Source: Rubrobacter indicoceani (GTDB lineage: Bacteria > Actinomycetota > Rubrobacteria > Rubrobacterales > Rubrobacteraceae). Taken from it: DNA of 64,000 nucleotides. This document shows positions 1 to 64,000 of this stretch, piece after piece. The notes beneath the pieces are model-generated. The model had not been told where the DNA came from. It ran no database searches and worked only from the letters and a program-made list of their open reading frames with translations. The stretch is from the NCBI RefSeq assembly GCF_003568865.1, contig NZ_CP031115.1, positions 2,294,001-2,358,000 on the forward strand, read 5' to 3'. A program made the position numbers and the translations under genes. Position 1 is the first letter of the stretch. Every line of letters starts with the position of its first letter.

Positions 1-100
1 AGCCGCCGCGCTCCGCCACGAGCCGACCCACCTCCCGGGCGTTCTCGTACTGCCCGTCGGTCGCGCTTCCGGTCCCGATCACGGTTACGTAGAGGCTCAC
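1..100 (-). CDS. Rossmann-fold nucleotide-binding protein (TIGR00725/LOG-like), N-terminal part only
   Basis: The gene runs off the left edge, so only the first 33 codons are visible. It starts with GTG at 98-100 and reads SLYVTVIGTGSATDGQYENA, followed by a helix ending in VAERGG. A short beta strand, a glycine-rich loop and an E-x-A-x-x-V-G helix are typical of the N-terminus of the TIGR00725/YvdD group of lysine-decarboxylase-like Rossmann proteins. The GTG overlaps the TGA of the YdeI-family gene in a GTGA arrangement, so the two are probably translationally coupled in one minus-strand transcript. Function cannot be taken further from this fragment. Confidence 0.55.
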   Translation of the reverse strand, partial: MSLYVTVIGTGSATDGQYENAREVGRLVAERGG

Positions 101-669
101 TTTCCGTCCCTGAGCAGGTCCGGGTATTTGCGGATGCGACGGGCGCGAGTCTCGGGCTTTTTCGCGTCCTGGAGTGCGTACAGGATCTCGTAGCGGCGGG
201 ATCTCCCGAGCGCGGCAAAGGCTTTCGCGGCGGCCGGGTCCCCGTCCAGTTCCCGCTGGAGGTCGTCGGGTACGGTGGCCGTCCTCGGGGAATCGTAGGC
301 CGCGTCCCAGCGACCGTCGTTCTTTGCTCGCTCTACTTCGCGCAGCCCGACGGGGCGCATCCGGCCCTCTCCGGTGAGCCTCGCAACGTTTCTGCGGTTG
401 ACTTTGGACCACTTGCTTCCCGGCCTGCGAGGGGTGTAGCGCTGCAGCCAGTACCGGTCGTCGAAGCTGCGCGTCTGACCGTCGATCCAGCCGTAGCAGA
501 GCGCACCGTCCACGGCCTCGGCGTAGGTAACGCTCTCTATACCGGAGGCTTTTCTGGCGAACATAAGCCAGATCCCGCCGCCTGACTTATCGTGGTTTTC
601 TTCAAGCCACCACTCCCACGCCCCGGCGGAGGCAAACATCAGGGTCGGTAGCTCCGGCTTCTCGCTCAC
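97..669 (-). CDS. YdeI/OmpD-associated family protein
   Basis: A protein of about 190 residues. The N-terminal half contains W-W-L-E-E-N-H, W-x-x-F-x-R-K-A and the family signature A-L-C-Y-G-W-I-D-G-Q; the C-terminal half carries the DL..ELDGDP..AKAFAAL segment and the late R-x-x-R-I motif of the YdeI group. Members are small soluble proteins linked in some species to bacteriocin or peptide resistance; the molecular role is unknown. I prefer the GTG at 669 because AAGGAG lies 8 bases upstream. A TTG at 705 would add 12 unlikely residues. It follows the DUF1998 helicase gene closely and its stop overlaps the next start, suggesting an operon. Confidence 0.8.
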   Translation of the reverse strand: MSEKPELPTLMFASAGAWEWWLEENHDKSGGGIWLMFARKASGIESVTYAEAVDGALCYGWIDGQTRSFDDRYWLQRYTPRRPGSKWSKVNRRNVARLTGEGRMRPVGLREVERAKNDGRWDAAYDSPRTATVPDDLQRELDGDPAAAKAFAALGRSRRYEILYALQDAKKPETRARRIRKYPDLLRDGK

Positions 670-715
670 GGGGTCTGCTCCTTCCGGCCCGCCCGACGGT
701 TCCAAAGCCCGCGCC

Positions 716-3070
716 TCAGCCGATCGTCGGGTATCCGCTCACCTGCCCGAGCGCGAACCGCAGCACCTCGACTCCGCCGGACTTGGAGAGCGGCTCGTTC
801 CAGTTGCCGCACTTGGGGGACTGGATGCACGCCGGACAGCCCCGCTCGCACGGGCAGCGCGTAACGACCCCGAGCGTATCCCGAGCCAGGTTTGAGAACG
901 CCTCGAAGCCGCGCTCCGAGATCCCGACCCCGCCCGGATACCCGTCGTAGACAAAGATGGTCGGCAGGCGCGTCTGACGGTGTGTGGCTATGGAGAGCCC
1001 GCCGATATCCGCCCGGTCGCACATCGCGAAAAGGGGGAGGAGGCCGATCATGGCATGCTCCGCCGCGTGAAGCGCCCCGCCGAAGCTCTCGAAGCTCGGG
1101 CGCGCGCCGCGAGGTATCGGCGGCAGGGTCAGCCAGAACGCCTGCGTCGTCAGCGTAACGTCCGGCAGGTCGAGCGGGAAGACCCCGACCTCCTTATCGT
1201 CTGCGACCTGGATCTTTTTGTAGTGTGTCACGGTGTCCGTCGTCCTGACAAAGCCCCGGTAGAGCGTCGCCCCGTTTGCAAGCGGCCGCTCGGCCAGCTC
1301 TTCGATGATCTCCACGTCCGTCTCGACCCTCGGTCGGGTGTGGAACTTGTTCGGGACGCGCCGGGCAACGGCCCGCTTCAGCCTGAGATCCAGGTCTTTT
1401 ACTTCGTAGGCGGCACCCCGGTGCAGGTACGTCGCGCCGGGGTGCAGCTCCGATGGCGCCCGAGTCGCCTCCGCCGTCCCGATGAGTTCCCCGTCGGCGT
1501 CCGCGATAACAACGGTCTCCGAAGAGGCCGACCTGAGCGAGATCCTCCGCGCCGGGGAGTCCCCGCCCGCGTACACCAGCCGTCCCCCGCTCTCGATGAG
1601 CCTCCCTTCCTCCACGAGCCGACCCGCCATCCGCCCGAACTCCGGCCCGAAGAAAGGCTCGTCTTCGGCTTCGAGCGGGGCTTCGTGCGCCGCCGCCAGC
1701 AGATGCGGCCCGAGTATGTAGGGGTTCTCCATCGTTACCCGAGCGGACTCGACGCGCCGCCCGAGAACGCGCTTCGGGTTCTCGAAGAGAAACTGATCAA
1801 GCGAGTCCCGCCCGGCGATGTACACCGCAAGCGACGGGTCCCTGCCGCGCCCGGCCCGGCCCCACTGCTGCCAGATGGACGCAACGCTGCCGGGATATCC
1901 GCAGCAGACCACCGCATCGAGCGAACCGACATCCACCCCGAGCTCCAGGGCGTTGGTACTGACGACGCCGAGCAGGTCGCCCCTGAACAGCCGCCCTTCG
2001 ATGTCGCGGCGTTCGTTCGGGGTGTACCCGGCACGGTAGGGGGAGATCTGCCGCGCCCCGTTCGGGCCGAGCCGGTCGGCGGCGTAGCGGTATATAAGCT
2101 CCGCGGCCTTGCGCGAACCGGCGAAGGCTATGGTCCTCACCCCCGACGCGACAAGCGAGGCAAAGACGAGCGCGCCCTCCGTGAGCAGGCTCCGCCGCTC
2201 GCCCTTTTCTTTGTCCAGAAGCGGCGGGTTCCTGAAAACGACCCGACGCGGACCGGACGACGCGCCGTCCTCGTCAACGAGCGTGAACGGTACCCCTACA
2301 AGGCTCTCGGCCAGATCCTCTGGGTTGGCGATGGTCGCGCTCGTGAGAACGAACTTCGGGTCGCCGCCGTGCAGCCGCGCCACGCGCCGGAGCCGCCTGA
2401 GAACCGCAGCCACGTGCGAACCGAACACCCCGCGCAGAACATGGGCCTCGTCTACCGCTATGACCTCCAGGTTTCGGAAAAAGTCGGCCCAGAGGTCGTG
2501 GTGCGGCAGAACTCCGATGTTGAGCATGTCTGGGTTGGTCAGAACGATGTTGGCTTTTCTGCGAATATCGGAGCGGAGCGTCTTCGGTGTGTCACCATCG
2601 TAGGTCGCGGCCCGGATGCCGGGCAGGCCGTAGGCTTTGATCTTCCCGAGCTGATCCTGCGAGAGAGCTTTGGTCGGATACAAAAACATCGCCCGACTCC
2701 GGCGCCTCGAAAACGCGTTCTCGAAGGCCGGAACTTTGTAACACAGCGACTTCCCGCTCGCCGTCGCCGTCGCCACCACCACGTTCTCCCCCGCCGACAC
2801 CCGCTCGTAAGCCGCCCGCTGATGGGAGTACATCCGGCTCACGCCCTCGCGCTTCAAGGCCGCAACGAGCGCGGGATGCAGGTCCGGCAGGTCAACGAGG
2901 CTGGCCTCCTTCGGCGGGATGCTCGCCACCGTCTCCCCGATGGAATCCACCGCCCGACAACTCAGCCCGGCAAGCGCAGACGGAGGCCGGACCTCGCGCT
3001 CCGGCCTCAAAGCCCCGGCCCCCCCGGACCGACCCGCAAGCCGCAAACACCAGCACCGCCCGCCGCCCAC
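716..3070 (-). CDS. DEAD/DEAH-box helicase with DUF1998 (YprA/MrfA-like)
   Basis: A superfamily 2 helicase of up to 784 residues. Visible motifs are the Walker A variant ATASGKS, the Walker B box VDEAH, motif III TSAT, the second RecA lobe with STNALELGVDVG and motif VI QQWGRAGRG. The C-terminal DUF1998 region ends in a four-cysteine cluster, C-x-C-x3-C-x2-C-x5-C (CPCERGCPACIQSPKC), as in Bacillus MrfA/YprA and fungal Hrq1. MrfA acts in repair of mitomycin-type lesions; a repair role here is by homology only. The first 40 or so residues are low in conservation and the true start may be an internal GTG near 2950. It lies downstream of recR on the same strand, separated by about 120 bases of AT-richer sequence that may hold its promoter. 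Confidence 0.85.
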   Translation of the reverse strand: MGGGRCWCLRLAGRSGGAGALRPEREVRPPSALAGLSCRAVDSIGETVASIPPKEASLVDLPDLHPALVAALKREGVSRMYSHQRAAYERVSAGENVVVATATASGKSLCYKVPAFENAFSRRRSRAMFLYPTKALSQDQLGKIKAYGLPGIRAATYDGDTPKTLRSDIRRKANIVLTNPDMLNIGVLPHHDLWADFFRNLEVIAVDEAHVLRGVFGSHVAAVLRRLRRVARLHGGDPKFVLTSATIANPEDLAESLVGVPFTLVDEDGASSGPRRVVFRNPPLLDKEKGERRSLLTEGALVFASLVASGVRTIAFAGSRKAAELIYRYAADRLGPNGARQISPYRAGYTPNERRDIEGRLFRGDLLGVVSTNALELGVDVGSLDAVVCCGYPGSVASIWQQWGRAGRGRDPSLAVYIAGRDSLDQFLFENPKRVLGRRVESARVTMENPYILGPHLLAAAHEAPLEAEDEPFFGPEFGRMAGRLVEEGRLIESGGRLVYAGGDSPARRISLRSASSETVVIADADGELIGTAEATRAPSELHPGATYLHRGAAYEVKDLDLRLKRAVARRVPNKFHTRPRVETDVEIIEELAERPLANGATLYRGFVRTTDTVTHYKKIQVADDKEVGVFPLDLPDVTLTTQAFWLTLPPIPRGARPSFESFGGALHAAEHAMIGLLPLFAMCDRADIGGLSIATHRQTRLPTIFVYDGYPGGVGISERGFEAFSNLARDTLGVVTRCPCERGCPACIQSPKCGNWNEPLSKSGGVEVLRFALGQVSGYPTIG

Positions 3071-3193
3071 GGAAGCCGCTCCGGCCCGCCGGTGGTGCTG
3101 CGATCTTGGATCACCACCAGACCCTCCCGAAAAAGGCTATTGACGCATTGTTACTACACTTTGTCATAAAATCCGTAAGGCCCGCCGGTGTTT

Positions 3194-3793
3194 TCAGATC
3201 TCCCGCCGCCCGGCGAAGGCTCGACCGAGGGTGACCTCGTCGGCGTATTCAAGGTCGCCCCCGACGGGGAGCCCGCTTGCAAGGGCCGTTACGCGCACGT
3301 CCATCCCGGAGACCTCGCCCGCTATGTACATCGCCGTCGCCTCGCCGGTCGTGTTCGGGTTCGTCGCCACGACCAGTTCCTTTGCGCCTTCGACCCGGAC
3401 GCGCTCCACGAGTTCTGCTATGCGCAGGTCTTCGGCCTCCACGCCGTCGAGCGGCGACAGGGCCCCGCCCAGAACGTGGTAGAGGCCCCGGTACTCGGCG
3501 GTGCGTTCTATCGGTCCGATATCGTAGGGGTCTTCCACGACGCAGATAACGGTCTGGTCCCGGCCCGCATCGCGGCAGATGCCGCACTCTTCCTGCTCGG
3601 TCAGGTTAAAACAGCGTTTGCAGGGGTGGATCCTCTCCTTCACCTCCCGCAGCGCTTCGGCCAGCCCGAGTGCGTCTTCTTCCCGAGAGCGCACGATGTG
3701 AAAGGCGATGCGCTGTGCGCTTCTCGGGCCGATGGAGGGCAGCTTCGCCAGTTCGGTTATAAGCTTCTCTACCGGGCGGGCATACGTCGCCAA
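3194..3793 (-). CDS. recR: Recombination mediator protein RecR
   Basis: 199 residues, the usual RecR length. The N-terminal helix-hairpin-helix contains LAKLPSIGPRSAQRIAFH. A C4 zinc finger follows (CKRCFNLTEQEECGIC, about residues 57-72) and then the Toprim domain beginning VICVVEDPYDIGPIE, ending with the GLPVGGDLEYADEVTLGRA signature. RecR works with RecO (and RecF) to load RecA on gapped DNA in the cytoplasm. It starts with TTG, 8 bases after the ybaB stop, with no clear ribosome-binding site, so translation may be coupled to ybaB. The order SRP RNA-dnaX-ybaB-recR is also found in Bacillus. Confidence 0.97.
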   Translation of the reverse strand: MATYARPVEKLITELAKLPSIGPRSAQRIAFHIVRSREEDALGLAEALREVKERIHPCKRCFNLTEQEECGICRDAGRDQTVICVVEDPYDIGPIERTAEYRGLYHVLGGALSPLDGVEAEDLRIAELVERVRVEGAKELVVATNPNTTGEATAMYIAGEVSGMDVRVTALASGLPVGGDLEYADEVTLGRAFAGRREI

Positions 3794-3801
3794 GAAAGGG
3801 C

Positions 3802-4128
3802 CTAGAGACCCGGCAGGCCGAGGTCGCCGAGGCCGCCCGTAATGCCGCCCATGCGCTGGTTTGCGAGCTCCTGCGCGCTGTTGATAGCCTCGTTGACGGC
3901 TGCCTGCACCATGTCTTGGAGCATCTCCACGTCCTCCGGGTCCACCACGCCCTCGTCTATCTCGATGGACGTGAGTTCGAGGCCGCCCGTCATCGTCGCC
4001 TTGACCGCCCCGCCGCCCGCCGACGCGGTAACGGTTTCCTTTGCAAGCTGAGCCTGAGCCTCCTGCATCTGCTGCTGCATCTGCTGGACCTGAGCCATCA
4101 TCTTGTTCATGTTCTGCCTTTTAGCCAA
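3802..4128 (-). CDS. ybaB: YbaB/EbfC family nucleoid-associated protein
   Basis: 108 residues. The N-terminal coiled coil is rich in glutamine and methionine (MNKMMAQVQQMQQQMQEAQ), followed by the small beta sheet with the family motif GGGAVKATMTGGLELTSIEI and a helical VQAAVNEA segment. YbaB homologues are dimeric DNA-binding proteins that coat or bend DNA. The TTG start at 4128 has GGGAGA upstream; an ATG six codons downstream, preceded by AAAAGG, is an alternative. It sits between dnaX and recR in the conserved order, with short gaps on both sides. Confidence 0.93.
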   Translation of the reverse strand: MAKRQNMNKMMAQVQQMQQQMQEAQAQLAKETVTASAGGGAVKATMTGGLELTSIEIDEGVVDPEDVEMLQDMVQAAVNEAINSAQELANQRMGGITGGLGDLGLPGL

Positions 4129-4176
4129 CGCTCTTCTCCCTGAAGTCGCTTCTCACCGTCTTGAGTCCGCCCGATG

Positions 4177-6039
4177 CTAAAACGGCCCGAAGTGCTCACG
4201 GGCCATCTGGAAGACTTCTCGCTGATCCCGGATTCTACCATCGCCCCCGGCGGCCTCCGGCGGGCGACCGCCGGCCCCCGACCCGGCGGAGGCGTTTATC
4301 CCGCCCGCATACCCGCCGGACGGCGGGTTCTCCTCCGGCGGCGGCTCATCGTCCGGCCGGTCGTCCGGCTCTCCGGGGCCGGGGGATAGAGGTTCATCAT
4401 TTGTCGGACCGCCCGGGGGCGTAGCATCATCAGGCCCGTCTTCGCCGGGGGGTCTATTCCCGCCGGAGCCGACCTCGATGCGCGGCCTCGACCCGAACCT
4501 CTCTTCAAGGACTTTCAGAAGGTTATCCGAGTGTCGTTTCTCCCGCGCCATCCTTGTGTAGAAACCGCCCTCGTCCGCAAAGACCAGCACAAGCGACTCC
4601 CCGTCAAACGACTTCACCCGCGCCTCGCCGTAGACCGCGGCCGTCAACGCCTGCTTCCGGCGCTTCAGCTCCTGCATGATCCCCGGCCACTCGGAGGCGG
4701 GGTCCAGAGCCACCCCCGAATCAGCCGCTTCAGCGACGGGTTCTTCCGGCCTCTTTGGCTTTTCGGAGACGGAGTCCTTCCCTGCCTCCGGTCGCCCGGA
4801 GACCTCGACCGGCGGAGAGGTCGGCGGAGAAGCCGGCTGGGACGCAACCGGGGCCGACGACGGGGCAGGAGAGGCCGGTGTGACCCCGTTGTGGGCCGCG
4901 TTCTCCAGCGTTTCCAGACGGCTGAGAAGGCTCTCGACGGAGGGTTCGGTGTAGTCACGGGCGAGCTTCATGAACGTCAGCTCCAGCTCCAGCTTCGCGT
5001 CGGAGCCGCGCCGGATACGACCGGTCGCCTCTCCGAGAGCTTCAATCGTGCGCACCGCCTCGGCGGTCGGGACGCGTCCGGACTGCTCCCGGAGGTCCTC
5101 CTTCTCATCCGCTCCGACTTCGGCGAGTGCGACCTCCGGGGCGTGCGGGAGGAGCATCAGGTTGCGCAGGTGTCCGGTAAGCTCGCGGGCGAACCGCCCG
5201 AGGTCACGGCCCTCGTTGGAGAGTTCTTCCAGAAGGTGCAGGGCGTCGGCGACGCGGCGTTCGGCAAGGGCGTCGGTCATCTCTACAAGCGTTTCGGGGC
5301 CGGTGCTGCCGAGCAGTTCGCGCACCTGCGAAGCCGTGACCTTTCCCTCGGAGAACGAGGAGAGCTGGTCCAGAAGCCCCTCCGAATCCCGAAACGAGCC
5401 GCCCCCGGCTCGCGCGACGATCGTCAGGGCCTCCGGCTCGACCTCTATCCCCTCGGCCTCGGCTATCTCGGAGAGCTTGCCGGAGAGCACGTCTATGCCG
5501 GGGCGACGAAACTCAAAGCTCTGGCAGCGGCTGATTATGGTAGCCGGCACCTTGTGCTTGTCGGTGGTGGCAAGGATGAACACGACCTGTTCGGGCGGTT
5601 CTTCAAGCGTTTTGAGGAGCGCGTTAAACGCAGGCTCCGTAAGCATGTGAACCTCATCTATGATGTAGACCTTGAACCGGCCGGAGGCCGGGGCGAGGTT
5701 CACGCGGTCGCGGAGGTCCCGGATCTCGTCTATCCCCCGGTTCGAGGCGGCGTCCATCTCCACGATGTCGAGCGAGGAGTTGTTGAGGACCGCCGTGCAG
5801 CTCCCGCACTCGCCGCACGGCTCCGGGGTCGGGCCGTCGGAATTCCGGCAGTTCAGGCCCATCGCAAGGACCTTCGCCGACGAGGTCTTCCCCGTCCCGC
5901 GCGGTCCGCTGAAAAGGTAGGCGTGTGAGACGCGGTCGGTCTCGATGGCGCGGCGAAGGGTTCGCACGACGGCCTCCTGGCCGGATATCTCACCGAACTT
6001 CCTCGGTCGCCACTTGCGGTAAAGGGTCGTGTGTCTCAC
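4177..6039 (-). CDS. dnaX: DNA polymerase III subunits gamma/tau
   Basis: The clamp-loader ATPase. From the GTG at 6039 the protein has 620 residues and opens with RHTTLYRKWRPRKFGEISGQ, the canonical DnaX N-terminus. Motifs are Walker A GPRGTGKTS, a four-cysteine zinc module (C-x8-C-x2-C-x2-C type), IDEVHML, the sensor-1 region FILATTDKHKVP and SRCQSFEF. A Pro/Ser/Glu-rich linker and a tau-like C-terminus follow. The open frame continues 52 codons further upstream, but that stretch lies inside the SRP RNA gene and is not coding. The GTG is exactly 6 bases after a TATACT box, so the mRNA is probably leaderless. I found no slippery A-rich heptamer for a programmed frameshift. Confidence 0.95.
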   Translation of the reverse strand: MRHTTLYRKWRPRKFGEISGQEAVVRTLRRAIETDRVSHAYLFSGPRGTGKTSSAKVLAMGLNCRNSDGPTPEPCGECGSCTAVLNNSSLDIVEMDAASNRGIDEIRDLRDRVNLAPASGRFKVYIIDEVHMLTEPAFNALLKTLEEPPEQVVFILATTDKHKVPATIISRCQSFEFRRPGIDVLSGKLSEIAEAEGIEVEPEALTIVARAGGGSFRDSEGLLDQLSSFSEGKVTASQVRELLGSTGPETLVEMTDALAERRVADALHLLEELSNEGRDLGRFARELTGHLRNLMLLPHAPEVALAEVGADEKEDLREQSGRVPTAEAVRTIEALGEATGRIRRGSDAKLELELTFMKLARDYTEPSVESLLSRLETLENAAHNGVTPASPAPSSAPVASQPASPPTSPPVEVSGRPEAGKDSVSEKPKRPEEPVAEAADSGVALDPASEWPGIMQELKRRKQALTAAVYGEARVKSFDGESLVLVFADEGGFYTRMAREKRHSDNLLKVLEERFGSRPRIEVGSGGNRPPGEDGPDDATPPGGPTNDEPLSPGPGEPDDRPDDEPPPEENPPSGGYAGGINASAGSGAGGRPPEAAGGDGRIRDQREVFQMAREHFGPF

Positions 6040-6045
6040 GCTTCG

Positions 6046-6051
6046 AGTATA
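6046..6051 (-). promoter_or_regulatory. -10 box of the leaderless dnaX promoter
   Basis: Read on the minus strand the box is TATACT, followed by 6 bases (CGAAGC) and then the GTG start codon of dnaX. This spacing places the expected transcription start on the first base of the start codon. No good -35 hexamer is visible, although a 15-base repeat (see 6060-6074) occupies that area. Confidence 0.55.
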
Positions 6052-6059
6052 ACGGACGC

Positions 6060-6074
6060 CGAAGACCCGAACGC
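6060..6074. repeat. 15-bp direct repeat, copy 1 (CGAAGACCCGAACGC)
   Basis: The 15-mer CGAAGACCCGAACGC occurs perfectly here, in the -35 region of dnaX, and again at 6441-6455, upstream of the SRP RNA gene and of the divergent 2H phosphoesterase gene. Both copies are outside coding sequence. Confidence 0.6.
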
Positions 6075-6111
6075 GGTCGAAAAAACAAAGAAAAAAGCGT
6101 GGGGCAAACGA

Positions 6112-6392
6112 AAAACCGCGCACCCCGCCTTCGACGGGCCATCTTCCGGCGAACCTCCGACGCATCCACTCCGGCCCGGCTGCCCCTAAGCACATGAAGT
6201 AACCTGCTTAGTGCTGCTACCTTCCGGTCCTGACACGGTTCACCGGGCCTCATTGCCCGGGACCGGGCCATCAACGCTTCAACGTCGGCCTCAACCGACT
6301 TCCGGCCGCCTCGGGCGGGGGATTAGACCCTGCTAAGGCGATCGCAGGTACAGGGCATCGCCAGCTCCCCGCTTAGCGCGGCGCAGCAGAGT
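6112..6392 (-). ncRNA. ffs: Signal recognition particle RNA, large (Alu-containing) bacterial type
   Basis: On the minus strand the 5' part reads GCTAAGCGGGGAG, GATGCCCTGTACCTGCGATC, then TTAGCAGGG, which is the Alu domain of the long Bacillus/actinobacterial SRP RNA. About 130 bases on, the S domain tip GTCAGGACCGGAAGGTAGCAGC is present, with a variation only in the usual TCC. The ends pair (CCGCGC near 6376-6381 with GCGCGG at 6116-6121) and a run of five U follows at 6111-6115, which supplies the 3' end and terminator. The RNA binds Ffh to target membrane proteins. End positions are accurate to within about 15 bases. It lies directly upstream of dnaX. Confidence 0.92.
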
Positions 6393-6440
6393 CTACCAGA
6401 GATAAGGGATCACCGGTTTCCCGGCGGGCGAACCTCGCCC

Positions 6441-6455
6441 CGAAGACCCGAACGC
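6441..6455. repeat. 15-bp direct repeat, copy 2
   Basis: Second perfect copy of CGAAGACCCGAACGC. It lies about 50 bases upstream of the probable SRP RNA 5' end and about 70 bases upstream of the divergent gene at 6523. A TATACC sequence 8 bases further on could be a -10 element for the plus-strand gene. Confidence 0.6.
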
Positions 6456-6522
6456 TGGTGAATATACCCTGTCCTTCGGCCATTTTCGATTTTCACCGGG
6501 CTTCTGCGGGTACGTATCCCCC

Positions 6523-7053
6523 GTGACCGATGACCGACCGTTTATCCTCACCCTCAAGCTCGACGAACGCTCGCAGGCGTTCTTCGACGGGATGCGCGAG
6601 CGACACTTCCCGCCGGAACGGAACTTTATCGGGGCGCACGTTACGCTCTTTCACGCGCTGCAGGGGAGGTTCACAGACGACCTCGCCTCCGACATTGCGG
6701 ACGCCGCCGGAGACCACGCCCCCTTTGCGGTTCGGGTAAAGAAGCTGCGCTCGCTCGGCCGGGGCGTCGCCTACGTGCTGGAGTCGGAGGAGTTGTCGGT
6801 GCTTCGCGGACGCCTTGCAAAAAAGTGGCGTCCTTATCTGACCGCTCAGGACGCCGAGAAGTTCTCCCCCCACGCTACGGTTCAGAACAAGGTCGCTCCG
6901 GAGCGGGCGAAGCGGCTTCTTCTGGAGCTCGAGGCGACGTTCGAGCCGTTCGATGTGCTGGCCGGGGGGCTTCTGTTGTGGCGATACACGGGCGGACCGT
7001 GGGAGTTCGTGCAGGAGTTCGGCTTCGACGGCGGGTCCGGAAGCCGGGCCTGA
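6523..7053 (+). CDS. 2'-5' RNA ligase family 2H phosphoesterase
   Basis: 176 residues, close to the family norm. Two H-x-T/S-x motifs define the 2H fold: HVTL (about residue 39) and HATV (about residue 117). They form the symmetric active site that cleaves cyclic phosphodiesters in LigT/ThpR proteins. Substrate cannot be predicted; RNA 2',3'-cyclic ends or a nucleotide derivative are possible. It starts with GTG at 6523. It is divergent from the SRP RNA gene and about 220 bases upstream of corA, which has its own promoter. Confidence 0.85.
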   Translation: MTDDRPFILTLKLDERSQAFFDGMRERHFPPERNFIGAHVTLFHALQGRFTDDLASDIADAAGDHAPFAVRVKKLRSLGRGVAYVLESEELSVLRGRLAKKWRPYLTAQDAEKFSPHATVQNKVAPERAKRLLLELEATFEPFDVLAGGLLLWRYTGGPWEFVQEFGFDGGSGSRA

Positions 7054-7062
7054 GAGGTCGAG

Positions 7063-7090
7063 TTGTACGGACCATCCCGGTGGATATAAT
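7063..7090 (+). promoter_or_regulatory. Sigma-A-type promoter of corA
   Basis: -35 TTGTAC (7063-7068), 16-base spacer, -10 TATAAT (7085-7090). It would start transcription near 7097 and give a 5' leader of roughly 175 bases before the corA GTG. The leader is GC-rich with several complementary runs, but I do not recognise a known riboswitch in it. Confidence 0.75.
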
Positions 7091-7270
7091 CCGCGGGTTC
7101 TTTGAAGGGGACAAAGAGCAGACCCACTGACAGAGGCCAGCGCGAGGCCGTCTGCCGGTTTCACCCCTCCGGCATACGGGGGCCGACCGCAGATTCCTCC
7201 GGTGCGGCGGGAGCTTCGGCCTGTAGCCACCAGCCCGGCCCATCCACCGAAACCGGAAGGCAGAAACGCA

Positions 7271-8287
7271 GTGCTCACAAACAACGCGGTGTACGTAGAG
7301 GGCAGAAAAAGCGCGGAGCCGGACTCCCTGAGAAGTACGTATGAGATCATCCGCCGAAACCACGCCGGGGTTGCCTGGATCGGCCTCTACAAGCCGACCG
7401 ACAGGGAGTTCGCCTCCGTCGCCGAGGAGTTCGGGCTGCACGAACTCGCCGTCGAGGACGCGATAAAGGCTCACCAGAGACCGAAGCTCGAACGCTACGG
7501 CGATACGCTCTTCGTGGTGCTGCGCCCCGCCCGCTACGTGGACGCCGAAGAAGATGTGAAGTTCAGCGAGATACACATATTCGTCGGGGAGAACTTCGTT
7601 GTAACGGTCCGGCACGGCGAGTCGCCCGACACCGCAGACTTAAAGCAGCGGCTCGAAGAACGCCCCGACCTGCTCGTACACGGTCCCGAGGCGATACTCT
7701 ATGCGCTGCTGGATCAGGTCGTGGACCGTTACCGGCCCGTCGTGGAGGGCCTCGAGAACGACATAGACGAGATAGAGGCCGAGGTCTTCAGCGGCAACCC
7801 GAACGCCTCCCGGCGCATCTACGAGCTTTCGCGGGAGGTTATAGAGTTCCAGCGGGCGACGAAGCCGCTCGTGGGGATGCTCGACGGCCTTACGGCGGGC
7901 TTCGAGAAATACGGCATAGATCAGGAACTCCAGCGGTATCTGCGCGACGTACAGGACCACGTGCTCCAGGTGGTCGAGCAGGTAGAGGGGTTCCGGCAGA
8001 TCCTCCAGAACATCCTGAGCGTCAACCTCACCCTTGTCAGCGTGCAGCAAAACGAAGAGGTGAAGGGGCTCACCGAGGTCTCCATAAAACAGAACGACGA
8101 GGTAAAGAAGATCAGCGCCTGGGCCGCCATCCTTTTTGCCCCGACCGCGATAGCCGGGGTCTACGGGATGAACTTCGACGACATGCCCGAGCTGCACTGG
8201 AGCCTCGGGTACCCTTTCGCCCTCGGCCTCATGTTCCTTGTCTGCATGACGCTATTCTTTATCTTCAAGAACCGGGGCTGGCTGTAG
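7271..8287 (+). CDS. corA: Magnesium/cobalt transporter CorA
   Basis: 338 residues from the GTG at 7271, which has GGAAGG about 10 bases upstream; further in-frame codons upstream lie in the leader. The large cytoplasmic N-terminal domain is acidic and helical. Two membrane segments follow at the C-terminus: AWAAILFAPTAIAGVYGMNF, ending in the selectivity motif GMN (about 299-301), and YPFALGLMFLVCMTLFFIF, then a basic tail (KNRGWL). The MPEL loop after GMN is also conserved. CorA is a pentameric channel for Mg2+ (also Co2+, Ni2+) in the cytoplasmic membrane. It is convergent with the UXS gene; a weak CCGG/CCGG hairpin with five T follows the stop. Confidence 0.96.
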   Translation: MLTNNAVYVEGRKSAEPDSLRSTYEIIRRNHAGVAWIGLYKPTDREFASVAEEFGLHELAVEDAIKAHQRPKLERYGDTLFVVLRPARYVDAEEDVKFSEIHIFVGENFVVTVRHGESPDTADLKQRLEERPDLLVHGPEAILYALLDQVVDRYRPVVEGLENDIDEIEAEVFSGNPNASRRIYELSREVIEFQRATKPLVGMLDGLTAGFEKYGIDQELQRYLRDVQDHVLQVVEQVEGFRQILQNILSVNLTLVSVQQNEEVKGLTEVSIKQNDEVKKISAWAAILFAPTAIAGVYGMNFDDMPELHWSLGYPFALGLMFLVCMTLFFIFKNRGWL

Positions 8288-8435
8288 AGAAAGGCCGGGG
8301 TCCGGTTTTTCGGCAAGCGTGGCTGAGAGGTCCTTCTCGGGCTGCCCGGCGAGCCTGAGCCGCATCTCCCGGTGCGGTCGGGCCACGCAGCGCCTCCCCC
8401 GGCCTCCCGGCGGCCTGCCCGCGACGGGCCCGGTT

Positions 8436-9392
8436 TTATCGTTCGGAGAAGCAGCTCACCGTCTTTCGGAGTCCTTCTTCGGCCCCGACCTGCGGCTCCC
8501 AGCCGAGGCTCTCCCTTGCGCGGGTTATGTCCGGGCAACGCCGTTTGGGGTCGTCCTCCGGCAGCGGCAGGTACTCGACGCCGCGCTCGCTGCCGGTAAG
8601 GGAGAGGACAAGCTCGGCGACCTCGGCGACGGTGTACTCGACGGGGTTTCCGAGGTTGACGGGCCGGGTTTCTTCGGAGCGCATAAGCCGGAACATACCT
8701 TCGATCAGGTCGTCCACGTACTGGATGCTCCGGGTCTGCTCTCCGGCTCCGTAGACGGTGAGCGGTTCCCCGGCGAGCGCCTGACCGATGAAGTTCGGGA
8801 TCATCCGCCCGTCGTGGGACCTCATGCGCGGGCCGTAGGTGTTGAAGATACGAACCATCCGCGTATCCACCCGGTGGTGGCGATGGTAGGCCATCGTTAT
8901 GGACTCGGCGTAACGCTTCGCCTCGTCGTAGACGCCCCGAATCCCTATCGGGTTGACGTTTCCCCAGTATTCTTCGTGCTGGGGGTGGACCTTCGGGTCG
9001 CCGTAGACCTCGCTTGTCGAGGCGAGAAGGAACCTCGCATCCTTTGCGAGCGCGAGGCCGAGCGCGTTGTAGGTTCCTATCGCCCCGACCTTCAGTATCG
9101 GGATAGGGATGCGCTCGAAGTCCGCCGGGCTCGCCGGAGAAGCGAGGTGGTAAATCTCATCGAGCCCCCCCGGGACGTGGATGTACGTGGTCACGTCGTG
9201 GTCCACGTACTCGAAGTTCGGCTCGCTCCGGAGGTGTTTCACGTTGTCGAGGGAGCCGGTCCTCAGGTTGTCCATGCAGATTACGCGGTAGCCTTCGCCG
9301 ACCAGCCGCTCGCACAGATGCCCCCCGATGAAACCCGCCCCGCCCGTTACAAGGACGCGTCGGCTCCCGGAAGACCCGGCGGTTTCAGGCAC
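8436..9392 (-). CDS. UDP-glucuronate decarboxylase (UDP-xylose synthase)-like SDR
   Basis: About 318 residues of an extended SDR. The NAD-binding motif [11 protein letters not shown] is near residue 17, followed by [16 protein letters not shown] and the catalytic YDEAK (Y-x3-K), then [10 protein letters not shown] and [10 protein letters not shown]. This pattern, with [11 protein letters not shown] before the active site, matches UDP-glucuronate decarboxylases (UXS), which form UDP-xylose. The upstream gene encodes the UDP-glucose dehydrogenase that makes its substrate. I take the GTG at 9392, which overlaps the ugd stop by 8 bases; the open frame runs further into ugd without a plausible start. 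UDP-glucose 4-epimerase activity is a less likely alternative. Confidence 0.85.
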
Positions 9393-10767
9393 GCCCGAAG
9401 CCCCGGTAAACAAGGCCCGCTCCGGTGACCGCCTCGGGGTCGAGGATGTTGCGCCCGTCAACGACAAGCTTCGGGTTCTCCATCAGGGAGGCGGCCCGGG
9501 CGAGGTTCAGGTTCCGAACCTCCTCCCACTCAGTCACCATCACCACCGCGTGCGAGCCTTCAAGAGCTTCGTAGAGATCATAGACGACCCGCAGGCTGCC
9601 GCCCGAGAGCCGGGCCGCCTCCTTGCCGGCGACCGGGTCGTAGCCGACGACCCGCGCTCCGAGCGTGTCGAGGGCCTGTGCTATCTCAAGGCTCGGGGCC
9701 TCGCGAAGATCGTCGGTGTTCGGCTTGAAAGCAAGGCCGAGCAGAGCGACCCGCTTGCCTTTAAGGGTGTGGAGTTCGCGCTGGAGTTTGGTGATCACCT
9801 GCTTGCGCTGGCGTTCGTTCACCTTCACCGTCGCATCGAGTATGGCCGGTTCGTAGTCGTACTCGCGGGCGATGGAGCGAAGCGCCGCAACGTCCTTCGG
9901 AAAGCAGGAGCCGCCCCAGCCGATGCCCGCGCTCAGGAAACGGCTGCCGATCCGCTCGTCGAGGCCGATGCCCGTCGCAACGTTGCTGATATCCGCCCCG
10001 ACAAGGTCGCAGATAGCCGCGACCTCGTTTATAAAGCTGATCTTCGTCGCCAGAAAGGCGTTTGCGGCGTATTTGATCATCTCCGCGCTCGCGAGGTCGG
10101 TCGTGACGAACGGTACGCTGGTCTTGGGCCTCGGGTCCATCTCGGTCGGGAAGCTCTGCTCTATGAGCGGCCTGTAGAGTTCGCGCAGGTTCTCCAGCGC
10201 GTACCGCGAGTCGGAGCCCACGACTATCCGGTCCGGGAAAAGCGAGTCGTAGACCGCGCTCCCCTCCCTCAAGAACTCCGGGTTCGAGACAACGTGGTAC
10301 TCGGAGCCCGCAAGCCCGCCTCTCTCCCTTGCTCCCTCGCTTATGAGCATCGAGACGTAGTCCCCGCTGCCGACCGGCACGGTGCTCTTGTTGACCACCG
10401 TGAGGGGCATCTCCCGCTCCCCGCTCGCAAGCGACGCACCTATCGTCCGGGCGACGTCCGCCACGTTCGAGAGGTCTGCCGAACCATCATCGTCCGGCGG
10501 CGTGCTGACCGCGACAAAGAGGATCTCGGCCCCCTGCACGACGCCGGGCAACCCGGTGGTGAAGGATATGCTTCCCCGCTCGATGGCCTCGGAGACCATC
10601 TTCTCTAGGCGCGGCTCGTAGATGGGTATAACCCCGCGCGACAGGCTCTCGACCTTCCCGGCATCCACGTCCACGCAGACGACCCGGTGTCCGAGGTGCG
10701 CCAGACACGCCCCCGTTACCAGCCCGACGTACCCGGTGCCGACTATCCCTACCTCGAATTTCCTCAA
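9385..10767 (-). CDS. ugd: UDP-glucose 6-dehydrogenase
   Basis: 460 residues. The N-terminal NAD-binding fold starts [20 protein letters not shown]. The central domain has NPEFLREG and [20 protein letters not shown], and the catalytic cysteine is in [11 protein letters not shown]. The C-terminal UDP-binding domain carries [18 protein letters not shown] and VVDGRN. It oxidises UDP-glucose to UDP-glucuronate. TTG start at 10767 with GGAG-like sequence upstream. It overlaps the UXS gene, so the pair should convert UDP-glucose to UDP-xylose, probably for the surface polysaccharide started by the sugar transferase encoded just upstream. Confidence 0.96.
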
Positions 10768-10838
10768 AGACTCCGTCTCCTGACCCGCTCCTGCCGTTTA
10801 CAGAGAGATATTACGCCGAAAAACGCCGGCGTCCGAAG

Positions 10839-12329
10839 TTAGTACGCGCCCCTGCCCCGGAGAACGGCCCGGAAGGTCCTCAGGAGAATCCCGAGATCAA
10901 GGGCGAGCGACCAGTTCTCTATGTAGTGCAGGTCGAGGCGCATCATCTCGTCGAACGGCAGGTCGCTTCTGCCGCTGACCTGCCACAAACCCGTTATACC
11001 GGGCACGGTCAGGAGCCGCCGCTTTTCGTAGTCGCTCATCTGCTCGAAGTCCCTTATCGGGAGCGGCCTCGGGCCGACGAGGCTCATGTCGCCCCTCAGA
11101 ACGTTTACGAGCTGCGGCAGCTCGTCGAGGCTCCACCGTCGCAGAAACTGTCCCGGGGCCGTAACCCTCGGGTCGCGCTTTATCTTGAAGAACGCCCCCT
11201 CTGCATCGTTGAGCCTCTCCAGCTCCGCCTGCAGAGTTCCGGCGTCCACGTACATCGAACGGAACTTGTAGCAGATAAAGGACAACTGATCGGCCCCGGC
11301 CCGCCTCTGCCGGAAGAGCGCCGGTCCCCTTGAGTTGAACCTGATAACGAGCGTTATGAGCAGGAACACCGGCAAGAGCAGGACCAGCAACCCCGATGCG
11401 ACCACCACGTCGAGCGTGCGCTTTATGCTCCACTGCAGACCTTTCGGGCGCGGGTAACGCACTTCGAGAAGCGTTGCCCCGACTTTGTTCGGGACGAGCG
11501 CGTTGTTTACGAGCGCGGACGTGGTCGGGATCATCATGACCCGCACTTTCCTGAGCCACATCGAGCGCAGAAGCTCCGCAAACCGGAAACCCTCGTGTCC
11601 CGATGCGCTCTCCGTAAGGACAACGCTCCGCGCCCTCGAGACATCGAGCATGCGCCGGAGTCGGGCAAGGGACCCCGCGCCCTCGTGGTCGAGGTCCATC
11701 CCGCCGACGTAGACGTAAGCGCCACCGCCTTCGAGCATCCGCCGAACGCGCTCGCGTTCCTGCTCGGGACCGACGACCAGCGTCGGGATGCGGCCAAGCC
11801 CCCTGCTGTAGATGTACTCCACGCTTCGACCATATACAAAGTGAGTGCCCAGACAGAGGCTTACGACAAGGGAGCCCGCGACGGCGACCTCGACCAAAAC
11901 GAAACCACTCTCCGGGTAGAGCAGCGGGCCGAGGCCCAAAAGCCCGACGCCCCAGAGAAGCCCGCTCACAAGCCCCCCGACGTCGCGCCGCTGCGGCGGG
12001 GTCCAGCTGTAGAGGTTGTGAGCCGAGAGAACGGCGAACCATCCGGCGAGCAGGAGCGGGGTCAGAAAGACCACATCCTCAAAAGCCGCCCCTCCCTCCA
12101 CCACCAGAACGGCTATAGAGAGGCTCGCCACCAGCGCACAGGCATCGGCGGTTATAAGCCCGACCCGCCCGAAGAGCCGCGAGACCGAAGAGCCGGAGAA
12201 GATCCAGCCGATCACGCCCCTCGTCGCCCCCCCGCTCTCGCGGACGATCCCCTCGAAAACATCGGGCCTATCCACGCTGTCTTCGCCATGCGCCCCGGCA
12301 GAACCCGCCGAGAGCCGTTGCTGGCGCAA
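10839..12329 (-). CDS. Polyprenyl-phosphate sugar-1-phosphate transferase (WbaP/CpsE-like)
   Basis: A 496-residue membrane enzyme. About five hydrophobic segments lie in the first 150 residues, then a CoA-binding-like middle domain (TLVVGPEQERERV), another membrane helix (VVASGLLVLLLPVFLLITLV) and the bacterial sugar transferase domain: ALFRQRRAG, CYKFRSM, DPRVTAPGQFLRRWSLDELP, MSLVGPRPLP and PGITGLWQVSGRS. It transfers a sugar phosphate to undecaprenyl phosphate, the first step in exopolysaccharide or capsule repeat-unit synthesis. It lies 70 bases upstream of ugd. The start is uncertain: TTG at 12329 or GTG near 12276, neither with a strong ribosome-binding site. Confidence 0.9.
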   Translation of the reverse strand: MRQQRLSAGSAGAHGEDSVDRPDVFEGIVRESGGATRGVIGWIFSGSSVSRLFGRVGLITADACALVASLSIAVLVVEGGAAFEDVVFLTPLLLAGWFAVLSAHNLYSWTPPQRRDVGGLVSGLLWGVGLLGLGPLLYPESGFVLVEVAVAGSLVVSLCLGTHFVYGRSVEYIYSRGLGRIPTLVVGPEQERERVRRMLEGGGAYVYVGGMDLDHEGAGSLARLRRMLDVSRARSVVLTESASGHEGFRFAELLRSMWLRKVRVMMIPTTSALVNNALVPNKVGATLLEVRYPRPKGLQWSIKRTLDVVVASGLLVLLLPVFLLITLVIRFNSRGPALFRQRRAGADQLSFICYKFRSMYVDAGTLQAELERLNDAEGAFFKIKRDPRVTAPGQFLRRWSLDELPQLVNVLRGDMSLVGPRPLPIRDFEQMSDYEKRRLLTVPGITGLWQVSGRSDLPFDEMMRLDLHYIENWSLALDLGILLRTFRAVLRGRGAY

Positions 12330-13082
12330 TGCTCAGGGACGCTGCGCTCTTGAATAACACTCTATCCTCCGTGTTTTCCTTGTTCGGAACCCGTCCTGCA
12401 CCGCTCTGCCGCGTACCGGACCATATCCGTCTGATAAAAGGCGCCAAAACCTCCGCAGCACACCCGAAAGATCACCGTGCGGTCCGGCACCCGGTCTGAG
12501 CCTTACAGGATACATTCAAGGCGGAGGCTCGAAAAGACGACCGGGAGGTCGGGCGGTGGGCCCGGAGAACCTTTTTTCTGCAAGGAGGATCGGTGTGGTT
12601 TCGCCCCGTGATGCCCAGATACCGGGGGTCTGCCTGTCCAACCGCTATAGCGTCCGCTATGGCGTTCTGGCTACAACTACCTGGTTCTTTGGGTATTGTG
12701 AACTGTCGGTCGAGTTGACATCAGCGTTGGTGTCAGATGGAAGTCTGTCGCGGTGCAATCGTGCAGGCTATCTATCGGCACATTTCAACCGGGTCACCTG
12801 AATGAAACACAAAGCCAACGGCTAGGTCCGGCGCTGTTCGGGTGTCGAAAGACAGGCAGCATCCAGACCAGAGCGCTCCCCGGAGGGGCCGCTCGTGCCG
12901 ATGGGGTCGAAACCCGAATGGTCACAAGACGTTGAGCACAAAAGCAAAGGGGTCGCTTCGGATATTCGACACTGTGACCGACCCCCGCCTGCACCGGTTA
13001 GAGGGTCACGGTTACTCCCCGTTCCGGGTATCTCCGGTTGAGATCTACCCGCCCTCTTTAGTGCCGGCGAGCACCTCCTGAC
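12330..13082. other. Intergenic region of about 750 bases without a convincing gene
   Basis: Short frames exist on both strands but none has a recognisable domain, ribosome-binding site or the codon bias of its neighbours; base composition is less GC-rich than the flanking genes. Structured elements are visible. A near-perfect dyad TGACATC-N6-GGTGTCA spans 12716-12735. A palindrome CGCTATAGCG (12643-12652) is followed by a variant copy CGCTATGGCG. An 8-base inverted pair GTGTCGAA/TTCGACAC lies at 12842-12849 and 12965-12972. The promoter for the sugar transferase operon (minus strand) must lie at the left end. Confidence 0.6.
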
Positions 13083-14339
13083 CTAGCAAGCGGGAAGGCT
13101 CAGGCGGAACGAGGCGCCCCCGCCCGGCGCGTTGCCGGCGCAGAGATCGCCCCCCTGGGCGCGGGCGAGGTCGCGGGCGATGGCGAGCCCGAGCCCCGTA
13201 CCTCCGCCCACACCTCCGCCAGAGCCGGGTGTCCGGGCGGAGTCGGCGCGGTAGAAGCGCTCGAAGACATGGGGCAGGTGGTCTTCGGCGATACCAGCGC
13301 CGGCGTCCCGGACCGTCGCCTCGGCCTCTGCGCCCGTCCGCCGGGCAAGGACGCTCACCGTCCCTCCGGGGGGCGTGTAGGTTAAAGCGTTGTCGACAAG
13401 AACGGCAAGAACCTGCTCCGTGCGAGCGTCGTCGCCGAGAGCAAGGAGCCTGTCCTCTCCCGGGGTTTCAAGGGCCACGCCCCCGGCCTCGGCCCGGCTT
13501 CGAAACCTCTCTGCGACCTTCAGGATCGTCTGGCTCAAGTCAAAGACCTCACGTTTGAGGTCGAGCTTGCCGGCGTCTAGCCGGGCTACCAGGAGCAAGT
13601 CCGAGAGGATCGCATTCATCCTGTCTACCTCGGAGAGGATGTCGTCGGCGAGGAGCTGGTCGCCGTTGCGTTCGAGGCTGCGCCTCAGGACCTCGGCGTC
13701 GGCCCGAATCAGGGTCAGGGGGGTCTTGAGTTCATGCGAAGCATCGGCTATGAACACCCGCTGACGCTCGAAGGAGTCCCGCGCCGGGCGTACCGCGCGG
13801 CCCGCCAAAAGCAGACCCCCGATGGCCCCGAGCCCGAGCCCGCCGAGCCCCAGAGGGAGGAGAACCAGAATCAGCCGGTTCACCCGCTCCTGCGTGCTCC
13901 TGAGGGAGTGGGCGTACTGGAGCGCTCCGACGAGCTGCTCCTCGTCCCCGTATACCGGCAGGCTCACGACCCGGACGCTGCCATCCTCGCCCTGAAGCGT
14001 TCTGGAGACCGGGGTTTCCTTCTCAAAGGACTCGCGGGCCAGGCCCGGGTCCGGGAGACCGAGCCTCTCTGAAGCCGGGTCTCGTGCCGTAACCATGGCC
14101 TCCGGGTCCAAGGCGACCCAGCCGTAGGCCGAGGAGTCCTCGGCCAGCGTCGGGCGGTCCTCGTCCCGCAGGACGTTCCGGCTCTGGGTGCGGGCCTCCT
14201 GGATGAGCAGCGTGTCCTGTTGCTCGATCAGCTCCCACGAAAACCCTACGACCGAGGCGACGAGGACGAGCGTCAGGATAAGGGCCGAGATCCCGAGATA
14301 CCCGAGCGTCAGGCGTAGTCTGAGGCGCTTCAGGTCCAC
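13083..14339 (-). CDS. Sensor histidine kinase
   Basis: 418 residues. The first membrane helix is at about 13-35 (LGYLGISALILTLVLVASVVG), an extracytoplasmic sensor segment spans 36-155 and the second helix is about 156-180. The dimerisation domain holds the phospho-acceptor in ADASHELKTPL (His202). The ATPase domain has VLVDNALTYTP (N box), VRDAGAGIAEDHLPHVFERF (G1/F box) and GTGLGLAIARDLA (G2). No HAMP domain is obvious. It starts with GTG 3 bases after the response regulator stop, so the pair is co-translated. The stimulus is unknown. Confidence 0.95.
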   Translation of the reverse strand: MDLKRLRLRLTLGYLGISALILTLVLVASVVGFSWELIEQQDTLLIQEARTQSRNVLRDEDRPTLAEDSSAYGWVALDPEAMVTARDPASERLGLPDPGLARESFEKETPVSRTLQGEDGSVRVVSLPVYGDEEQLVGALQYAHSLRSTQERVNRLILVLLPLGLGGLGLGAIGGLLLAGRAVRPARDSFERQRVFIADASHELKTPLTLIRADAEVLRRSLERNGDQLLADDILSEVDRMNAILSDLLLVARLDAGKLDLKREVFDLSQTILKVAERFRSRAEAGGVALETPGEDRLLALGDDARTEQVLAVLVDNALTYTPPGGTVSVLARRTGAEAEATVRDAGAGIAEDHLPHVFERFYRADSARTPGSGGGVGGGTGLGLAIARDLARAQGGDLCAGNAPGGGASFRLSLPAC

Positions 14340-14342
14340 TTT

Positions 14343-15026
14343 TCAGCGCTGCGGCTCGAAGGTGTAGCCGACCCCGCGAACGGTGCGGATGTGCGAGGAG
14401 GCTCCACGACGGTCGAGCTTCTTGCGCAGGTACGAGACGTAGAGGTCGACGACGTTCGTGTAGACGTCGCTTGAGCCCTCCCAGGCCGTGTCGAGCAGGA
14501 TCTCCCGGGAGAAGACCTGCCCGGGGCGGCGCATCAGGGTCGCAAGCAGTGCAAACTCCCGGGCGCTCAGCTCTATCCGTTCCCGCCCGCGCCAGACGGC
14601 GTGCCGGGTCGGGTCCAGCGTCAGGTCCCCCGCCACCATCGCCGAGTCCTCCGAACGCTTCTCCTCCCGCGGCCACCTGACAAGGGCCCGCACCCGCGCG
14701 AGCAGCTCGGAGAAGGCGAACGGCTTCAGCAGGTAGTCATCGGCCCCGGCATCGAGACCCTCGACGCGGTCCTCGACCTGGCCTCTCGCCGTCAGCATCA
14801 GGACGGGAACGCTCATCTGCGCCACCCGGAGCCTCCGGACAAGCTGTACGCCGTCGAGTTCCGGCAGCATCCAGTCTACAAGGAGCAGGTCGAAAGGCTC
14901 CACGAGGGCCTTCGCGAGCCCCGAGCGTCCATCGAAGACAACCTCCACCGAGTAGCCCTCCTCACCGAGTACGCGGGAGATCAGGGCCGCGAGCCGCGAG
15001 TCGTCTTCTATGATCAGTATGCGCAT
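14343..15026 (-). CDS. OmpR/PhoB-family response regulator
   Basis: 227 residues. The receiver domain (1-120) has the acidic pocket EDD at 7-9, the phospho-acceptor D51 in LLLVDWMLPELDG, and the conserved T and K (MLTARG, YLLKPF). The C-terminal winged helix (about 130-225) shows LSAREFALLATLMRRPGQVFSREIL, VDLYVSYLRKKLD and IRTVRGVGYTF. It binds DNA and controls transcription in response to the adjacent histidine kinase. It is first in a two-gene minus-strand operon and divergent from the stress membrane protein gene at 15184, which could be a target. Confidence 0.96.
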   Translation of the reverse strand: MRILIIEDDSRLAALISRVLGEEGYSVEVVFDGRSGLAKALVEPFDLLLVDWMLPELDGVQLVRRLRVAQMSVPVLMLTARGQVEDRVEGLDAGADDYLLKPFAFSELLARVRALVRWPREEKRSEDSAMVAGDLTLDPTRHAVWRGRERIELSAREFALLATLMRRPGQVFSREILLDTAWEGSSDVYTNVVDLYVSYLRKKLDRRGASSHIRTVRGVGYTFEPQR

Positions 15027-15183
15027 CCTTCGGTTTTACCCGGGCCGGGCCATCAGAACACCAGTTCGGAACGCCTGCTTTCTGTGAAGACTCTCATCCT
15101 GCTCAAAGAGCACTCACAGGCCCGGTGGGAAATATACCCCGAAAGAGAAGTGACCAGAAAATAGAGAGATGGAGGTACCTGAT

Positions 15184-15441
15184 ATGGGTCTCATATCCTG
15201 GATAATCGTCGGGCTGATAGCCGGCTTGCTGGCGAAGTGGATCATGCCGGGGGACGGACCGGGCGGGCTGCTGATGACCTTGATCCTCGGCATGGCCGGG
15301 GCCTCGGTCGGAGGTTTCCTTGTAGGGCTTATCGGCGGCACGGGCGCGACGGGGTTCAACATATGGTCGATCCTGGTCGCAACCCTCGGGGCTGTAGCGC
15401 TGCTTTTCGTCTACAACCTTATCGCCCGGCGCAGCGTCTAG
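15184..15441 (+). CDS. GlsB/YeaQ/YmgE family stress response membrane protein
   Basis: 85 residues from the ATG at 15184, chosen because GGAGG lies 8 bases upstream. It opens with GLISWIIVGLIAGLLAKWIMPG, the family N-terminus, then a glycine-rich second membrane helix (LILGMAGASVGGFLVGLI) and a third (WSILVATLGAVALLFVYNLIARR). These transglycosylase-associated proteins are small inner-membrane proteins induced by acid, envelope or general stress. It is the first gene of a tight plus-strand run continuing to 21254, though 37 bases separate it from the next gene and it may also be transcribed alone. Confidence 0.9.
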   Translation: MGLISWIIVGLIAGLLAKWIMPGDGPGGLLMTLILGMAGASVGGFLVGLIGGTGATGFNIWSILVATLGAVALLFVYNLIARRSV

Positions 15442-15478
15442 CCTGCCGGGCCACACACACTTTTCTGGAGGTGACTTT

Positions 15479-15679
15479 ATGAACCGTGCACTGGCATGCT
15501 CGCTGGCGATCGTCTTCCTTGTCTCGTCGGTGGGTTGCGCCCGGTCGGTCGAGGACAGCGTCGAGGAGGAGCTCGAGACCCAGGAGGAGACGTCCGAAAC
15601 CTCGGCGGTGGATGGGGCCGGAAGCTCCGGGGTGGCTGCGCCTGGCATCCGGCTCGCCATCACACCGCTCCAGCACTAA
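15479..15679 (+). CDS. Small predicted lipoprotein
   Basis: 66 residues, no recognised family. A short signal peptide (NRALACSLAIVFLVSSVG) ends in a lipobox-like SSVGC at about residues 16-20, so the mature part would be lipid-anchored outside the membrane. The rest is acidic (EDSVEEELETQEETSE) and probably disordered. GGAGGTGA precedes the ATG. It ends 13 bases before the permease start, so it belongs to the permease operon and could be an accessory or tether, but nothing shows that directly. Confidence 0.6.
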   Translation: MNRALACSLAIVFLVSSVGCARSVEDSVEEELETQEETSETSAVDGAGSSGVAAPGIRLAITPLQH

Positions 15680-15692
15680 AAAAAGGAGAAGT

Positions 15693-17351
15693 TTGGAAGC
15701 TACGGATCTACCCGTAAACATTCTGTACTGGTCGCTCGCCGCGGCCCCGATAGTCATTCTGCTCGTGCTGCTCGCGGGGCTCCGGTGGTCGGCGACGGAG
15801 GCCGCACCGGTCGGCATGTTCGCCGCGGCGGCTATCGCCCTGCTCGCCTTCGATTCGCCCTGGCAGACGATCGCGGTGGCGGGGGGCAAGGGGATCTGGG
15901 ACGCCATCTTTGTCCTGCTCGTCGTCTGGCCCGCCCTGCTTCTCTACCAGGTCGGTGAGCGGGCCGGAGCGTTTACGGCGCTCCGGGAAGGCATAGAGCG
16001 CTTCTCGCGCAACGAGTTGTTTCTGGTGCTCGCCTTCGGGTGGGTCTTCGCCTCGTTCTTGCAGGGGATAGCGGGTTTCGGCGTCCCAATAGCAGTTGTC
16101 GCGCCGCTGCTCCTCGCGCTCGGGGTCAGGCCGGTCTACGCCGTCGTCATACCCCTGATCGGGCACGCCTGGGCAAACATGTTCGGCACTATCGGCGTCG
16201 GCTGGCTCGCCACCCTTCAGGTCGTCGAGCTCGAGAACCCAGACGAGGCGGCTTTTCAGAGCGCGATCATGCTCTGGATCCCGGCGATCCTCGCGGGCTT
16301 CACCATCGCCTGGCTCTACGGGAAGCTGCCCGCCGTAAAGAACGCCTGGCCCATGATCCTGATAATCTCGAGCGTCCAGGGTGGACTTCAACTCACGCTG
16401 ATGGTCTGGAACCCGATCCTCTCGACCTTCCTCGCCGCCTCGGCGGCCCTCCTTCTGCTCTACCCGCTCTCGCGCTGGAGCCGCTACTCCGACGCCGACG
16501 AGAGCATCACCGAGCGACCGGCCATGCAGGACGACGATCCCGAAGAGGCCGAAGAGGAGCGCGAGGAGATGGAAGAGGAAGAGCCCGAGCCGGTTATGGG
16601 GCTTGGCATGAGCCTCATACCCTACGCGGTCCTGACGGTCGGAACCGTCCTGGTCCTTGCCATTCCCCCGGTAGAGGCGGCCCTGGAGACGGTCGAGTTC
16701 GGCATCCCGTTCCCGCAGACCGAGACCGGGCTCGGGGTCGAGAACGAGGCCGAGGACGACTTCTCGCCGCTCGCGCCCTTTACCCATCCGGGTACGTTCC
16801 TCCTGGTGGGAGCCGCCGTAGGCTACGTCGTGTATAGCTCTCGCGGCTACTACCGCCGCTGGGAGGAGCGGGCCGAGACCGAGGGCATCCTCTCCGGTCT
16901 CGTCGCGAAGGCAACCCCGGCCTCCATCGCCATCGTCGCCTTCCTTATAACGAGCGCGTTGCTCGACGATACGGGGCAGGTAGAGGTCCTCGCCGGTGGC
17001 ATCGCCGAGGTCGCTCCGCCCGTAGCCTTTGCGTTCCTGGCGAACTTCATCGGGGTGCTCGGTGCGTTCATGACCTCGTCGAACACCTCGTCGAACATCC
17101 TGTTCTCCCCGCTGCAGCAGACCGTCGCGGGCGCCGAAGGACTTTCGGAGGCGACGATCATCGCCGCTCAGAGCACCGGCGGGGCCCTCGGAAACGCCAT
17201 CGCCCCGGCGAACGTCGCGCTCGGAACCGGGGCTATCGGCGCGAGCGGCAAGGAGGGCGACGTGCTGAGGCTGGCGATCCCGTGGGTTGTCGCAACCGCC
17301 CTTATAACCGGTGGGCTCTCGGTCCTGATGCTCGGCCTGACGTTCCTCTAG
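15693..17351 (+). CDS. L-lactate permease family (LctP) transporter
   Basis: 552 residues with about 13 hydrophobic helices. Family segments include ILYWSLAAAPIVILLVLLAGL, VVWPALLLYQVGERAGAF, FLQGIAGFGVPIAVVAPLL, GHAWANMFGTIGVGW and the late SSNTSSNILFSPLQQ with SLGNAIAPANV-like GALGNAIAPANVALG. LctP proteins import lactate, glycolate and similar 2-hydroxy acids with protons. A long acidic loop (DDDPEEAEEEREEMEEEEPE) in the middle is unusual. The TTG at 15693 is preceded by AAGGAGAAGT. The downstream amidohydrolases raise the possibility that it carries a lactate analogue such as oxamate rather than lactate; no lactate dehydrogenase gene is nearby. Confidence 0.9.
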   Translation: MEATDLPVNILYWSLAAAPIVILLVLLAGLRWSATEAAPVGMFAAAAIALLAFDSPWQTIAVAGGKGIWDAIFVLLVVWPALLLYQVGERAGAFTALREGIERFSRNELFLVLAFGWVFASFLQGIAGFGVPIAVVAPLLLALGVRPVYAVVIPLIGHAWANMFGTIGVGWLATLQVVELENPDEAAFQSAIMLWIPAILAGFTIAWLYGKLPAVKNAWPMILIISSVQGGLQLTLMVWNPILSTFLAASAALLLLYPLSRWSRYSDADESITERPAMQDDDPEEAEEEREEMEEEEPEPVMGLGMSLIPYAVLTVGTVLVLAIPPVEAALETVEFGIPFPQTETGLGVENEAEDDFSPLAPFTHPGTFLLVGAAVGYVVYSSRGYYRRWEERAETEGILSGLVAKATPASIAIVAFLITSALLDDTGQVEVLAGGIAEVAPPVAFAFLANFIGVLGAFMTSSNTSSNILFSPLQQTVAGAEGLSEATIIAAQSTGGALGNAIAPANVALGTGAIGASGKEGDVLRLAIPWVVATALITGGLSVLMLGLTFL

Positions 17352-17367
17352 AAAGGAGGCAACTTCG

Positions 17368-17562
17368 ATGAACCAGATGACGCTCCAGAGCCTGTCCCTG
17401 ATCGTACTCCTCGTGCCGCTGCCGCTGATCAGCGTCGGCGCGACCGCCGGGATACCGGCGCTGTGGTGGGCCGGGCTCGTCCTGCTCCTCGTCGGCGGGC
17501 TAATCCCCGCCGCCCTGCGCTACGTCTCGCCCGGGAGCACCGACAAAGACGACGAAGAATAA
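17368..17562 (+). CDS. Small two-helix membrane protein
   Basis: 64 residues, no known family. Two hydrophobic segments (LSLIVLLVPLPLISVG and IPALWWAGLVLLLVGGLI) are followed by a polar acidic tail (STDKDDEE). AAAGGAGG lies upstream of the ATG. Its position between the LctP-type permease and the amidohydrolase, with gaps of 16 and 19 bases, suggests it assists the permease or belongs to the same membrane complex; this is inference from position only. Confidence 0.65.
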   Translation: MNQMTLQSLSLIVLLVPLPLISVGATAGIPALWWAGLVLLLVGGLIPAALRYVSPGSTDKDDEE

Positions 17563-17581
17563 CGACCGAAGGAGAAAGACC

Positions 17582-19243
17582 GTGTCAAACCCGAACGGCC
17601 CGAAAACGGGCCGCCCTCCGACCTATGCCCCGAACGGCGTAGTCTCGTCGCCGCACCATCTTGCAAGCTCCGCCGGGCTTCGAGTCCTGCGTGCTGGCGG
17701 GAGCGCCGTGGACGCCGCGATCGCCACTAACGCCGTTCTCTGCGTCATCTACCCGCACATGGCGGGGCTCGGCGGCGACGGCTTCTGGCTTATACACGAC
17801 CCGGTCGCGGAAGGTGTAACCGCCCTGAACGCGAGCGGCCCCGCCGCCCGCGCCGCGACACGCGACTTCTACAAAGAGAAAGGAAACAAGGACGCAATCC
17901 CGGAACGCGGCCCCCTGGCCGCCCTGACCGTTCCGGGTGCGGTGGACGGCTGGCACGAGGCGCACGAGCGCCACGGCAAGCTTTCGTGGGAGGCGCTCTT
18001 CACCGAGGCCATCGAGTACGCAAAGGAAGGGGCCCCCGTCGGCAGATCGCTGACAGAGTGGACGGCGAAGGACGCGTCGATCCTCTCTCAGTACCCCGTC
18101 TCGGCGCGGACCTTCCTCCCGAACGGCAGGCCACTTCGTGACGGGGAGCGGCTCGTCCAGCCGGAGCTTGCAGAGTCGCTCTACCGGCTCGCGACCGAGG
18201 GCGCGCGCGAGGGATTCTACGAGGGCGAGACCGCCGAGAGGGTTTGCGAGGCGCTCGCGGAGGGCGGCTCGCCGCTCTCGTTCGAGGATTTCCGTGAGTT
18301 CCGGGCGGAGTGGGTCGAGCCGATCTCGACGGACTACCGGGGCTACACCGCCTACGAGTTTCCGCCGAACACGCAAGGGTTCGCCGCGCTCCAGATCCTC
18401 AACCTCCTTGAAGGCTACGACGTCGCGGCCTGGGGCGACGGGAGCGCGGACTACTACCACCACATGGCCGAGGCCGTGAAACTCGCCTTCGCCGACCGCG
18501 ACGAGTGGCTGACGGATGGGCGCTTCGTGGACATTCCTATAGAACAGCTCGTCTCGAAGGATTACGCCGACGAGCGCCGGAAGCTTATAGACCCGGAGCG
18601 GGCGATGGTCATGGAGGATGTCGAGCCGGGTCTCCGGTTCAGAGATGATGTGGAGCGCCGCTCGCCGGACGGGGACACCTGCTACTTCTGCGCGGTGGAC
18701 CGGGACGGGCTCGTAGTCTCCGTCATCCAGTCCGTCTACCACGACTTCGGAACGGGCGTGGTGGTGGAGGGAACCGGGATCATCCCCCAGAACCGGGGCT
18801 CGTTCTTCTCCCTAGACGCGCGTCACCCGAATTGTCTGGAGCCGGGCAAGCGGACGTTCCACACCCTGATCCCGGCGATGCTCCTGAAGGACAGATCACC
18901 CTACCTGACCTACGGAACGATGGGCGGCGAGGGGCAGCCGCAGACGCACGCCGCGCTCGTGACACGCCTCGTGGACTTCGGCTACGACGTGCAGCAGGCG
19001 ATAGAGGCCCCGCGCTGGCTTATGGGGAGAACCTGGGGCGTGACCTCGCAGGACCTCTCGCTCGAAGGCCGCATCTCCGACGAGGTGATGCGCGAGCTGG
19101 AGCTTCGCGGCCAGCCGGTAAAGCCGCTCGAAGACTACAACGACAACGTCGGACACGCGCAGGCGATTCGCCTGAATCGCGACGGTGGCTTCTTTGAAGG
19201 CGGCGCCGACCCGCGTGGCGACGGCGCGGCGCTCGGCTACTGA
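17582..19243 (+). CDS. Gamma-glutamyltransferase-family Ntn-hydrolase (possible oxamate amidohydrolase, HpxW-like)
   Basis: 553 residues without a signal peptide, so probably cytoplasmic. It has the Ggt fold: SSPHHLASSAGLRVLRAGGSAVDAA, MAGLGGDGFWLIHD, and a self-cleavage site at Thr366 (DGDTCYFCAVD) that would become the N-terminal nucleophile after processing. Late motifs are GSFFSLD and TMGGEGQPQTHAAL. Cytoplasmic Ggt relatives without export signals include HpxW, which hydrolyses oxamate to oxalate and ammonia. That activity would fit a lactate-type permease, because oxamate is an isostere of lactate and pyruvate. Glutathione hydrolase remains possible. GTG start with AAGGAG upstream. Confidence 0.85.
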   Translation: MSNPNGPKTGRPPTYAPNGVVSSPHHLASSAGLRVLRAGGSAVDAAIATNAVLCVIYPHMAGLGGDGFWLIHDPVAEGVTALNASGPAARAATRDFYKEKGNKDAIPERGPLAALTVPGAVDGWHEAHERHGKLSWEALFTEAIEYAKEGAPVGRSLTEWTAKDASILSQYPVSARTFLPNGRPLRDGERLVQPELAESLYRLATEGAREGFYEGETAERVCEALAEGGSPLSFEDFREFRAEWVEPISTDYRGYTAYEFPPNTQGFAALQILNLLEGYDVAAWGDGSADYYHHMAEAVKLAFADRDEWLTDGRFVDIPIEQLVSKDYADERRKLIDPERAMVMEDVEPGLRFRDDVERRSPDGDTCYFCAVDRDGLVVSVIQSVYHDFGTGVVVEGTGIIPQNRGSFFSLDARHPNCLEPGKRTFHTLIPAMLLKDRSPYLTYGTMGGEGQPQTHAALVTRLVDFGYDVQQAIEAPRWLMGRTWGVTSQDLSLEGRISDEVMRELELRGQPVKPLEDYNDNVGHAQAIRLNRDGGFFEGGADPRGDGAALGY

Positions 19244-19283
19244 AGGCTGTCAAAGACCGGCGACTTCAGGAAAGGATTCCCAC

Positions 19284-20090
19284 ATGAGACCGCACAGCAG
19301 GATCTACGCCGAAACGGAGGACGGCGGCGTCCAGCTCGCCTCGAACGCCGACCGCTGGTACGTCTACAGCGACTACGTACACCTCTCGCCGCACCACACG
19401 GAGGGTGGGCTTCTGAAGTTCGACGCGGAGCTGAAACCCTTCGTCGACAATCCCGACCGCTGCGCCCTCGTCATAACGGACATGCAGAACGACTTCTGCG
19501 CCCCGGGCGGCTGGACGGACGTCTCGGGCCTCGACTACAAAGGGTGCCGCAAGGCCATCCCCGGAATCCAGCGCGCCATTCAAGCGGCCCGGGGCTTCGG
19601 GATGTGGATCGTGTGGGTGTACTGGCACAATCGCCATGACCTGAGGAATCTCGGTGCCCCGACCCTTTACTCCTTCAAGCACGACCCCGCCCAGCGCGGC
19701 ATCGGGGAGGAGCTCGAGAACGGAGCGGTCCTTCTGGAAGGCTCCTGGGGTGCGAGCTTCGTGGACGAGCTCGCGCCGCTTGAAGAGAAGGAGGACATCC
19801 ACATCGAGAAGGTCAGGATGAGCGGCTTCTACGGAACGCACCTGGATCAGGTTCTGAGAACACAGGGCATAAACACGCTCTTCCTGACCGGCGTGAACAC
19901 CGACCAGTGCGTAACTACGACGATGGAGGACGCCTACTTCCACGACTACAACGCTATTCTGCTGGAAGACGCGACCTCGACCTCCAGCCCGGACTACTGC
20001 AAGGACGCGGTGGTCTTCAACGCAAAAAACTGCTGGGGCTTCTCGACAACGACGGAGAAATTCGCCGCCGCAACGCCCTTCGAGGGCTAG
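19284..20090 (+). CDS. Isochorismatase-superfamily cysteine hydrolase
   Basis: 268 residues from the ATG at 19284 (AGGAAAGGA upstream). The catalytic triad is visible: D66 in VITDMQNDFCAPGG, K176 in IEKVRMSGF and C209 in GVNTDQCVTTTMEDA. A cis-peptide-type TGVNTDQC loop precedes the nucleophile. Relatives hydrolyse C-N bonds of small amides such as ureidoacrylate (RutB), biuret or N-carbamoylsarcosine. It lies 40 bases after the Ntn-hydrolase gene, so two successive amide-cleaving steps on one imported compound are plausible. An extended N-terminal region (about 50 residues) before the core resembles RutB/biuret-hydrolase-type members. Confidence 0.88.
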   Translation: MRPHSRIYAETEDGGVQLASNADRWYVYSDYVHLSPHHTEGGLLKFDAELKPFVDNPDRCALVITDMQNDFCAPGGWTDVSGLDYKGCRKAIPGIQRAIQAARGFGMWIVWVYWHNRHDLRNLGAPTLYSFKHDPAQRGIGEELENGAVLLEGSWGASFVDELAPLEEKEDIHIEKVRMSGFYGTHLDQVLRTQGINTLFLTGVNTDQCVTTTMEDAYFHDYNAILLEDATSTSSPDYCKDAVVFNAKNCWGFSTTTEKFAAATPFEG

Positions 20091-20105
20091 AAACGGAAAG
20101 GACAT

Positions 20106-21254
20106 ATGGACACACTCACAAGAGAAAACCTCGAAAACCTGATGAAGACCTCGGGAGGTCCGCTGGTTTCGATCTTCCTCCCGACGCACCGGGCGGGTTC
20201 GGAGATCCAGCAGGACCCGATCCGCCTGAAGAACCTTGTCTCGGAAGCGCGCGAAAAGCTCGCAGAAAGGGGCCTGCGCGTAGCCGATATGGACAGCATC
20301 CTCGCCCCGGCCGACGAGCTCCTGGAGAACGAGACGTTCTGGCGCTACGGGAGCGACGGTCTCGCCCTCTTTCTCGCGGAGGACGAGCACCACTCCTACC
20401 GCCTGCCGGTGAGCTTCGAAGAGCTGCTCGTCGTAACCGACCGCTACCACGTCAAGCCGCTCCTGCCGCTTCTGGCGGGCGACGGGCGGTTCTACGTACT
20501 GGCTCTCAGCCAGAACGAGGTCCGGCTCCTCAGAGGCTCGCGACGCAGCGTCAGCGAGGTCGAACTCTCGGACGTGCCGAAGAGCCTCTCCGAGGCACTG
20601 CGCTTCGACGATTCAGAGAAACAGCTCCAGTTCCACACGGGCACTCGCGGGGGCAGCGGAGGCCGGGCGGCGGTCTTTCACGGCCACGGCGCGAACGAGG
20701 ACTCCAAGGACGACATCCTCCGCTACTTCCAGCAGATAGACCGGGGCATAACGGAGATCCTGCGCGGCGAGACGAGCCCGCTCGTGCTTGCAGGCGTAGA
20801 CTACCTGCACCCGATCTACCGCAGGGCAAACTCCTACACGGGCCTTCTCGAAGAGGGCATCACCGGCAACCCGGAGAACCTCGACCCCGAGGACCTGCAC
20901 GAGCAAGCCTGGGAGATCGTCTCCCCCCTCTTTCAACGGAAGCGCCGCGAGGCCGCCGAGCGCTACGCCGAGCGTATGGGTACGGGCCAGACGGCGTCCG
21001 GCGTCCGGGAGGTCGTGCCGGCCGCGCGCTTTGGAAGGGTGGACACCCTGTTCGTCGCCTCCGGCAGACGTCGGTGGGGTTCTTCCGACCCCGAGACCGG
21101 CGAGGTAGACCTGCACGACGAACTCAAAGTCGGCGGTGGCGATCTGCTGGACCTCGCCGCCGTCCAGACCCTCCTGCACGGCGGGACCGTCTACGTCGTG
21201 GAGCCCGAAGAGGTACCTGAAGACTCCGAAGCCGCCGCCCTGCTGCGCTACTAG
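20106..21254 (+). CDS. Bacterial eRF1-like (baeRF) family protein
   Basis: 382 residues. The N-terminus LVSIFLPTHRAGSEIQQDPIRLKNLV, the middle AGDGRFYVLALSQNEVRLLRGS and the C-terminal LLDLAAVQTLLHGGTVYVVEPEEVP match bacterial proteins related to archaeal/eukaryotic release factor eRF1. The eRF1 catalytic GGQ is not evident; a GGSGGR loop lies near residue 185. Such proteins have been proposed to act in ribosome rescue or stress. ATG start with AAAGGA upstream, 15 bases after the cysteine hydrolase. It is the last gene of the operon and is followed by a strong hairpin. Confidence 0.8.
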   Translation: MDTLTRENLENLMKTSGGPLVSIFLPTHRAGSEIQQDPIRLKNLVSEAREKLAERGLRVADMDSILAPADELLENETFWRYGSDGLALFLAEDEHHSYRLPVSFEELLVVTDRYHVKPLLPLLAGDGRFYVLALSQNEVRLLRGSRRSVSEVELSDVPKSLSEALRFDDSEKQLQFHTGTRGGSGGRAAVFHGHGANEDSKDDILRYFQQIDRGITEILRGETSPLVLAGVDYLHPIYRRANSYTGLLEEGITGNPENLDPEDLHEQAWEIVSPLFQRKRREAAERYAERMGTGQTASGVREVVPAARFGRVDTLFVASGRRRWGSSDPETGEVDLHDELKVGGGDLLDLAAVQTLLHGGTVYVVEPEEVPEDSEAAALLRY

Positions 21255-21280
21255 GCGAGGCTCGAGCGACGTGATGTAGC

Positions 21281-21317
21281 GGAGAACCAGTACCCACAAT
21301 GTGAGTACTGGTTCTCC
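21281..21317 (+). terminator. Strong hairpin after the permease-amidohydrolase operon
   Basis: GGAGAACCAGTAC pairs perfectly with GTACTGGTTCTCC around a loop containing a further CAC/GTG pair. The stem is 13 bp plus 3 bp. Only a short T-run follows, so it is either a weak intrinsic terminator, an RNA-stabilising 3' end, or an inverted repeat left by a mobile element, since an IS3-like remnant starts about 80 bases away. Confidence 0.5.
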
Positions 21318-21394
21318 GGGTTTGATCCGCTTTCACGAACCGCTCACGGTCAAGCGATCAGGCTCAGTAAAAAAAGCTCCGGAATGGACAAGAC

Positions 21395-21470
21395 AGAATC
21401 TATCCGCCTGAGTTCAAGGAAAAAGCCATCCGGCTGGCCCGCTCCTCCAGGGAAAGACATCCGGTGCGCT
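21395..21470 (+). pseudogene. Remnant of an IS3-family transposase OrfA
   Basis: A short frame reads IYPPEFKEKAIRLARSSRE, which matches the helix-turn-helix N-terminus of IS3-family OrfA (R-x-Y-P-P-E-F-R/K-x-x-A-x-x-L). The similarity fades after about 25 codons and the frame does not continue into a recognisable OrfA or OrfB. No target duplication or paired terminal repeats are visible apart from the hairpin upstream. It is a decayed insertion beside a tRNA gene. Confidence 0.55.
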
Positions 21471-21577
21471 TCAAAACGTCAACAAGGACCGGAGAGGCAG
21501 ATGGGTGCAGACAGGAACAAAACGGAGAAACCGGGAAAAATGATGATGACGTAAAACCGCTTAGGTAAAAAAGCTAG

Positions 21578-21651
<74 letters not shown>

Positions 21652-21663
21652 CAACCGGGCGAT

Positions 21664-21692
21664 AATTTACACCAGCCGGGTGGGTGTTACAA
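21664..21692 (-). promoter_or_regulatory. Promoter of tRNA-Ile
   Basis: On the minus strand: -35 TTGTAA (21687-21692), 17-base spacer, -10 TAAATT (21664-21669). The -10 box ends 12 bases before the mature 5' end of the tRNA. Confidence 0.6.
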
Positions 21693-21722
21693 GAACCCCG
21701 TCGATTGAGGGTCGGTCGGGTT

Positions 21723-21759
21723 CAGGTCAATTGCAGGTCAAACGGGCTGGAAGTACAAT
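21723..21759 (+). promoter_or_regulatory. Promoter of the bifunctional nuclease gene with overlapping direct repeat
   Basis: -35 TTGCAG (21731-21736), 17-base spacer, -10 TACAAT (21754-21759). The octamer CAGGTCAA occurs twice, at 21723-21730 and 21734-21741, with an 11-base period and covering the -35 box. This is the layout expected for a regulator binding on one face of the DNA. Confidence 0.6.
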
Positions 21760-21890
21760 CGGCTTATGACCTCGAACTTCGGAAACCCACTCCCTGCGGT
21801 CTTCGAAAACACAACAAACCAGTTGAAACAATCAAATCGTCGGCGCTCGGGGTCTCCGGGCGCCGGGGAACCGAGAGGAGCGCAAACCCC

Positions 21891-22391
21891 GTGAGCGCAG
21901 ACGGTTTCACCCGCATGTCCATCTACGGCATCAACCTGGACCTTTTCTCGTCCAGCCCGATAGTTATCCTCAAGGTGGACGACGAGAACCGCTACCTGCC
22001 TATCTGGATCGGCCAGCAGGAAGCCCGCTCTATCCTCATGAAGATCCAGAACCAGACCTTCTCCCGACCCCTGACCCACGACCTCGCCGTGAACCTTGTC
22101 TCGGAACTCGGTGGCACCCTGCAGAGCGTTACCGTGACCGAACTCAAGAACTCGACGTTTTTTGCCAAGATCACCCTCGCCATAAACGGTCGCTCCGTCG
22201 ACGTTGACTCCCGACCGTCGGACGCTCTGGCTCTTGCGATCCGCTCGGGGGCCGAGATCTTCGCCTCCGACACCGTGATCGAAGAAGCCGCAGTCGAGTT
22301 CGAGGAGGCGATGGAGGATGCCCCCGAGGAGGAGGTCGTGGACAAGTTCAAGGACTGGATGAACCGCGTCTCCCCCGAAGATTTCAAGTAG
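21891..22391 (+). CDS. Bifunctional nuclease family protein (DUF151)
   Basis: 166 residues from the GTG at 21891, which has AGGAG 10 bases upstream. The domain shows IYGINLDLFSSSPIVILK, YLPIWIGQQEARSI, RPLTHDLAVNLVSELGG and VDSRPSDALALAIRSGAEIFAS, the family core in which the SRPSDA motif is highly conserved. Thermotoga and plant members (BBD/BFN) have DNase and RNase activity in vitro; the bacterial role is not settled. The acidic C-terminal tail (FEEAMEDAPEEEVVDKFKDW) follows the UvrB/UvrC-like motif position seen in some homologues. It is monocistronic, convergent with the DUF5654 gene. Confidence 0.9.
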   Translation: MSADGFTRMSIYGINLDLFSSSPIVILKVDDENRYLPIWIGQQEARSILMKIQNQTFSRPLTHDLAVNLVSELGGTLQSVTVTELKNSTFFAKITLAINGRSVDVDSRPSDALALAIRSGAEIFASDTVIEEAAVEFEEAMEDAPEEEVVDKFKDWMNRVSPEDFK

Positions 22392-22410
22392 AGCCGAGGG
22401 TAAGGGCCGG

Positions 22411-22659
22411 TTACTTTCCGGCCTCTTCTCCTTCGTCCGGCTTGCCGTAGCGTTCCGCGACGCGCCCGAGGCGGATGGTTACAAAAACGACCACCACCGT
22501 AACGAGCACGGCGTAGGTGAACTTCGCCGCGAGGTCCCCGGCGGTTCCGAAGAGCAGCGTGAAGAGCGACTGAATGGCATCGTTCCACGCGAGCGCGGCG
22601 ACCAGCCCGAAGGCCGCGGTTATCAGCTGGATGATCTTCTCCAGAACTTCTCTGCTCAT
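22411..22659 (-). CDS. DUF5654 family membrane protein
   Basis: 82 residues with two membrane helices: IIQLITAAFGLVAALAWNDAI and FTYAVLVTVVVVFVTIRLG, then a charged tail. The MSREVLEKIIQLITAAFGLVAALAWND start is typical of DUF5654, found in archaea and bacteria, with unknown function. AGAGAGA precedes the ATG. It is the last gene on the minus strand of the run that includes the RtcB-like protein and acyl-CoA carboxylase, 27 bases after the RtcB-like gene. Confidence 0.8.
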   Translation of the reverse strand: MSREVLEKIIQLITAAFGLVAALAWNDAIQSLFTLLFGTAGDLAAKFTYAVLVTVVVVFVTIRLGRVAERYGKPDEGEEAGK

Positions 22660-22686
22660 GCTGTCTCTCTTTTCCGGATCGTGTTT

Positions 22687-23811
22687 TTACCCGAAGCCTT
22701 TGAGCCGGGCGAGCCTGCCGACGAGCCCGGCCTCTTCCCAGGGCCAGCGTCCCTCGGGCTCCGGCGCGTAGAAGCTCGGGGCGCTCGACTCCATCTCACC
22801 TTTCCCCGAGCATAGATTGCCGCCGCACACAAAGACCCCGTCGGCCTCGACGGCGGCGAGCCCGTCGCGGTGCAGCATCAGGCCATCGCGCTGCAGAATG
22901 CCGCCGCAACGCCACGAGGAGCGGATTTCGATCCCGCCGAGCACACCGCCGAGCGCCCGCCGCACGACAAAGAGCGAGAGCGCCGAGAGCGCGTCCGAGA
23001 AGTTCGCCGTCGAGGCCGAGGCGGCGACGAAATCCCCCGCCTCCTCGGACTCCGAAGGCCCGACGCAGAGGCTCGCTACCCCGCCGGACGGGTCCCGCAC
23101 GAAGTCGAAATCCCGCGTAAGTATCCGCGAGCGAAACCGCTCCCGATGCAGGGAGAAGACCAGCCGGCCCAGCTCCCCCGCCCCGACCGACAGAAAAAGA
23201 AGAAGCCCCTCCGCCTCGAAACCCGAATCCTCCAGGGCGTCGGGATCAAACACCTCCGAGGGCGAATAAGGCGTTACGTCGGCGAAGAGCCGACCCCACT
23301 CACGTTCCCCGGCTGCAAGGGCGCGGCGTCCGGCCGCCTCCGGGTCCGCGGCGAGCGGCCCCAGAAAGGCGAGGTCTTCTTCTTCGATCACCCCGGCGTC
23401 CGCCAACTCTTCAGCCCCGGCTTCGCAGGCCCTTCTTATAGAGCGGCGGTCGGGGCGGGGCAGCCCGTAGACAGACTCCCCGATGCGCCGGGAGACCTCC
23501 CGGTTCACCTGATGCTCCGCGACCCCGAGCCTCCGGGCGAAATCTTTCGCTTCCACCTCGCACGAAAGCAGAACGCCGCGCTCCGGCGCCGACACCATCT
23601 CCGGCGAAACGCTCCCGCCCGCAACAACGGCGTGTCCGTAGCCCGACTCCGCCGCCGCAGCATGTACGGTCCCTTCCACGCCGGGCATCGAAGCCGCCCG
23701 AACCGCCCGCCCGAAGCCCCGCTCCGCAGCTTCGCCGTCCGGCGCGTAGACCACTACCTCGGCCTCTTCGCCGTCGCGCCGGTAGACAAACTTTTCGGAG
23801 TTGTCGATCAC
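22687..23811 (-). CDS. RtcB-like protein lacking the ligase catalytic motifs
   Basis: 374 residues. By eye it follows the RtcB RNA-ligase order: MPGV...SGYGHAVVAGG...VSPEMVSAPERGVLL matches MPD-H-GYG-F-IGGVAA...VISPGGIGYDINCGVRL; AADPEAAGRRALAAG...EVFDPDALEDSGFEAEGLLLFLSVGAGELG matches the ADPEA..RA..G..FDPEVAKAYGLFEGQVVVMVHTGSRGLG stretch; LMLHRDG matches the VHRKGA motif. The metal and guanylate residues of RtcB (D-x-N-C-G, GNHF, H-S/T-GSRG, HGAGR) are all replaced. It is therefore a divergent homologue, probably not a ligase, and perhaps an RNA-binding or regulatory paralogue. The GTG start lacks a clear ribosome-binding site and lies 46 bases after the carboxylase alpha gene. Confidence 0.65.
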   Translation of the reverse strand: MIDNSEKFVYRRDGEEAEVVVYAPDGEAAERGFGRAVRAASMPGVEGTVHAAAAESGYGHAVVAGGSVSPEMVSAPERGVLLSCEVEAKDFARRLGVAEHQVNREVSRRIGESVYGLPRPDRRSIRRACEAGAEELADAGVIEEEDLAFLGPLAADPEAAGRRALAAGEREWGRLFADVTPYSPSEVFDPDALEDSGFEAEGLLLFLSVGAGELGRLVFSLHRERFRSRILTRDFDFVRDPSGGVASLCVGPSESEEAGDFVAASASTANFSDALSALSLFVVRRALGGVLGGIEIRSSWRCGGILQRDGLMLHRDGLAAVEADGVFVCGGNLCSGKGEMESSAPSFYAPEPEGRWPWEEAGLVGRLARLKGFG

Positions 23812-23857
23812 GACCGGGAGGCCGGGTATGGATGGTCGCTGTTCACGGCAGGCAACG

Positions 23858-25615
23858 TCACTCGACGCTCACGAGCGGCTCGCCGCGCCCGACCGCCTGC
23901 CCGGCCCCGACGTGTACCTCCGCGACCGTGCCGGCCTTCCGGGAACGGACTTCGGACTCCATCTTCATCGCCTCGAGAACGCAGACGGCCTGATCCGCCT
24001 CGACCGATTCCCCCGCCTCCACCAGCACCTTCACTATCGTCCCCTGCATCGGGGCCGCAACCGTCCCCTCGCTCACCGAAGCCCGCTTCCGCTCCGTTGC
24101 ACCCCGCCTGACGGGGGCCTGAACCGCTCCATTCTCGCCGCCAGAGCCTCCGGCCTCCCCGAAGACCCGGACGCTGAAGAGCCGACCGTTCACCTCCACC
24201 TCGACCTCGCGGGACTCCTTCTGCGGTGTATCGGCCTGTTCCCCGAGCGTCGCGGGCTCGATGGTGAGCTTGTCTATCCTCTCTGCGACAAAGCCCGTCG
24301 TGTACTCACCGGCCACGAACTTCTCGTCGTCGAGAATAGCCCGGTGAAAGCTCGCGGTCGTCGCTATACCCTCGATGCGAAACTCGGCCAGAGCGCGTCG
24401 CAGGATCGCAAGCGCGGCCTTTCTGTCCGAGCCGCGCACTATAAGTTTGGCGACCAGCGGGTCGTAGCTCTCCGGCACGAGCCCCGGCTCGCGCAGCGAG
24501 GAGTCCACCCTTACGCCGGGACCGCCCGGCTCCTCGTAGACCGTTACCGCCCCCGGCGACGGGGCAAAGCCCTGCGCCGGGTCTTCGGCGTTCAGCCGGA
24601 CTTCTATTGCGTGGCCGCGCCACGCTACATCGTCCTGCCCGAAAGCGAGCGGCTCCCCGGCGGCGACGCGGATGCCGGTCTGCACGATATCTATTCCGGT
24701 TACCTCTTCTGTTACGGGATGCTCGACCTGCACGCGGGTGTTCATCTCAAGGAAAAAGAACTCGCTGTCCTGAACAAGGAACTCGCAGGTTCCGGCAGAA
24801 TCGTAGCCGACGGCCTCCGCAGCCTGAACGGCGGCCCGTCCCATCTCATCGCGCATCTCCGGGGTAAGGGCCGGAGACGGACATTCCTCGACGAGCTTCT
24901 GGTGACGCCGCTGGATGGAGCAGTCGCGCTCCCCGAGGTGCACGGCGTTGCCGTGCTTGTCCCGGAAGACCTGTATCTCTATGTGCCGGGGGCCCGACAG
25001 ATACCGCTCGACGTAGACCGAGCCGTCCCCGAAGTACGCCTCGCCCTCGCGGCTCGCCCGGTCGAAGGCGGCCTCGACCTCCGTTTTGTCGAGCGCGACC
25101 GCGAAGCCCTTGCCCCCTCCGCCTGACGACGCCTTCACCGCGACCGGAAAGCCGTGTTCGCTCGCAAAGTCAAGGACATCCTTGTAAGAGGCGACCGGGT
25201 CTTCCGTTCCGGGGGTGATAGGGACTCCGGCCTTCGCCATGATGCGCCGGGACTCGACCTTCGATCCCATAGCCTCGATGGCCTCGGGGTGGGGTCCGAT
25301 CCAGGTAAGCCCGGCCTCGTTCACGGCCCTTGCAAACGGCGCGCTCTCGGCAAGGAACCCGTAGCCGGGATGTACGGCCTCTGCGCCGCTCGCCTTCGCA
25401 ACCTCGATAAGCTTCCCTATGTTGAGGTAGCTCTCCGAGGCCGGGGTCGGGCCGATATGGTGCGCCTCATCGGCCAGCCGGGTGTGCAGGGCTTCCCGGT
25501 CGGCCTCGGAGTAGACCGCGACGCTCCCTGTCCCCATCTCGCGCAGGGCGCGGATTATCCTGACGGCGATCTCGCCCCGGTTCGCTACAAGTACCTTCTC
25601 GAAGACCTTAGACAA
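23858..25615 (-). CDS. Acetyl/propionyl-CoA carboxylase alpha subunit (biotin carboxylase plus biotin carrier)
   Basis: 585 residues from the TTG at 25615. The biotin carboxylase part (about 1-450) opens FEKVLVANRGEIAVRIIRA and holds the ATP-grasp motifs SSGGGGKGF, CSIQRRHQKLVEE and MNTRVQVEHPVTE. A linker leads to the biotinyl domain, with the biotin attachment lysine in EAMKMESEV near the C-terminus. It carboxylates biotin for transfer to acyl-CoA by the beta subunit. The TTG is 2 bases after the stop of the epsilon-like gene. Upstream in-frame codons belong to the overlapping gene and are not used. Operon order is beta, two membrane proteins, epsilon-like, alpha. Confidence 0.95.
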   Translation of the reverse strand: MSKVFEKVLVANRGEIAVRIIRALREMGTGSVAVYSEADREALHTRLADEAHHIGPTPASESYLNIGKLIEVAKASGAEAVHPGYGFLAESAPFARAVNEAGLTWIGPHPEAIEAMGSKVESRRIMAKAGVPITPGTEDPVASYKDVLDFASEHGFPVAVKASSGGGGKGFAVALDKTEVEAAFDRASREGEAYFGDGSVYVERYLSGPRHIEIQVFRDKHGNAVHLGERDCSIQRRHQKLVEECPSPALTPEMRDEMGRAAVQAAEAVGYDSAGTCEFLVQDSEFFFLEMNTRVQVEHPVTEEVTGIDIVQTGIRVAAGEPLAFGQDDVAWRGHAIEVRLNAEDPAQGFAPSPGAVTVYEEPGGPGVRVDSSLREPGLVPESYDPLVAKLIVRGSDRKAALAILRRALAEFRIEGIATTASFHRAILDDEKFVAGEYTTGFVAERIDKLTIEPATLGEQADTPQKESREVEVEVNGRLFSVRVFGEAGGSGGENGAVQAPVRRGATERKRASVSEGTVAAPMQGTIVKVLVEAGESVEADQAVCVLEAMKMESEVRSRKAGTVAEVHVGAGQAVGRGEPLVSVE

Positions 25616-25617
25616 TT

Positions 25618-25836
25618 TCAGACCATGCCTTCCCAGCTTGAGTAAGACCAGAGCGAACCGTCCTTGGGCAGCCGTTTCGGCGGCGGGCCGCCCATCAGCC
25701 CGGCAAGCCGCCACCGCTGGCGCTTGAGGTCCCCGTATCCGTCACCCGCTTCGCCAGGGTTTGAGTCTGCGCCGAGCGCGGCGGCTATAGCCGCGGCCTC
25801 TTCCGGCGTGGGAATCGGGCGTACGGATGTTTTCAC
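25618..25836 (-). CDS. Acyl-CoA carboxylase epsilon-like subunit
   Basis: 72 residues from the GTG at 25836 with AAGGAG 9 bases upstream. It has the layout of actinobacterial epsilon subunits: a short N-terminal strand, PTPEEAAAIAAAL, a variable acidic linker, then a basic segment with W (KRQRWRLAGLMG) and a C-terminal W-S-W-like tail (SLWSYSSWEGMV). Epsilon subunits stabilise the alpha-beta complex and raise activity. The start overlaps the stop of the preceding membrane protein gene (GTGA) and the stop is 2 bases before the alpha subunit start, so it is tightly coupled. A longer frame running upstream in this phase is an artefact. Confidence 0.75.
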   Translation of the reverse strand: MKTSVRPIPTPEEAAAIAAALGADSNPGEAGDGYGDLKRQRWRLAGLMGGPPPKRLPKDGSLWSYSSWEGMV

Positions 25837-26390
25837 GAGGCGAGGCTCCTTACTATCGGGGTGAGGATAAACTCCAGCAGCACGTATCCAAGCAGAAACA
25901 GAAGCAGCAGCCCGATTATCGTAGCAGCGATAACGCCGAGCGTGCGAGCCGCGACCCGGCTCGACTCCGGGCTGTCGGCGAGAACGCCGAGAAACGCAGA
26001 TCGGACGCCTCCGCCGAGCGCGAAGTTCGCCGCTCCCGACCCGAACCCGAACGCCAGGCCGTACAAAAAGGCGCTTGTAAAGCCGCCCTCGGCGGTCGGG
26101 AAGAGCGGGATCCCGGCGAGCGCGGAGCCGACCACGACGATCAGGAACAGCGAAGCCACCCCGCCGAAAAACCACAGGTAGCGGAGCGGGCTGCTCCGGG
26201 CGAGCCGCTTCGTAAACGGATAAACAAGGCCGACGGCGCCTGTCACCCCGACCACAAACCCGCCCAGCGTGACGAGCAGCCCGGTTGCAAACGTCGATCC
26301 CGCCAGGGCCAGCACGTCGAGGATCAGGAAAACCCCGACGGCGCAGACAAGATAAACCCACGCCCGGCGACTCCCCGGCAGAAAGCCCAT
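25833..26390 (-). CDS. Five-helix membrane protein in the carboxylase operon
   Basis: About 185 residues from the ATG at 26390. Five hydrophobic helices are visible, for example WVYLVCAVGVFLILDVLAL, GLLVTLGGFVVGVTGAVGLV, LWFFGGVASLFLIVVVGSAL and VIAATIIGLLLLFLLGYVLL. No family was recognised. The ATG shares a base with the TGA of the preceding small gene (TGATG) and its own stop overlaps the epsilon-like GTG, so four genes are translationally linked. Membrane proteins are not part of known soluble acetyl- or propionyl-CoA carboxylases. Confidence 0.7.
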   Translation of the reverse strand: MGFLPGSRRAWVYLVCAVGVFLILDVLALAGSTFATGLLVTLGGFVVGVTGAVGLVYPFTKRLARSSPLRYLWFFGGVASLFLIVVVGSALAGIPLFPTAEGGFTSAFLYGLAFGFGSGAANFALGGGVRSAFLGVLADSPESSRVAARTLGVIAATIIGLLLLFLLGYVLLEFILTPIVRSLAS

Positions 26391-26590
26391 CAGGCCGGAG
26401 TCCGAACCAGCGGCCCAAAGACGACGTACTCGATCAACACACAAACCCCGGAAAAACCCGGACAAAACAGTAGAGGCCTTGTCGCGGTCGCAAGGCCCGC
26501 TACGGCGCGGGAGATCACCACTGCCGCTCCGACCTCCAACGCGGCGACCTTCGCTTCCTTCGCTTTCGTGCTTCGAGGAATCGTCATCAC
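26390..26590 (-). CDS. Small hydrophobic protein between carboxylase beta and the membrane protein
   Basis: 66 residues: a basic start (TIPRSTKAKEAK) followed by a mostly hydrophobic stretch (VAALEVGAAVVISRAVAGLA and FSGVCVLIEYVVFGPLV), so probably a small two-helix membrane protein. It starts 22 bases after the beta subunit stop and its TGA overlaps the ATG of the next gene. This tight position is the main support; no family is recognised and the ribosome-binding site is weak. Confidence 0.45.
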   Translation of the reverse strand: MMTIPRSTKAKEAKVAALEVGAAVVISRAVAGLATATRPLLFCPGFSGVCVLIEYVVFGPLVRTPA

Positions 26591-26612
26591 CGCTCGCGCT
26601 GATCCGTTCTCC

Positions 26613-28187
26613 CTAGAGCGGGATGTTCCCGTGCTTGCGCGGCGGGCGGTCCGGCCTTTTCGTCCTCACCATCGAGAGGGCTTTTATAAGATACGGTCGT
26701 GTATCTCTAGGATCTATAACATCGTCTATAAAGCCCATCCCGGCGGCGACCATCGGGTTGTTGAACTTTTCCTCGTAGTCGGCGATAAGTTCTTCGCGTT
26801 CAGCCTCCGGGTCCTCCGCCTCGGCGATTCTTCTGCGGTGGATGATCCCGACCGCCGCCCCCGCTCCCATCACCGCGACCTCCCCCGTCGGCCACGCGAC
26901 GTTCACGTCCGCCCCGATGTGCTTTGAGTTCATAACATCGTACGCCCCGCCGTAAGCCTTGCGCGTGATCACGGTCATCTTCGGGACGGTCGCTTCGCTG
27001 AACGCGTACAGGAGCTTCGCCCCGTGACGGATGATGCCGTTCCATTCCTGATCCGTCCCCGGCATAAACCCCGGCACGTCAACGAACGTGAGAAGCGGGA
27101 TGTTGAACGCGTCACAGAACCGGACAAACCGCGCGCCCTTGGTCGACGAGTCTATGTCGAGCGTCCCGGCCAGCACCATCGGCTGGTTTCCGACCACCCC
27201 GATGGCCTGCCCCCCAAGCCGCGAGAACCCGATGACAAGGTTCTGCGCCCAGCCCTCCATCACCTCGAAGAACTCCCCGTCGTCCACGACCATGCCTACT
27301 GCGTCGCGCATGTCGTAGGGCTGGTTGCTGGAGTCCGGGATAAGCGTGGCAAGCTCCTCGTCGCGGCGCTCCGGGCTGTCGGTCGCCGCAAAGCGCGGCG
27401 AGGATTCAAGGTTGTTCTCCGGCAGAAACGAGAGCAGGTACCGCACGTCTTCCAGGCACGTCGCCTCGTCCGGGGAGGAGAAGTGCGCAACGCCCGACGT
27501 GGTGTTGTGGGTCGCCGCCCCGCCCAGGTCCTCCTGCGTAACTTCTTCGCCGGTTACGGACTTTATTACGTCCGGTCCGGTGATGAACATGTGGCTTGTC
27601 TCCTCGACCATAAAGATAAAGTCCGTTATCGCCGGGGAGTAGACCGCCCCGCCCGCGCACGGCCCCATGACGATGGAGATCTGCGGTATTACCCCGCTCG
27701 ATATCACGTTCCGGTGAAAGATATCCGCGTACCCGGCGAGCGAGACCACGCCCTCCTGAATCCGGGCCCCGCCGGAGTCGTTGATGCCGATAACCGGGCA
27801 GCCCGTAGAGAGCGCGAGGTCCATGACCTTGCAGATCTTCTCTGCGTAAACCTCTCCGAGCGACCCCCCGAAAACGGTAAAGTCCTGGCTGAAGACGCAG
27901 ATCTTCCGGCCGTTCACCTCTCCGTAGCCGGTTATGACCCCGTCACCGAGCGGCTGGTTCTCCTCCAGCCCGAAGTTATACGAGCGGTGCGTCCGGTAAC
28001 GGTCGAGTTCCACGAAGGTGCCTTCGTCCAGCAAAGCCTCGACGCGCTCGCGGGCCGTCATCTTGCCCTTCTCGCGCTGCCGCTCGATGGCCCGCTCGGA
28101 GCCGGGGTTCGCCGCCGATTCACGCAGCCGCTTCAGGCCCTCGATCTTACCCGCCGTCGTGCCTTCCCCTAATCTCTCTTTTTGCAT
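26613..28187 (-). CDS. Acyl-CoA carboxylase beta subunit (propionyl-CoA carboxylase-like carboxyltransferase)
   Basis: 524 residues, the normal length. The N-half has [34 protein letters not shown] and [13 protein letters not shown]; the C-half has [13 protein letters not shown] and [18 protein letters not shown], ending in the KHGNIPL tail common in propionyl-CoA carboxylases. The Asp of AYDVM appears to correspond to the residue that favours propionyl-CoA in Streptomyces PccB. It carboxylates propionyl-CoA (to methylmalonyl-CoA) or acetyl-CoA. The ATG is 6 bases after TAAAAT, implying a leaderless mRNA. It is the first gene of the carboxylase operon; a B12-dependent mutase at 48.7 kb could use its product. 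Confidence 0.93.
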
Positions 28188-28517
28188 GGGGAAATTTTAG
28201 CAGGTACGGAGCCCTCGATTCTCTCGGCGAAACACTATGTAAACACGGTCCGACCAGGCTGGATATGTATTTGGAGAAGCAGCGGTCTGGCGGTTGCAAT
28301 CGCCCTCGTATCAGCTTGATCCTGAATTCCATTCGTTAGATGACCTTGTTAGATGACCTTCGAGCTTCCACCCGTTGTCGGCCATTTTCGCAGCTGTTCT
28401 CCGGTCGTTCCGGAGCCCGGGTACGGGCGGGAGATACGGCAGTAAAGGTATAATTCCGGCTGATAATCTTGGGCTTTCTACGGTAGTTTTCGGGAAGGAT
28501 GTTTATGGGGAGCGGTC
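28188..28517. other. Divergent intergenic region between carboxylase beta and the channel gene
   Basis: No gene is seen in these 330 bases. On the minus strand TGC-TAAAAT (-10 hexamer at 28194-28199, extended type) lies 6 bases before the ATG of the carboxylase beta gene, so its transcript should start at the ATG. On the plus strand a TATAAT at 28449-28454 could serve the channel gene at 28518, without a clear -35. A tandem 12-base phrase TTAGATGACCTT occurs twice at about 28336-28358, with no obvious meaning. Confidence 0.55.
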
Positions 28518-29099
28518 TTGCGTAAGGTCACGGTCTCCGAGCGGGCACGCTACGTTTTCGACAACACCGTCTCGCGGGGGCCGCTGGCCCTTGTCGGGTG
28601 GTTGTTTCTCGTCACCACGGCGATGGTGCTTCTGGGGACGCTCTTTGTCTACCTGCTCGGGCTCGCCCCGGCGGTGGATGGCCGGAGGCCGGGTTTCACG
28701 GAGACGCTCTGGCTTGACCTGATGCGGACGATAGACCCCGGCAACATCGGGGGCGACGCGGGCGACTGGCCCTACCTGCTGACGATGCTCGCTATAACCG
28801 CCGGGGGCATCCTTATCTTCACGACGCCTATCGGGGTGGTGAACCAGGGCATCACGGACAAGGTCTCGGACCTCAGAAAGGGACGCTCGTTTGTCGTCGA
28901 GCGCGACCATACCGTGATACTCGGCTGGTCGTCTCAGGTTTTCACGATCGTCGAGGAGCTTGCGGTCGCCAACGAGAGTCGCGGGGCGGGGGCCGTTATC
29001 GCCATCCTCGCCGACCGCGACAAGGTCGAGATGGAGGATGAGATCCGAACCCGCACGGACACGAAGAACACCCGCGTCGTGTGCCGGACGCTCAGGTGA
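28518..29099 (+). CDS. POLLUX/CASTOR-type ion channel, N-terminal fragment of a broken gene
   Basis: 193 residues. It contains a membrane helix (LALVGWLFLVTTAMVLLGTLFVYLL), a pore-region segment (MRTIDPGNIGGDAGDWPYL), a second helix (LLTMLAITAGGILIFTTPIGVV) and the start of an RCK-like domain (RGRSFVVERDHTVILGWSSQVF). It matches bacterial relatives of the plant CASTOR/POLLUX channels. The reading frame breaks right after NTRVVCR. In intact relatives about 30 further residues (of the type SGSPIDxxDLEIVxPxxARSIIVL) follow before DAQVIKT; these are missing here and the frame is lost. TTG start with GGGGAG upstream. Most likely a pseudogene with the frame at 29081. Confidence 0.75.
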   Translation: MRKVTVSERARYVFDNTVSRGPLALVGWLFLVTTAMVLLGTLFVYLLGLAPAVDGRRPGFTETLWLDLMRTIDPGNIGGDAGDWPYLLTMLAITAGGILIFTTPIGVVNQGITDKVSDLRKGRSFVVERDHTVILGWSSQVFTIVEELAVANESRGAGAVIAILADRDKVEMEDEIRTRTDTKNTRVVCRTLR

Positions 29100-30322
29100 T
29101 CAAGACCATCCTCGCCCTGACGAGCAGCCCGGGCCGCCGCCGGGAACCGTACCACATCGTCTCATGCATCCACGACCCGGCCAACCTCGGCGTCGCGGGG
29201 ATAGTCGGCGGGGACGAAGCGCAGGTCATCCTCGTGGACAGACTCATCGCCCGGATCACCGCCCAGACCTGCCGCCAGTCGGGGCTCTCCGTTGTATACA
29301 CCGACCTTCTCGACTTCGAGGGGGATGAGATCTACTTTCAGGAGATGCCCCCCGAGCTGGCCGGAAAGACGTTCCGGGAGGCGCTCTTCGCCTACGGGTC
29401 CGCAACCGTTATCGGGGTCTTCCGAGGGGATGAAGGGGTCAGGATCAACCCCCCCTCGGATACGGAACTCCTCTTCTCGGATGCCCTTATCCTTATCGCC
29501 GAGGACGACAGCGCAATTGGTACGCCCGAGAGCCCGGAGCCGTTGCAGGAGAGGCATATCCGGCACCTGGAGGTCAACGGGCGGCCACCGGAGAGCACGC
29601 TGGTCCTTGGCTGGAACCGTCGCGTTCCGGTCATGGTGCGCGAGCTCGACAACTACGTCGCGCCCGGCTCCCGCGCTCTTCTCGTCGCCGACTCGCCGGA
29701 GGCTGAAAGACAGGCCGGGGGCCTGCTGGACGCCTGCGAAAACCAGAAGCTCGTCTTCCGTCCGGGGCGGACCGACAACCGCAAGACCCTTGACTCGCTC
29801 GACGTACCGTCTTACGACCACGTTATCGTGCTCGGCTCCTCGGACGACCTCTCACCCGAAGAGGCCGACACAAGAACCCTTATGACGCTGCTACACCTGC
29901 GGGAGATATCCGACCGCTGCGAGACGCCCTTCTCGATGGTGAGCGAGATGCTCCTCGTCAGAAACCGGAAGCTCGCCGAAGTAACCCGCGCCGACGACTT
30001 TATCGTAAGCGACCGGATAGTCAGCCTGATGATGGCTCAGATCTCCGAGAACAGGCACCTCGCCACCGTCTTCGATGAGCTCTTCCGGGCCGAAGGGTCG
30101 GAGATCTACCTCCGACCAGCCCCGAACTACATAGACCCGGAGGTCGGCGTGAACTTCGCCACCGTAATAGAAGCCGCCCACAGACGCAACGAGCTCGCGA
30201 TAGGCTACCGGCTCGCCGCCAAAGCCCGAAACCCGGACCAGGGCGTCCACCTCAACCCGAAAAAATCCGAGATCGTCACCCTCGGAGAGAACGACCGGGT
30301 CATCGTCCTTGCAGGCTCCTGA
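29081..30322 (+). CDS. POLLUX/CASTOR-type ion channel, C-terminal fragment of a broken gene
   Basis: Up to 413 residues, beginning in the family motif PDAQVIKTILALTSSPGRR and continuing through QTCRQSGLSVVYTDLLDFEGDEIYF to the second RCK half (STLVLGWNRRVPVMVRELD) and the C-terminal NRVIVLA-like end (NDRVIVLAGS). It is the regulatory part of the channel encoded by the preceding fragment. The apparent GTG start has no ribosome-binding site and lies inside the upstream frame. Without pore helices it cannot be a channel. The two pieces are best read as one gene inactivated by a deletion of roughly 100 bases that is not a multiple of three. Confidence 0.75.
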   Translation: MPDAQVIKTILALTSSPGRRREPYHIVSCIHDPANLGVAGIVGGDEAQVILVDRLIARITAQTCRQSGLSVVYTDLLDFEGDEIYFQEMPPELAGKTFREALFAYGSATVIGVFRGDEGVRINPPSDTELLFSDALILIAEDDSAIGTPESPEPLQERHIRHLEVNGRPPESTLVLGWNRRVPVMVRELDNYVAPGSRALLVADSPEAERQAGGLLDACENQKLVFRPGRTDNRKTLDSLDVPSYDHVIVLGSSDDLSPEEADTRTLMTLLHLREISDRCETPFSMVSEMLLVRNRKLAEVTRADDFIVSDRIVSLMMAQISENRHLATVFDELFRAEGSEIYLRPAPNYIDPEVGVNFATVIEAAHRRNELAIGYRLAAKARNPDQGVHLNPKKSEIVTLGENDRVIVLAGS

Positions 30323-30412
30323 GGCCTCGGATCCTCCGTTTACTCCCTTTTCGGCAGACAATGTTAGCATCAGGTTGCATACAGTGCATTGATAGAGAGG
30401 AATCGGTGAGTC

Positions 30413-30850
30413 ATGTACCCTGAAAAGCTCGAGAACGCAATGACCCCTGCGGAGGAGCTGGAGCGCAGGCACAAGCTGGAGGAGGCTCGGCGGGTCAAGC
30501 AGGAAGAGAAAGAGGCCCGGCTTACAAAAGAGTGGGAAGAGTTTCTTGCCCGGGAGTTCCGGGAGCTCGAGCTACGCAAGAACGGTCAACTGGCGCGGCT
30601 GCTCGGAGAACCGCTTCCGGGGGACCCGGTCGAACTCCTCGAGGAGTTCGTTCGGCAGGATCAGGAAAAAGCCCGGCAGGGAATCTTGACCCTGACGAGC
30701 GGTGAGAAGACTTTCTACAAGCACATAAACGACCTTACGCGGGAAGACATGGCCGCCAGAACGGTCGCCAATTCTCTCAGGACAAACTGGCTCAAGGAAC
30801 GCCGCGACGGCTGGCTCGCCGACGGCGCGCGCAACTCCAGTACCGTCTAG
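30413..30850 (+). CDS. Hypothetical coiled-coil protein
   Basis: 145 residues, rich in Glu, Arg and Lys. Residues 10-65 form a probable long charged helix or coiled coil (PAEELERRHKLEEARRVKQEEKEARLTKEWEEF), followed by FRELELRKNGQLARLLGEPLPGDP and a helical C-terminal half. No known domain, signal peptide or membrane segment. GAGAGGA lies upstream of the ATG. Third-position GC is high, which supports a real gene. It may be co-transcribed with the damaged methyltransferase that follows 65 bases later. Confidence 0.65.
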   Translation: MYPEKLENAMTPAEELERRHKLEEARRVKQEEKEARLTKEWEEFLAREFRELELRKNGQLARLLGEPLPGDPVELLEEFVRQDQEKARQGILTLTSGEKTFYKHINDLTREDMAARTVANSLRTNWLKERRDGWLADGARNSSTV

Positions 30851-30915
30851 AGGGCCGTGAAACAAAGGCCCGGGTTCCCGCGTTCTGTCCGGGTGGGGCT
30901 CTACAGGAGGAGCGG

Positions 30916-31002
30916 TTGCGTCCAGAGGACGTCATCCGGACGGAGCGGGAGATCCGGGACAGAGAGGCCGGGGAGTACGACAGGATCAACGCCGGTCTCT
31001 AG
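30916..31002 (+). pseudogene. 5' end of the methyltransferase gene, cut by an in-frame amber codon
   Basis: AGGAGG lies 5 bases before a TTG at 30916. The frame then reads LRPEDVIRTEREIRDREAGE followed by YDRINAGL and a TAG at 31000-31002 (codon 29). The same frame continues without interruption as WQDRVFDAVARERL into the methyltransferase core. The E-Y-D-R-I-x-x-G-L-x-W-Q-x-R-V-F-D pattern is the usual start of this methyltransferase type, so the stop lies inside the domain rather than before it. A point mutation, or a base-calling error, is the simplest reading. Confidence 0.65.
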
Positions 31003-31026
31003 TGGCAGGATAGGGTTTTCGATGCC

Positions 31027-31662
31027 GTGGCCCGGGAGCGTCTGAGGTATCGTCCCGACCACGCTGTTCTGGACGCCGGGTGCGGGACGGGGCGAAACCT
31101 CCCGGAGCTTGCGCGGCTCTCGGGCGAACTGTTCGGTACGGACCACTCCGCAGAGAGTCTGAAGGTCGCCCGCCGCCGGCTGGACTCGACGCTTCCCCCA
31201 CAGAGAAGCCGGGCCGTCCGGCTTCTCCGGTCCGACCTGCGCGATATCCCCCTCTCAAGCTCCTGTATGGACCGCATCCACTGCGCCGGGGTGCTTCAGA
31301 TGCTACCCGACCACCGGACGCGCCTCGACGCGCTCAGAGAGTTTCTCAGGCTCCTGAAGCCCGGCGGCTCGATGCTTGTCTTTACCTACCGCTGGGGACG
31401 GTCTATCCGGCGCGATAAAGAAGGCCACTTCCCGAACGGCGGGGCTTACCGGTTCGCTTTCACAGGGGGGGAAATTTTCTCGCTTTTCTCCGAAGCCGGG
31501 TTCCGGGACGTAGAGCTCGGCGGGGCGGTGCTGTTCCCGAGGCTCGGCGGACGCCTCGGGCTGGACCACGAGCGGATCGCGCAGAGACGGCTTTTACCCC
31601 GCTCGGGCTGGCGCTCGGTCATCACTGGGCCGTCCACGCCCGCAGGGGTCTCTGAGGCGTAG
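31027..31662 (+). CDS. Class I SAM-dependent methyltransferase, N-terminally truncated
   Basis: 211 residues if translation restarts at the GTG at 31027. The SAM-binding motif VLDAGCGTGRNLPELA lies at about residues 14-29, followed by GTDHSAESLKVARRRL, SDLRDIPLSSSCMDRIHCAGVLQML (motif II region) and LRLLKPGGSMLVFTY. The C-terminal part is basic. The substrate is unknown. The normal N-terminal helix is encoded upstream of an amber codon (31000-31002), so this product lacks about 37 residues that normally cover the SAM site and may be inactive. No ribosome-binding site precedes the GTG. Confidence 0.7.
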   Translation: MARERLRYRPDHAVLDAGCGTGRNLPELARLSGELFGTDHSAESLKVARRRLDSTLPPQRSRAVRLLRSDLRDIPLSSSCMDRIHCAGVLQMLPDHRTRLDALREFLRLLKPGGSMLVFTYRWGRSIRRDKEGHFPNGGAYRFAFTGGEIFSLFSEAGFRDVELGGAVLFPRLGGRLGLDHERIAQRRLLPRSGWRSVITGPSTPAGVSEA

Positions 31663-31726
31663 ATATTCCGGGTCACGGTCCGGACTGTGTTAGTCTCTTG
31701 CCGTCAGCAGACCAATCGCATACCGA

Positions 31727-31915
31727 CAGCGTCGTGGTACGGGGAATCCGGTTGAAAGCCGGAGCGGTCCTGCCACTTCAAGCGGCGAGGTCGGGTTCGG
31801 AGACCGGGGAGCGAACCTCCCCCGGCCACCGGAGATCCGGTTCTCCGGGAAGGCCGCGAAACACCGACCGAGAGCATCACCCGGAGCCGCAAGCCAGGAG
31901 ACCCGCCTGACGCTG
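31727..31915 (+). promoter_or_regulatory. Cobalamin (B12) riboswitch
   Basis: The outer helix pairs CAGCGTC (31727-31733) with GACGCTG (31909-31915). Inside are GGGAATCCGGTTGAAAGCCGG, GAGCGGTCCTGCCACT, GGGAAGGCCGCGAAAC and the B12 box AGCCAGGAGACCCGCC (31892-31907). This order is diagnostic of the adenosylcobalamin-class riboswitch. It precedes a BtuF-like gene and should repress it when cobalamin is plentiful. Confidence 0.93.
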
Positions 31916-31928
31916 GGGCCCTCTATCG

Positions 31929-31946
31929 ACTCTTCGAGGAAGGAGT
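31929..31946 (+). promoter_or_regulatory. Possible ribosome-binding-site sequestering hairpin of the riboswitch
   Basis: ACTCTT pairs (one wobble) with GGAGT including the AAGGAG ribosome-binding site of the BtuF-like gene, which starts TTG at 31950. This is the likely expression platform if control is at translation. No U-rich terminator is seen between the riboswitch and the gene. Confidence 0.4.
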
Positions 31947-31949
31947 GGG

Positions 31950-32966
31950 TTGATCTCCCTTTACAGAACGCCGCTGCTCCTGCGTCCGTCCGGCTCACCG
32001 TTTGTCCGCGCGACGCTGGTTGCCCTGATCCTGTCCCTGACCGGAATTCTCTCGAGCTGCGGCGCCTCCCCGACGTCCACAACCCAGGGAGGGGGCTCCG
32101 CTTCCGGCGCATCGCCGGAGACAGCGGCCGGAACCACCGATGCGGGATACCCCCTGACGCTCACGGACGACGCGGGGCGCGAGGTAACGATAGACGGGGA
32201 GCCGGAGAACATCGCCTCGATGGCCCCGAGCATCACCGAGACGCTGTTCGCGGTCGGGGCCGGAGACCGGGTCGTCGGGGTGACGACCTCCGACGATTAC
32301 CCCGAGGAGGTAACGGACATCGAGACGGTCGGGGATTTCTCGGAGATCAACGTCGAGCAGGTTCTCGCTCTCGACACCGACCTTCTTTTCGTCTCCTTCG
32401 ACACCACCGCCGAGCGGGCCGACGAACTGGAGGAGCAGACGGACGCAGACGTGGTGGTCGTTGACCCCGGTACGCTCGATGAGGTTCTCGAGAGCGTCGA
32501 GCTTGTCGGTCGGGCCGCCGGGGAGCCGCAGAACGGGCGCAGGACGCAGGAAGAGATGCGCTCGGAGCTTGACGCTATAGAGTCGGCCGTGGCCGGGGAA
32601 CCGGAGCCGACGGTTTTCTACGAGGTCTTTGGAGATCCGCTCCAGACGGTCGGGCCGGGCAGCTTCATCGACGACGCCATCGGCGTGGCGGGCGGGGAGA
32701 ACATCGCCGCCGGGACGGGCGAGGCCTACCCGACCTACTCCGCCGAGACCGTTATAGAGCGCGACCCGGATTTCTACCTTGTCGGGAGCTTCTCCGGTAC
32801 GGATGCCGAGACCGTCGCCGAACGCCCCGGCTTCTCTAACCTGAGCGCGGTCGAGGGGGATCGGGTCAAGGTCATAGACGACGACCTTATCAGTCGCCCC
32901 GGCCCCCGCGTCGCGGACGGGGTGCGTCAGATCGCACAGGCCCTGCACCCGAACGCCGACCTCTGA
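31950..32966 (+). CDS. Cobalamin ABC transporter substrate-binding lipoprotein (BtuF-like)
   Basis: 338 residues. A signal peptide (LVALILSLTGIL) ends in the lipobox LSSC at about residue 34, then a Ser/Gly/Thr-rich linker and the periplasmic-binding fold of the BtuF/FhuD type: GREVTIDGEPENIASMAPSITETLFAVGAGDRVVGVT, NVEQVLALDTDLLF, DRVKVIDDDLISRPGPRV. It would bind B12 outside the membrane. The B12 riboswitch directly upstream supports this substrate. TTG start with AAGGAG upstream. The usual BtuC permease and BtuD ATPase genes are not adjacent, so it must use components encoded elsewhere. Confidence 0.9.
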   Translation: MISLYRTPLLLRPSGSPFVRATLVALILSLTGILSSCGASPTSTTQGGGSASGASPETAAGTTDAGYPLTLTDDAGREVTIDGEPENIASMAPSITETLFAVGAGDRVVGVTTSDDYPEEVTDIETVGDFSEINVEQVLALDTDLLFVSFDTTAERADELEEQTDADVVVVDPGTLDEVLESVELVGRAAGEPQNGRRTQEEMRSELDAIESAVAGEPEPTVFYEVFGDPLQTVGPGSFIDDAIGVAGGENIAAGTGEAYPTYSAETVIERDPDFYLVGSFSGTDAETVAERPGFSNLSAVEGDRVKVIDDDLISRPGPRVADGVRQIAQALHPNADL

Positions 32967-32984
32967 GTATCTGCCTGCGGTCTT

Positions 32985-33632
32985 TTACCTGCGGTCCGCC
33001 GCGGGCGGCTCTTCGTCGGTCGGGTCCAGGGCTTCCGGCGTGGTGGCTTCGGCCGTCCGGCCGCTGACAAGCAACAGATATCCCTGAACGGCGAGAAAGG
33101 CCGCGAGCCCGGCGAGCCCGGCTTCTACAAACGCCTGAGGTAGAACGGGCCACACGTAGCGCAGGGGGAAATAGCCCAGCCCGACCGCCAGCGAGAGAAC
33201 CCCGACCGAGTTCGTGGCAGAACCAGCGACCCCCGCCAGTGCGGCGGCCCTTGCCACCCCGCCCCGCCTCAGAAAAACAAACACGCCCCAGGCCACCGGG
33301 CCGATCAAAAGCCTCGGTATCAGGGCGACGACCGGGTCGCGGAAGATAGGCGCGCTGTAATCTATCCAGGAGAACCCCCCGAAGACCAGCCCGACGAACA
33401 CCCCGACCAGCGGCCCGCCGAACACCCCCGCGAGAACCGCCGGAACGTGCATCACCGTCGCGTTCCCGGTGGAGTTCGGGACCGGGATCAGCCCAAGCCC
33501 GCTCACCCCGAGGCCCAGCGTCAGAGCACCCAGCAGAAGACCGCCGAGAACCTTCCAGAACGCCGGCAATGAACCCGCAACACCACCGACCTTCTCCCCG
33601 GACGCACCGCCGATGTCTCTGGAATCAGTCAT
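32985..33632 (-). CDS. ECF transporter S component
   Basis: 215 residues with about six hydrophobic helices, including GGLLLGALTLGLGVSGLGLIPV, VPAVLAGVFGGPLVGVFVGLVFGGFSW and a C-terminal LAGLAAFLAVQGYLLLV. The P-x-x-x-N-A-T-V-M-H-V-P-A-V-L-A-G segment after helix 1 is typical of S components, the substrate-capturing membrane subunit that docks on a shared EcfA-EcfT module. That module is not in the window. Placement downstream of panB-panC suggests pantothenate or a precursor, but it has its own promoter and the substrate is not proven. ATG start at 33632. Confidence 0.82.
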   Translation of the reverse strand: MTDSRDIGGASGEKVGGVAGSLPAFWKVLGGLLLGALTLGLGVSGLGLIPVPNSTGNATVMHVPAVLAGVFGGPLVGVFVGLVFGGFSWIDYSAPIFRDPVVALIPRLLIGPVAWGVFVFLRRGGVARAAALAGVAGSATNSVGVLSLAVGLGYFPLRYVWPVLPQAFVEAGLAGLAAFLAVQGYLLLVSGRTAEATTPEALDPTDEEPPAADRR

Positions 33633-33670
33633 AGTATGCTTTTTCGCGCTCCCCCATAGGATACGGTTGG

Positions 33671-33700
33671 ATTATCCCGCACTCGTGCGCTGAGTGTCAA
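33671..33700 (-). promoter_or_regulatory. Promoter of the ECF S component with a dyad in the spacer
   Basis: On the minus strand: consensus -35 TTGACA (33695-33700), 18-base spacer, -10 GATAAT (33671-33676). The spacer contains the perfect dyad CGCAC-GA-GTGCG (33678-33689), well placed for a repressor to block RNA polymerase. The leader is about 35 bases. Confidence 0.7.
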
Positions 33701-33722
33701 ATGGTTCGGGTGGGTTTTCGGG

Positions 33723-34595
33723 CTACGGGGTCTGCAGCGGGAGGTTGTCTATAAGGCGGGTGCGTCCGACCTTTGCGGCGACAAGGGCGCGGGCCGGGCG
33801 CGCGCCGAGGTCATCGAGCGGCGCGAGCGTCTCGGCGTCCACGACGGCGACGTACCTCGGTTCGACAAGCGGCTCGGTGCGTAAGACTTCCTCCATCTCG
33901 GGGGAGATCTTCTTTGCGTCCCGGACGCCGCTTTCGGCGAGCTTCCGTCCCGCTTGCAGGGCGCGGTGGATCACCGTCGCGGCCTTTCGTTCTTTTTCCG
34001 AGAGGTAGGCGTTGCGGCTGCTCAGGGCGAGGCCGTCGGGCTCGCGGACGATCGGGCAGCCGACTATCTCGGAGCCGACCAGAAGCTCCCGCGCGACTTT
34101 CCTGATGACCTGGAGCTGCTGGTAGTCTTTCTCTCCGAAGTAGGCCCGGTCGGGTCGCCCTGCAAGTAGCAGCATCGTAACGACGGTGGCCACACCCCGG
34201 AAGTGCTCCGGTCGGTCCTCGCCTTCGAGGATGGTCGCGACGTCGCCGACCTCCACGTAGGAGCGCCTCCCCGAGCCGAGGTCAGAGCCGGACTCGCCGT
34301 ACATCGCCTCCGTCGTCGGGGTGAAGACGGCGTCGCAGCCCGCCCCGGCGAGCATCCGGCCGTCGCCCTCGATGTCGCGGGGGTACTTCTCGAAGTCCTC
34401 GCCCGCCGCGAACTGGGTCGGGTTCACGAAGATCGAGGCTACTACCCGGTCGCACTCCGAGGCCGCCCGCCGGACAAGCGAGAGGTGTCCCTCGTGGAGC
34501 GCGCCCATCGTGGGTACGAGCCCGACGGTGAGGCCGTCCGAACGCCACCCGTCCGAGGCCCGGCGCAGCCCGTCCGGGGTCTGGAAGGTCTGCAT
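33723..34595 (-). CDS. panC: Pantoate--beta-alanine ligase
   Basis: 290 residues. It has the cytidylyltransferase-type motifs PTMGALHEGHLSLVRRA (HxGH) and the later SSRNAYLSEKER (KMSKS-equivalent), plus FVNPTQF, YPRDIEGD, PEHFRGVATVV and YFGEKDYQQLQVI. It joins pantoate and beta-alanine with ATP to make pantothenate, the CoA precursor. The start follows the panB stop by one base, so the two are coupled. The length is normal and all core motifs are intact. Confidence 0.97.
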   Translation of the reverse strand: MQTFQTPDGLRRASDGWRSDGLTVGLVPTMGALHEGHLSLVRRAASECDRVVASIFVNPTQFAAGEDFEKYPRDIEGDGRMLAGAGCDAVFTPTTEAMYGESGSDLGSGRRSYVEVGDVATILEGEDRPEHFRGVATVVTMLLLAGRPDRAYFGEKDYQQLQVIRKVARELLVGSEIVGCPIVREPDGLALSSRNAYLSEKERKAATVIHRALQAGRKLAESGVRDAKKISPEMEEVLRTEPLVEPRYVAVVDAETLAPLDDLGARPARALVAAKVGRTRLIDNLPLQTP

Positions 34596-34596
34596 G

Positions 34597-35433
34597 CTAG
34601 CTCCAGCTTTCGAGTTCTTCCGGGTCCATCGCCCAGCCGTTCTCCGGGCCGGGGAAGCCCCCGCCTTTCACCTCGCGGACAAAGTCCCGCGTCGCCCCCG
34701 AGAGCAGCTCGTGCGCCTCGGCGTAGCGGCGAGCGAAGCGCAGCTTTTTCGGCGAGAGGCCCACGAGATCGTGCCAGACCAGCACCTGCGCGTCCGTGTC
34801 CGGCCCCGCCCCGATGCCGACGGTCGAGATGGAGAGCTCCCCCGTTACCCGCGCGGCGACCTCCGAGGGAACGACCTCCAGCACGACCCCGAAACACCCG
34901 GCCTCCTGAAGCCTTTTCGCGCCGTCGAGGATAAGGCTCGCGGCCTCGTTTGTCTTGCCCTGCACCACACCCTCGAAGTTGTTGGAGGACTGCGGGGTGT
35001 AGCCGAGGTGTCCCATAACGGGGACGCCGAGCTGCGTCAGGACCGAGGCGGCCTCGACGACGAGCGGTCCCGAGCCTTCAAGCTTGACGGCGTTCGCTCC
35101 GGCCCGCATAAGGCGGGCGGCGTTCTCTGCGGCCTGCCCGGCGGTGGCGTAGGCGGCAAACGGAAGGTCCGAGACGATGGGGATGCCGGGGTTTTCGGAG
35201 GATCTCACGCCGCGCGAGACGGCTTCGGTATGGTGGAGCATCGACTCCATCGTAACCGCGACGGTCCCGTCGTAGCCGAGGACGACGTTCCCCATCGAGT
35301 CCCCGACAAGGATGGTATCGGCCCCGGCGTCGGCGGCGAGCGCGGCGGTCGGGGCGTCGTAGAGCGAGATCATCACTACCTTCTCGCCGGATTTCTTTGC
35401 CTGTCTGAAGAGTTTCACGGGGGATGTATTCAT
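34597..35433 (-). CDS. panB: 3-methyl-2-oxobutanoate hydroxymethyltransferase
   Basis: 278 residues. Motifs are MISLYDAPTAALAADAGADTILVGDSMGNVVLGYDGT (metal-binding D), ADLPF-type SDLPFAAYATAG, AVKLEGSG, VMGHLGYTPQS and the catalytic GIGAGPDTDAQVLVWHDLVGL. It transfers a hydroxymethyl group from methylene-THF to 2-oxoisovalerate, a product of valine metabolism. It is the first gene of panB-panC. A TAGAAT box lies 9 bases before the ATG, so the leader is only a few bases or absent. Confidence 0.97.
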   Translation of the reverse strand: MNTSPVKLFRQAKKSGEKVVMISLYDAPTAALAADAGADTILVGDSMGNVVLGYDGTVAVTMESMLHHTEAVSRGVRSSENPGIPIVSDLPFAAYATAGQAAENAARLMRAGANAVKLEGSGPLVVEAASVLTQLGVPVMGHLGYTPQSSNNFEGVVQGKTNEAASLILDGAKRLQEAGCFGVVLEVVPSEVAARVTGELSISTVGIGAGPDTDAQVLVWHDLVGLSPKKLRFARRYAEAHELLSGATRDFVREVKGGGFPGPENGWAMDPEELESWS

Positions 35434-35627
35434 GGCCGCGATATTCTAGCCGATGCTTCGCCCGTTACCCGCCGAAAAGATTATTTCGCCGAGCCGAGGC
35501 GGTCCGGGGCTTCCGAAGAGCACCTCCGGTTCAGGGAGTTTAGGGAGAGCACGAAACTGGGAAAACCTTCCCCCGAAGGATTCTATTCCTCGAATATTTC
35601 ACGCTCGCTTTACGAAAGGAACCCCAG

Positions 35628-36353
35628 ATGAGCAGGTTTGTTCTGGTACACGGAGCGTTTCATGGTGGTTGGACGTGGGACAAGGTCGCCCCGATCCTTG
35701 AAGAATCCGGCCACGAGACCGACGCCCCGGACCTCCCCGGCCACGGCTCCGACGCGACGCCCGCCGCGCAGGTCACGATGCAGTCCTATGTAGACCGGGT
35801 CGTGGAATCGCTGGATGCATCCGTCGAGCCGGTCGTTCTGGTCGGGCACAGCATGGCCGGGGCCGTGATCTCACAGGCCGCCGACGCGAGGCCGGAGAAG
35901 GTCGCCGGGCTTGTCTACCTCTCGGCGTTTATTCTGAAGGACGGTGAATCCATCTTCGGGGTCTCGCAGGCAGACGGCGGCTCGAAGCTGGCCCCGAGCC
36001 TGGAGCCGAACGAACAGGAGGGTTACGCCACCCTGAAGTCCGGCGGCCTGAAGGAATCGCTCTACAACGACTGTACGGACAACGAGGTGGCGCAGGTCGA
36101 GGAACGCCTGACACCGCAGCCGCTTGCCCCGCTGGCGACGCCCGTGAGCCTCACGGGGGCGTTTGCGAACGTTCCGCGGGCGTACATCGAGAGCACCGAC
36201 GACAACGCCGTCAGCCTCGATGTGCAGCGCGGGATGCAGGCCGAGTTCCCGTGCGACCCCGTTATCTCGCTCGACACCTCGCACTGCTCGTACTTCATCA
36301 AGGACCCGGAGAAACTCGCGGGTCACCTCGACTCCATAGCAAAGGGCGTGTAA
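35628..36353 (+). CDS. Alpha/beta hydrolase (salicylate esterase/hydroxynitrile lyase-like), copy 1
   Basis: 241 residues. The fold begins SRFVLVHGAFHGGWTWDKV with the HG oxyanion loop; the nucleophile is Ser75 in VLVGHSMAG, the acid is near Asp191 (ESTDDNAV) and the base is His219 (TSHCSYFIKDPEKLA). This short type without a large cap is related to plant methyl esterases and bacterial EstC-like enzymes. The substrate is unknown. ATG start with AAAGGA upstream. It is a tandem paralogue of the next gene, with similarity along the full length. It is divergent from panB. Confidence 0.9.
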   Translation: MSRFVLVHGAFHGGWTWDKVAPILEESGHETDAPDLPGHGSDATPAAQVTMQSYVDRVVESLDASVEPVVLVGHSMAGAVISQAADARPEKVAGLVYLSAFILKDGESIFGVSQADGGSKLAPSLEPNEQEGYATLKSGGLKESLYNDCTDNEVAQVEERLTPQPLAPLATPVSLTGAFANVPRAYIESTDDNAVSLDVQRGMQAEFPCDPVISLDTSHCSYFIKDPEKLAGHLDSIAKGV

Positions 36354-36466
36354 GGAAGAACGGGCCTTCCGCCGCACCGACCGAATCGGTCCTGCGACGG
36401 TGCTGGTTTGAGGGTCTGTATTTCCGTCCGGTTGTTCAGCGGCAAAATGAGCAGAAGGAGGTTCGG

Positions 36467-37180
36467 GTGAGCAGGTTTGTTCTGGTTCATGGTGCTTGGC
36501 ACGGGGCGTGGTGCTGGGCCAAAGTCGTTCCGCTTCTTGAGAAAGCCGGACATGAGGTGGTAGTCTTCGACCTCCCCGGGCACGGCGACGACGAAACGGA
36601 GACGGGCGAAGTCTCGCTGCAGGCCTACACCGACCGCGTCGTGGAGGCGCTCGACGCCTCGGAGCAGGGGTCTGTGCTCGTCGGGCATTCGATGGGCGGG
36701 CTTCCCATCTCGGAGGCCGCCGAGGCCCGACCGCAGAAGGTCGAGAAGCTTGTCTTTCTGACGGCGTTCATGCTCCGGGACGGCCAGACCCTGCTCGAGG
36801 TCGCCGGGCCGGACAGGGGGCTCGTTATCCCGAACCTTGAGTTCACGGACGACCGGGCCGCCTTCAGGGTCACGGACGACAAGCTCGTTGACGCCTTCTA
36901 CGCCGACTGCTCGGAAAGTGACGTGGCGAACGCGCGAAGAAAGCTTGTGTGGCAGGCCGCCGCGCCGTTTGCGACGCCCGTAAAGGTGACGGAGGTTTCG
37001 GCGGGCATCCCGAGGGCGTACATCGAGTGCACGGACGACCGGGCCATAACCATCGAGACGCAGCGAAACATGCAGTCCGCTTACGGTGCCGCCGAGGTTG
37101 TTACGATGCAGACAAGCCACTCGCCGTTTCTCTCGCAGCCCGAAGAACTCGCGAAGAACCTCGACAAGATTGCCGCCTGA
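36467..37180 (+). CDS. Alpha/beta hydrolase, copy 2
   Basis: 237 residues, paralogue of the preceding gene. SRFVLVHGAWHGAWCWAKV opens the fold, the nucleophile is Ser75 in VLVGHSMGG, and the C-terminal His is in TSHSPFLSQPEELAKNLDKIA. The GTG at 36467 follows AAGGAGG. A seven-codon frame ATG...TGA that includes this ribosome-binding site ends on the GTGA start overlap and may couple translation. Loop regions around the active site differ from copy 1 (for example KLAPSLEP against GLVIPNLEF), which points to different substrates after duplication. Confidence 0.9.
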   Translation: MSRFVLVHGAWHGAWCWAKVVPLLEKAGHEVVVFDLPGHGDDETETGEVSLQAYTDRVVEALDASEQGSVLVGHSMGGLPISEAAEARPQKVEKLVFLTAFMLRDGQTLLEVAGPDRGLVIPNLEFTDDRAAFRVTDDKLVDAFYADCSESDVANARRKLVWQAAAPFATPVKVTEVSAGIPRAYIECTDDRAITIETQRNMQSAYGAAEVVTMQTSHSPFLSQPEELAKNLDKIAA

Positions 37181-37307
37181 GGCGTTGAACCCGCCCCCGG
37201 AGGACCACTCGCCGCCTTCGCCCGCACTACGGTCGGTCAGGGAAAACATCCGTGCTCTGTACGCTGGAGTCGGGCCTCGGCGCTGATCTTCTAGAAGGTC
37301 GGACGGC

Positions 37308-37436
37308 TCAGAACAAAGCGCAGAGGATATACAGAAGCACGACAAAGAAGATAACGAGCAGGCCGGACATACCGGCAAAGAACAGGTTTCTCGTGTGCCT
37401 CGGGTTGTAGGATCTGCGCTCGGTCAGCCCTCGCAT
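37308..37436 (-). CDS. 42-residue single-helix membrane protein
   Basis: Sequence starts MRGLTERRSYNPRHTRNLFF and ends in a single hydrophobic helix (SGLLVIFFVVLLYILCALF). The basic N-terminus should stay in the cytoplasm. AGAGGA lies about 8 bases upstream of the ATG at 37436. No family is known to me. It lies between the tandem hydrolases (plus) and the S8 protease (minus), beyond a hairpin, so it is probably transcribed on its own. Confidence 0.55.
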   Translation of the reverse strand: MRGLTERRSYNPRHTRNLFFAGMSGLLVIFFVVLLYILCALF

Positions 37437-37543
37437 CTCGGTTCCTCTCTTTTTTCTCCGACCCTTCACAGATATTAGATGCACCGGAGGCGTTGATTAA
37501 ATACACGGGCGGTGAGGGGCTCGGACAGATTGAGCCCGGAGGA

Positions 37544-37579
37544 AGAACCCCGCGTCCGGTGCGTCCGGTGCGGGGTTCT
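37544..37579. terminator. Hairpin terminator next to the S8 protease stop
   Basis: AGAACCCCGC (37544-37553) pairs perfectly with GCGGGGTTCT (37570-37579); the loop holds a tandem GTCCGGTGC. In the plus direction CGGTTTT follows. It lies about 30 bases beyond the S8 protease stop on the minus strand, so it may work in both directions. Confidence 0.6.
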
Positions 37580-37607
37580 CGGTTTTCAAGGGCGGTCTTC
37601 TGGGCGG

Positions 37608-39224
37608 CTAGCGGCGGACTACGCGGAAGCTCCAGCTCCGGCTGGTGGATTTCCCGAGGGCGTCGGTCGCGGTGACACGAACGCCCGTAGCGCCGTAGGG
37701 CAGCCGCGCGGACCTGAAGCTCAGTTGCCCGGTGGAGGGGTTGTAGTTGAAGTTCGTGCGTTCCGCGCCCCGGACAAAGACCCGGATGTTCGATTTCGCA
37801 AGGGTGGAGCCGGGGTCCCTCACCGTTGCGGCTAAGGCGGGGGTGCGGGTCTTGACCCGCGCCCCCGGACCGGGGCTTCCCGGGGTTACCGTCGGAGCGA
37901 GGTTGGACGCCGCGAGGCTGCGGGCGGCGTCGGCGTGTCCCGAGCCGAGGCGGGCGTCGTTCAGGTTGCGGGCCGAGGACGTTATTATCCCTTCGATGCT
38001 CGCGTTTGCCGACCCGTCGTCATCGTCTGGGGCGGCAGGGAGGCTCGGGCGCACCGAGCGGATCAGGGCCGCCTGACCGGCCACGAACGGCGCGGCCATC
38101 GAGGTCCCGGTCCAGGAAGCGTAGCCGTCCGTCGGGAAGGGGCTGTGGATATCCTCGCCGGGTGCGGCGACATCCACCCACTCACCCCCGAAGCTCGTGA
38201 ACTCCGACTTCTGCTCCGCCGCGTCTACGGAGGCGACCGAGATCATGCCATCCTCCGCCGCCGGGTACTGCTCGACGACGGTGTTGTTGTTGCCGGCCGA
38301 GCCCACCACGACAACGCCCTCCCGCGGCACACCTTCGACCGCGGGGACATCGTCGTCCTCCGGCTCCGCGAGCTCTTCGAATACGTCTTCCAGAAGCTCG
38401 GATTCCTCCGAAGAGCCGAGGCTCAGGTTGACCACGTCCGCGCCGCGCCGAACGGTCCCCTGGACGGCCTCCGCGATCAGGAACACATCTCCCCGGCCCT
38501 CGGCATCGAGGACGCGCATCGGCATGATCCTCGCCTCCGGCGCGGTGAGATGTACGATTCCGGCGACGTGCGTGCCGTGCCCGACCAGCGCCCCGCTCGC
38601 CGCTTCGGAGGGGTCTGAGTCATCGTCAACGTAGTCGTATCCGGAGACGAGGCTTCCGGAGAGTTCCGGGTGATCGGTCTGCACGCCGGTGTCCAGCACC
38701 GCGACCGTCGTACCCGCGCCTCTGGAGGTCCGGTGCGCCGCCCCCAGCCTCATCGCCCCGGCGGCGTACTGGTCGGAGTAGTTCGGCTCGGAACTCGCCG
38801 CCGGAGCGTAGTCGCTGCGCGCCCTGTGTCTCGGGTTCCCTTCCGGTGTCTCCACGATGTAGTTCGGCTCGGCGTAGAGAAGGCTCCGGTCGCTCTCCAT
38901 CGTCTCGGTGAGGTCTTCGGTGGAGCCGCTTGCGGGGGCTTGCAGAAGGTATATCTTCCCGCTCGCAAGCACCGCGTCCTTCGTGCTCGTGCCGTAACGC
39001 TGGTTGATCTGGTCTATCGTCGCCCCGGAACGCGGGTCTATCTTGGCGACTATCTCCCCGGTCGCGGCTTCGTCATCCTCGTCGGCCAGCGCGGGGGTAG
39101 AACCCGATGCGAGAACCGGCACGAGCAGGGCGAGAAATACAAAGAACGCCGCTCTTCGGAGTTTGCGGACAGCCTCCCCGTCGCTTTCGTATATGCAGGT
39201 CGCTGCACCGTCCGGGTCTCTCAC
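37608..39224 (-). CDS. S8 family (subtilisin-like) serine protease, secreted
   Basis: About 538 residues from the GTG at 39224, chosen for AAGGAG 6 bases upstream. A signal peptide follows a charged lead (KLRRAAFFVFLALLVPVLASG...ALA). An I9-like propeptide region lies at about 50-140. The peptidase domain holds D178 (AVLDTGVQTDHP), H216 (GHGTHVAGI), the oxyanion N312 (SAGNNN) and S375 (GTSMAAPFVAG). An acidic insertion (ELLEDVFEELAEPEDDD) sits near 276-292. The C-terminal 100 residues form an Ig-like beta domain. It is the last gene of the sigma/TPR-CHAT cluster, downstream of the TPR-CHAT gene on the same strand. Confidence 0.93.
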   Translation of the reverse strand: MRDPDGAATCIYESDGEAVRKLRRAAFFVFLALLVPVLASGSTPALADEDDEAATGEIVAKIDPRSGATIDQINQRYGTSTKDAVLASGKIYLLQAPASGSTEDLTETMESDRSLLYAEPNYIVETPEGNPRHRARSDYAPAASSEPNYSDQYAAGAMRLGAAHRTSRGAGTTVAVLDTGVQTDHPELSGSLVSGYDYVDDDSDPSEAASGALVGHGTHVAGIVHLTAPEARIMPMRVLDAEGRGDVFLIAEAVQGTVRRGADVVNLSLGSSEESELLEDVFEELAEPEDDDVPAVEGVPREGVVVVGSAGNNNTVVEQYPAAEDGMISVASVDAAEQKSEFTSFGGEWVDVAAPGEDIHSPFPTDGYASWTGTSMAAPFVAGQAALIRSVRPSLPAAPDDDDGSANASIEGIITSSARNLNDARLGSGHADAARSLAASNLAPTVTPGSPGPGARVKTRTPALAATVRDPGSTLAKSNIRVFVRGAERTNFNYNPSTGQLSFRSARLPYGATGVRVTATDALGKSTSRSWSFRVVRR

Positions 39225-39280
39225 TCTGCGCTCCTTGCCTCCGGGTTCACCGATTCGGGTTTGTCTCTCTTTTGATCCAT
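39221..39280 (-). CDS. 19-codon leader frame overlapping the S8 protease start
   Basis: A short frame starts ATG at 39280 and reads MDQKRDKPESVNPEARSAE. Its TGA overlaps the GTG start of the protease (GTGA). It contains the protease ribosome-binding site. GGAG lies about 11 bases upstream of its ATG. It could couple or regulate protease translation; it may also be chance. Confidence 0.35.
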   Translation of the reverse strand: MDQKRDKPESVNPEARSAE

Positions 39281-39460
39281 GCGCTCGGGATCTCCGGTTG
39301 ATACACGCATTTTGTCGTTGCCCGCTGGTTTTCGGGCGATCTCCTGCAGGAAAAGGCGTCATCATGCTATTGGCCCTTCCTGAAGCGGAGATTAAAGCGG
39401 GATTAGAAAGCTCTCATAAACGCCCGACGCTCGGAGATGCCTTGCGGCCCCCGGCGCGGG

Positions 39461-42340
39461 CTAACGTCTGCCGACCAGCAAGAAGGCGGCCCAGTGGTAG
39501 GGGTGGGGATGTTGCTTCTTTGTCTCCCGGCACGCACGGTTGAGGGCCGGAGCGGGGCTGCTCCCTTCAAGAAGGTCGGCGTAGAAGCTCTCCATGAACC
39601 CGGCGGTCGTATCGTCCTGAACAAGCCAGAGGCTCACGAGCAGCGTAGACGCCCCGGCCCCGAGAAAGGCGCGGGTCAGGCCGAGCGTCTCGTCGCCGCC
39701 GGCAACCCGGCTCCGCCCGGACTCGCACGCGCTCAGGGTTACCGTCGCGCCCGAAAGGTCGAGGTTCATCGCGTCGGCGGCCAGAAGCCAGCCGTCGTCG
39801 AGCTTCAGGGAGGAGAACATCGGGTTGTCCGAGCGGAACAGACCGTGACAGGCCAGATGCACGACCCCAAACCCGGAGGCCGAATCCAGCGCGCCGAGGG
39901 TCGCCGCATCGCCTGTCAGAACGCTCGATTCGGGGAAGCCCCGGGCGACCGAGCGGGCTTCGAGCCGGGCGGAGGGGATCGTAGGGTCTTCCACCCCGAT
40001 CGCCAGAATATTCTCCGGCGGGCGCGGCTCCCGCTTCTGGCAGAGCGCGAACACCGTAACGCTCGGGGCGTAGGAGAACTCGTAGAGTTCGATCGCGTAC
40101 TCCTCCCCGTCGAAGAGCGCGTGAAACGGCACCTGATGCAACTCTCCGTGCGGGATGATCGCCAGCTTCGGCAGCTCATCTCCAGAATCCGAGGCCCCCG
40201 GGAGCAGCCCTTTCAGCGGTCGCAGAAGCTCGTCGTAGAGCGCGGCGAGTACCCGGCGAGCCGAACGCTCCAGCATCTCCCCGTGTCGCCCGGAGAACTC
40301 CGTCCCGGCCCGGAAGCGATCCCACTGCGCCTCCAGCTTGCGCAGAAGTCCTCTGACCTCTGCAACGGAACCCACGTTGCGGATGACCGTGAGCCGGTCT
40401 CCCGAACGGCAGAAAGCAAAGATTTCATCCCCGACGATATGGTAGGCAAGCACCGTTACGTCCGGCGGGATGTGGTCTTGCGTGTCTTTTGTCGGGACCG
40501 AGAACGGATCCGTACCCGAGCTCACCTCGCGGAGCCTGAGGCGGCCGATCTCCTCCTCCAGCTCCGAGGCTCGCCTGTTGAGGTCCGAAACCGCCCCGAA
40601 CCGCCCCGCCCCGCCCCGAGAACCGCCGAGCATCTCGTTGTAGACGGCGTTCAGGTCGGCGTGAGCGGCGGCGAGCCTGCCGCCCGGTTTCGCCTCCGAC
40701 AGAGAAGACCCGACCTCGACGACGCCCGTCAGGAGGTCAACGAGCGCGCGGGACTTTGCCCGTTCCGAGACCTCGAAGGCGAGCGAGGCCGCGACGCCGT
40801 CGTCCGGACGTCCGAGGTAGAGTTGCAGGAGTTCTTCGTAGGCGGCGGTCTTGTCCTGCAGAAAAGACGCCCGGGCGGCGTCCCGGTCAACAAAGCCTCT
40901 GAGGCGTTCGATCTCATCCATCGCCTCCCGAAGAGCGACCTCGGCCTCGGCCTCGCGCCCCTGCAGCCTTCTCAGGCGACCGAGCCGTTCACGAAGGCGA
41001 TGACCGAGCTGCGGAAGTGAGATCCCCTCCGAGGAAAGCAGCGCCTCATCGAGATGATGCTCGGCCCGTTCAGGGTCGTCCGGCAGGAAAAGGTCCACGA
41101 GCCGCAGGTGCGCGTAGGCCTCCTGCACCGGCAGGCTCTCGCCGACGATAAGGCTCAGGGCGTCCTCGGCCATCTTCCGGGCCGCCGCCGTCTCCCCGAG
41201 CGCCATGAGGAGCGCGGCCTGCTCCAGCATTACCCCGGAGAGCATCGGCGCGTTGCCCGCCGCCGAGAACAGCGCAGCGGCCTCTCGGAGCGACCGCCCC
41301 GCCTCCCCGAACTCGGAGCGGGCGACAAGAGCCGTCCCCATCCCCCACAGAGCCTGCGCCCGGTCGTGCGCCATTCCGGCATCCTTCAGCAGAACCTCCG
41401 CCTCTCGGTAGCTTGCAAGAGCCTCCGTGTACAGGTTGAGTTCGAGGTATGCATCCGCCGTGTGTCGCAGAAACAGATAACCGTCCGAAGGCGAACCGAG
41501 CGACTCCAGCAGGGGGCGCGCTTTCTCGAAGGCTTCAAGGCTGGCTCTGTAGTTGCCCAGACGCAGGTGAGCTTCTCCCACGTTTACAAGGGCTTTGGTG
41601 TACGGCAGGGTAAGCTCGCTCTCGCTGAAAACATCCGCGGCATCCTCGTGTGCCGCCAGTGCTTCGCGGCTGCGGCCAAGAGATGAGAGGATCGCGCCGC
41701 GGTTGTCTGCGATCTCACCGAGCCGTTCGACCATCCCGAGCTCCCTGTAATGCTCCTCGGCGGAAGCGTAGTCGCTGAGTGCCTCATCGTAGTGCCCCAT
41801 GTACTCGTAGCAGCCGCCCCTGTTCTGCTGCACCAGGGCGGTCAGCAGATCAGCCTGTTCCTTTGTCGGCCTTACATCCAGTTCGCCTTTGCCGTCCAGG
41901 GTATCCAGCACGCTCCGGCCGACATCCAGCGCTTTCTGATAACGACCCAACTCCAGCAGTGCGGCCATCTTCCCCACGTTTGTCCTGAGCGCCTCGGCGT
42001 GCATGCCCAACATCACATACCGGTCGTGGGCGGCCTGGGTCAGGCGCAGGTCTTCCTCGAACTCCCCGTTTATGTTGTGTACTCCGGCGAGTACGTAGCT
42101 CGCTTTCGGTACGGCTGCCGGAGCCTTCGCCGTTTCCGCCAGATCAAGGCAGGCTTTGGCCAGCCTGCGGGCCCGGCCGGGGTCGCTGCCGAGCAGATCG
42201 TCCGCCTCGTCGAGGAGCCGGTCCAGCCCTTCGGCGTTCAGAAGTCCTCTGGAGTGCAGGAGTTCTTCCCGCCGATCGCGGGTCGGGAGGCCGAGCACCT
42301 CGTCTGTGAGGCTTGCTTCGGTCTCCGCTTCGTAGGACAT
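39461..42340 (-). CDS. TPR-CHAT protein (caspase-like protease)
   Basis: 959 residues. Residues of about 20-500 form a solenoid of tetratricopeptide-like repeats (for example YQKALDVGRSVLDTL, YDEALSDYASAEEHYRELG, REALAAHEDAADVF, YRASLEAFEKARPLLESLG, EALASYREAEVLLKDAG). A helical linker leads to the CHAT peptidase domain at about 650-959. The catalytic pair is His832 (VVHLACHGLF) and Cys872 (TLSACESG), with WLVQDDTTAGFMESFY and the C-terminal HPYHWAAFLLVG typical of CHAT. It should be a cytoplasmic cysteine protease switched on through the repeats. The ATG lies 6 bases after a TAGAAT box, so it probably has its own leaderless transcript within the sigma/anti-sigma/S8 cluster. Confidence 0.93.
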   Translation of the reverse strand: MSYEAETEASLTDEVLGLPTRDRREELLHSRGLLNAEGLDRLLDEADDLLGSDPGRARRLAKACLDLAETAKAPAAVPKASYVLAGVHNINGEFEEDLRLTQAAHDRYVMLGMHAEALRTNVGKMAALLELGRYQKALDVGRSVLDTLDGKGELDVRPTKEQADLLTALVQQNRGGCYEYMGHYDEALSDYASAEEHYRELGMVERLGEIADNRGAILSSLGRSREALAAHEDAADVFSESELTLPYTKALVNVGEAHLRLGNYRASLEAFEKARPLLESLGSPSDGYLFLRHTADAYLELNLYTEALASYREAEVLLKDAGMAHDRAQALWGMGTALVARSEFGEAGRSLREAAALFSAAGNAPMLSGVMLEQAALLMALGETAAARKMAEDALSLIVGESLPVQEAYAHLRLVDLFLPDDPERAEHHLDEALLSSEGISLPQLGHRLRERLGRLRRLQGREAEAEVALREAMDEIERLRGFVDRDAARASFLQDKTAAYEELLQLYLGRPDDGVAASLAFEVSERAKSRALVDLLTGVVEVGSSLSEAKPGGRLAAAHADLNAVYNEMLGGSRGGAGRFGAVSDLNRRASELEEEIGRLRLREVSSGTDPFSVPTKDTQDHIPPDVTVLAYHIVGDEIFAFCRSGDRLTVIRNVGSVAEVRGLLRKLEAQWDRFRAGTEFSGRHGEMLERSARRVLAALYDELLRPLKGLLPGASDSGDELPKLAIIPHGELHQVPFHALFDGEEYAIELYEFSYAPSVTVFALCQKREPRPPENILAIGVEDPTIPSARLEARSVARGFPESSVLTGDAATLGALDSASGFGVVHLACHGLFRSDNPMFSSLKLDDGWLLAADAMNLDLSGATVTLSACESGRSRVAGGDETLGLTRAFLGAGASTLLVSLWLVQDDTTAGFMESFYADLLEGSSPAPALNRACRETKKQHPHPYHWAAFLLVGRR

Positions 42341-42346
42341 GCGACG

Positions 42347-42359
42347 ATTCTACTAGAAT
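42347..42359 (-). promoter_or_regulatory. Palindromic -10 region of the TPR-CHAT gene
   Basis: ATTCTA-C-TAGAAT is a perfect 13-bp dyad. On the minus strand its TAGAAT half is followed by 6 bases and the ATG, the same geometry as at dnaX and carboxylase beta. The dyad could be a repressor site that covers the -10 box. The opposite half gives TAGAAT on the plus strand as well. Confidence 0.5.
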
Positions 42360-42362
42360 GGA

Positions 42363-42587
42363 ATGTTTCTGATCTTGCTCTGGCCCGCCTCCGACCTCCG
42401 GGCATCACGCCGGGATCGTCGCTTGCAGAAAAACGGGGCGCGAGGCTCTACGCTCCCGGAAAAGAAGAGAAGCGACGAGATCCAACGCGCCGTCACCGGC
42501 CTGGCGGCCCTCCTCCCGCTTCTGCCGGTCGCCGTACTCGTACACCGGGGCCTCGACCCGTTCGCCGCCGAAGAACCCGCGCCGTAA
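42363..42587 (+). CDS. Possible small membrane protein opposite the sigma/TPR-CHAT cluster
   Basis: 74 residues: a hydrophobic start (FLILLWPASDL), a basic middle and a second hydrophobic stretch (AVTGLAALLPLLPVAVLVHRGL), ending AEEPAP. Third-position GC is high in the second half, which favours coding. There is no clear ribosome-binding site and no known family. It occupies most of the 308-base gap between the anti-sigma-like and TPR-CHAT genes but on the opposite strand, so it may also be chance. Confidence 0.33.
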   Translation: MFLILLWPASDLRASRRDRRLQKNGARGSTLPEKKRSDEIQRAVTGLAALLPLLPVAVLVHRGLDPFAAEEPAP

Positions 42588-42648
42588 CAGGGGGCGTCTT
42601 GTGGGCCACGCCTGATCCCGCCTTGAGCGGTTACGAGACACCCCCGAA

Positions 42649-43278
42649 CTAGAGCGTGAAGGTCGGGGTGAGTATCTCGGCCTCCGGGGTCGCGACGACT
42701 ATCCGGTAGACACCCCTGTCGACGTTCTCGAAGGAGAACTCGCCGAGGTCGTCGGCGTTTGTTATGGCGACCTCCGTCTCGTCCTGCCCGACAAGCTGCA
42801 CGGCGAACTCTTCCGGGTCTTCGTCACCGAGCGGCAGGACCTGACCGAGCAGGTCGAACAGGCCGCCGGGACGCGGCTGGATGCTCACTGAGATATCCGC
42901 TGCTTTTGTTCCGTAGCTCAGCTGTCGCTGCGCCTCGCTCGATGGCGTTCCCGCCGACCGGACCCCGAACGAAGCCTGAAAACCGCTGTCGAAGTTGAGC
43001 GCGGCCACGATGCGTTCGATAACGCCGGACTTTTCCTTCCCTTCCACGAAGCGTTCCACAAAGGCAGCTTCAAGGTCGCGGCGGACCCCGACGGGCGGGT
43101 CGTCGAGCGCAAGCCCCTCGCTGACCTTTGCAAAGGACCGGAGCCAGCGGGCTTCGGCGCGGGTTTCGGCGTCGGCCTCTTCTATCCGACGGGCGATGAG
43201 GCGGGCCTCGTCCGGGGGGAGCCTCCCCTCGGCGTAGTCGGCGAGTTTCTCGAAATCCGGTCTACCTGTCTCTGGCAT
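42649..43278 (-). CDS. Anti-sigma-like protein with carboxypeptidase-regulatory-like domain
   Basis: 209 residues from the ATG at 43278. Residues 1-60 (DFEKLADYAEGRLPPDEARLIARRIEEADAETRAEARWLRSF) resemble the helical start of anti-sigma factors, but the zinc-binding H-x3-C-x2-C is absent. A middle segment of about 60-150 is amphipathic. The C-terminal 60 residues look like a small beta-sandwich of the carboxypeptidase-regulatory type (ADDLGEFSFENVDRGVYRIVVATP). No membrane helix, so it is soluble. It lies 86 bases downstream of the ECF sigma gene and upstream of TPR-CHAT. It is a candidate partner of the sigma factor and substrate of the protease; this is inference. Confidence 0.7.
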   Translation of the reverse strand: MPETGRPDFEKLADYAEGRLPPDEARLIARRIEEADAETRAEARWLRSFAKVSEGLALDDPPVGVRRDLEAAFVERFVEGKEKSGVIERIVAALNFDSGFQASFGVRSAGTPSSEAQRQLSYGTKAADISVSIQPRPGGLFDLLGQVLPLGDEDPEEFAVQLVGQDETEVAITNADDLGEFSFENVDRGVYRIVVATPEAEILTPTFTL

Positions 43279-43364
43279 CTCTCTGGGTCTCCGTGTCTGG
43301 CTCTGGTCTCTGAAGCTGTAATGCTCCGGGCAGGCGGGATAAATACCCCCGCGACGGATTGTTT

Positions 43365-43931
43365 TTATGCTTCCATCGCATCCTTCAGCCTCTTGAGGCA
43401 TCTCGCCCGCGTCGGGCCGATGCTGCCTACGGGTATTTCAAGTCGCTCGGAGACCTCGGCGTAGGACGGCTGGGAAACATCGAGGTAGAGGAGGGTCAGC
43501 AGTTCGCGGCAGGGCTGGCTTATCCTCTCAAGGCCCCGAACAAGATAATCCATAACCTCCCAGGCCTCGAAACCGTTCTCCCGCTCCCCGATAAGGTCGG
43601 CGGCGTGTTCGGCGACGTCCCGGTCTCTGCGGGTTGCTTCCCGGTTCTTTCTCCCCATTGCCCGCCAGGTGTGCCTGCGGGCGACGGTTGCAAGCCAGGC
43701 CCCGAGCCTGCTGTCCTCCCGGAGCGTCTCCAGGCTGTTCATCAAGATGGTAAAGGTCAACTGCGAAACGTCCGCCGCGTCCTCCCGCGAAAGCCCGTAG
43801 CCCAGCGGGATCGAGAAAACCAGCCGCTCGTAGCGGTCGAGCAGCATCCGCCACGACCGGGGCTCCCCCCTCCGGCAGCCGAGCAACAGTTCACGGTCAG
43901 AGACGCTCTCCCTACTCATTGAAGAAATCAT
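43365..43931 (-). CDS. ECF-type RNA polymerase sigma factor
   Basis: 188 residues (or 184 from the ATG at 43919). Region 2 is LLLGCRRGEPRSWRMLLDRYERLVFSI with the -10-reading helix ADVSQLTFTILMNSLETLR. Region 4 holds the helix-turn-helix SQPSYAEVSERLEIPVGSIGPTRARCLKRLK. IGPTRARC is typical of an actinobacterial ECF group. It starts a minus-strand cluster with the anti-sigma-like, TPR-CHAT and S8 protease genes. TATGAT lies 7 bases upstream of the second ATG, so leaderless expression from 43919 is possible. Its target promoters are not obvious. Confidence 0.93.
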   Translation of the reverse strand: MISSMSRESVSDRELLLGCRRGEPRSWRMLLDRYERLVFSIPLGYGLSREDAADVSQLTFTILMNSLETLREDSRLGAWLATVARRHTWRAMGRKNREATRRDRDVAEHAADLIGERENGFEAWEVMDYLVRGLERISQPCRELLTLLYLDVSQPSYAEVSERLEIPVGSIGPTRARCLKRLKDAMEA

Positions 43932-43997
43932 ACCTTTAACGCCCCGCCGTATATACCCCGCTGTCCGTCTTCTCTGGAGGTGGGTGGCCCGTCGGGT

Positions 43998-45347
43998 TCA
44001 GGCACCGTTGCCGTTTGCCCCGTAACCCTCAAGCCGCCGCTTCACGGTGTCAAGGAACCGGAGCGCGACGCCGCCGTCGAAGATGCGGTGGTCAAAGGAT
44101 ATCTCAAGGTTCATCATGCTACGGACGGCGATCGCATCGCCCATCTCTTCCAGTACGACGGGGCGTTTCACTATCGCTTCGGCGGAGAGTATGGCGGCCT
44201 GCGGGTGGTTTATGATCGGCACGGAGACAACCGAACCAAGCGCGCCGGGGTTGTTGACGGTGAACGTTCCGCCGCTGAGGTCGTCCGGGGTGAGCTGCCT
44301 CTTGCGGGCTTTCTTTACCAGCTCGGATGTTTTCCGGGCCAGACCCGTTACGCTGTAGCCGTCCGCCCGGCGGATAACCGGGACGACGAGCGCACCGTTT
44401 CTTGCGTCCGCCGCGTCCTCGATATCCACCGCGACCCCGACGTTGAGATCCCGGCGCAGCAGGATACCGTCCTCCCCCCACACCGAGTTGACGACCGGAT
44501 GCTCCTTCAGGCTCGCCGCGACCGCCTCGATGATAAACGGCAGGTACGTGAGGCTTATGCCCTCGCGCTTTTCAAACGAGCCTTTGCTTGCCTCCCGCAG
44601 CTTCACGAGGCCCGTCATGTCCACCTCGACCATCGTCCAGGCGTGCGGGGCCTCGTGCTTGCTCCGGCTCATGCGGTTTGAGATCGCCCGCCGGATGCTC
44701 GTCAGGGGCATTGTCTCGTCACCGCGACCGACCTCGACCGGAGACGCGCGCCGGGAATCCTCCGGCGTCTCTGGCGGGGCGAAGTACGGTTGTTCCTCGG
44801 CCCGGGTCGGCGGGACGGTTTCCTGAACGCCCGCGAAGGCAAGGATGTCTTTTTTGGTGACGCGGCCTCCGGTGCCGGTGCCGGGGACGGAAGCTATCTC
44901 CAGCCCGTGCTCGGCGGCGAGCCGCCGCACGACCGGGGACGAGCGCGTCAGGCGCAACTCCCCGGCGGTCTTTGCGGCGTTCGAGCCGCCGTTGGTGCTC
45001 GCGGTCCGCATCGCGGCCCCGCCGCGGCTCGCCCCGGTGGCTTCGGGCTGGGCTTCCGTTCCGGCGACGGGCCACTCGGCGGCTCCGTCCGGCTGCGAAA
45101 TCGCCCCCTCAGCGGTGTGGATCGAGGCGATCCCGACCCCCACGTCCACCGTCTCGCCTTCGCCGACAAGGATCTCTTCGAGCCTCCCGGCGACGGGCGA
45201 CGGAAGCTCGGTGCTCACCTTGTCGGTGTCTATCTCGGCTATGGGCTCGTCGAGTTCCACTTCGTCGCCCTCGGACTTGAGCCACCTCGCTATGGTCCCC
45301 TCGGTCACGCTCTCCCCGAGCTGCGGCATTTTTATGGTTTCGGACAC
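43998..45347 (-). CDS. Branched-chain 2-oxoacid dehydrogenase E2 (dihydrolipoamide acyltransferase)
   Basis: 449 residues from the GTG at 45347 (GGGAGAAG upstream). Domains in order: lipoyl domain (SETIKMPQLGESVTEGTIARWLK, lipoyl-Lys in EIDTDKVSTE), a Pro/Ala/Thr linker, the E1/E3-binding domain (SSPVVRRLAAEHGLEIASVPGTGTGGRVTKKDIL) and the acyltransferase core with the catalytic SFDHRIFDGG. It transfers the acyl group to CoA. The E1 genes lie upstream, but a 480-base gap with a decayed acetyltransferase gene separates E1 beta from E2. No E3 gene is nearby, so a shared lipoamide dehydrogenase must be used. Confidence 0.95.
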   Translation of the reverse strand: MSETIKMPQLGESVTEGTIARWLKSEGDEVELDEPIAEIDTDKVSTELPSPVAGRLEEILVGEGETVDVGVGIASIHTAEGAISQPDGAAEWPVAGTEAQPEATGASRGGAAMRTASTNGGSNAAKTAGELRLTRSSPVVRRLAAEHGLEIASVPGTGTGGRVTKKDILAFAGVQETVPPTRAEEQPYFAPPETPEDSRRASPVEVGRGDETMPLTSIRRAISNRMSRSKHEAPHAWTMVEVDMTGLVKLREASKGSFEKREGISLTYLPFIIEAVAASLKEHPVVNSVWGEDGILLRRDLNVGVAVDIEDAADARNGALVVPVIRRADGYSVTGLARKTSELVKKARKRQLTPDDLSGGTFTVNNPGALGSVVSVPIINHPQAAILSAEAIVKRPVVLEEMGDAIAVRSMMNLEISFDHRIFDGGVALRFLDTVKRRLEGYGANGNGA

Positions 45348-45549
45348 GGCTTCTCCCCTCGGATATGTCTCTGTGCTCGGGATCCCCCCGATCCGGCTCC
45401 CGGAGCGCCTTTGCAGGGCAGACGCTGCGTTCGCTCCCGACACAACCGTAACGCTCTGTCTTTCGATACCCCGACGGACGGTAGAGCCCGATCGCCTCCG
45501 TCCGGGGGTTTCCCGTTTTCTGTATGCCGCGTCTGTAGCTCCGACTCCG

Positions 45550-45826
45550 GACTTCTTTTCTGAGTTTCCCGCGAGGTCTTCGAAAGATGCGGTAGCTCCG
45601 GAGACCGCCGGATACGCTCAAAGGGGCGGAACGCGCCGCAACCCGCTGTCCCGTTCCCCTCCCGCGCAGCAACGAGATACCCGCCCCCAGCGTCGAACCC
45701 CTCCGGCACGCTGCCGTTTACCGGGTTCTCCGGGTAGCGCTCGAGAAGGCCCTTATAAGGCCGGACAAGGATCCCGGAATCAACAACCCCCTCGACGCTC
45801 GCGAACGACAAGACGCTGCCGTTCAT
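45550..45826 (-). pseudogene. Decayed GNAT acetyltransferase fragment between E1 beta and E2
   Basis: Starting just after the E1 beta stop, the frame reads ILVRPYKGLLERYPENPVNG, then PEGFDAGGGYLVAAREGNGT and AGCGAFRPF. This matches the N-terminal half of GNAT acetyltransferases (F-L-V-A-R-x-x-G-x-x-V-G-C-G-A-L-R-P). After about 75 codons the similarity moves to another frame (RSYRIFRRPRGKLRKE, resembling E-L-R-x-I-F-V-R-P-x-x-R-G-x-G) and then ends. The CoA loop and C-terminal half are missing. The remaining sequence up to 45348 shows no gene and may hold the E2 promoter. Confidence 0.6.
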
Positions 45827-45829
45827 CCT

Positions 45830-46816
45830 CTAGTACCTCGCGAGTTCCAGCATCGCGGCCTCGATGTCTTCGGGGGTGATGGTGAACCGCTCCAGAAGCG
45901 ACCTTGCATACGGCGCGGCCGGCACGTCCGGCGAACCCAGCCGTCTGACCGGAGCGTCCAGCCACTCAAACGCCCCGTCCGCGACAACGGCGGCTATCTC
46001 CCCGGAGACCGAGCCGGAGAGGTTCGCCTCGCTCGCCACAAGAACCTTCCCCGTCTTCTTTGCAGACTCGAGGATCGTCTCCCGGTCCAGCGGATACAGA
46101 GACATCGGCTCCACGACCTCGACCGAGATCCCCTGCCCCTCTCCAAGCTTTCGCGCGACCTCCAGCGCCTGGTGCAGGACCAGCCCGTAGGCTATTACCG
46201 TCAGGTCGTCGCCCTCGTGGTGAACCCTGGCCTTGTCTATCGGGATTTCGTAATCCCCCTCCGGAACTTCCTGCTTTACGAGACGGTATGTATTTTTGTG
46301 TTCAAAGAATATAACGGGGTTCGGGTCTCTTATCGCGCTTTTGATCATGCCCTTCGCGTCCGCCGGGAAGCTCGGCGCAAGCACCCGCAGCCCCGGCGTG
46401 TTGCAAAAGTATGCTTCGACCGACTGCGAGTGGTACAGCGCCCCGCCCGGCACGGCTCCGTACGGCACGCGCACCGTAATCGGAACGGGCCATGCGCCGT
46501 TCGAGCGATAGTAGAACCGGGCGGCTTCGGAGACTATCTGATCAAACGCCGGCGGGATGAAGTCCGCGAACTGTATCTCCGCGACGGGTCTGAAACCGTT
46601 TACCGAGAGTCCGATGGCCGTCCCGACTATAAGGCTCTCGGCCAGCGGTGTGTCCATGACCCGGCCCTCACCGAATTCTTCCTGCAGCCCCTCCGTCAGC
46701 CGAAATACCCCGCCCGCCTTCCCGACGTCCTCCCCGAGTAACATCACCGTCTCATCAGAGCGCATCTCCTCGGCGAGACCGTCGTGTATTGCCTGCAGAA
46801 GCGTCTTTTCGGGCAT
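45830..46816 (-). CDS. Branched-chain 2-oxoacid dehydrogenase E1 beta subunit
   Basis: 328 residues. Core motifs: LLGEDVGKAGGVFRLTEGL, RVMDTPLAESLIVGTAIGLSVNGFRPVAEIQFADF, VPYGAVPGGALYHSQSVEAYF and a C-terminal transketolase-type domain (DLTVIAYGLVLHQALEVARKL, GSVSGEIAAVV). The QFADFI and HSQS patterns fit branched-chain rather than pyruvate enzymes. With E1 alpha it decarboxylates the 2-oxo acids of valine, leucine and isoleucine. It starts one base after the E1 alpha stop, so the two subunits are coupled. Confidence 0.95.
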   Translation of the reverse strand: MPEKTLLQAIHDGLAEEMRSDETVMLLGEDVGKAGGVFRLTEGLQEEFGEGRVMDTPLAESLIVGTAIGLSVNGFRPVAEIQFADFIPPAFDQIVSEAARFYYRSNGAWPVPITVRVPYGAVPGGALYHSQSVEAYFCNTPGLRVLAPSFPADAKGMIKSAIRDPNPVIFFEHKNTYRLVKQEVPEGDYEIPIDKARVHHEGDDLTVIAYGLVLHQALEVARKLGEGQGISVEVVEPMSLYPLDRETILESAKKTGKVLVASEANLSGSVSGEIAAVVADGAFEWLDAPVRRLGSPDVPAAPYARSLLERFTITPEDIEAAMLELARY

Positions 46817-46817
46817 C

Positions 46818-47822
46818 TCAGTTCCTCCCGGCGTAGACGCCCTCCAGGAGGGTCTCCGGCTGCGGTTCGGCGGCGGATTCGGCGTAGGCGCTGGCTTCGC
46901 GAACGGCGGATTTTATCTCTTCGTCCATCTCGCGCAGGGATTCTTCGTCGGTGAGGTCGTTCTCCTTCAGGTACGTCTCGAAGCGTAGTATCGGGTCTTT
47001 CAGGCCCCACTCTTCCAGCTCGCCCTCCCTCCGGTAGCGTCGGTCGTCGTCATCGGAGGAGTGCGGCTTCATGCGGTAGGTCTTTGCTTCTATAAGCGTC
47101 GCCCCCTTACCGCTGCGGGCGCGTTCGAAGGCTCCCTTCGCCGCCTCGTAGACCGCCAGCACGTCGTTGCCGTCCACCTCTACCCCGGGCATCCCGTAGC
47201 CCCCGGCGCGCCGGGCGATGCCTCCGGCTACCTGTTTCTCTGCCGGTACGCTTATGGCGTACTGATTGTTCTGGATCAGGAACACAACCGGCAGCTTGTG
47301 GATTCCGGCAAGGTTCATCGCCTCGTGCCAGTCGCCGCCCGACGTGGAGGCCTCCCCGCCGCCCGTCAGCACAGCGCCGCTCTCGCCGCGCAGCTTGAAC
47401 GCAAGAGCCGTCCCGGCGGCCTGCGGATACTGGACGCCGATCGGCGCGGACGAGGTGACGATGTTCAGCTCGCGCTTCGAGAAATGCCCCGGCATCTGCC
47501 GCCCGCCGCCGGAGGGGTCTTCGGCTTTACCGAGGATGGAGAGAAACTGATCCCGGGGCGTCATTCCGACCGTCAGGATCGTCCCGAGGTCGCGGTAATA
47601 CGGGTAGACGTAGTCGTAGCCGGGCCGGAGGTGGACGGCGGCCCCGACCTGCGCCGCCTCCTGGCCCTGACAAGACACCACGAACGCCGCCTTCCCCTGA
47701 CGGTTCAACGTCCACGAACGCTCGTCCGTCCGACGCGTCAGCAGCATGTAGCGGTACAGTTTGAGCAGGTCGTCTTCAGAGAGGCCCAGTTCGTCGTGCC
47801 GGGTCTTTGTACTCTCAGCCAT
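46818..47822 (-). CDS. Branched-chain 2-oxoacid dehydrogenase E1 alpha subunit
   Basis: 334 residues from the ATG at 47822, preceded by AGGAGG. Signature segments: MLLTRRTDERSWTLNRQGK, QGQEAAQVGAAVHLRPGYDYVYPYYRD, the thiamine-diphosphate motif GGGEASTSGGDWHEAMNLAG...NNQYAIS, and the phosphorylation-loop-like MKPHSSDDDDRRYR found in branched-chain E1 alpha. It binds ThDP with E1 beta and commits valine, leucine and isoleucine oxo acids to breakdown or to branched fatty acid priming. Codons upstream of 47822 (to 47900) lack a good start. Confidence 0.95.
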   Translation of the reverse strand: MAESTKTRHDELGLSEDDLLKLYRYMLLTRRTDERSWTLNRQGKAAFVVSCQGQEAAQVGAAVHLRPGYDYVYPYYRDLGTILTVGMTPRDQFLSILGKAEDPSGGGRQMPGHFSKRELNIVTSSAPIGVQYPQAAGTALAFKLRGESGAVLTGGGEASTSGGDWHEAMNLAGIHKLPVVFLIQNNQYAISVPAEKQVAGGIARRAGGYGMPGVEVDGNDVLAVYEAAKGAFERARSGKGATLIEAKTYRMKPHSSDDDDRRYRREGELEEWGLKDPILRFETYLKENDLTDEESLREMDEEIKSAVREASAYAESAAEPQPETLLEGVYAGRN

Positions 47823-47939
47823 AAGCATCCTCCTCTGACGCATATGCTTTTCAGAAAAATTCCCTTTCACACCGGAAGCCCCCGCCCCCGGTACGGACAT
47901 CGTACCAAACCCGCGCTCGATGTCGGCGGAAGTGAAGGC

Positions 47940-48692
47940 TTACGTTTTGCGAGAGTACGAGATCTCTCCACCAAACTCAAAGGTTTCCCCGGCGCTCCGA
48001 AAGAGCGGGGTTTGCTCCCCGATGAGCCGCTTTTTTAATTCACCTTCGCTGATACTTCCGTTCTGCGTTGCAGCGATAAAGTTGCTCTGGGTCATGAGAT
48101 ATTCCGAGAGCTCTTCAACCGAGTACCGAACCTCGTTCTTAAAACTCTCCCTGCCCGAGAACACGAGGCCGTACCGGGATAAAGCCTTCTCGGAAAGAGG
48201 CTCCCTGTTGCGGGGAGGGCTCGGATATCCCCTTGAATAAATTCCCCGGAGCCACTTTTCATACTCAGGGTTACCGGACATCCTCCCGGTAAACCAGTTG
48301 TCGTAGACGATCAGGTGGCCTTCATGAAGAAGAACCTTTGCGGCCTCGGCAAAGAAACGCTCGCGGTCAAACCAGTGAAGGCCGGAGGAGACTGTGAGGA
48401 GGTCGAAGCATTCGTCTCTGAACGGCAACTCCTCGGCCGGAGCCTCGACGTACGTGATCCCGTCGCGCCGGGAGGCGACGGCGAGCATCTCGGATGAGAT
48501 GTCGGTTCCGTACACCTCGTTTGAGATTTCGAGCAGCGCGACGGTCGAAAGACCCGTGCCGCATGCCACGTCGAGAACTCGGGCGAAATCCTTGCCGAAA
48601 CGCTCCCTTATTAGCCCGATTACAACCGGGTGGAAATACGGACGCGAAACAGAATACCTCTCCGCCGCGCTTCTTTGCCCCCAGAACTGCAC
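47940..48692 (-). CDS. Class I SAM-dependent methyltransferase
   Basis: 250 residues. The SAM motif VLDVACGTGLSTVALLE is at about 39-55, followed by VYGTDISSEMLAVASRR, APAEELPFRDECFDLLTVSSGLHWFDRERFFAEAAKVL and LIVYDNWF. The HWFD motif is typical of the ubiquinone/menaquinone-type and trans-aconitate-like methyltransferases; the substrate is unknown. It starts with GTG 5 bases after the mutase stop, so it is in the mutase transcript. Codon use in the C-terminal part is less GC-rich than its neighbours, a mild hint of different origin. Confidence 0.85.
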   Translation of the reverse strand: MQFWGQRSAAERYSVSRPYFHPVVIGLIRERFGKDFARVLDVACGTGLSTVALLEISNEVYGTDISSEMLAVASRRDGITYVEAPAEELPFRDECFDLLTVSSGLHWFDRERFFAEAAKVLLHEGHLIVYDNWFTGRMSGNPEYEKWLRGIYSRGYPSPPRNREPLSEKALSRYGLVFSGRESFKNEVRYSVEELSEYLMTQSNFIAATQNGSISEGELKKRLIGEQTPLFRSAGETFEFGGEISYSRKT

Positions 48693-48697
48693 CAGGC

Positions 48698-50341
48698 TCA
48701 GATCACGGGCGTCTCACGGTAGCTCCCGAAGACCTCCTGCATCGCAGAGGAGATCTCCCCGACCGTCGCGTAGGCCCGCACGCACTCAAGCGTCGGGTCC
48801 ATGATGTTCCTGTTCGTCTCGCAGGCCCGCTTGAGTTCGGCGAGCGCAGCCTCGACCTTTTCGTTGTCGCGGGTCTGCTTGAGCTTCCTGACGCGCTCGA
48901 TCTGCCGCTCCGACACGGCCACGTCCACCCTGTGAAGCTCCATCTCCTGCTCGTCCTTCGGCTCGTAGACGTTGACGTTGACCATGAACCGCCGGCCTTC
49001 TTCGATCTCCCGCTGGTAGCGTGCGCTTGCGTCCGCTATCTCGGACATCTGGAAGCCCGCCTCGATGGCCTCGATGACGCCGCCGTACTCGTCTATCTGG
49101 CGGAAGTATTCGTAGGCCTGACGCTCTATCTCATCCGTCAACGCCTCCACGAAGTACGAACCTCCGAGCGGGTCTATCGTGTTCGCAGCGCCCGTCTCGA
49201 GCGCCGCTATCTGCTGCGTCCGAACCGCGACCCGCACCGCTTCTTCGGTAGGCAGTGCAAGAGCTTCGTCAAAAGAGTTCGTGTGGAGGCTCTGCGTGCC
49301 GCCGAGCACCGCCGCCAGCGCCTCGAAGGCCGTTCGGGCTACGTTGTTGTACGGCTCCTGAGCAGTGAGGGAGACCCCGGCAGTCTGGGTGTGGAAACGC
49401 ATCAGCATTGACTTCTCGTCTTTCGCGCCGTACTTGTCGCGCATCACCGTCGCCCAGATGCGCCTCGCGGCCCGGAACTTGGCTATCTCCTCGAAGAAGT
49501 CTATGTGCGAGTTAAAGAAAAACGAAAAGCGCGGCGCGAAATCGTCCACGTCAAGCCCGGCCTCGACCCCGGCCTCCACGTAGGCGAAACCGTCCGAGAG
49601 GGTGAACGCAAGCTCCTGCGCCGCCGTCGAGCCGGCCTCGCGGATGTGATAACCCGAGATAGACACGGTGTTCCATCTCGGCATGTGCTCGGTGGCGTAG
49701 ACGAGCATATCGCGAAAGACGCGCATCGAGGGCCGCGGCGGGAAGAGCCACTCCTTCTGGGCGATGTACTCTTTGAGGATGTCGTTCTGGTTTGTACCGC
49801 CGAGCTTGTCGGGGCTTATGCCCTTTTTCTCGGCGGCCACGACGTACATCGCAAGTAAGACGTGCGCCGGGGCGTTGATGGTCATGGACGTCGTTATCTC
49901 GTCCATATTGATCCCGTCGAAAAGGTTCTCCATATCCTCCAGGGAGTCCACCGCGACCCCCTCCGTCCCGACCTCGCCGAGCGAGAGCGGGCTGTCGGAG
50001 TCAAGGCCCATCAGGGTCGGCATGTCGAAGGCTACGGAGAGCCCCTGCTGGCCGTTCTCTATAAGGTATTTGAAGCGTTTGTTTGTATCCGAAGCGTCCC
50101 CGAAGCCCGCGAACTGCCTGACCGTCCAGAGGCGGCCCCGGTACATGTTCGGGTAGACGCCACGGGTGTAGGGGAACTCGCCGGGGTAGCCGAGCTTCTC
50201 CTCCGGGTCGCCGGTAACGTCTTCCTCGGTGTAGAGGGGTTTGATCGGTATCCCGCTCATCGTCGAGAACTCGGCGTCGCGCTCGGGGGTCTTTGCGTAC
50301 GATTCTTCCCAGTTCTGCTTCGCGTTCTTCCTCACATCCAC
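48698..50341 (-). CDS. Methylmalonyl-CoA mutase large-domain protein (catalytic subunit)
   Basis: 547 residues: the TIM barrel of acyl-CoA mutases without the C-terminal B12-binding domain, which must be a separate subunit not in this window. Motifs: [22 protein letters not shown] (Tyr of the active site), [29 protein letters not shown] (Arg that binds the substrate carboxylate), [12 protein letters not shown] and NVNVY. The Tyr and Arg are the residues found in methylmalonyl-CoA mutase; isobutyryl-CoA mutases have Phe and Gln. It converts methylmalonyl-CoA to succinyl-CoA. GTG start with GGGAGG upstream. Confidence 0.93.
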
Positions 50342-50454
50342 GATGCGTACCTCCCGAAAACGTCCAGAACCTTCACCCGATCACCAGATACAGACTGTAG
50401 CATAGGTGAACGGCCCATCCGGCCCTCGGACGACGAACCGGACAGGCCGCAGTC

Positions 50455-51237
50455 TCAGTCAAGGAGTTCTACGGTGTCCCCCTTCCGGACCCTGCCCTCG
50501 ACGAGCACGGCGCAGTAAACGCCGGCGAGGTTGTCGTGGGCCTGAGCGACCTTGCGTAGAACCCGGGGGTCGTGTTCCCCGGTATCGGGGTCGAGGGAGA
50601 TCATCTTGCACCTCGGGTCGCGCTCGATTGTCGCAACAACGGCTTTATCCCCGACGCGCAGCGATTTCCCGACAAACTCGTTCTCGCCGAAGCCTTCTCC
50701 GTCGAGGTCCAGGTAGATGTTCGCCCGGAACCGCCGGTGGTCGAGGTCGGACCCGAGTTCCTCCCCGATCCGGGCCACCGTCTGGTAGGAGATAAGGGAG
50801 ACCGGCCGACAGTCGGTCAGCGCCCGGTCCGAGCGCACGAGCGTCAGGTCTTCTCCGACCCCCTCGTTCAGCAGGTCCGTAAGCCCCCGGTCGTCCACCG
50901 CAAGCGTCGTCCCCGAGGGCGTAAGAACGTCCACCATCATCTCCCCGGGTGACGCGTCTACCGGGTTGATCCCCGGCGGCAGGCTCTCCGCCGACTCCAG
51001 GTTCGGCGGCTTTGCGGCCTTCTCCGGATGCCGGAAACCCGGTCGGTAGCGGAGCATCTGTTCCTGCTCCCGCCCGGTCAGGTACGGAAAACCCTTCGGC
51101 CTCTTCGGGCTCTTGAAGGCGAAATGCCGGTCCCCGTAAACCCCGGAGAAACCGACGAAAACCTCCTCCATCTCCTCGCCCCTCATGCTCTTGACCGGAT
51201 AGCGCCAGAGGCTACCCACCGTGCCGACTACGCTCAC
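50455..51237 (-). CDS. MOSC domain-containing protein
   Basis: 260 residues from the GTG at 51237 (AAAGGAG 7 bases upstream). The N-terminal MOSC_N beta-barrel has LWRYPVKSMRGEEM and GVYGDRHFAF. The MOSC domain carries RFRANIYLD, FVGKSLRVGDKAVVATIERDPRCKMISLDPDTGEHDP (conserved Cys that binds sulfur or molybdenum cofactor) and VEGRVRKGDTVEL. Relatives include YcbX and mARC-type molybdenum reductases that detoxify N-hydroxylated bases, and Moco sulfurase C-terminal domains. The longer frame upstream lacks a ribosome-binding site. It is divergent from the cupin gene. Confidence 0.9.
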   Translation of the reverse strand: MSVVGTVGSLWRYPVKSMRGEEMEEVFVGFSGVYGDRHFAFKSPKRPKGFPYLTGREQEQMLRYRPGFRHPEKAAKPPNLESAESLPPGINPVDASPGEMMVDVLTPSGTTLAVDDRGLTDLLNEGVGEDLTLVRSDRALTDCRPVSLISYQTVARIGEELGSDLDHRRFRANIYLDLDGEGFGENEFVGKSLRVGDKAVVATIERDPRCKMISLDPDTGEHDPRVLRKVAQAHDNLAGVYCAVLVEGRVRKGDTVELLD

Positions 51238-51386
51238 GCCGGAACTCCTTTCCCGGAAGACATCTCCTGTAAGTATCATTGCATTAGTTGAAATCCGGCG
51301 CATCTCCAGACGAGGTGGTTTCTCGTCCGGGTAAGCCGGAAAACCTGATCGCGAAAAGAAATCCCCGCGTCGGAGAGGAGATCTGT

Positions 51387-51887
51387 ATGGCGGACCACCC
51401 GAGAGTAGTAAACGGGCGCGATGTACCCCCAAGTGAGATGTCGCACGGTGAACGCTTCGGTTACAAGAGAAGGTCTCTGAGCGCGGCAACCGGAGCGGAG
51501 AACCTCGGCTGCAGCCTCTACGAAATCCCGCCCGGCAAACAGGCCTGGCCCCGCCACTACCACCTCGCCAACGAAGAAGCCATCTACGTAATGGAAGGTT
51601 CCGGCACACTTACCATCGGTGATACAAAAACAGCCGTCTCACCGGGAGATTACGCCCACTTCGAGGCCAGCGAAAGCGCGGTTCACAGCCTCTTCAACGA
51701 CTCCGAAACGCCGCTTGTATATCTCTGTTTCTCGACGATGAACGTCCCGGACGTGATGGTCTATCCGGATTCGGAGAAGGTCGGCGTCTTCGGCGGCGCG
51801 GCTCCGGGCGGCGCCAAAGAGAAACGCACCTTCAGCAGATTCCTCTCGACGAAAAAAGAAGTCGGCTACTTCGATGACGAAGAGTAG
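51387..51887 (+). CDS. Cupin domain-containing protein
   Basis: 166 residues from the ATG at 51387 (GAGGAG upstream). The conserved cupin barrel has motif 1 (WPRHYHLANEEAIYVMEGSGTLTIG, with His, His and Glu for a metal) and motif 2 (VSPGDYAHFEASESAVHSLFN, His). The N-terminal strand GYKRRSLSAATGAENLGCSLYEIPPG and the tail CFSTMNVPDVMVYPDSEKVGVF match a widespread group annotated only as cupins. It probably binds Fe or Zn; the reaction is unknown. The stop overlaps the start of the nucleotidyltransferase gene, so the two are coupled. Confidence 0.88.
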   Translation: MADHPRVVNGRDVPPSEMSHGERFGYKRRSLSAATGAENLGCSLYEIPPGKQAWPRHYHLANEEAIYVMEGSGTLTIGDTKTAVSPGDYAHFEASESAVHSLFNDSETPLVYLCFSTMNVPDVMVYPDSEKVGVFGGAAPGGAKEKRTFSRFLSTKKEVGYFDDEE

Positions 51888-52344
51888 CCGAGGCTCAACA
51901 GAACCAACCCTGAAGAGAAGGTCCGAGGTCAAAGAAGTGCTGGCTGCAACGCGCAGGCTTGCACGGTTCCGTCGAGACATCGTAGCCGTCGCTCTCGCAG
52001 GTTCGTGGGCGACAGGCAGGCCAACGATGGAGTCGGACGTAGACCTCGTCGTTCTCACGACGGAGAAGGCGCTCTACCTGAGAGATGAGACCTGGGTGCG
52101 CGAACTCGGCGGTGTCGAGATGCTCCGCACCCGAGACTGGGGGCCGCTCTACACCGAGCGTCGTTTCGTAATGAGGTACGGCTTGGAAGTCGAGTTCGGG
52201 GTCGCGCCGCCGGAGTGGGCCGCGACAGACCCGCCGGACCCGAACATCCTGGAGGACATCGGGCGCGGCGGGCTGGAACCGGTCTATGACCCGGAGGGCA
52301 TTCTCGGGAGGCTTATCCGGGCCCGTAAAAAGCTCTCCGGCTAG
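51874..52344 (+). CDS. MNT-like nucleotidyltransferase domain protein
   Basis: 156 residues. The nucleotidyltransferase core is VALAGSWATGRPTMESDVDLVVLTTEK (G-S-x-A-x-G followed by D-x-D), followed by VMRYGLEVEFGV where the third acidic residue lies. MNT proteins often pair with HEPN toxins, which they AMPylate, but no HEPN gene is adjacent; the partner is instead a cupin gene that it overlaps by 14 bases. It is convergent with the DEAD-box helicase, overlapping its end by 4 bases. The role is unknown; a stand-alone transferase is likely. Confidence 0.8.
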   Translation: MTKSSRGSTEPTLKRRSEVKEVLAATRRLARFRRDIVAVALAGSWATGRPTMESDVDLVVLTTEKALYLRDETWVRELGGVEMLRTRDWGPLYTERRFVMRYGLEVEFGVAPPEWAATDPPDPNILEDIGRGGLEPVYDPEGILGRLIRARKKLSG

Positions 52345-53543
52345 GCCGACTTCTGGAAGGCGGTCTTCGGGAGCTGGCTCTCCTGCACGTTGACCTTGAG
52401 GGTCTTCTTCATCCGGTTGAACTCGCGCAGCTCGGAGTCGGTGAGGAGCGTCGCGGCGATGCCTTCCTTACCGGCCCGCGCGGTGCGTCCGATGCGGTGC
52501 ACGTAGGTCTCGGCGTCTTCCGGCAGGTCGAAGTTGATAACGTGCGAGACGTTCGGGATGTCGAGGCCGCGCGAGGCGACGTTCGTCGCGACAAGAACGT
52601 TCGTCCGGCCCCGGTCAAAGGACTCGAGGGCCTTCGTGCGCTGGGCCTGGGTTTTGCCGCCGTGAAGCAGCCCGGCCCGGTAACCCTGACGTTCGAGCTG
52701 CTTGTGCAGGTTCGTCGCGCCGCGCTTGGTGCGCCGGAAGATAATCGCCGACGGGGCCTCCTCGGCGTCTATGATGGACTTGAGCGCGCCTATCTTGTCC
52801 TGACCGTTTACGCGGTAGTAGACCTGCTCGACGGTGTCAACGGTCTGGACCTTGCTCTCGACCGCCATCCACTTCGGGGAGCGCATGTGCCGCTCGACTA
52901 TCTTCTTTATCTCCTTCGGCATCGTCGCCGAGAACAGCGCCGTCTGACGCTCGTTCGGGGTCTTCGCCAGGATGCGGGCCACGTCCGGAGCGAAGCCCAT
53001 GTCGAGCATCCGGTCGGCCTCGTCCAGAGCCAGGTACTTCACGAACGAAAGGTCCATCGTGCCGCGCTGGAGGTGGTCGAGGATGCGCCCCGGCGTCCCG
53101 ACTACGACCTGCACCGGACGGGTGCGGTTCTTCTTGCTTCTGGGCTTGGCCTTGAGGGCCGTGATCTGGTTGTTCATGCTCATCCCGCCGCATACGACGA
53201 GCGGCTTCACCGGCTTGTCGCCGGAGAGGTTCTTTATCTCCTCGGCGGTCTGGGCGGCAAGCTCCCGCGTCGGGACGAGGATAAGGGCCTGCACGCCCCA
53301 CTCGTGGGAGTTGAGGCCTTCGATCATGGGGATCGAGAACGCGGCGGTCTTGCCGCTCCCGGTCTGCGCGACCCCGACTACGTCGGCGCCGTCGAGGAGC
53401 GCGGGTAGCGTGAGAGCCTGAATGGGAGACGGCTTCTCCCAGCCCATCTTCTCTACGGCGCGACGGATATGCTCCGATACGTGCAGATCCTCAAACGACT
53501 CGAAAGAGGCATGCGTCGCCCCGGCGGTTGTTTCTACGGTCAT
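52341..53543 (-). CDS. DEAD-box RNA helicase (RhlE/CshA-like)
   Basis: 400 residues, almost only the two RecA domains. Motifs in order: Q motif (GWEKPSPIQALTLP), AQTGSGKT (I), PTRELA (Ia), TPGR (Ib), DEAD (II), SAT (III), IIFRRTKRGATNL (IV), ATNVASRGLDIPNVSHVINFDLP (V) and HRIGRTARAG (VI). The short tail ends KVNVQESQLPKTAFQKSA. It remodels RNA, likely in ribosome assembly or mRNA decay, with a cold-response role common. A promoter about 200 bases upstream gives a long 5' leader, a frequent feature of such genes. Confidence 0.95.
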   Translation of the reverse strand: MTVETTAGATHASFESFEDLHVSEHIRRAVEKMGWEKPSPIQALTLPALLDGADVVGVAQTGSGKTAAFSIPMIEGLNSHEWGVQALILVPTRELAAQTAEEIKNLSGDKPVKPLVVCGGMSMNNQITALKAKPRSKKNRTRPVQVVVGTPGRILDHLQRGTMDLSFVKYLALDEADRMLDMGFAPDVARILAKTPNERQTALFSATMPKEIKKIVERHMRSPKWMAVESKVQTVDTVEQVYYRVNGQDKIGALKSIIDAEEAPSAIIFRRTKRGATNLHKQLERQGYRAGLLHGGKTQAQRTKALESFDRGRTNVLVATNVASRGLDIPNVSHVINFDLPEDAETYVHRIGRTARAGKEGIAATLLTDSELREFNRMKKTLKVNVQESQLPKTAFQKSA

Positions 53544-53748
53544 GTGTATCCCTTCGTCTATCTATCCTGCGATTACAGTCCGCGCCACCGTAAGGAGCCT
53601 ACGTCGTGGGCGGCCGTTCGCGCCGGAAAGCTCCGGTTCGAGACAGACACAGGACACAAAAAAGAGACGCCGTAAAAGGCTCATAGAAGCTCATCAGCCC
53701 GGCATCTCGGAGATCGTGGACGTAATTTCTCAGTAAAGCAGCACACTC

Positions 53749-53776
53749 AGTATACACACCCCGGGCGGGGTATCAA
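53749..53776 (-). promoter_or_regulatory. Promoter of the DEAD-box helicase with long 5' leader
   Basis: On the minus strand: -35 TTGATA (53771-53776), 16-base spacer, -10 TATACT (53749-53754). The spacer holds the inverted repeat ACCCC-GCCC-GGGGT. The start would lie near 53742, giving a leader of about 200 bases before the ATG at 53543; no gene is seen in this leader. Confidence 0.65.
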
Positions 53777-53799
53777 TCTATAACAAGAAGTTACTAACG

Positions 53800-54990
53800 C
53801 TATCCCACGACGGTCGTGCCGCCCGCGACCCCGGCGGGGGCTTCAAGCGAGGCGGCGTGTTCCTTCAGGATGGCGCGGGAGAGGACGAGTTTCTGGATCT
53901 CGGACGTACCCTCGTATATCTCCGTTACGCGGGCGTCTCTGTAGAGTCGTTCGACGGGGCTCTCGTCTTTCATGTAGCCCCTGCCGCCCAGGATCTGAAC
54001 CGCCTCGAATGCCACCTCGTTCGCCGTTTGCGAAGCAAAGAGTTTGGCCCTCGCCCCGGCCTCCGTTACGCGCTCGCCTGCATCCTTCATCCAGGCGGCT
54101 TCGTAGGTGAGGAGCCTCGCGGCCCGGATCTTCACCTGCATCTCGGCGAGCTTGAAAGCGATGGCCTGGTGCTCGGCTATCGCCTTGCCGAAGGTCTGTC
54201 TCTCCGCGGCGAAGGCGGTCGCGTGGCGGAAGGCGGCTTCAGCGATGCCGACGGCTTGGGCGGCGATGCCGATGCGTCCGGGGTCGAGGGTGCCGAGCGC
54301 GACGCGCAGACCCTTCCCCGGCTCGCCGAGCAAATCCTTATCCGGCACGAAGACGCCGTCCAGTATCACGTCGTCGGTGGTCGCGGAGATAACGCCCATC
54401 TTCTTCGCGTGCCTGCCGAAGGAAAGGCCCTCGGCGTCCATCGGAAGGATAAAAGCGGTCGGACCGGCGCCGGGGAGGCGGGCGAAAACGATGCCCGTCC
54501 CGGCTATGCGACCGTTCGTGATCCACTGCTTGTGCCCCGTCAGCGCGTAGCCGCCCTCGACCTTCTCGGCGGTCGCCTCCATCGCGCCTGCGTCCGAGCC
54601 GATGTTCGGCTCCGTGAGCATAAAGCACCCGATCTTCTCGCCGCTCGCGAGGGACGGAACCCAGCGCTGTTTCTGCTCCTCCGTGCCGAAGAGAAGGATC
54701 GGCATCGTCCCCGCGCTCGTATGAACGGCCAACGTCGCCCCGACCCCGGCGTCGGCCCGGCTGAGTTCTTCGAGCGCGATAGCGTACGAGACAAAGTCCT
54801 CCCCCGCCCCGCCGTACTCCTGCGGCACGGAGAGCCCCATGTAGTCCATCTCCGAGAGCCTCTCGAAGAGGTCGTTGGGGTAGGTGTCGGTTGCGTCGCG
54901 CTCCGCCGCTCCGGGGGCTACCTCCTTGTCGGCGAAGCGGGCTGTCTCGTTCTTTATCTGCCGCTGTTTTTCGGTAAGCGCGAAATCCAC
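53800..54990 (-). CDS. Acyl-CoA dehydrogenase
   Basis: 396 residues of the short/branched-chain type. Motifs: MDFALTEKQRQIKNE, CFMLTEPNIGSDAGAM (FAD-binding signature), KQWITNGRIAG, RQTFGKAIAEHQAIAFKLAEMQ, GGRGYMKDESPVERLYRDARVTEIYEGTSEIQ with the catalytic Glu in YEGT. It introduces the alpha-beta double bond in acyl-CoA and passes electrons to ETF. Its setting near BCKDH, SDR and thiolase genes suggests isobutyryl-, 2-methylbutyryl- or other short acyl-CoA as substrate. GTG start with GGGAGA upstream. Confidence 0.95.
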   Translation of the reverse strand: MDFALTEKQRQIKNETARFADKEVAPGAAERDATDTYPNDLFERLSEMDYMGLSVPQEYGGAGEDFVSYAIALEELSRADAGVGATLAVHTSAGTMPILLFGTEEQKQRWVPSLASGEKIGCFMLTEPNIGSDAGAMEATAEKVEGGYALTGHKQWITNGRIAGTGIVFARLPGAGPTAFILPMDAEGLSFGRHAKKMGVISATTDDVILDGVFVPDKDLLGEPGKGLRVALGTLDPGRIGIAAQAVGIAEAAFRHATAFAAERQTFGKAIAEHQAIAFKLAEMQVKIRAARLLTYEAAWMKDAGERVTEAGARAKLFASQTANEVAFEAVQILGGRGYMKDESPVERLYRDARVTEIYEGTSEIQKLVLSRAILKEHAASLEAPAGVAGGTTVVG

Positions 54991-55109
54991 GTGTCTTCTC
55001 CCGTCGGCGTGAAATCTCTTCTCGGGCTACATTCTAGCCGGACACCCGGCCCGAATGCAGGGATAATGCGTCCCGGGAAGGTTCTTGGCAAAGACCGGGA
55101 AGGAGAGAC

Positions 55110-55874
55110 ATGAAGCCGGAAGGAAGCATCTTCATCGTTACGGGCGGCGGCTCGGGGCTCGGGGCGGCGACGGCAAGGGCGCTGGCGGAGAGCGGGGCGA
55201 AGGTCGTTCTCGCCGACGTAAACCAGGAAGCCGGAGACGAGACGGCGAAGTCCATCGGGGATGAGGCGCGGTTCGTGAAGACGGACGTTACGAGCGAATC
55301 GGACGTTCGGGCGGCGGTCGAGGCCGCCGGAGAACTCGGGGCGCTCCGGGGGCTTGTGAACTGCGCCGGGATCGGGACGCCGGGCAGGGTTCTCGGCCGC
55401 GACGGAGCGCACCCTCTGGAGCAGTTCACGAAGGTCGTCGAGATCAACATGATCGGCACCTTCAACGCCATACGGCTCGCCGCCGAGGCGATGGCCGCGA
55501 CCGAACCGACCGAGTCCGGCGAGCGCGGCGTTATAGTCAACACCGCGTCCGTCGCGGCCTTCGAGGGTCAGATCGGCCAGGCGGCCTACTCCGCGTCCAA
55601 AGGCGGCATCGTCGGCATGACCCTGCCCATCGCCCGAGAACTCGCCCGAAGCGGCATCCGCGTCGTGACTATCGCCCCCGGCCTCTTCGAGACGCCCCTG
55701 CTCGCCGGGCTGCCGCAGGAGGCGCAGGACTCTCTGGGCAGGCAGGTTCCGTTTCCGTCGAGGCTCGGTCAGCCGCCCGAGTACGCCGCGCTCGTCAGAC
55801 ACATAGTCGAGAACGAGATGCTCAACGGCGAGGTCATACGCCTGGACGGCGCTATCCGGATGGCCCCGAAATAG
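55110..55874 (+). CDS. SDR, 3-hydroxyacyl-CoA dehydrogenase type (HSD10-like)
   Basis: 254 residues. NAD-binding [15 protein letters not shown] is at about 11-25, D of VLADVN binds the ribose, NCAG is at about 89-92, and the catalytic Ser-Tyr-Lys is in [23 protein letters not shown]. The C-terminal [32 protein letters not shown] matches 17-beta-HSD type 10/2-methyl-3-hydroxybutyryl-CoA dehydrogenase, the isoleucine pathway enzyme. ATG start with AAGGAGA upstream. It is divergent from the acyl-CoA dehydrogenase, which would produce the substrate after hydration. Confidence 0.92.
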
Positions 55875-56056
55875 ACCGGAGCAGGGAGGAAAACCAGGGA
55901 GGAAAAACCACGTCGCCCGGCACGCAGCGGGCGTGGAGGCTTGTATGTGTCCGGGGGAAAGGACCCGGTGCAGTCGCTTATGCAGGCGCTTGTAGTCGGG
56001 CGGGACGTTGCCGGGATCAGCGCGCTCGTCTGACGGCTTCTGTCCGACCGGGTTTA

Positions 56057-56102
56057 TTACACGGCTCCGTGTAACAGAAGTGCCGGGTTGGGGCCATATA
56101 AT
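56057..56102 (+). promoter_or_regulatory. 18-bp palindrome and -10 box upstream of glutamate dehydrogenase
   Basis: TTACACGGCTCCGTGTAA (56057-56074) is a perfect palindrome with a 2-base centre, nested inside a CTTCTG/CAGAAG pair. A TATAAT follows at 56097-56102 and the -35 region abuts the palindrome, whose TTACAC/GTGTAA ends are of the kind bound by TetR-family dimers. It lies 46-91 bases before the start codon. Confidence 0.65.
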
Positions 56103-56147
56103 GTTCTCAGGGTACGGGACGGTTCAAAGCCTGCGGGAGGTACGGGG

Positions 56148-59100
56148 ATGTTGGCGAAGGACGATGTTCTTGAGTTGGTCGTCGGGAGGATAGGGTCGCA
56201 GTTTTCGGGCGGGGCGGCCCGCGAGGTGGAGGCTTTCGTCCGGCGGTACTACGCCTGGGTTCCGGAGGAAGACCTCTCGGACCGCTCGCCGGTGGACGTA
56301 TACGGGGCTGCCGTCTCTCACTACAACTTCCTCAAGCACCGCAGGCCGGGAGAGGCGAAGGTGCGCGTCTACAATCCCGACCACGAGCAGGACGGCTGGC
56401 GTTCGACCCACACCGTCGTCGAGATCGCAACGGACGACATGCCCTTTCTCGTTGACTCCCTGAGCATGGAGCTCAACCGCCTCGGACACGGCATACACCT
56501 GCTGTTTCACCCGATCATCGCCGTCCGGCGTGACGCCGGGGGGAACCTGACGGGCCTCCCTGATTCCGGCGCTTCGGACCCGGAGTCCATCTACGAATCC
56601 ATCATCCACATCGAGGTCGAGCGCCGCACCGAGCCGGAGGTTCTGGACGGGCTCGGAAGGGGCCTTGAGCGGGTTCTCTCAGAAGTCCGGGCCGCCGTCG
56701 AGGACTTCGGGGCGATGAAGGACCGCGTCTCGGAGATAGCCGCTGAACTCCGGGAAGCCCCGTCCGGGGCCCCGGACCCCGCCGGGGCCCGGGAGACGGC
56801 CGACTTCCTTGACTGGCTTGCGGAGGACCACTTCACCTTCACCGGCTACCGCGAGTACGAACTCCTCGAGGACCCTGAGAGCGGCGAGGACGCGCTCTAC
56901 GACGTGCCGGACTCCGGCCTCGGCATCCTGCGCCGGAGCGGCTCGGAGCCGGTCGCCTCCGGCAGCTTCGCTCGTCTCTCCCCGCCCGCCCGCAGGCTCG
57001 CCCGCAGCCCGAACCTCCTGAACCTGACAAAGACAAACGCCGAGTCGCGGGTCCACCGCCCGGCCCACCTCGACTACATCGGGATAAAGAAGATTGACCC
57101 GGCGGGGAACATCGTCGGGGAGCGGCGGTTTCTCGGGATGTACACCTCGTCGGCTTACTCGGCGGACCCGAGAGAGATACCGCTGGTTCGCGGAAAGGTC
57201 GCGAACATCCTTGAAGGCGCGTCTTTTCCGGCGCACAGCCACTACGAGAAGTCGCTTGTCGAGGTCTTCGAGACGTACCCTCGCGACCAGCTTCTTCAGA
57301 CGCCCCTGGAAGAACTGCGCCGCATCGCCCTCGGAATGCTCCGGCTTCAGGAACGCCACCGGGTCAAAACCTTTATCCGCCGCGACACGTTCGGACGCTT
57401 TCTCTCGTGCTTTGTCTTTGTGCCGCGCGACCGCTACGATACCGGCGCGCGAGTGCGCATACGGGAGCTGCTCGAAGCGCGGTTCTCCGCAAAGAGCGTG
57501 GACTTCTCCGTTCGTCTCTCCGAGTCCGTGCTGGCGCGGCTCCTCTTTATAATCTACGCCGACCAGGAGAGTACAGGGGACTACAACCTGAGCGAGATAG
57601 AGACCGCCATCGTCCGGGCCACCCGCACCTGGACGGATGACCTCTACGATTCGCTTGTCGAGGGCTTCGGCGAGGAGCGCGGCACGACCCTTTTTCACCG
57701 CTACCGCAACGCCTTTCCGGCGGGTTACCGGGAGGAGTTCCTTGCCCGGCGCGCCTACCCGGACATAGACCACATGGAGCTGCTCGAAAAAGACGGCGAC
57801 CTCGGCATGAGCCTCTACCGCAGGCTGGAGGAACCGGACAACCACCTGCGCTTCAAGCTTTTCCGCAAGGGGAGGATAGTCTCGCTCTCGGAGGTCCTGC
57901 CGCTGCTCGAGAACATGGGCGTCGAGGTGGTGGATGAGATAGGCCCGTTCGAGGTCCGTCCGGTCTGCAGACCCGATTCCGAAGAGAGGTTCTGGGTTCA
58001 CGACTTCGGCCTGCGCGCCGAGCGCTCGCTGGACACCGGGGAGGTGCGCGGCATCTTCCAGGAGGCTTTCCGGCGCGTCTGGGACTCCGAGGTCGAGGAC
58101 GACGGCTTCAACCGGCTCGTCCTGAGGGCCGGGCTCGACTCCCGGGAGATAACCGTTCTGCGTTCGGTCTGCAAGTACCTCCGTCAGACGGATCTGACAT
58201 TTTCCCAGTTCTACATGGAATCCACCCTCGTCCGGAACCCGCACCTCACCCGCCTGCTCGTCCGGCTCTTCAAGGCCCGCTTCGACCCGCGCCGCCAGGG
58301 CCAGGACAACGCTCGCGCCGGGGCCGCCGCAGAGAGCCTCATCGCCCAGATAAACACCGCCCTCGACGGCGTAGCGAGCCTCGACGAAGACCGCATCGTT
58401 CGCTCCTTTCTGAACGTTATCCTCGCCATGCGCCGGACGAACTTCTACCGCACCGATGCCGGAGGCAGCCCGCTCCCCTACCTCTCCTTCAAGCTGGAGC
58501 CGGGTGAGATCCCGGAACTCCCCCGGCCCCGCCCGAAGTTCGAGGTCTTTGTCTACTCCCCGCGCATGGAGGGCGTCCACCTGCGCGGCGGCGACGTCGC
58601 CCGGGGCGGCATCCGGTGGTCCGACCGCCGCGAAGACTTCCGGACCGAAGTCCTCGGTCTCATGAAAGCCCAGATGGTGAAGAACGCCGTGATCATCCCC
58701 GTCGGGGCGAAGGGCGGCTTTATCGTTAAGAAACCCCCCGTAAACGCCGACCGGGAGACGATGCAGCGCGAAGTCATACATTGTTACGAGACACTGATAC
58801 GAGGCATGCTCGACCTGACGGACAACCTCGACGCTTCGGGTGAGACGGTCCCGCCCGCCGGGGTCGTGCGCCTCGACGGAGACGACCCGTACCTCGTGGT
58901 GGCGGCGGACAAGGGGACGGCGACGTTCTCGGACCTCGCGAACGGCATCTCAGAGGAGTACGGGTTCTGGCTCGGGGACGCCTTTGCCTCGGGGGGTTCG
59001 GTCGGCTACGACCACAAGGCGATGGGCATCACCGCGAAGGGCGCGTGGGAGTCCGTAAAGCGGCACTTCCGAGAGCTCGGCCGCGACGTGCAGCAAGAGT

Positions 59101-61019
59101 ACTTCACCGTTGTCGGGATCGGGGATATGTCCGGTGACGTGTTCGGCAACGGGATGCTTCTCAGCCGCCACACGAAGCTTGTCGGGGCGTTTAACGGAGT
59201 GCACATCTTTCTTGACCCGGACCCCGACCCGGAGGCGAGCTACGCCGAGCGGGAGCGGCTCTTCCGGCGGCCGCGCTCGACGTGGACCGATTACGACGAG
59301 TCGCTTATCTCCGAAGGCGGCGGCGTGTTTTCAAGGGCGTCGAAGTCCGTGCCGCTCTCGCCCGAGGTAAGGGAACTGCTCGGCGTCGAGGACAGACATC
59401 TCACGCCGACGGAGCTTATAAGCGCGATGCTCAGGGCCGAGGTGGACCTGCTCTGGAACGGCGGCATCGGGACGTACGTAAAGTCCTCTGGCGAGGCCGA
59501 CTCCTCGGTCGGGGACCGGACAAACGACGCGCTCCGGGTGGACGGGCGCGACCTGCGCTGCAAGGCTGTCGGGGAGGGCGGGAACCTCGGGATGACGCAG
59601 CTCGGGCGCATCGAGTACGCGCTTGCAAGAGGCGGGCGGGTCTACATGGACGCGGTGGACAACTCCGCCGGGGTGGACTGCTCCGACCACGAGGTAAACA
59701 TCAAGGTGCTGCTCGACTCCGTCGTCGCGAACGGCGACATGACGGACAAGCAGCGCGGCGAGCTGCTCGCCCGCATGACGGAGGAAGTCGAGCGGCACGT
59801 TCTGCGCGACAACTACCTGCAGACGCAGGCTATCTCCACCGAGGCGACCCAGGCCCCTCAGATGGCCGAGCTGCACGGCCGGTACATCGCGCACCTTGAG
59901 GCCTCGGGGAGCCTGGACCGCGGCCTCGAGTTCCTGCCCTCGGCAGAGGAGGTGTCGGACAGGAAAGCCGAGGGCGGCGGCCTCACGACGCCGGAACTCT
60001 CCGTCGTTCTCCTGTACACGAAGCTCACGCTGTACGGGAAGCTCCTCGGCTCGGACGCCGTGGACGACGAGTACCTGGCGGACGAGCTCGTGCGCTACTT
60101 CCCGGACGTGCTCGGCGAGCGTTTCCGGGACGAGATGAAAAGCCACCGCCTGCGCCGGGAGATAGTCGCGACAAGCGTCGTCAACAGCCTCGTCAACCGC
60201 TGCGGCACCACGTTCGCTTTCAGGATGGGGGAAGAGACGGGGGCGGAGTTCCCGGACGTGGCCCGGGCCTACACCGCGACGCGGGAGGTCTTCGGGCTCC
60301 GGGAACTGTGGGCCGGAATAGAGGCCCTCGACAACAAAGTCCCGGTCCGGACGCAGGCCGGGATGTACCTCGCCTGCACAAAGGTCACCGAGCGGGCGGC
60401 GAGGTGGTTTGTCAGGAACCGCCGGCCGCCGCTCGACATCCGGGCCAGCGTCGAGCGGTTCTCCGGGGCCATGCAGACGTTGCGCGAGGAGCTACCGAAC
60501 CTCATGCTCAAAGGCGACGAAGAGGCGCTTCAGGGGAAGATCCGCTCGTTGACGGACAGGGGCGTACCGGAGGGCCTTGCCCGGCGCATCTCGCTCCTCG
60601 ACTCGCTCTACTCCGTTCTCGACATCGTGGACCTCGCCGAAAAGACCGGCGAAGACACCGGGACCGTCGCCTGCATCTACTTGGCTCTCGGCGACCGGAT
60701 GAACCTTCGCTGGCTCCGGGAGCACATAGAGAAACTCCCCCGTGACAACCGCTGGCGCACCCTTGCGAGGGCCGCGCTAAGAGACGACCTCTACAGTCTG
60801 CAGGCCACCCTGACCGAGGAGATCATCTCCGCAGTCCCTCACGGTCCGGCCCCGCAGGAACGCATCGAAGCCTGGGCCGAATCAAACCGCCGCGCCGTGG
60901 ACCGGGCCATTCAGGTTGTCCGGGACGTAAACCAGAACGGCGTCTACGACCTCTCCACCCTGCCCGTGATCCTGCGCGAGATCCGGAACCTCACGGGCTC
61001 GGCGACCGCGAATATCTAG
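56148..61019 (+). CDS. NAD-dependent glutamate dehydrogenase, large (about 180 kDa) type
   Basis: 1,623 residues from the ATG at 56148 (GGGAGGT upstream). The N-terminal ACT-like region includes DMPFLVDSLSMELNRLGHGIHLLFHPI. The catalytic half begins near FYRTDAGGSPLPYLSFKL and holds GGIRWSDRREDFRTEVLGLMKAQMVKNAVIIPVGAKGGFIVK (catalytic Lys) and VVGIGDMSGDVFGNGMLLS (NAD domain), then ALYARGGRVYMD-like LARGGRVYMDAVDNSAGVDCSDHEVN. A long helical C-terminus ends the protein. It oxidatively deaminates glutamate to 2-oxoglutarate, a catabolic role that suits the amino-acid degradation genes around it. Its stop overlaps the thiolase stop by 4 bases on the opposite strand. Confidence 0.97.
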   Translation: MLAKDDVLELVVGRIGSQFSGGAAREVEAFVRRYYAWVPEEDLSDRSPVDVYGAAVSHYNFLKHRRPGEAKVRVYNPDHEQDGWRSTHTVVEIATDDMPFLVDSLSMELNRLGHGIHLLFHPIIAVRRDAGGNLTGLPDSGASDPESIYESIIHIEVERRTEPEVLDGLGRGLERVLSEVRAAVEDFGAMKDRVSEIAAELREAPSGAPDPAGARETADFLDWLAEDHFTFTGYREYELLEDPESGEDALYDVPDSGLGILRRSGSEPVASGSFARLSPPARRLARSPNLLNLTKTNAESRVHRPAHLDYIGIKKIDPAGNIVGERRFLGMYTSSAYSADPREIPLVRGKVANILEGASFPAHSHYEKSLVEVFETYPRDQLLQTPLEELRRIALGMLRLQERHRVKTFIRRDTFGRFLSCFVFVPRDRYDTGARVRIRELLEARFSAKSVDFSVRLSESVLARLLFIIYADQESTGDYNLSEIETAIVRATRTWTDDLYDSLVEGFGEERGTTLFHRYRNAFPAGYREEFLARRAYPDIDHMELLEKDGDLGMSLYRRLEEPDNHLRFKLFRKGRIVSLSEVLPLLENMGVEVVDEIGPFEVRPVCRPDSEERFWVHDFGLRAERSLDTGEVRGIFQEAFRRVWDSEVEDDGFNRLVLRAGLDSREITVLRSVCKYLRQTDLTFSQFYMESTLVRNPHLTRLLVRLFKARFDPRRQGQDNARAGAAAESLIAQINTALDGVASLDEDRIVRSFLNVILAMRRTNFYRTDAGGSPLPYLSFKLEPGEIPELPRPRPKFEVFVYSPRMEGVHLRGGDVARGGIRWSDRREDFRTEVLGLMKAQMVKNAVIIPVGAKGGFIVKKPPVNADRETMQREVIHCYETLIRGMLDLTDNLDASGETVPPAGVVRLDGDDPYLVVAADKGTATFSDLANGISEEYGFWLGDAFASGGSVGYDHKAMGITAKGAWESVKRHFRELGRDVQQEYFTVVGIGDMSGDVFGNGMLLSRHTKLVGAFNGVHIFLDPDPDPEASYAERERLFRRPRSTWTDYDESLISEGGGVFSRASKSVPLSPEVRELLGVEDRHLTPTELISAMLRAEVDLLWNGGIGTYVKSSGEADSSVGDRTNDALRVDGRDLRCKAVGEGGNLGMTQLGRIEYALARGGRVYMDAVDNSAGVDCSDHEVNIKVLLDSVVANGDMTDKQRGELLARMTEEVERHVLRDNYLQTQAISTEATQAPQMAELHGRYIAHLEASGSLDRGLEFLPSAEEVSDRKAEGGGLTTPELSVVLLYTKLTLYGKLLGSDAVDDEYLADELVRYFPDVLGERFRDEMKSHRLRREIVATSVVNSLVNRCGTTFAFRMGEETGAEFPDVARAYTATREVFGLRELWAGIEALDNKVPVRTQAGMYLACTKVTERAARWFVRNRRPPLDIRASVERFSGAMQTLREELPNLMLKGDEEALQGKIRSLTDRGVPEGLARRISLLDSLYSVLDIVDLAEKTGEDTGTVACIYLALGDRMNLRWLREHIEKLPRDNRWRTLARAALRDDLYSLQATLTEEIISAVPHGPAPQERIEAWAESNRRAVDRAIQVVRDVNQNGVYDLSTLPVILREIRNLTGSATANI

Positions 61020-62191
61020 ACCTCGACCAGCACCGCGTCCCCCTGCCCGCCACCGGAGCAGATGGCCGCGAGGCCGCGACCGCCGCCCCGGCGCTTGAGT
61101 TCGTAGAGGAGGTGCATCAGGATGCGCCCGCCGGACGCGCCGATGGGGTGGCCGAGGGCGACCGCGCCGCCGTTGACGTTCACCCTCTCCGGGTCAACGC
61201 CGAGGATCTTTGTGGAGTGGACCGCGACGCTTGCGAAGGCTTCGTTGATCTCCACGAGGTCGAGGTCGTCAGCGCTCCAGCCGGCTTTTTCGAGGGCTTT
61301 CTTCCCGGCGTTCCCCGGCACGGTCAGCAGGTACGGCGGCCTCTCCGCGACCTTTGCGTGGGCGACTATCCTGCCGAGCGGTTCAAGGTCGTTCTTCTCG
61401 GCATACGATTCGCTCGCGAGCACCAGAGCCGCAGCGCCGTCGTTGACGCCGGGGGCGTTGCCCGCCGTTACGGAGCCGCCTTCTTCGAGCGGCCGGAGCT
61501 TCCGCATCGCCTCAAGGCTCGCGTCGTGGCGGATGGCTTCATCGGTGTCCACGTAGGTTGTCTGGCCTTTTCTGCCCGGCACCTTTACCCCGACTATCTC
61601 CTCGGCGAGCCGCCCGGCTTTGGTGGCTTCGCTTGCACGTTTGTGCGAGCGGTAGGCCCAGCCGTCCTGCTCTTCGCGGGTTACGCCGAGTTCCTTTGCG
61701 ACGGTGGAGCCGAACGTGAGCATCTGCGAACGCTCGAAGGAGTCGTAGAGGCCGTCATGGACCATCGAGTCGACGAGCTCCGCATTACCCATCCTCGCGC
61801 CCCAGCGGGCCTTCGGCATCAGGTACGGCGTGTTGGACATGCTCTCCATCCCGCCCGCGAGAACGACCTCGTAGTCTCCGGCGCGAATAAGCGTCTCGGC
61901 GAGCGTCGCGCTTCTGAGGCCGGAGGCGCAGACCTGGTTTATGGTCTCCGTCGTCAGGGAGTACGGGAGCCCGGCCTTTACGTTTGCCTGACGGGACGGG
62001 ATCTGACCTACCCCCGCCTGAACGACCATCCCGAAGATGGAGTGTTCTATCTGTCCGTCCTCCACCCCGGAGCGGTCTATCGCCTCGCGGACTGCAAGGC
62101 CGCCGAGGTCAACCGCGTCTACCGGGGCGAGGCTTCCGCCGAACTTCCCGAACGGCGTCCGGGCCGCACCGAGTATCACCGCGTTCTCCAT
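61016..62191 (-). CDS. Acetyl-CoA acetyltransferase (thiolase)
   Basis: 391 residues. The nucleophile Cys88 is in TINQVCASGLRS, the conserved NEAFA is in VEINEAFASVAV, the active His is in GAVALGHPIGASGGRI and the second Cys in CSGGGQGDAVLVE. It splits or forms 3-ketoacyl-CoA, for example 2-methylacetoacetyl-CoA in isoleucine breakdown or acetoacetyl-CoA. ATG start with GGAGAGGGAG upstream. It is convergent with glutamate dehydrogenase and divergent from the acyl-CoA synthetase. Confidence 0.96.
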   Translation of the reverse strand: MENAVILGAARTPFGKFGGSLAPVDAVDLGGLAVREAIDRSGVEDGQIEHSIFGMVVQAGVGQIPSRQANVKAGLPYSLTTETINQVCASGLRSATLAETLIRAGDYEVVLAGGMESMSNTPYLMPKARWGARMGNAELVDSMVHDGLYDSFERSQMLTFGSTVAKELGVTREEQDGWAYRSHKRASEATKAGRLAEEIVGVKVPGRKGQTTYVDTDEAIRHDASLEAMRKLRPLEEGGSVTAGNAPGVNDGAAALVLASESYAEKNDLEPLGRIVAHAKVAERPPYLLTVPGNAGKKALEKAGWSADDLDLVEINEAFASVAVHSTKILGVDPERVNVNGGAVALGHPIGASGGRILMHLLYELKRRGGGRGLAAICSGGGQGDAVLVEV

Positions 62192-62311
62192 CGCAACTCC
62201 CTCTCCGGTTTCACCACTCCGGCCCTAAGTCTAGCCTGTATCGTCGGGCGCGACCCGCCAGACGGGAGGCTGTAGAATGCATGATGGGAAAGCGTGAGAA
62301 GAGGAGAGAAT

Positions 62312-63916
62312 ATGCCGAACATCGGGGACTACGAGGCTACGTACGCAGACTTCAGCTGGGATACCCCGAAGGGGTTCAACTTCGGTCGCGATGTTATAGA
62401 CGCGCAGCCGTCCGGTAGACCGGCCATGATCTGGGTCGGCTCGGACGGCTCCGAACGCCGCCTGACCTTCGGGGATTTCTCCCGACTCTCAAATAAGTTC
62501 GCAAACGTCGCCCGTGACCTCGGCGTAGAGAAGGGCGACCGGGTGATGGTGCTTATGGGGAAGGTCCCCGAATGGCACGCCATACTCACGGGTCTTCTGA
62601 AGGTCGGGGCGGTCGCCATCCCCTGCGCCCCGCAGCTGCGCGCCTACGACCTTGAGTTCCGCGCCTCGCACTCCGGCTCCGTGATGCTCGTCGCCGACCA
62701 GTCAGACATCGAAGAAGCGGAGGCCGCCCGTACGAACATGCCGACGGTTAAAAGCTACGTCTCCTTTGGAGCCGAGCGGAGCGGCTGGGAGCCCTGCGAA
62801 ACCCTCATGGACGCCGCATCGGAAGAGTTCACCGCCGAAGACACCGCCGCCTCGGACAACGCCTTCATGCTCTACACCTCCGGCACGACCAAACACCCCA
62901 AAGGGGTGCTGCACACCCACGCCTACACCCACGCCAAGCGCATGGAAGCCCTCTACTGGCTTGACCTTCAGGAAGGCGACCGGCTCTGGTGTACGTCCGG
63001 CACGGGGTGGGCCAAGAGCATCTGGAACGTCTTTCTCGGCCCGTGGAGCCTCGGCACCGAGCTCTTCTTCCACGAGGGGGGCTTTGATCCCTCCGAGAGG
63101 CTCGACTTCATACAACAATACGACGTTACCGTGCTGTGTCAGGCTCCGACGGAGTACCGGCTTCTGACAAAGACAAAGGAGCTGGAGGCGGCGGACTTAT
63201 CGAAGCTGCGGCACGTGGTAAGCGCCGGAGAGCCGCTCAACCCGGCGGTGATCGAACGATGGAAAGAGCTTCACGGCATCACCATCTACGACGGCTACGG
63301 CCAGACGGAGAACACTTTGCTCGTCGGGAACTTTCGCGGGGTCGAGGTGCGCCCGGGCTCGATGGGGAAGCCGTCTCCGGGCTGTGACATCCATATAATC
63401 GACCTTGAAGGCAACCCCTGCCCGGACGGTGAGACCGGCGACATCGCTCTTGCCGGGAACCCGCCCGTTCTCTTCGAGGGCTACTGGGAGCAGCCGGAGG
63501 AGACGGAGTCCTGCTACAGAAACGGCTACTACCTGACGGGCGACCGGGCGTACCGCGACGGGGAGGGCTACCTCTGGTTTGTGGGGCGGTCGGACGACGT
63601 GATACTGTCGGCGGGCTACCGCATCGGGCCGTTTGAGGTGGAGAGCGCGCTCATCGAGCACGAAGCGGTCGTCGAGAGCGCGGTCGTCGGGGTTCCCGAC
63701 GAAGACCGGGGGAGCCTCGTGAAAGCGTTCGTGGTTCTGGGCAGGGATCATTCACCGTCGGACGCTCTTGTAAAGGAGCTTCAGGACTTCTGCAAGCGGC
63801 AGACCGCGCCGTACAAGTACCCGAGGCGCATCGAGTTCGTGGAAGAGCTGCCGAAGACCACCAGCGGTAAGATACGCCGGGTGGAGTTGCGGCAGGCGGA
63901 GGGACGGAGGGTCTAG
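62312..63916 (+). CDS. Acyl-CoA synthetase (AMP-forming, medium-chain/ACSM-like)
   Basis: 534 residues from the ATG at 62312 (AGGAGA upstream). The ANL superfamily motifs are present: the phosphate loop YTSGTTKHPKGVLHTH, GWAKSIWN, YDGYGQTENT, TGDRAYRDGEGYLWFVGRSDDVILSAGYRIGPFEVE and the catalytic lysine in PKTTSGKIRRVELR. The N-terminal NFGRDVID and MGKVPEWHAILTGLLKVGAVAIP match the ACSM medium-chain or propionyl/butyryl type more than AcsA. It activates a carboxylic acid with ATP and CoA and could feed the neighbouring acyl-CoA pathway. A further gene follows closely. Confidence 0.94.
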   Translation: MPNIGDYEATYADFSWDTPKGFNFGRDVIDAQPSGRPAMIWVGSDGSERRLTFGDFSRLSNKFANVARDLGVEKGDRVMVLMGKVPEWHAILTGLLKVGAVAIPCAPQLRAYDLEFRASHSGSVMLVADQSDIEEAEAARTNMPTVKSYVSFGAERSGWEPCETLMDAASEEFTAEDTAASDNAFMLYTSGTTKHPKGVLHTHAYTHAKRMEALYWLDLQEGDRLWCTSGTGWAKSIWNVFLGPWSLGTELFFHEGGFDPSERLDFIQQYDVTVLCQAPTEYRLLTKTKELEAADLSKLRHVVSAGEPLNPAVIERWKELHGITIYDGYGQTENTLLVGNFRGVEVRPGSMGKPSPGCDIHIIDLEGNPCPDGETGDIALAGNPPVLFEGYWEQPEETESCYRNGYYLTGDRAYRDGEGYLWFVGRSDDVILSAGYRIGPFEVESALIEHEAVVESAVVGVPDEDRGSLVKAFVVLGRDHSPSDALVKELQDFCKRQTAPYKYPRRIEFVEELPKTTSGKIRRVELRQAEGRRV

Positions 63917-63919
63917 CTT

Positions 63920-64000
63920 TTGGACGGGCACCCCGAATTCAGCGACTTTTCGGAGGAGTCGCCGGACTCCGAGACGCTGGCCGCCGTAGCAGACGAGGAG
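63920..64000 (+). CDS. Start of an unidentified gene running off the right edge
   Basis: A TTG at 63920 follows GGAGGG by about 9 bases, 3 bases after the acyl-CoA synthetase stop. The 27 visible codons read DGHPEFSDFSEESPDSETLA and then AVADEE, acidic and open to the end. It is probably the next gene of the operon, but the fragment is too short to identify. Confidence 0.4.
   Translation, partial: MDGHPEFSDFSEESPDSETLAAVADEE

Follow-up and report, generated by a model that had tools for sequence, protein, structure and literature searches.

A conserved CRISPR-free module of an ECF sigma factor, a probable zinc-less anti-sigma protein, a TPR-CHAT protease and a subtilase in Rubrobacter indicoceani and other soil bacteria

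The locus described here raises the question of whether caspase-like proteases control sigma factors outside the CRISPR systems. To our knowledge, Csx29 is the sole CHAT protease known to act on a sigma inhibitor. In the output arm of the type III-E Craspase (CASP) systems it cuts Csx30, an inhibitor of an ECF sigma factor (PMC10028731). In Rubrobacter indicoceani, a TPR-CHAT protease is encoded next to an ECF sigma factor, a small protein resembling anti-sigma factors and an S8 subtilase. We analysed this locus within a window of 64,000 nucleotides (contig NZ_CP031115.1, positions 2,294,001 to 2,358,000), to which all coordinates below refer unless a locus is named.

Gene content and conservation of the module

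The four genes lie on the minus strand in the order sigma, ASL (the name used here for the 209-aa anti-sigma-like protein), TPR-CHAT and S8, and all those named in the preliminary description are present as open reading frames. They encode an ECF sigma factor of 188 aa (43365..43931; Pfam Sigma70_r2, 1e-8; NCBIfam sigma70-ECF, 7e-19), ASL (42649..43278, start at 43278), a TPR-CHAT caspase-like cysteine protease of 959 aa (39461..42340; Pfam CHAT, 7e-61, and TPR_12) and a secreted S8 subtilase with a propeptide (37608..39170, the longest ORF extending to 39365; Peptidase_S8, 7e-44; Fervidolysin_NPro-like). The gap between ASL and CHAT (42341-42648, 308 nt) is far longer than that in the same-genus locus L032, and a hydrophobic plus-strand ORF within it (42423-42584) has no counterpart in the other loci.

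A family search combined with tblastn revealed about twenty Rubrobacteraceae loci with the same gene set, in which S8 is found either downstream of CHAT or before sigma. Three Chloroflexota metagenome-assembled genomes carry sigma, ASL and CHAT in unchanged order, followed by S8 in two of them; in the third, the contig stops inside CHAT. Wider searches and neighbourhood scans showed that the set is present, in shuffled gene orders, in Rubrobacteraceae, Chloroflexota and many other Actinomycetota and is recurrent in many soil bacteria. Among the 63 ASL loci, a sigma gene lies no more than 300 nt from ASL in 57, CHAT lies within 6 kb in 48 and S8 within 6 kb in 45, all of these counts being lower bounds, with several contigs ending early. 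The four families stand together in 43 of the 63, likewise a lower bound, as the preliminary description would lead one to expect of other actinobacteria and Chloroflexota. The four proteins show correlated pairwise distances (r 0.87-0.94; sigma-ASL 0.94, sigma-CHAT 0.92), which indicates co-inheritance, not contact. Together, the loci with all four genes and the co-varying distances rule out chance neighbours. At L098, L100 and L101, a sigma gene accompanies a short ASL and no CHAT gene was detected in the nearby DNA; ASL may act alone in these lineages, or CHAT may be encoded elsewhere.

The suggestion that the genes occur without gRAMP or a CRISPR array also held: the genome has no RAMP-family (gRAMP-type) gene, and no direct repeats of CRISPR type lie within roughly 10 kb of the module. 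These data support the view that sigma, ASL, CHAT and S8 form one conserved CRISPR-free module.

The gene neighbourhood itself is already known from the ECF54 group, whose context comprises carboxypeptidase, subtilase and CHAT proteins and for which proteolytic control without an anti-sigma factor has been proposed from that context (PMC8999054, section 3.3, citing Huang 2015 and Casas-Pastor 2021). The module matches ECF54 by gene context, with genes for a carboxypeptidase(-regulatory-like) protein, a subtilase and a CHAT protein near an ECF sigma gene. Whereas the review reports no anti-sigma factor, the partner protein here has an anti-sigma domain of class I. To the known context we add this domain, a conserved promoter-like element, and further copies of the element near the modules that outline a candidate regulon.

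The anti-sigma-like protein and the two proteases

That the 209-residue protein is anti-sigma-like and lacks zinc ligands was at first a guess; it is now backed by profile-profile comparison. The N-terminal ~80 residues of ASL matched the zinc anti-sigma domains of Rubrobacter with an HHalign probability of 89.6 (E 1.9e-6, 64 columns), the controls giving probabilities of 0.1-0.7. The best PDB match of this N-terminal part, RskA, is weak alone (E 0.5) and covers the PP-x3-R start of helix 4. The zinc ligands H-x3-C-x2-C are absent, and no transmembrane stretch is predicted in ASL. In the AF2 model, short helices come first and a beta domain after, with the helix layout of class I; a three-helix bundle, helix 4 and sequence kinship to known domains are all present. 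The protein consists of a zinc-less class I anti-sigma domain at about residues 9-75, a linker and a carboxypeptidase-regulatory-like beta domain. The latter gave weak matches to SdrD_B/CarboxypepD_reg and a match to NOMO2 (1.9e-12), in agreement with the 'carboxypeptidase' of the ECF54 context. ASL resembles the zinc-less class I factors RskA and RseA in its helical domain and in the PP-x3-R motif that opens helix 4, and soluble and zinc-less members of class I exist (PMC7406223), but it carries the beta domain where these have a membrane anchor. The ASL profile also matched a canonical zinc anti-sigma protein (RskA-like) that is encoded beside a sigma gene at L103:6842-7567.

In class I anti-sigma factors, helix 1 binds sigma-4 and helix 4 binds sigma-2 (PMC7406223). 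Other actinobacteria have a shorter class of ASL without most of the bundle, in which helix 4, the beta domain and the FDS...GVR...RQL segment are retained. Many actinobacterial ASLs are of this kind, so that only helix 4 or the beta domain can serve for sigma binding there. Neighbouring protein pairs were also modelled as one chain, with the stop codon read as a residue. Neither the sigma-ASL model (pTM 0.52) nor the ASL-CHAT model (pTM 0.58) had a confident interface, and both speak neither for nor against docking. A Foldseek match of the sigma-ASL model to 3hug_K/E was excluded as evidence of an anti-sigma fold, as the matched chain may be the sigma-4 chain of that entry. Homology and adjacency thus suggest that ASL inhibits the sigma factor.

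The 959-aa protein has both the CHAT domain and the catalytic His and Cys of the CHAT family, and the proposed His832/Cys872 dyad is conserved in the homologues that have aligned letters at these sites, as seen also in a separate motif check. In a Foldseek search, the ASL-CHAT model matched separase, 8eey_B (Csx29) and other Craspase TPR-CHAT chains, with TM-scores of about 0.2-0.5 that reflect general architecture only. The module resembles the Craspase output arm (Csx29, Csx30, CASP-sigma; PMC10028731) in bringing together a TPR-CHAT protease of similar fold, a putative sigma inhibitor and an ECF sigma factor, but differs from it in the absence of a RAMP gene (gRAMP/Cas7-11) from the genome and of CRISPR repeats near the module. 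The CHAT protein resembles Csx29 only in the CHAT domain, with 54.6 bits against the NCBIfam Csx29 model (cut-off 300). There was no Csx30 chain among the PDB matches of the ASL profile, so no sequence relation between ASL and Csx30 is detectable in the solved structures searched. The module would work like the Craspase output arm, yet is not a member of it. Likeness to Csx29-Csx30 (PMC10028731) suggests that CHAT could cleave ASL.

The subtilase has the Asp/His/Ser triad of its family, D225/H263/S422 in the numbering of the longest ORF; these are the residues D178/H216/S375 of the secreted subtilisin in the preliminary description, shifted by 47. Its likely start is at 39170 and the predicted signal peptide ends in ...PALA (hydropathy peak at residue 72). 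CHAT has no secretion signal.

A shared promoter-like element

The sigma-ASL intergenic region contains a predicted sigma-dependent ASL promoter, GTATTT-N16-GCAT (43321..43346, minus strand). A bipartite ECF-like element, TGTATTT-N15/16-GCAT or a near variant, is found in all 21 sigma-ASL gaps compared, those of the window, the Rubrobacteraceae loci and the three Chloroflexota. Its two blocks, TGTATTT (or a close variant) and GCAT or ACAT, are separated by a spacer of near-fixed length (16-17 nt as measured between the fixed blocks across the 21 gaps). By its form and position, the element is a promoter. Exact GTATTT-N15/16-GCAT sites number four in the 3.08-Mb genome, two of them at the module locus. 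A third (L181, G000:C1:135649-135675) stands about 140 nt upstream of the start of a 391-aa ORF and may be due to chance.

When the matrix built from the element was run over the 333 kb of family loci plus the window, 33 sites scored at least 20, against a mean of 0.1 in 20 Markov-1 randomisations. Eighteen of these are training sites, and the other 15 stand upstream of S8, of small ORFs or of further genes close to the modules. The second predicted promoter in the window, TGTATTT-N16-GCAT (37479..37505, minus strand), lies outside the training set and scored 23.6, the next-best score elsewhere in the window being 13.6. In 629 kb of other actinobacterial loci, no site reached a matrix score of 18, and no enriched words were found in 13 divergent CHAT-S8 gaps of distant actinobacteria. 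Inspection by eye showed no common element upstream of sigma itself in Rubrobacteraceae and Chloroflexota, and a search for Sigma70-type promoters gave nothing notable. The module sigma factor probably reads the element, and very probably drives the ASL-CHAT operon. With an anti-sigma domain in ASL and the sigma factor very probably driving ASL-CHAT, the logic of 'protease + sigma inhibitor + sigma' stands.

The element stands directly upstream of S8 in four loci (L044, L046, L050 and L092). Given this placement and the secretion signal, which CHAT lacks, S8 is more likely an output of the module than a target.

The second promoter and a ribosome-binding site precede an unannotated gene for a 42-aa peptide with one predicted transmembrane helix (37308..37436, minus strand; MRGLTERRSYNPRHTRNLFFAGMSGLLVIFFVVLLYILCALF). 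Its orthologue in a same-genus genome (L032:13002-13130; 59% identity, E 4e-9) is preceded by an equivalent, weaker element (score 16.6). Mismatches between the two ORFs by codon position are 14/12/20, and the codon changes comprise 10 synonymous and 19 non-synonymous ones. Alone, these substitutions are weak coding evidence; it is strengthened by the start, ribosome-binding site and promoter that both ORFs have in common. A different family of small ORFs (56-58 aa, 52% identical to each other) is found behind the same element after S8 at L033:14908-15075 and L035:11036-10863.

Proposed regulation and its alternatives

These features can be combined into an autoregulated, CRISPR-free ECF sigma module in which CHAT cleaves ASL, a full cascade to which we assign a probability of about one half. 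The soluble zinc-less ASL would keep the sigma factor inactive, with its first helices against sigma-4 and helix 4 (PPxxxR...) against sigma-2. In the CHAT protein, the TPR array would sense an internal or envelope-derived cue and activate the His832/Cys872 protease. The protease would cut ASL, probably within the linker that precedes the beta domain, and so free the sigma factor. The latter would then transcribe ASL-CHAT, with ASL providing negative feedback and CHAT acting as an amplifier, as well as the secreted subtilase and the small membrane peptides from the TGTATTT-N15/16-GCAT promoters. Against this cascade stand the models, which gave no confident interface, the lack of an identified cleavage site, the absence of CHAT near some sigma-ASL pairs, and the distant actinobacterial loci, from which the promoter element is absent and where many ASLs are without most of the bundle.

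Some of the same observations would fit a scheme in which CHAT and S8 are outputs only: ASL would sense the cue through its beta domain and release the sigma factor, which would in turn induce both proteases as effectors in envelope remodelling, predation or cell death. CHAT does follow ASL behind the predicted sigma promoter, S8 has its own copy of the element in several loci, and some ASL-sigma pairs are without a nearby CHAT. However, CHAT is near ASL in 48 of the 63 loci, the distances of CHAT follow those of sigma and ASL more closely than the S8 distances do, as expected of a regulator, and the Csx29-Csx30 precedent has the same three roles; we consider this scheme less likely than the cascade, albeit the most serious of the alternatives. 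Degradation of the sigma factor itself by CHAT or S8, with no anti-sigma factor involved, has been put forward for ECF54 on the basis of its gene context (PMC8999054, section 3.3). It appears improbable for a module in which a protein with a detectable class I anti-sigma domain adjoins sigma in 57 of the 63 loci, and S8, which carries a secretion signal, is unlikely to meet the sigma factor.

The phage cue of the preliminary description gained no support. A CRISPR-free defence analogue of Craspase, its TPRs sensing a phage product, would account for the matching roles of TPR-CHAT, inhibitor and ECF sigma (PMC10028731). However, the window neighbours are housekeeping metabolic genes (2-oxoacid dehydrogenase, pantothenate, methylmalonyl-CoA mutase and acyl-CoA dehydrogenase genes), PADLOC found nothing in the window except generic methyltransferase and helicase domains, and the module genes occur widely and are inherited together in the manner of a regulatory system, which makes defence the least probable reading. 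Elsewhere in the window, a cobalamin riboswitch (Rfam RF00174, 58.1 bits; 31689-31924, plus strand) lies just upstream of the ORF at 31950-32966, and a 1643-aa ORF (56088-61019, plus strand) is without a PADLOC match.

Cleavage of ASL by CHAT is the preferred reading. The probable anti-sigma factor, the promoter sequence and the candidate regulon, which includes small membrane peptides, allow a reporter assay to decide on what was so far only a context-based proposal for the control of ECF54-type sigma factors. The module also bears on the existence of caspase-like sigma control outside CRISPR. Somewhat more tentatively than the cascade itself, we suggest that it may represent a widespread CRISPR-independent form of stress signalling in which a soluble TPR-CHAT protease would cleave a zinc-less cytosolic anti-sigma factor and so switch on an ECF sigma factor, in parallel to Craspase but with a different inhibitor protein.
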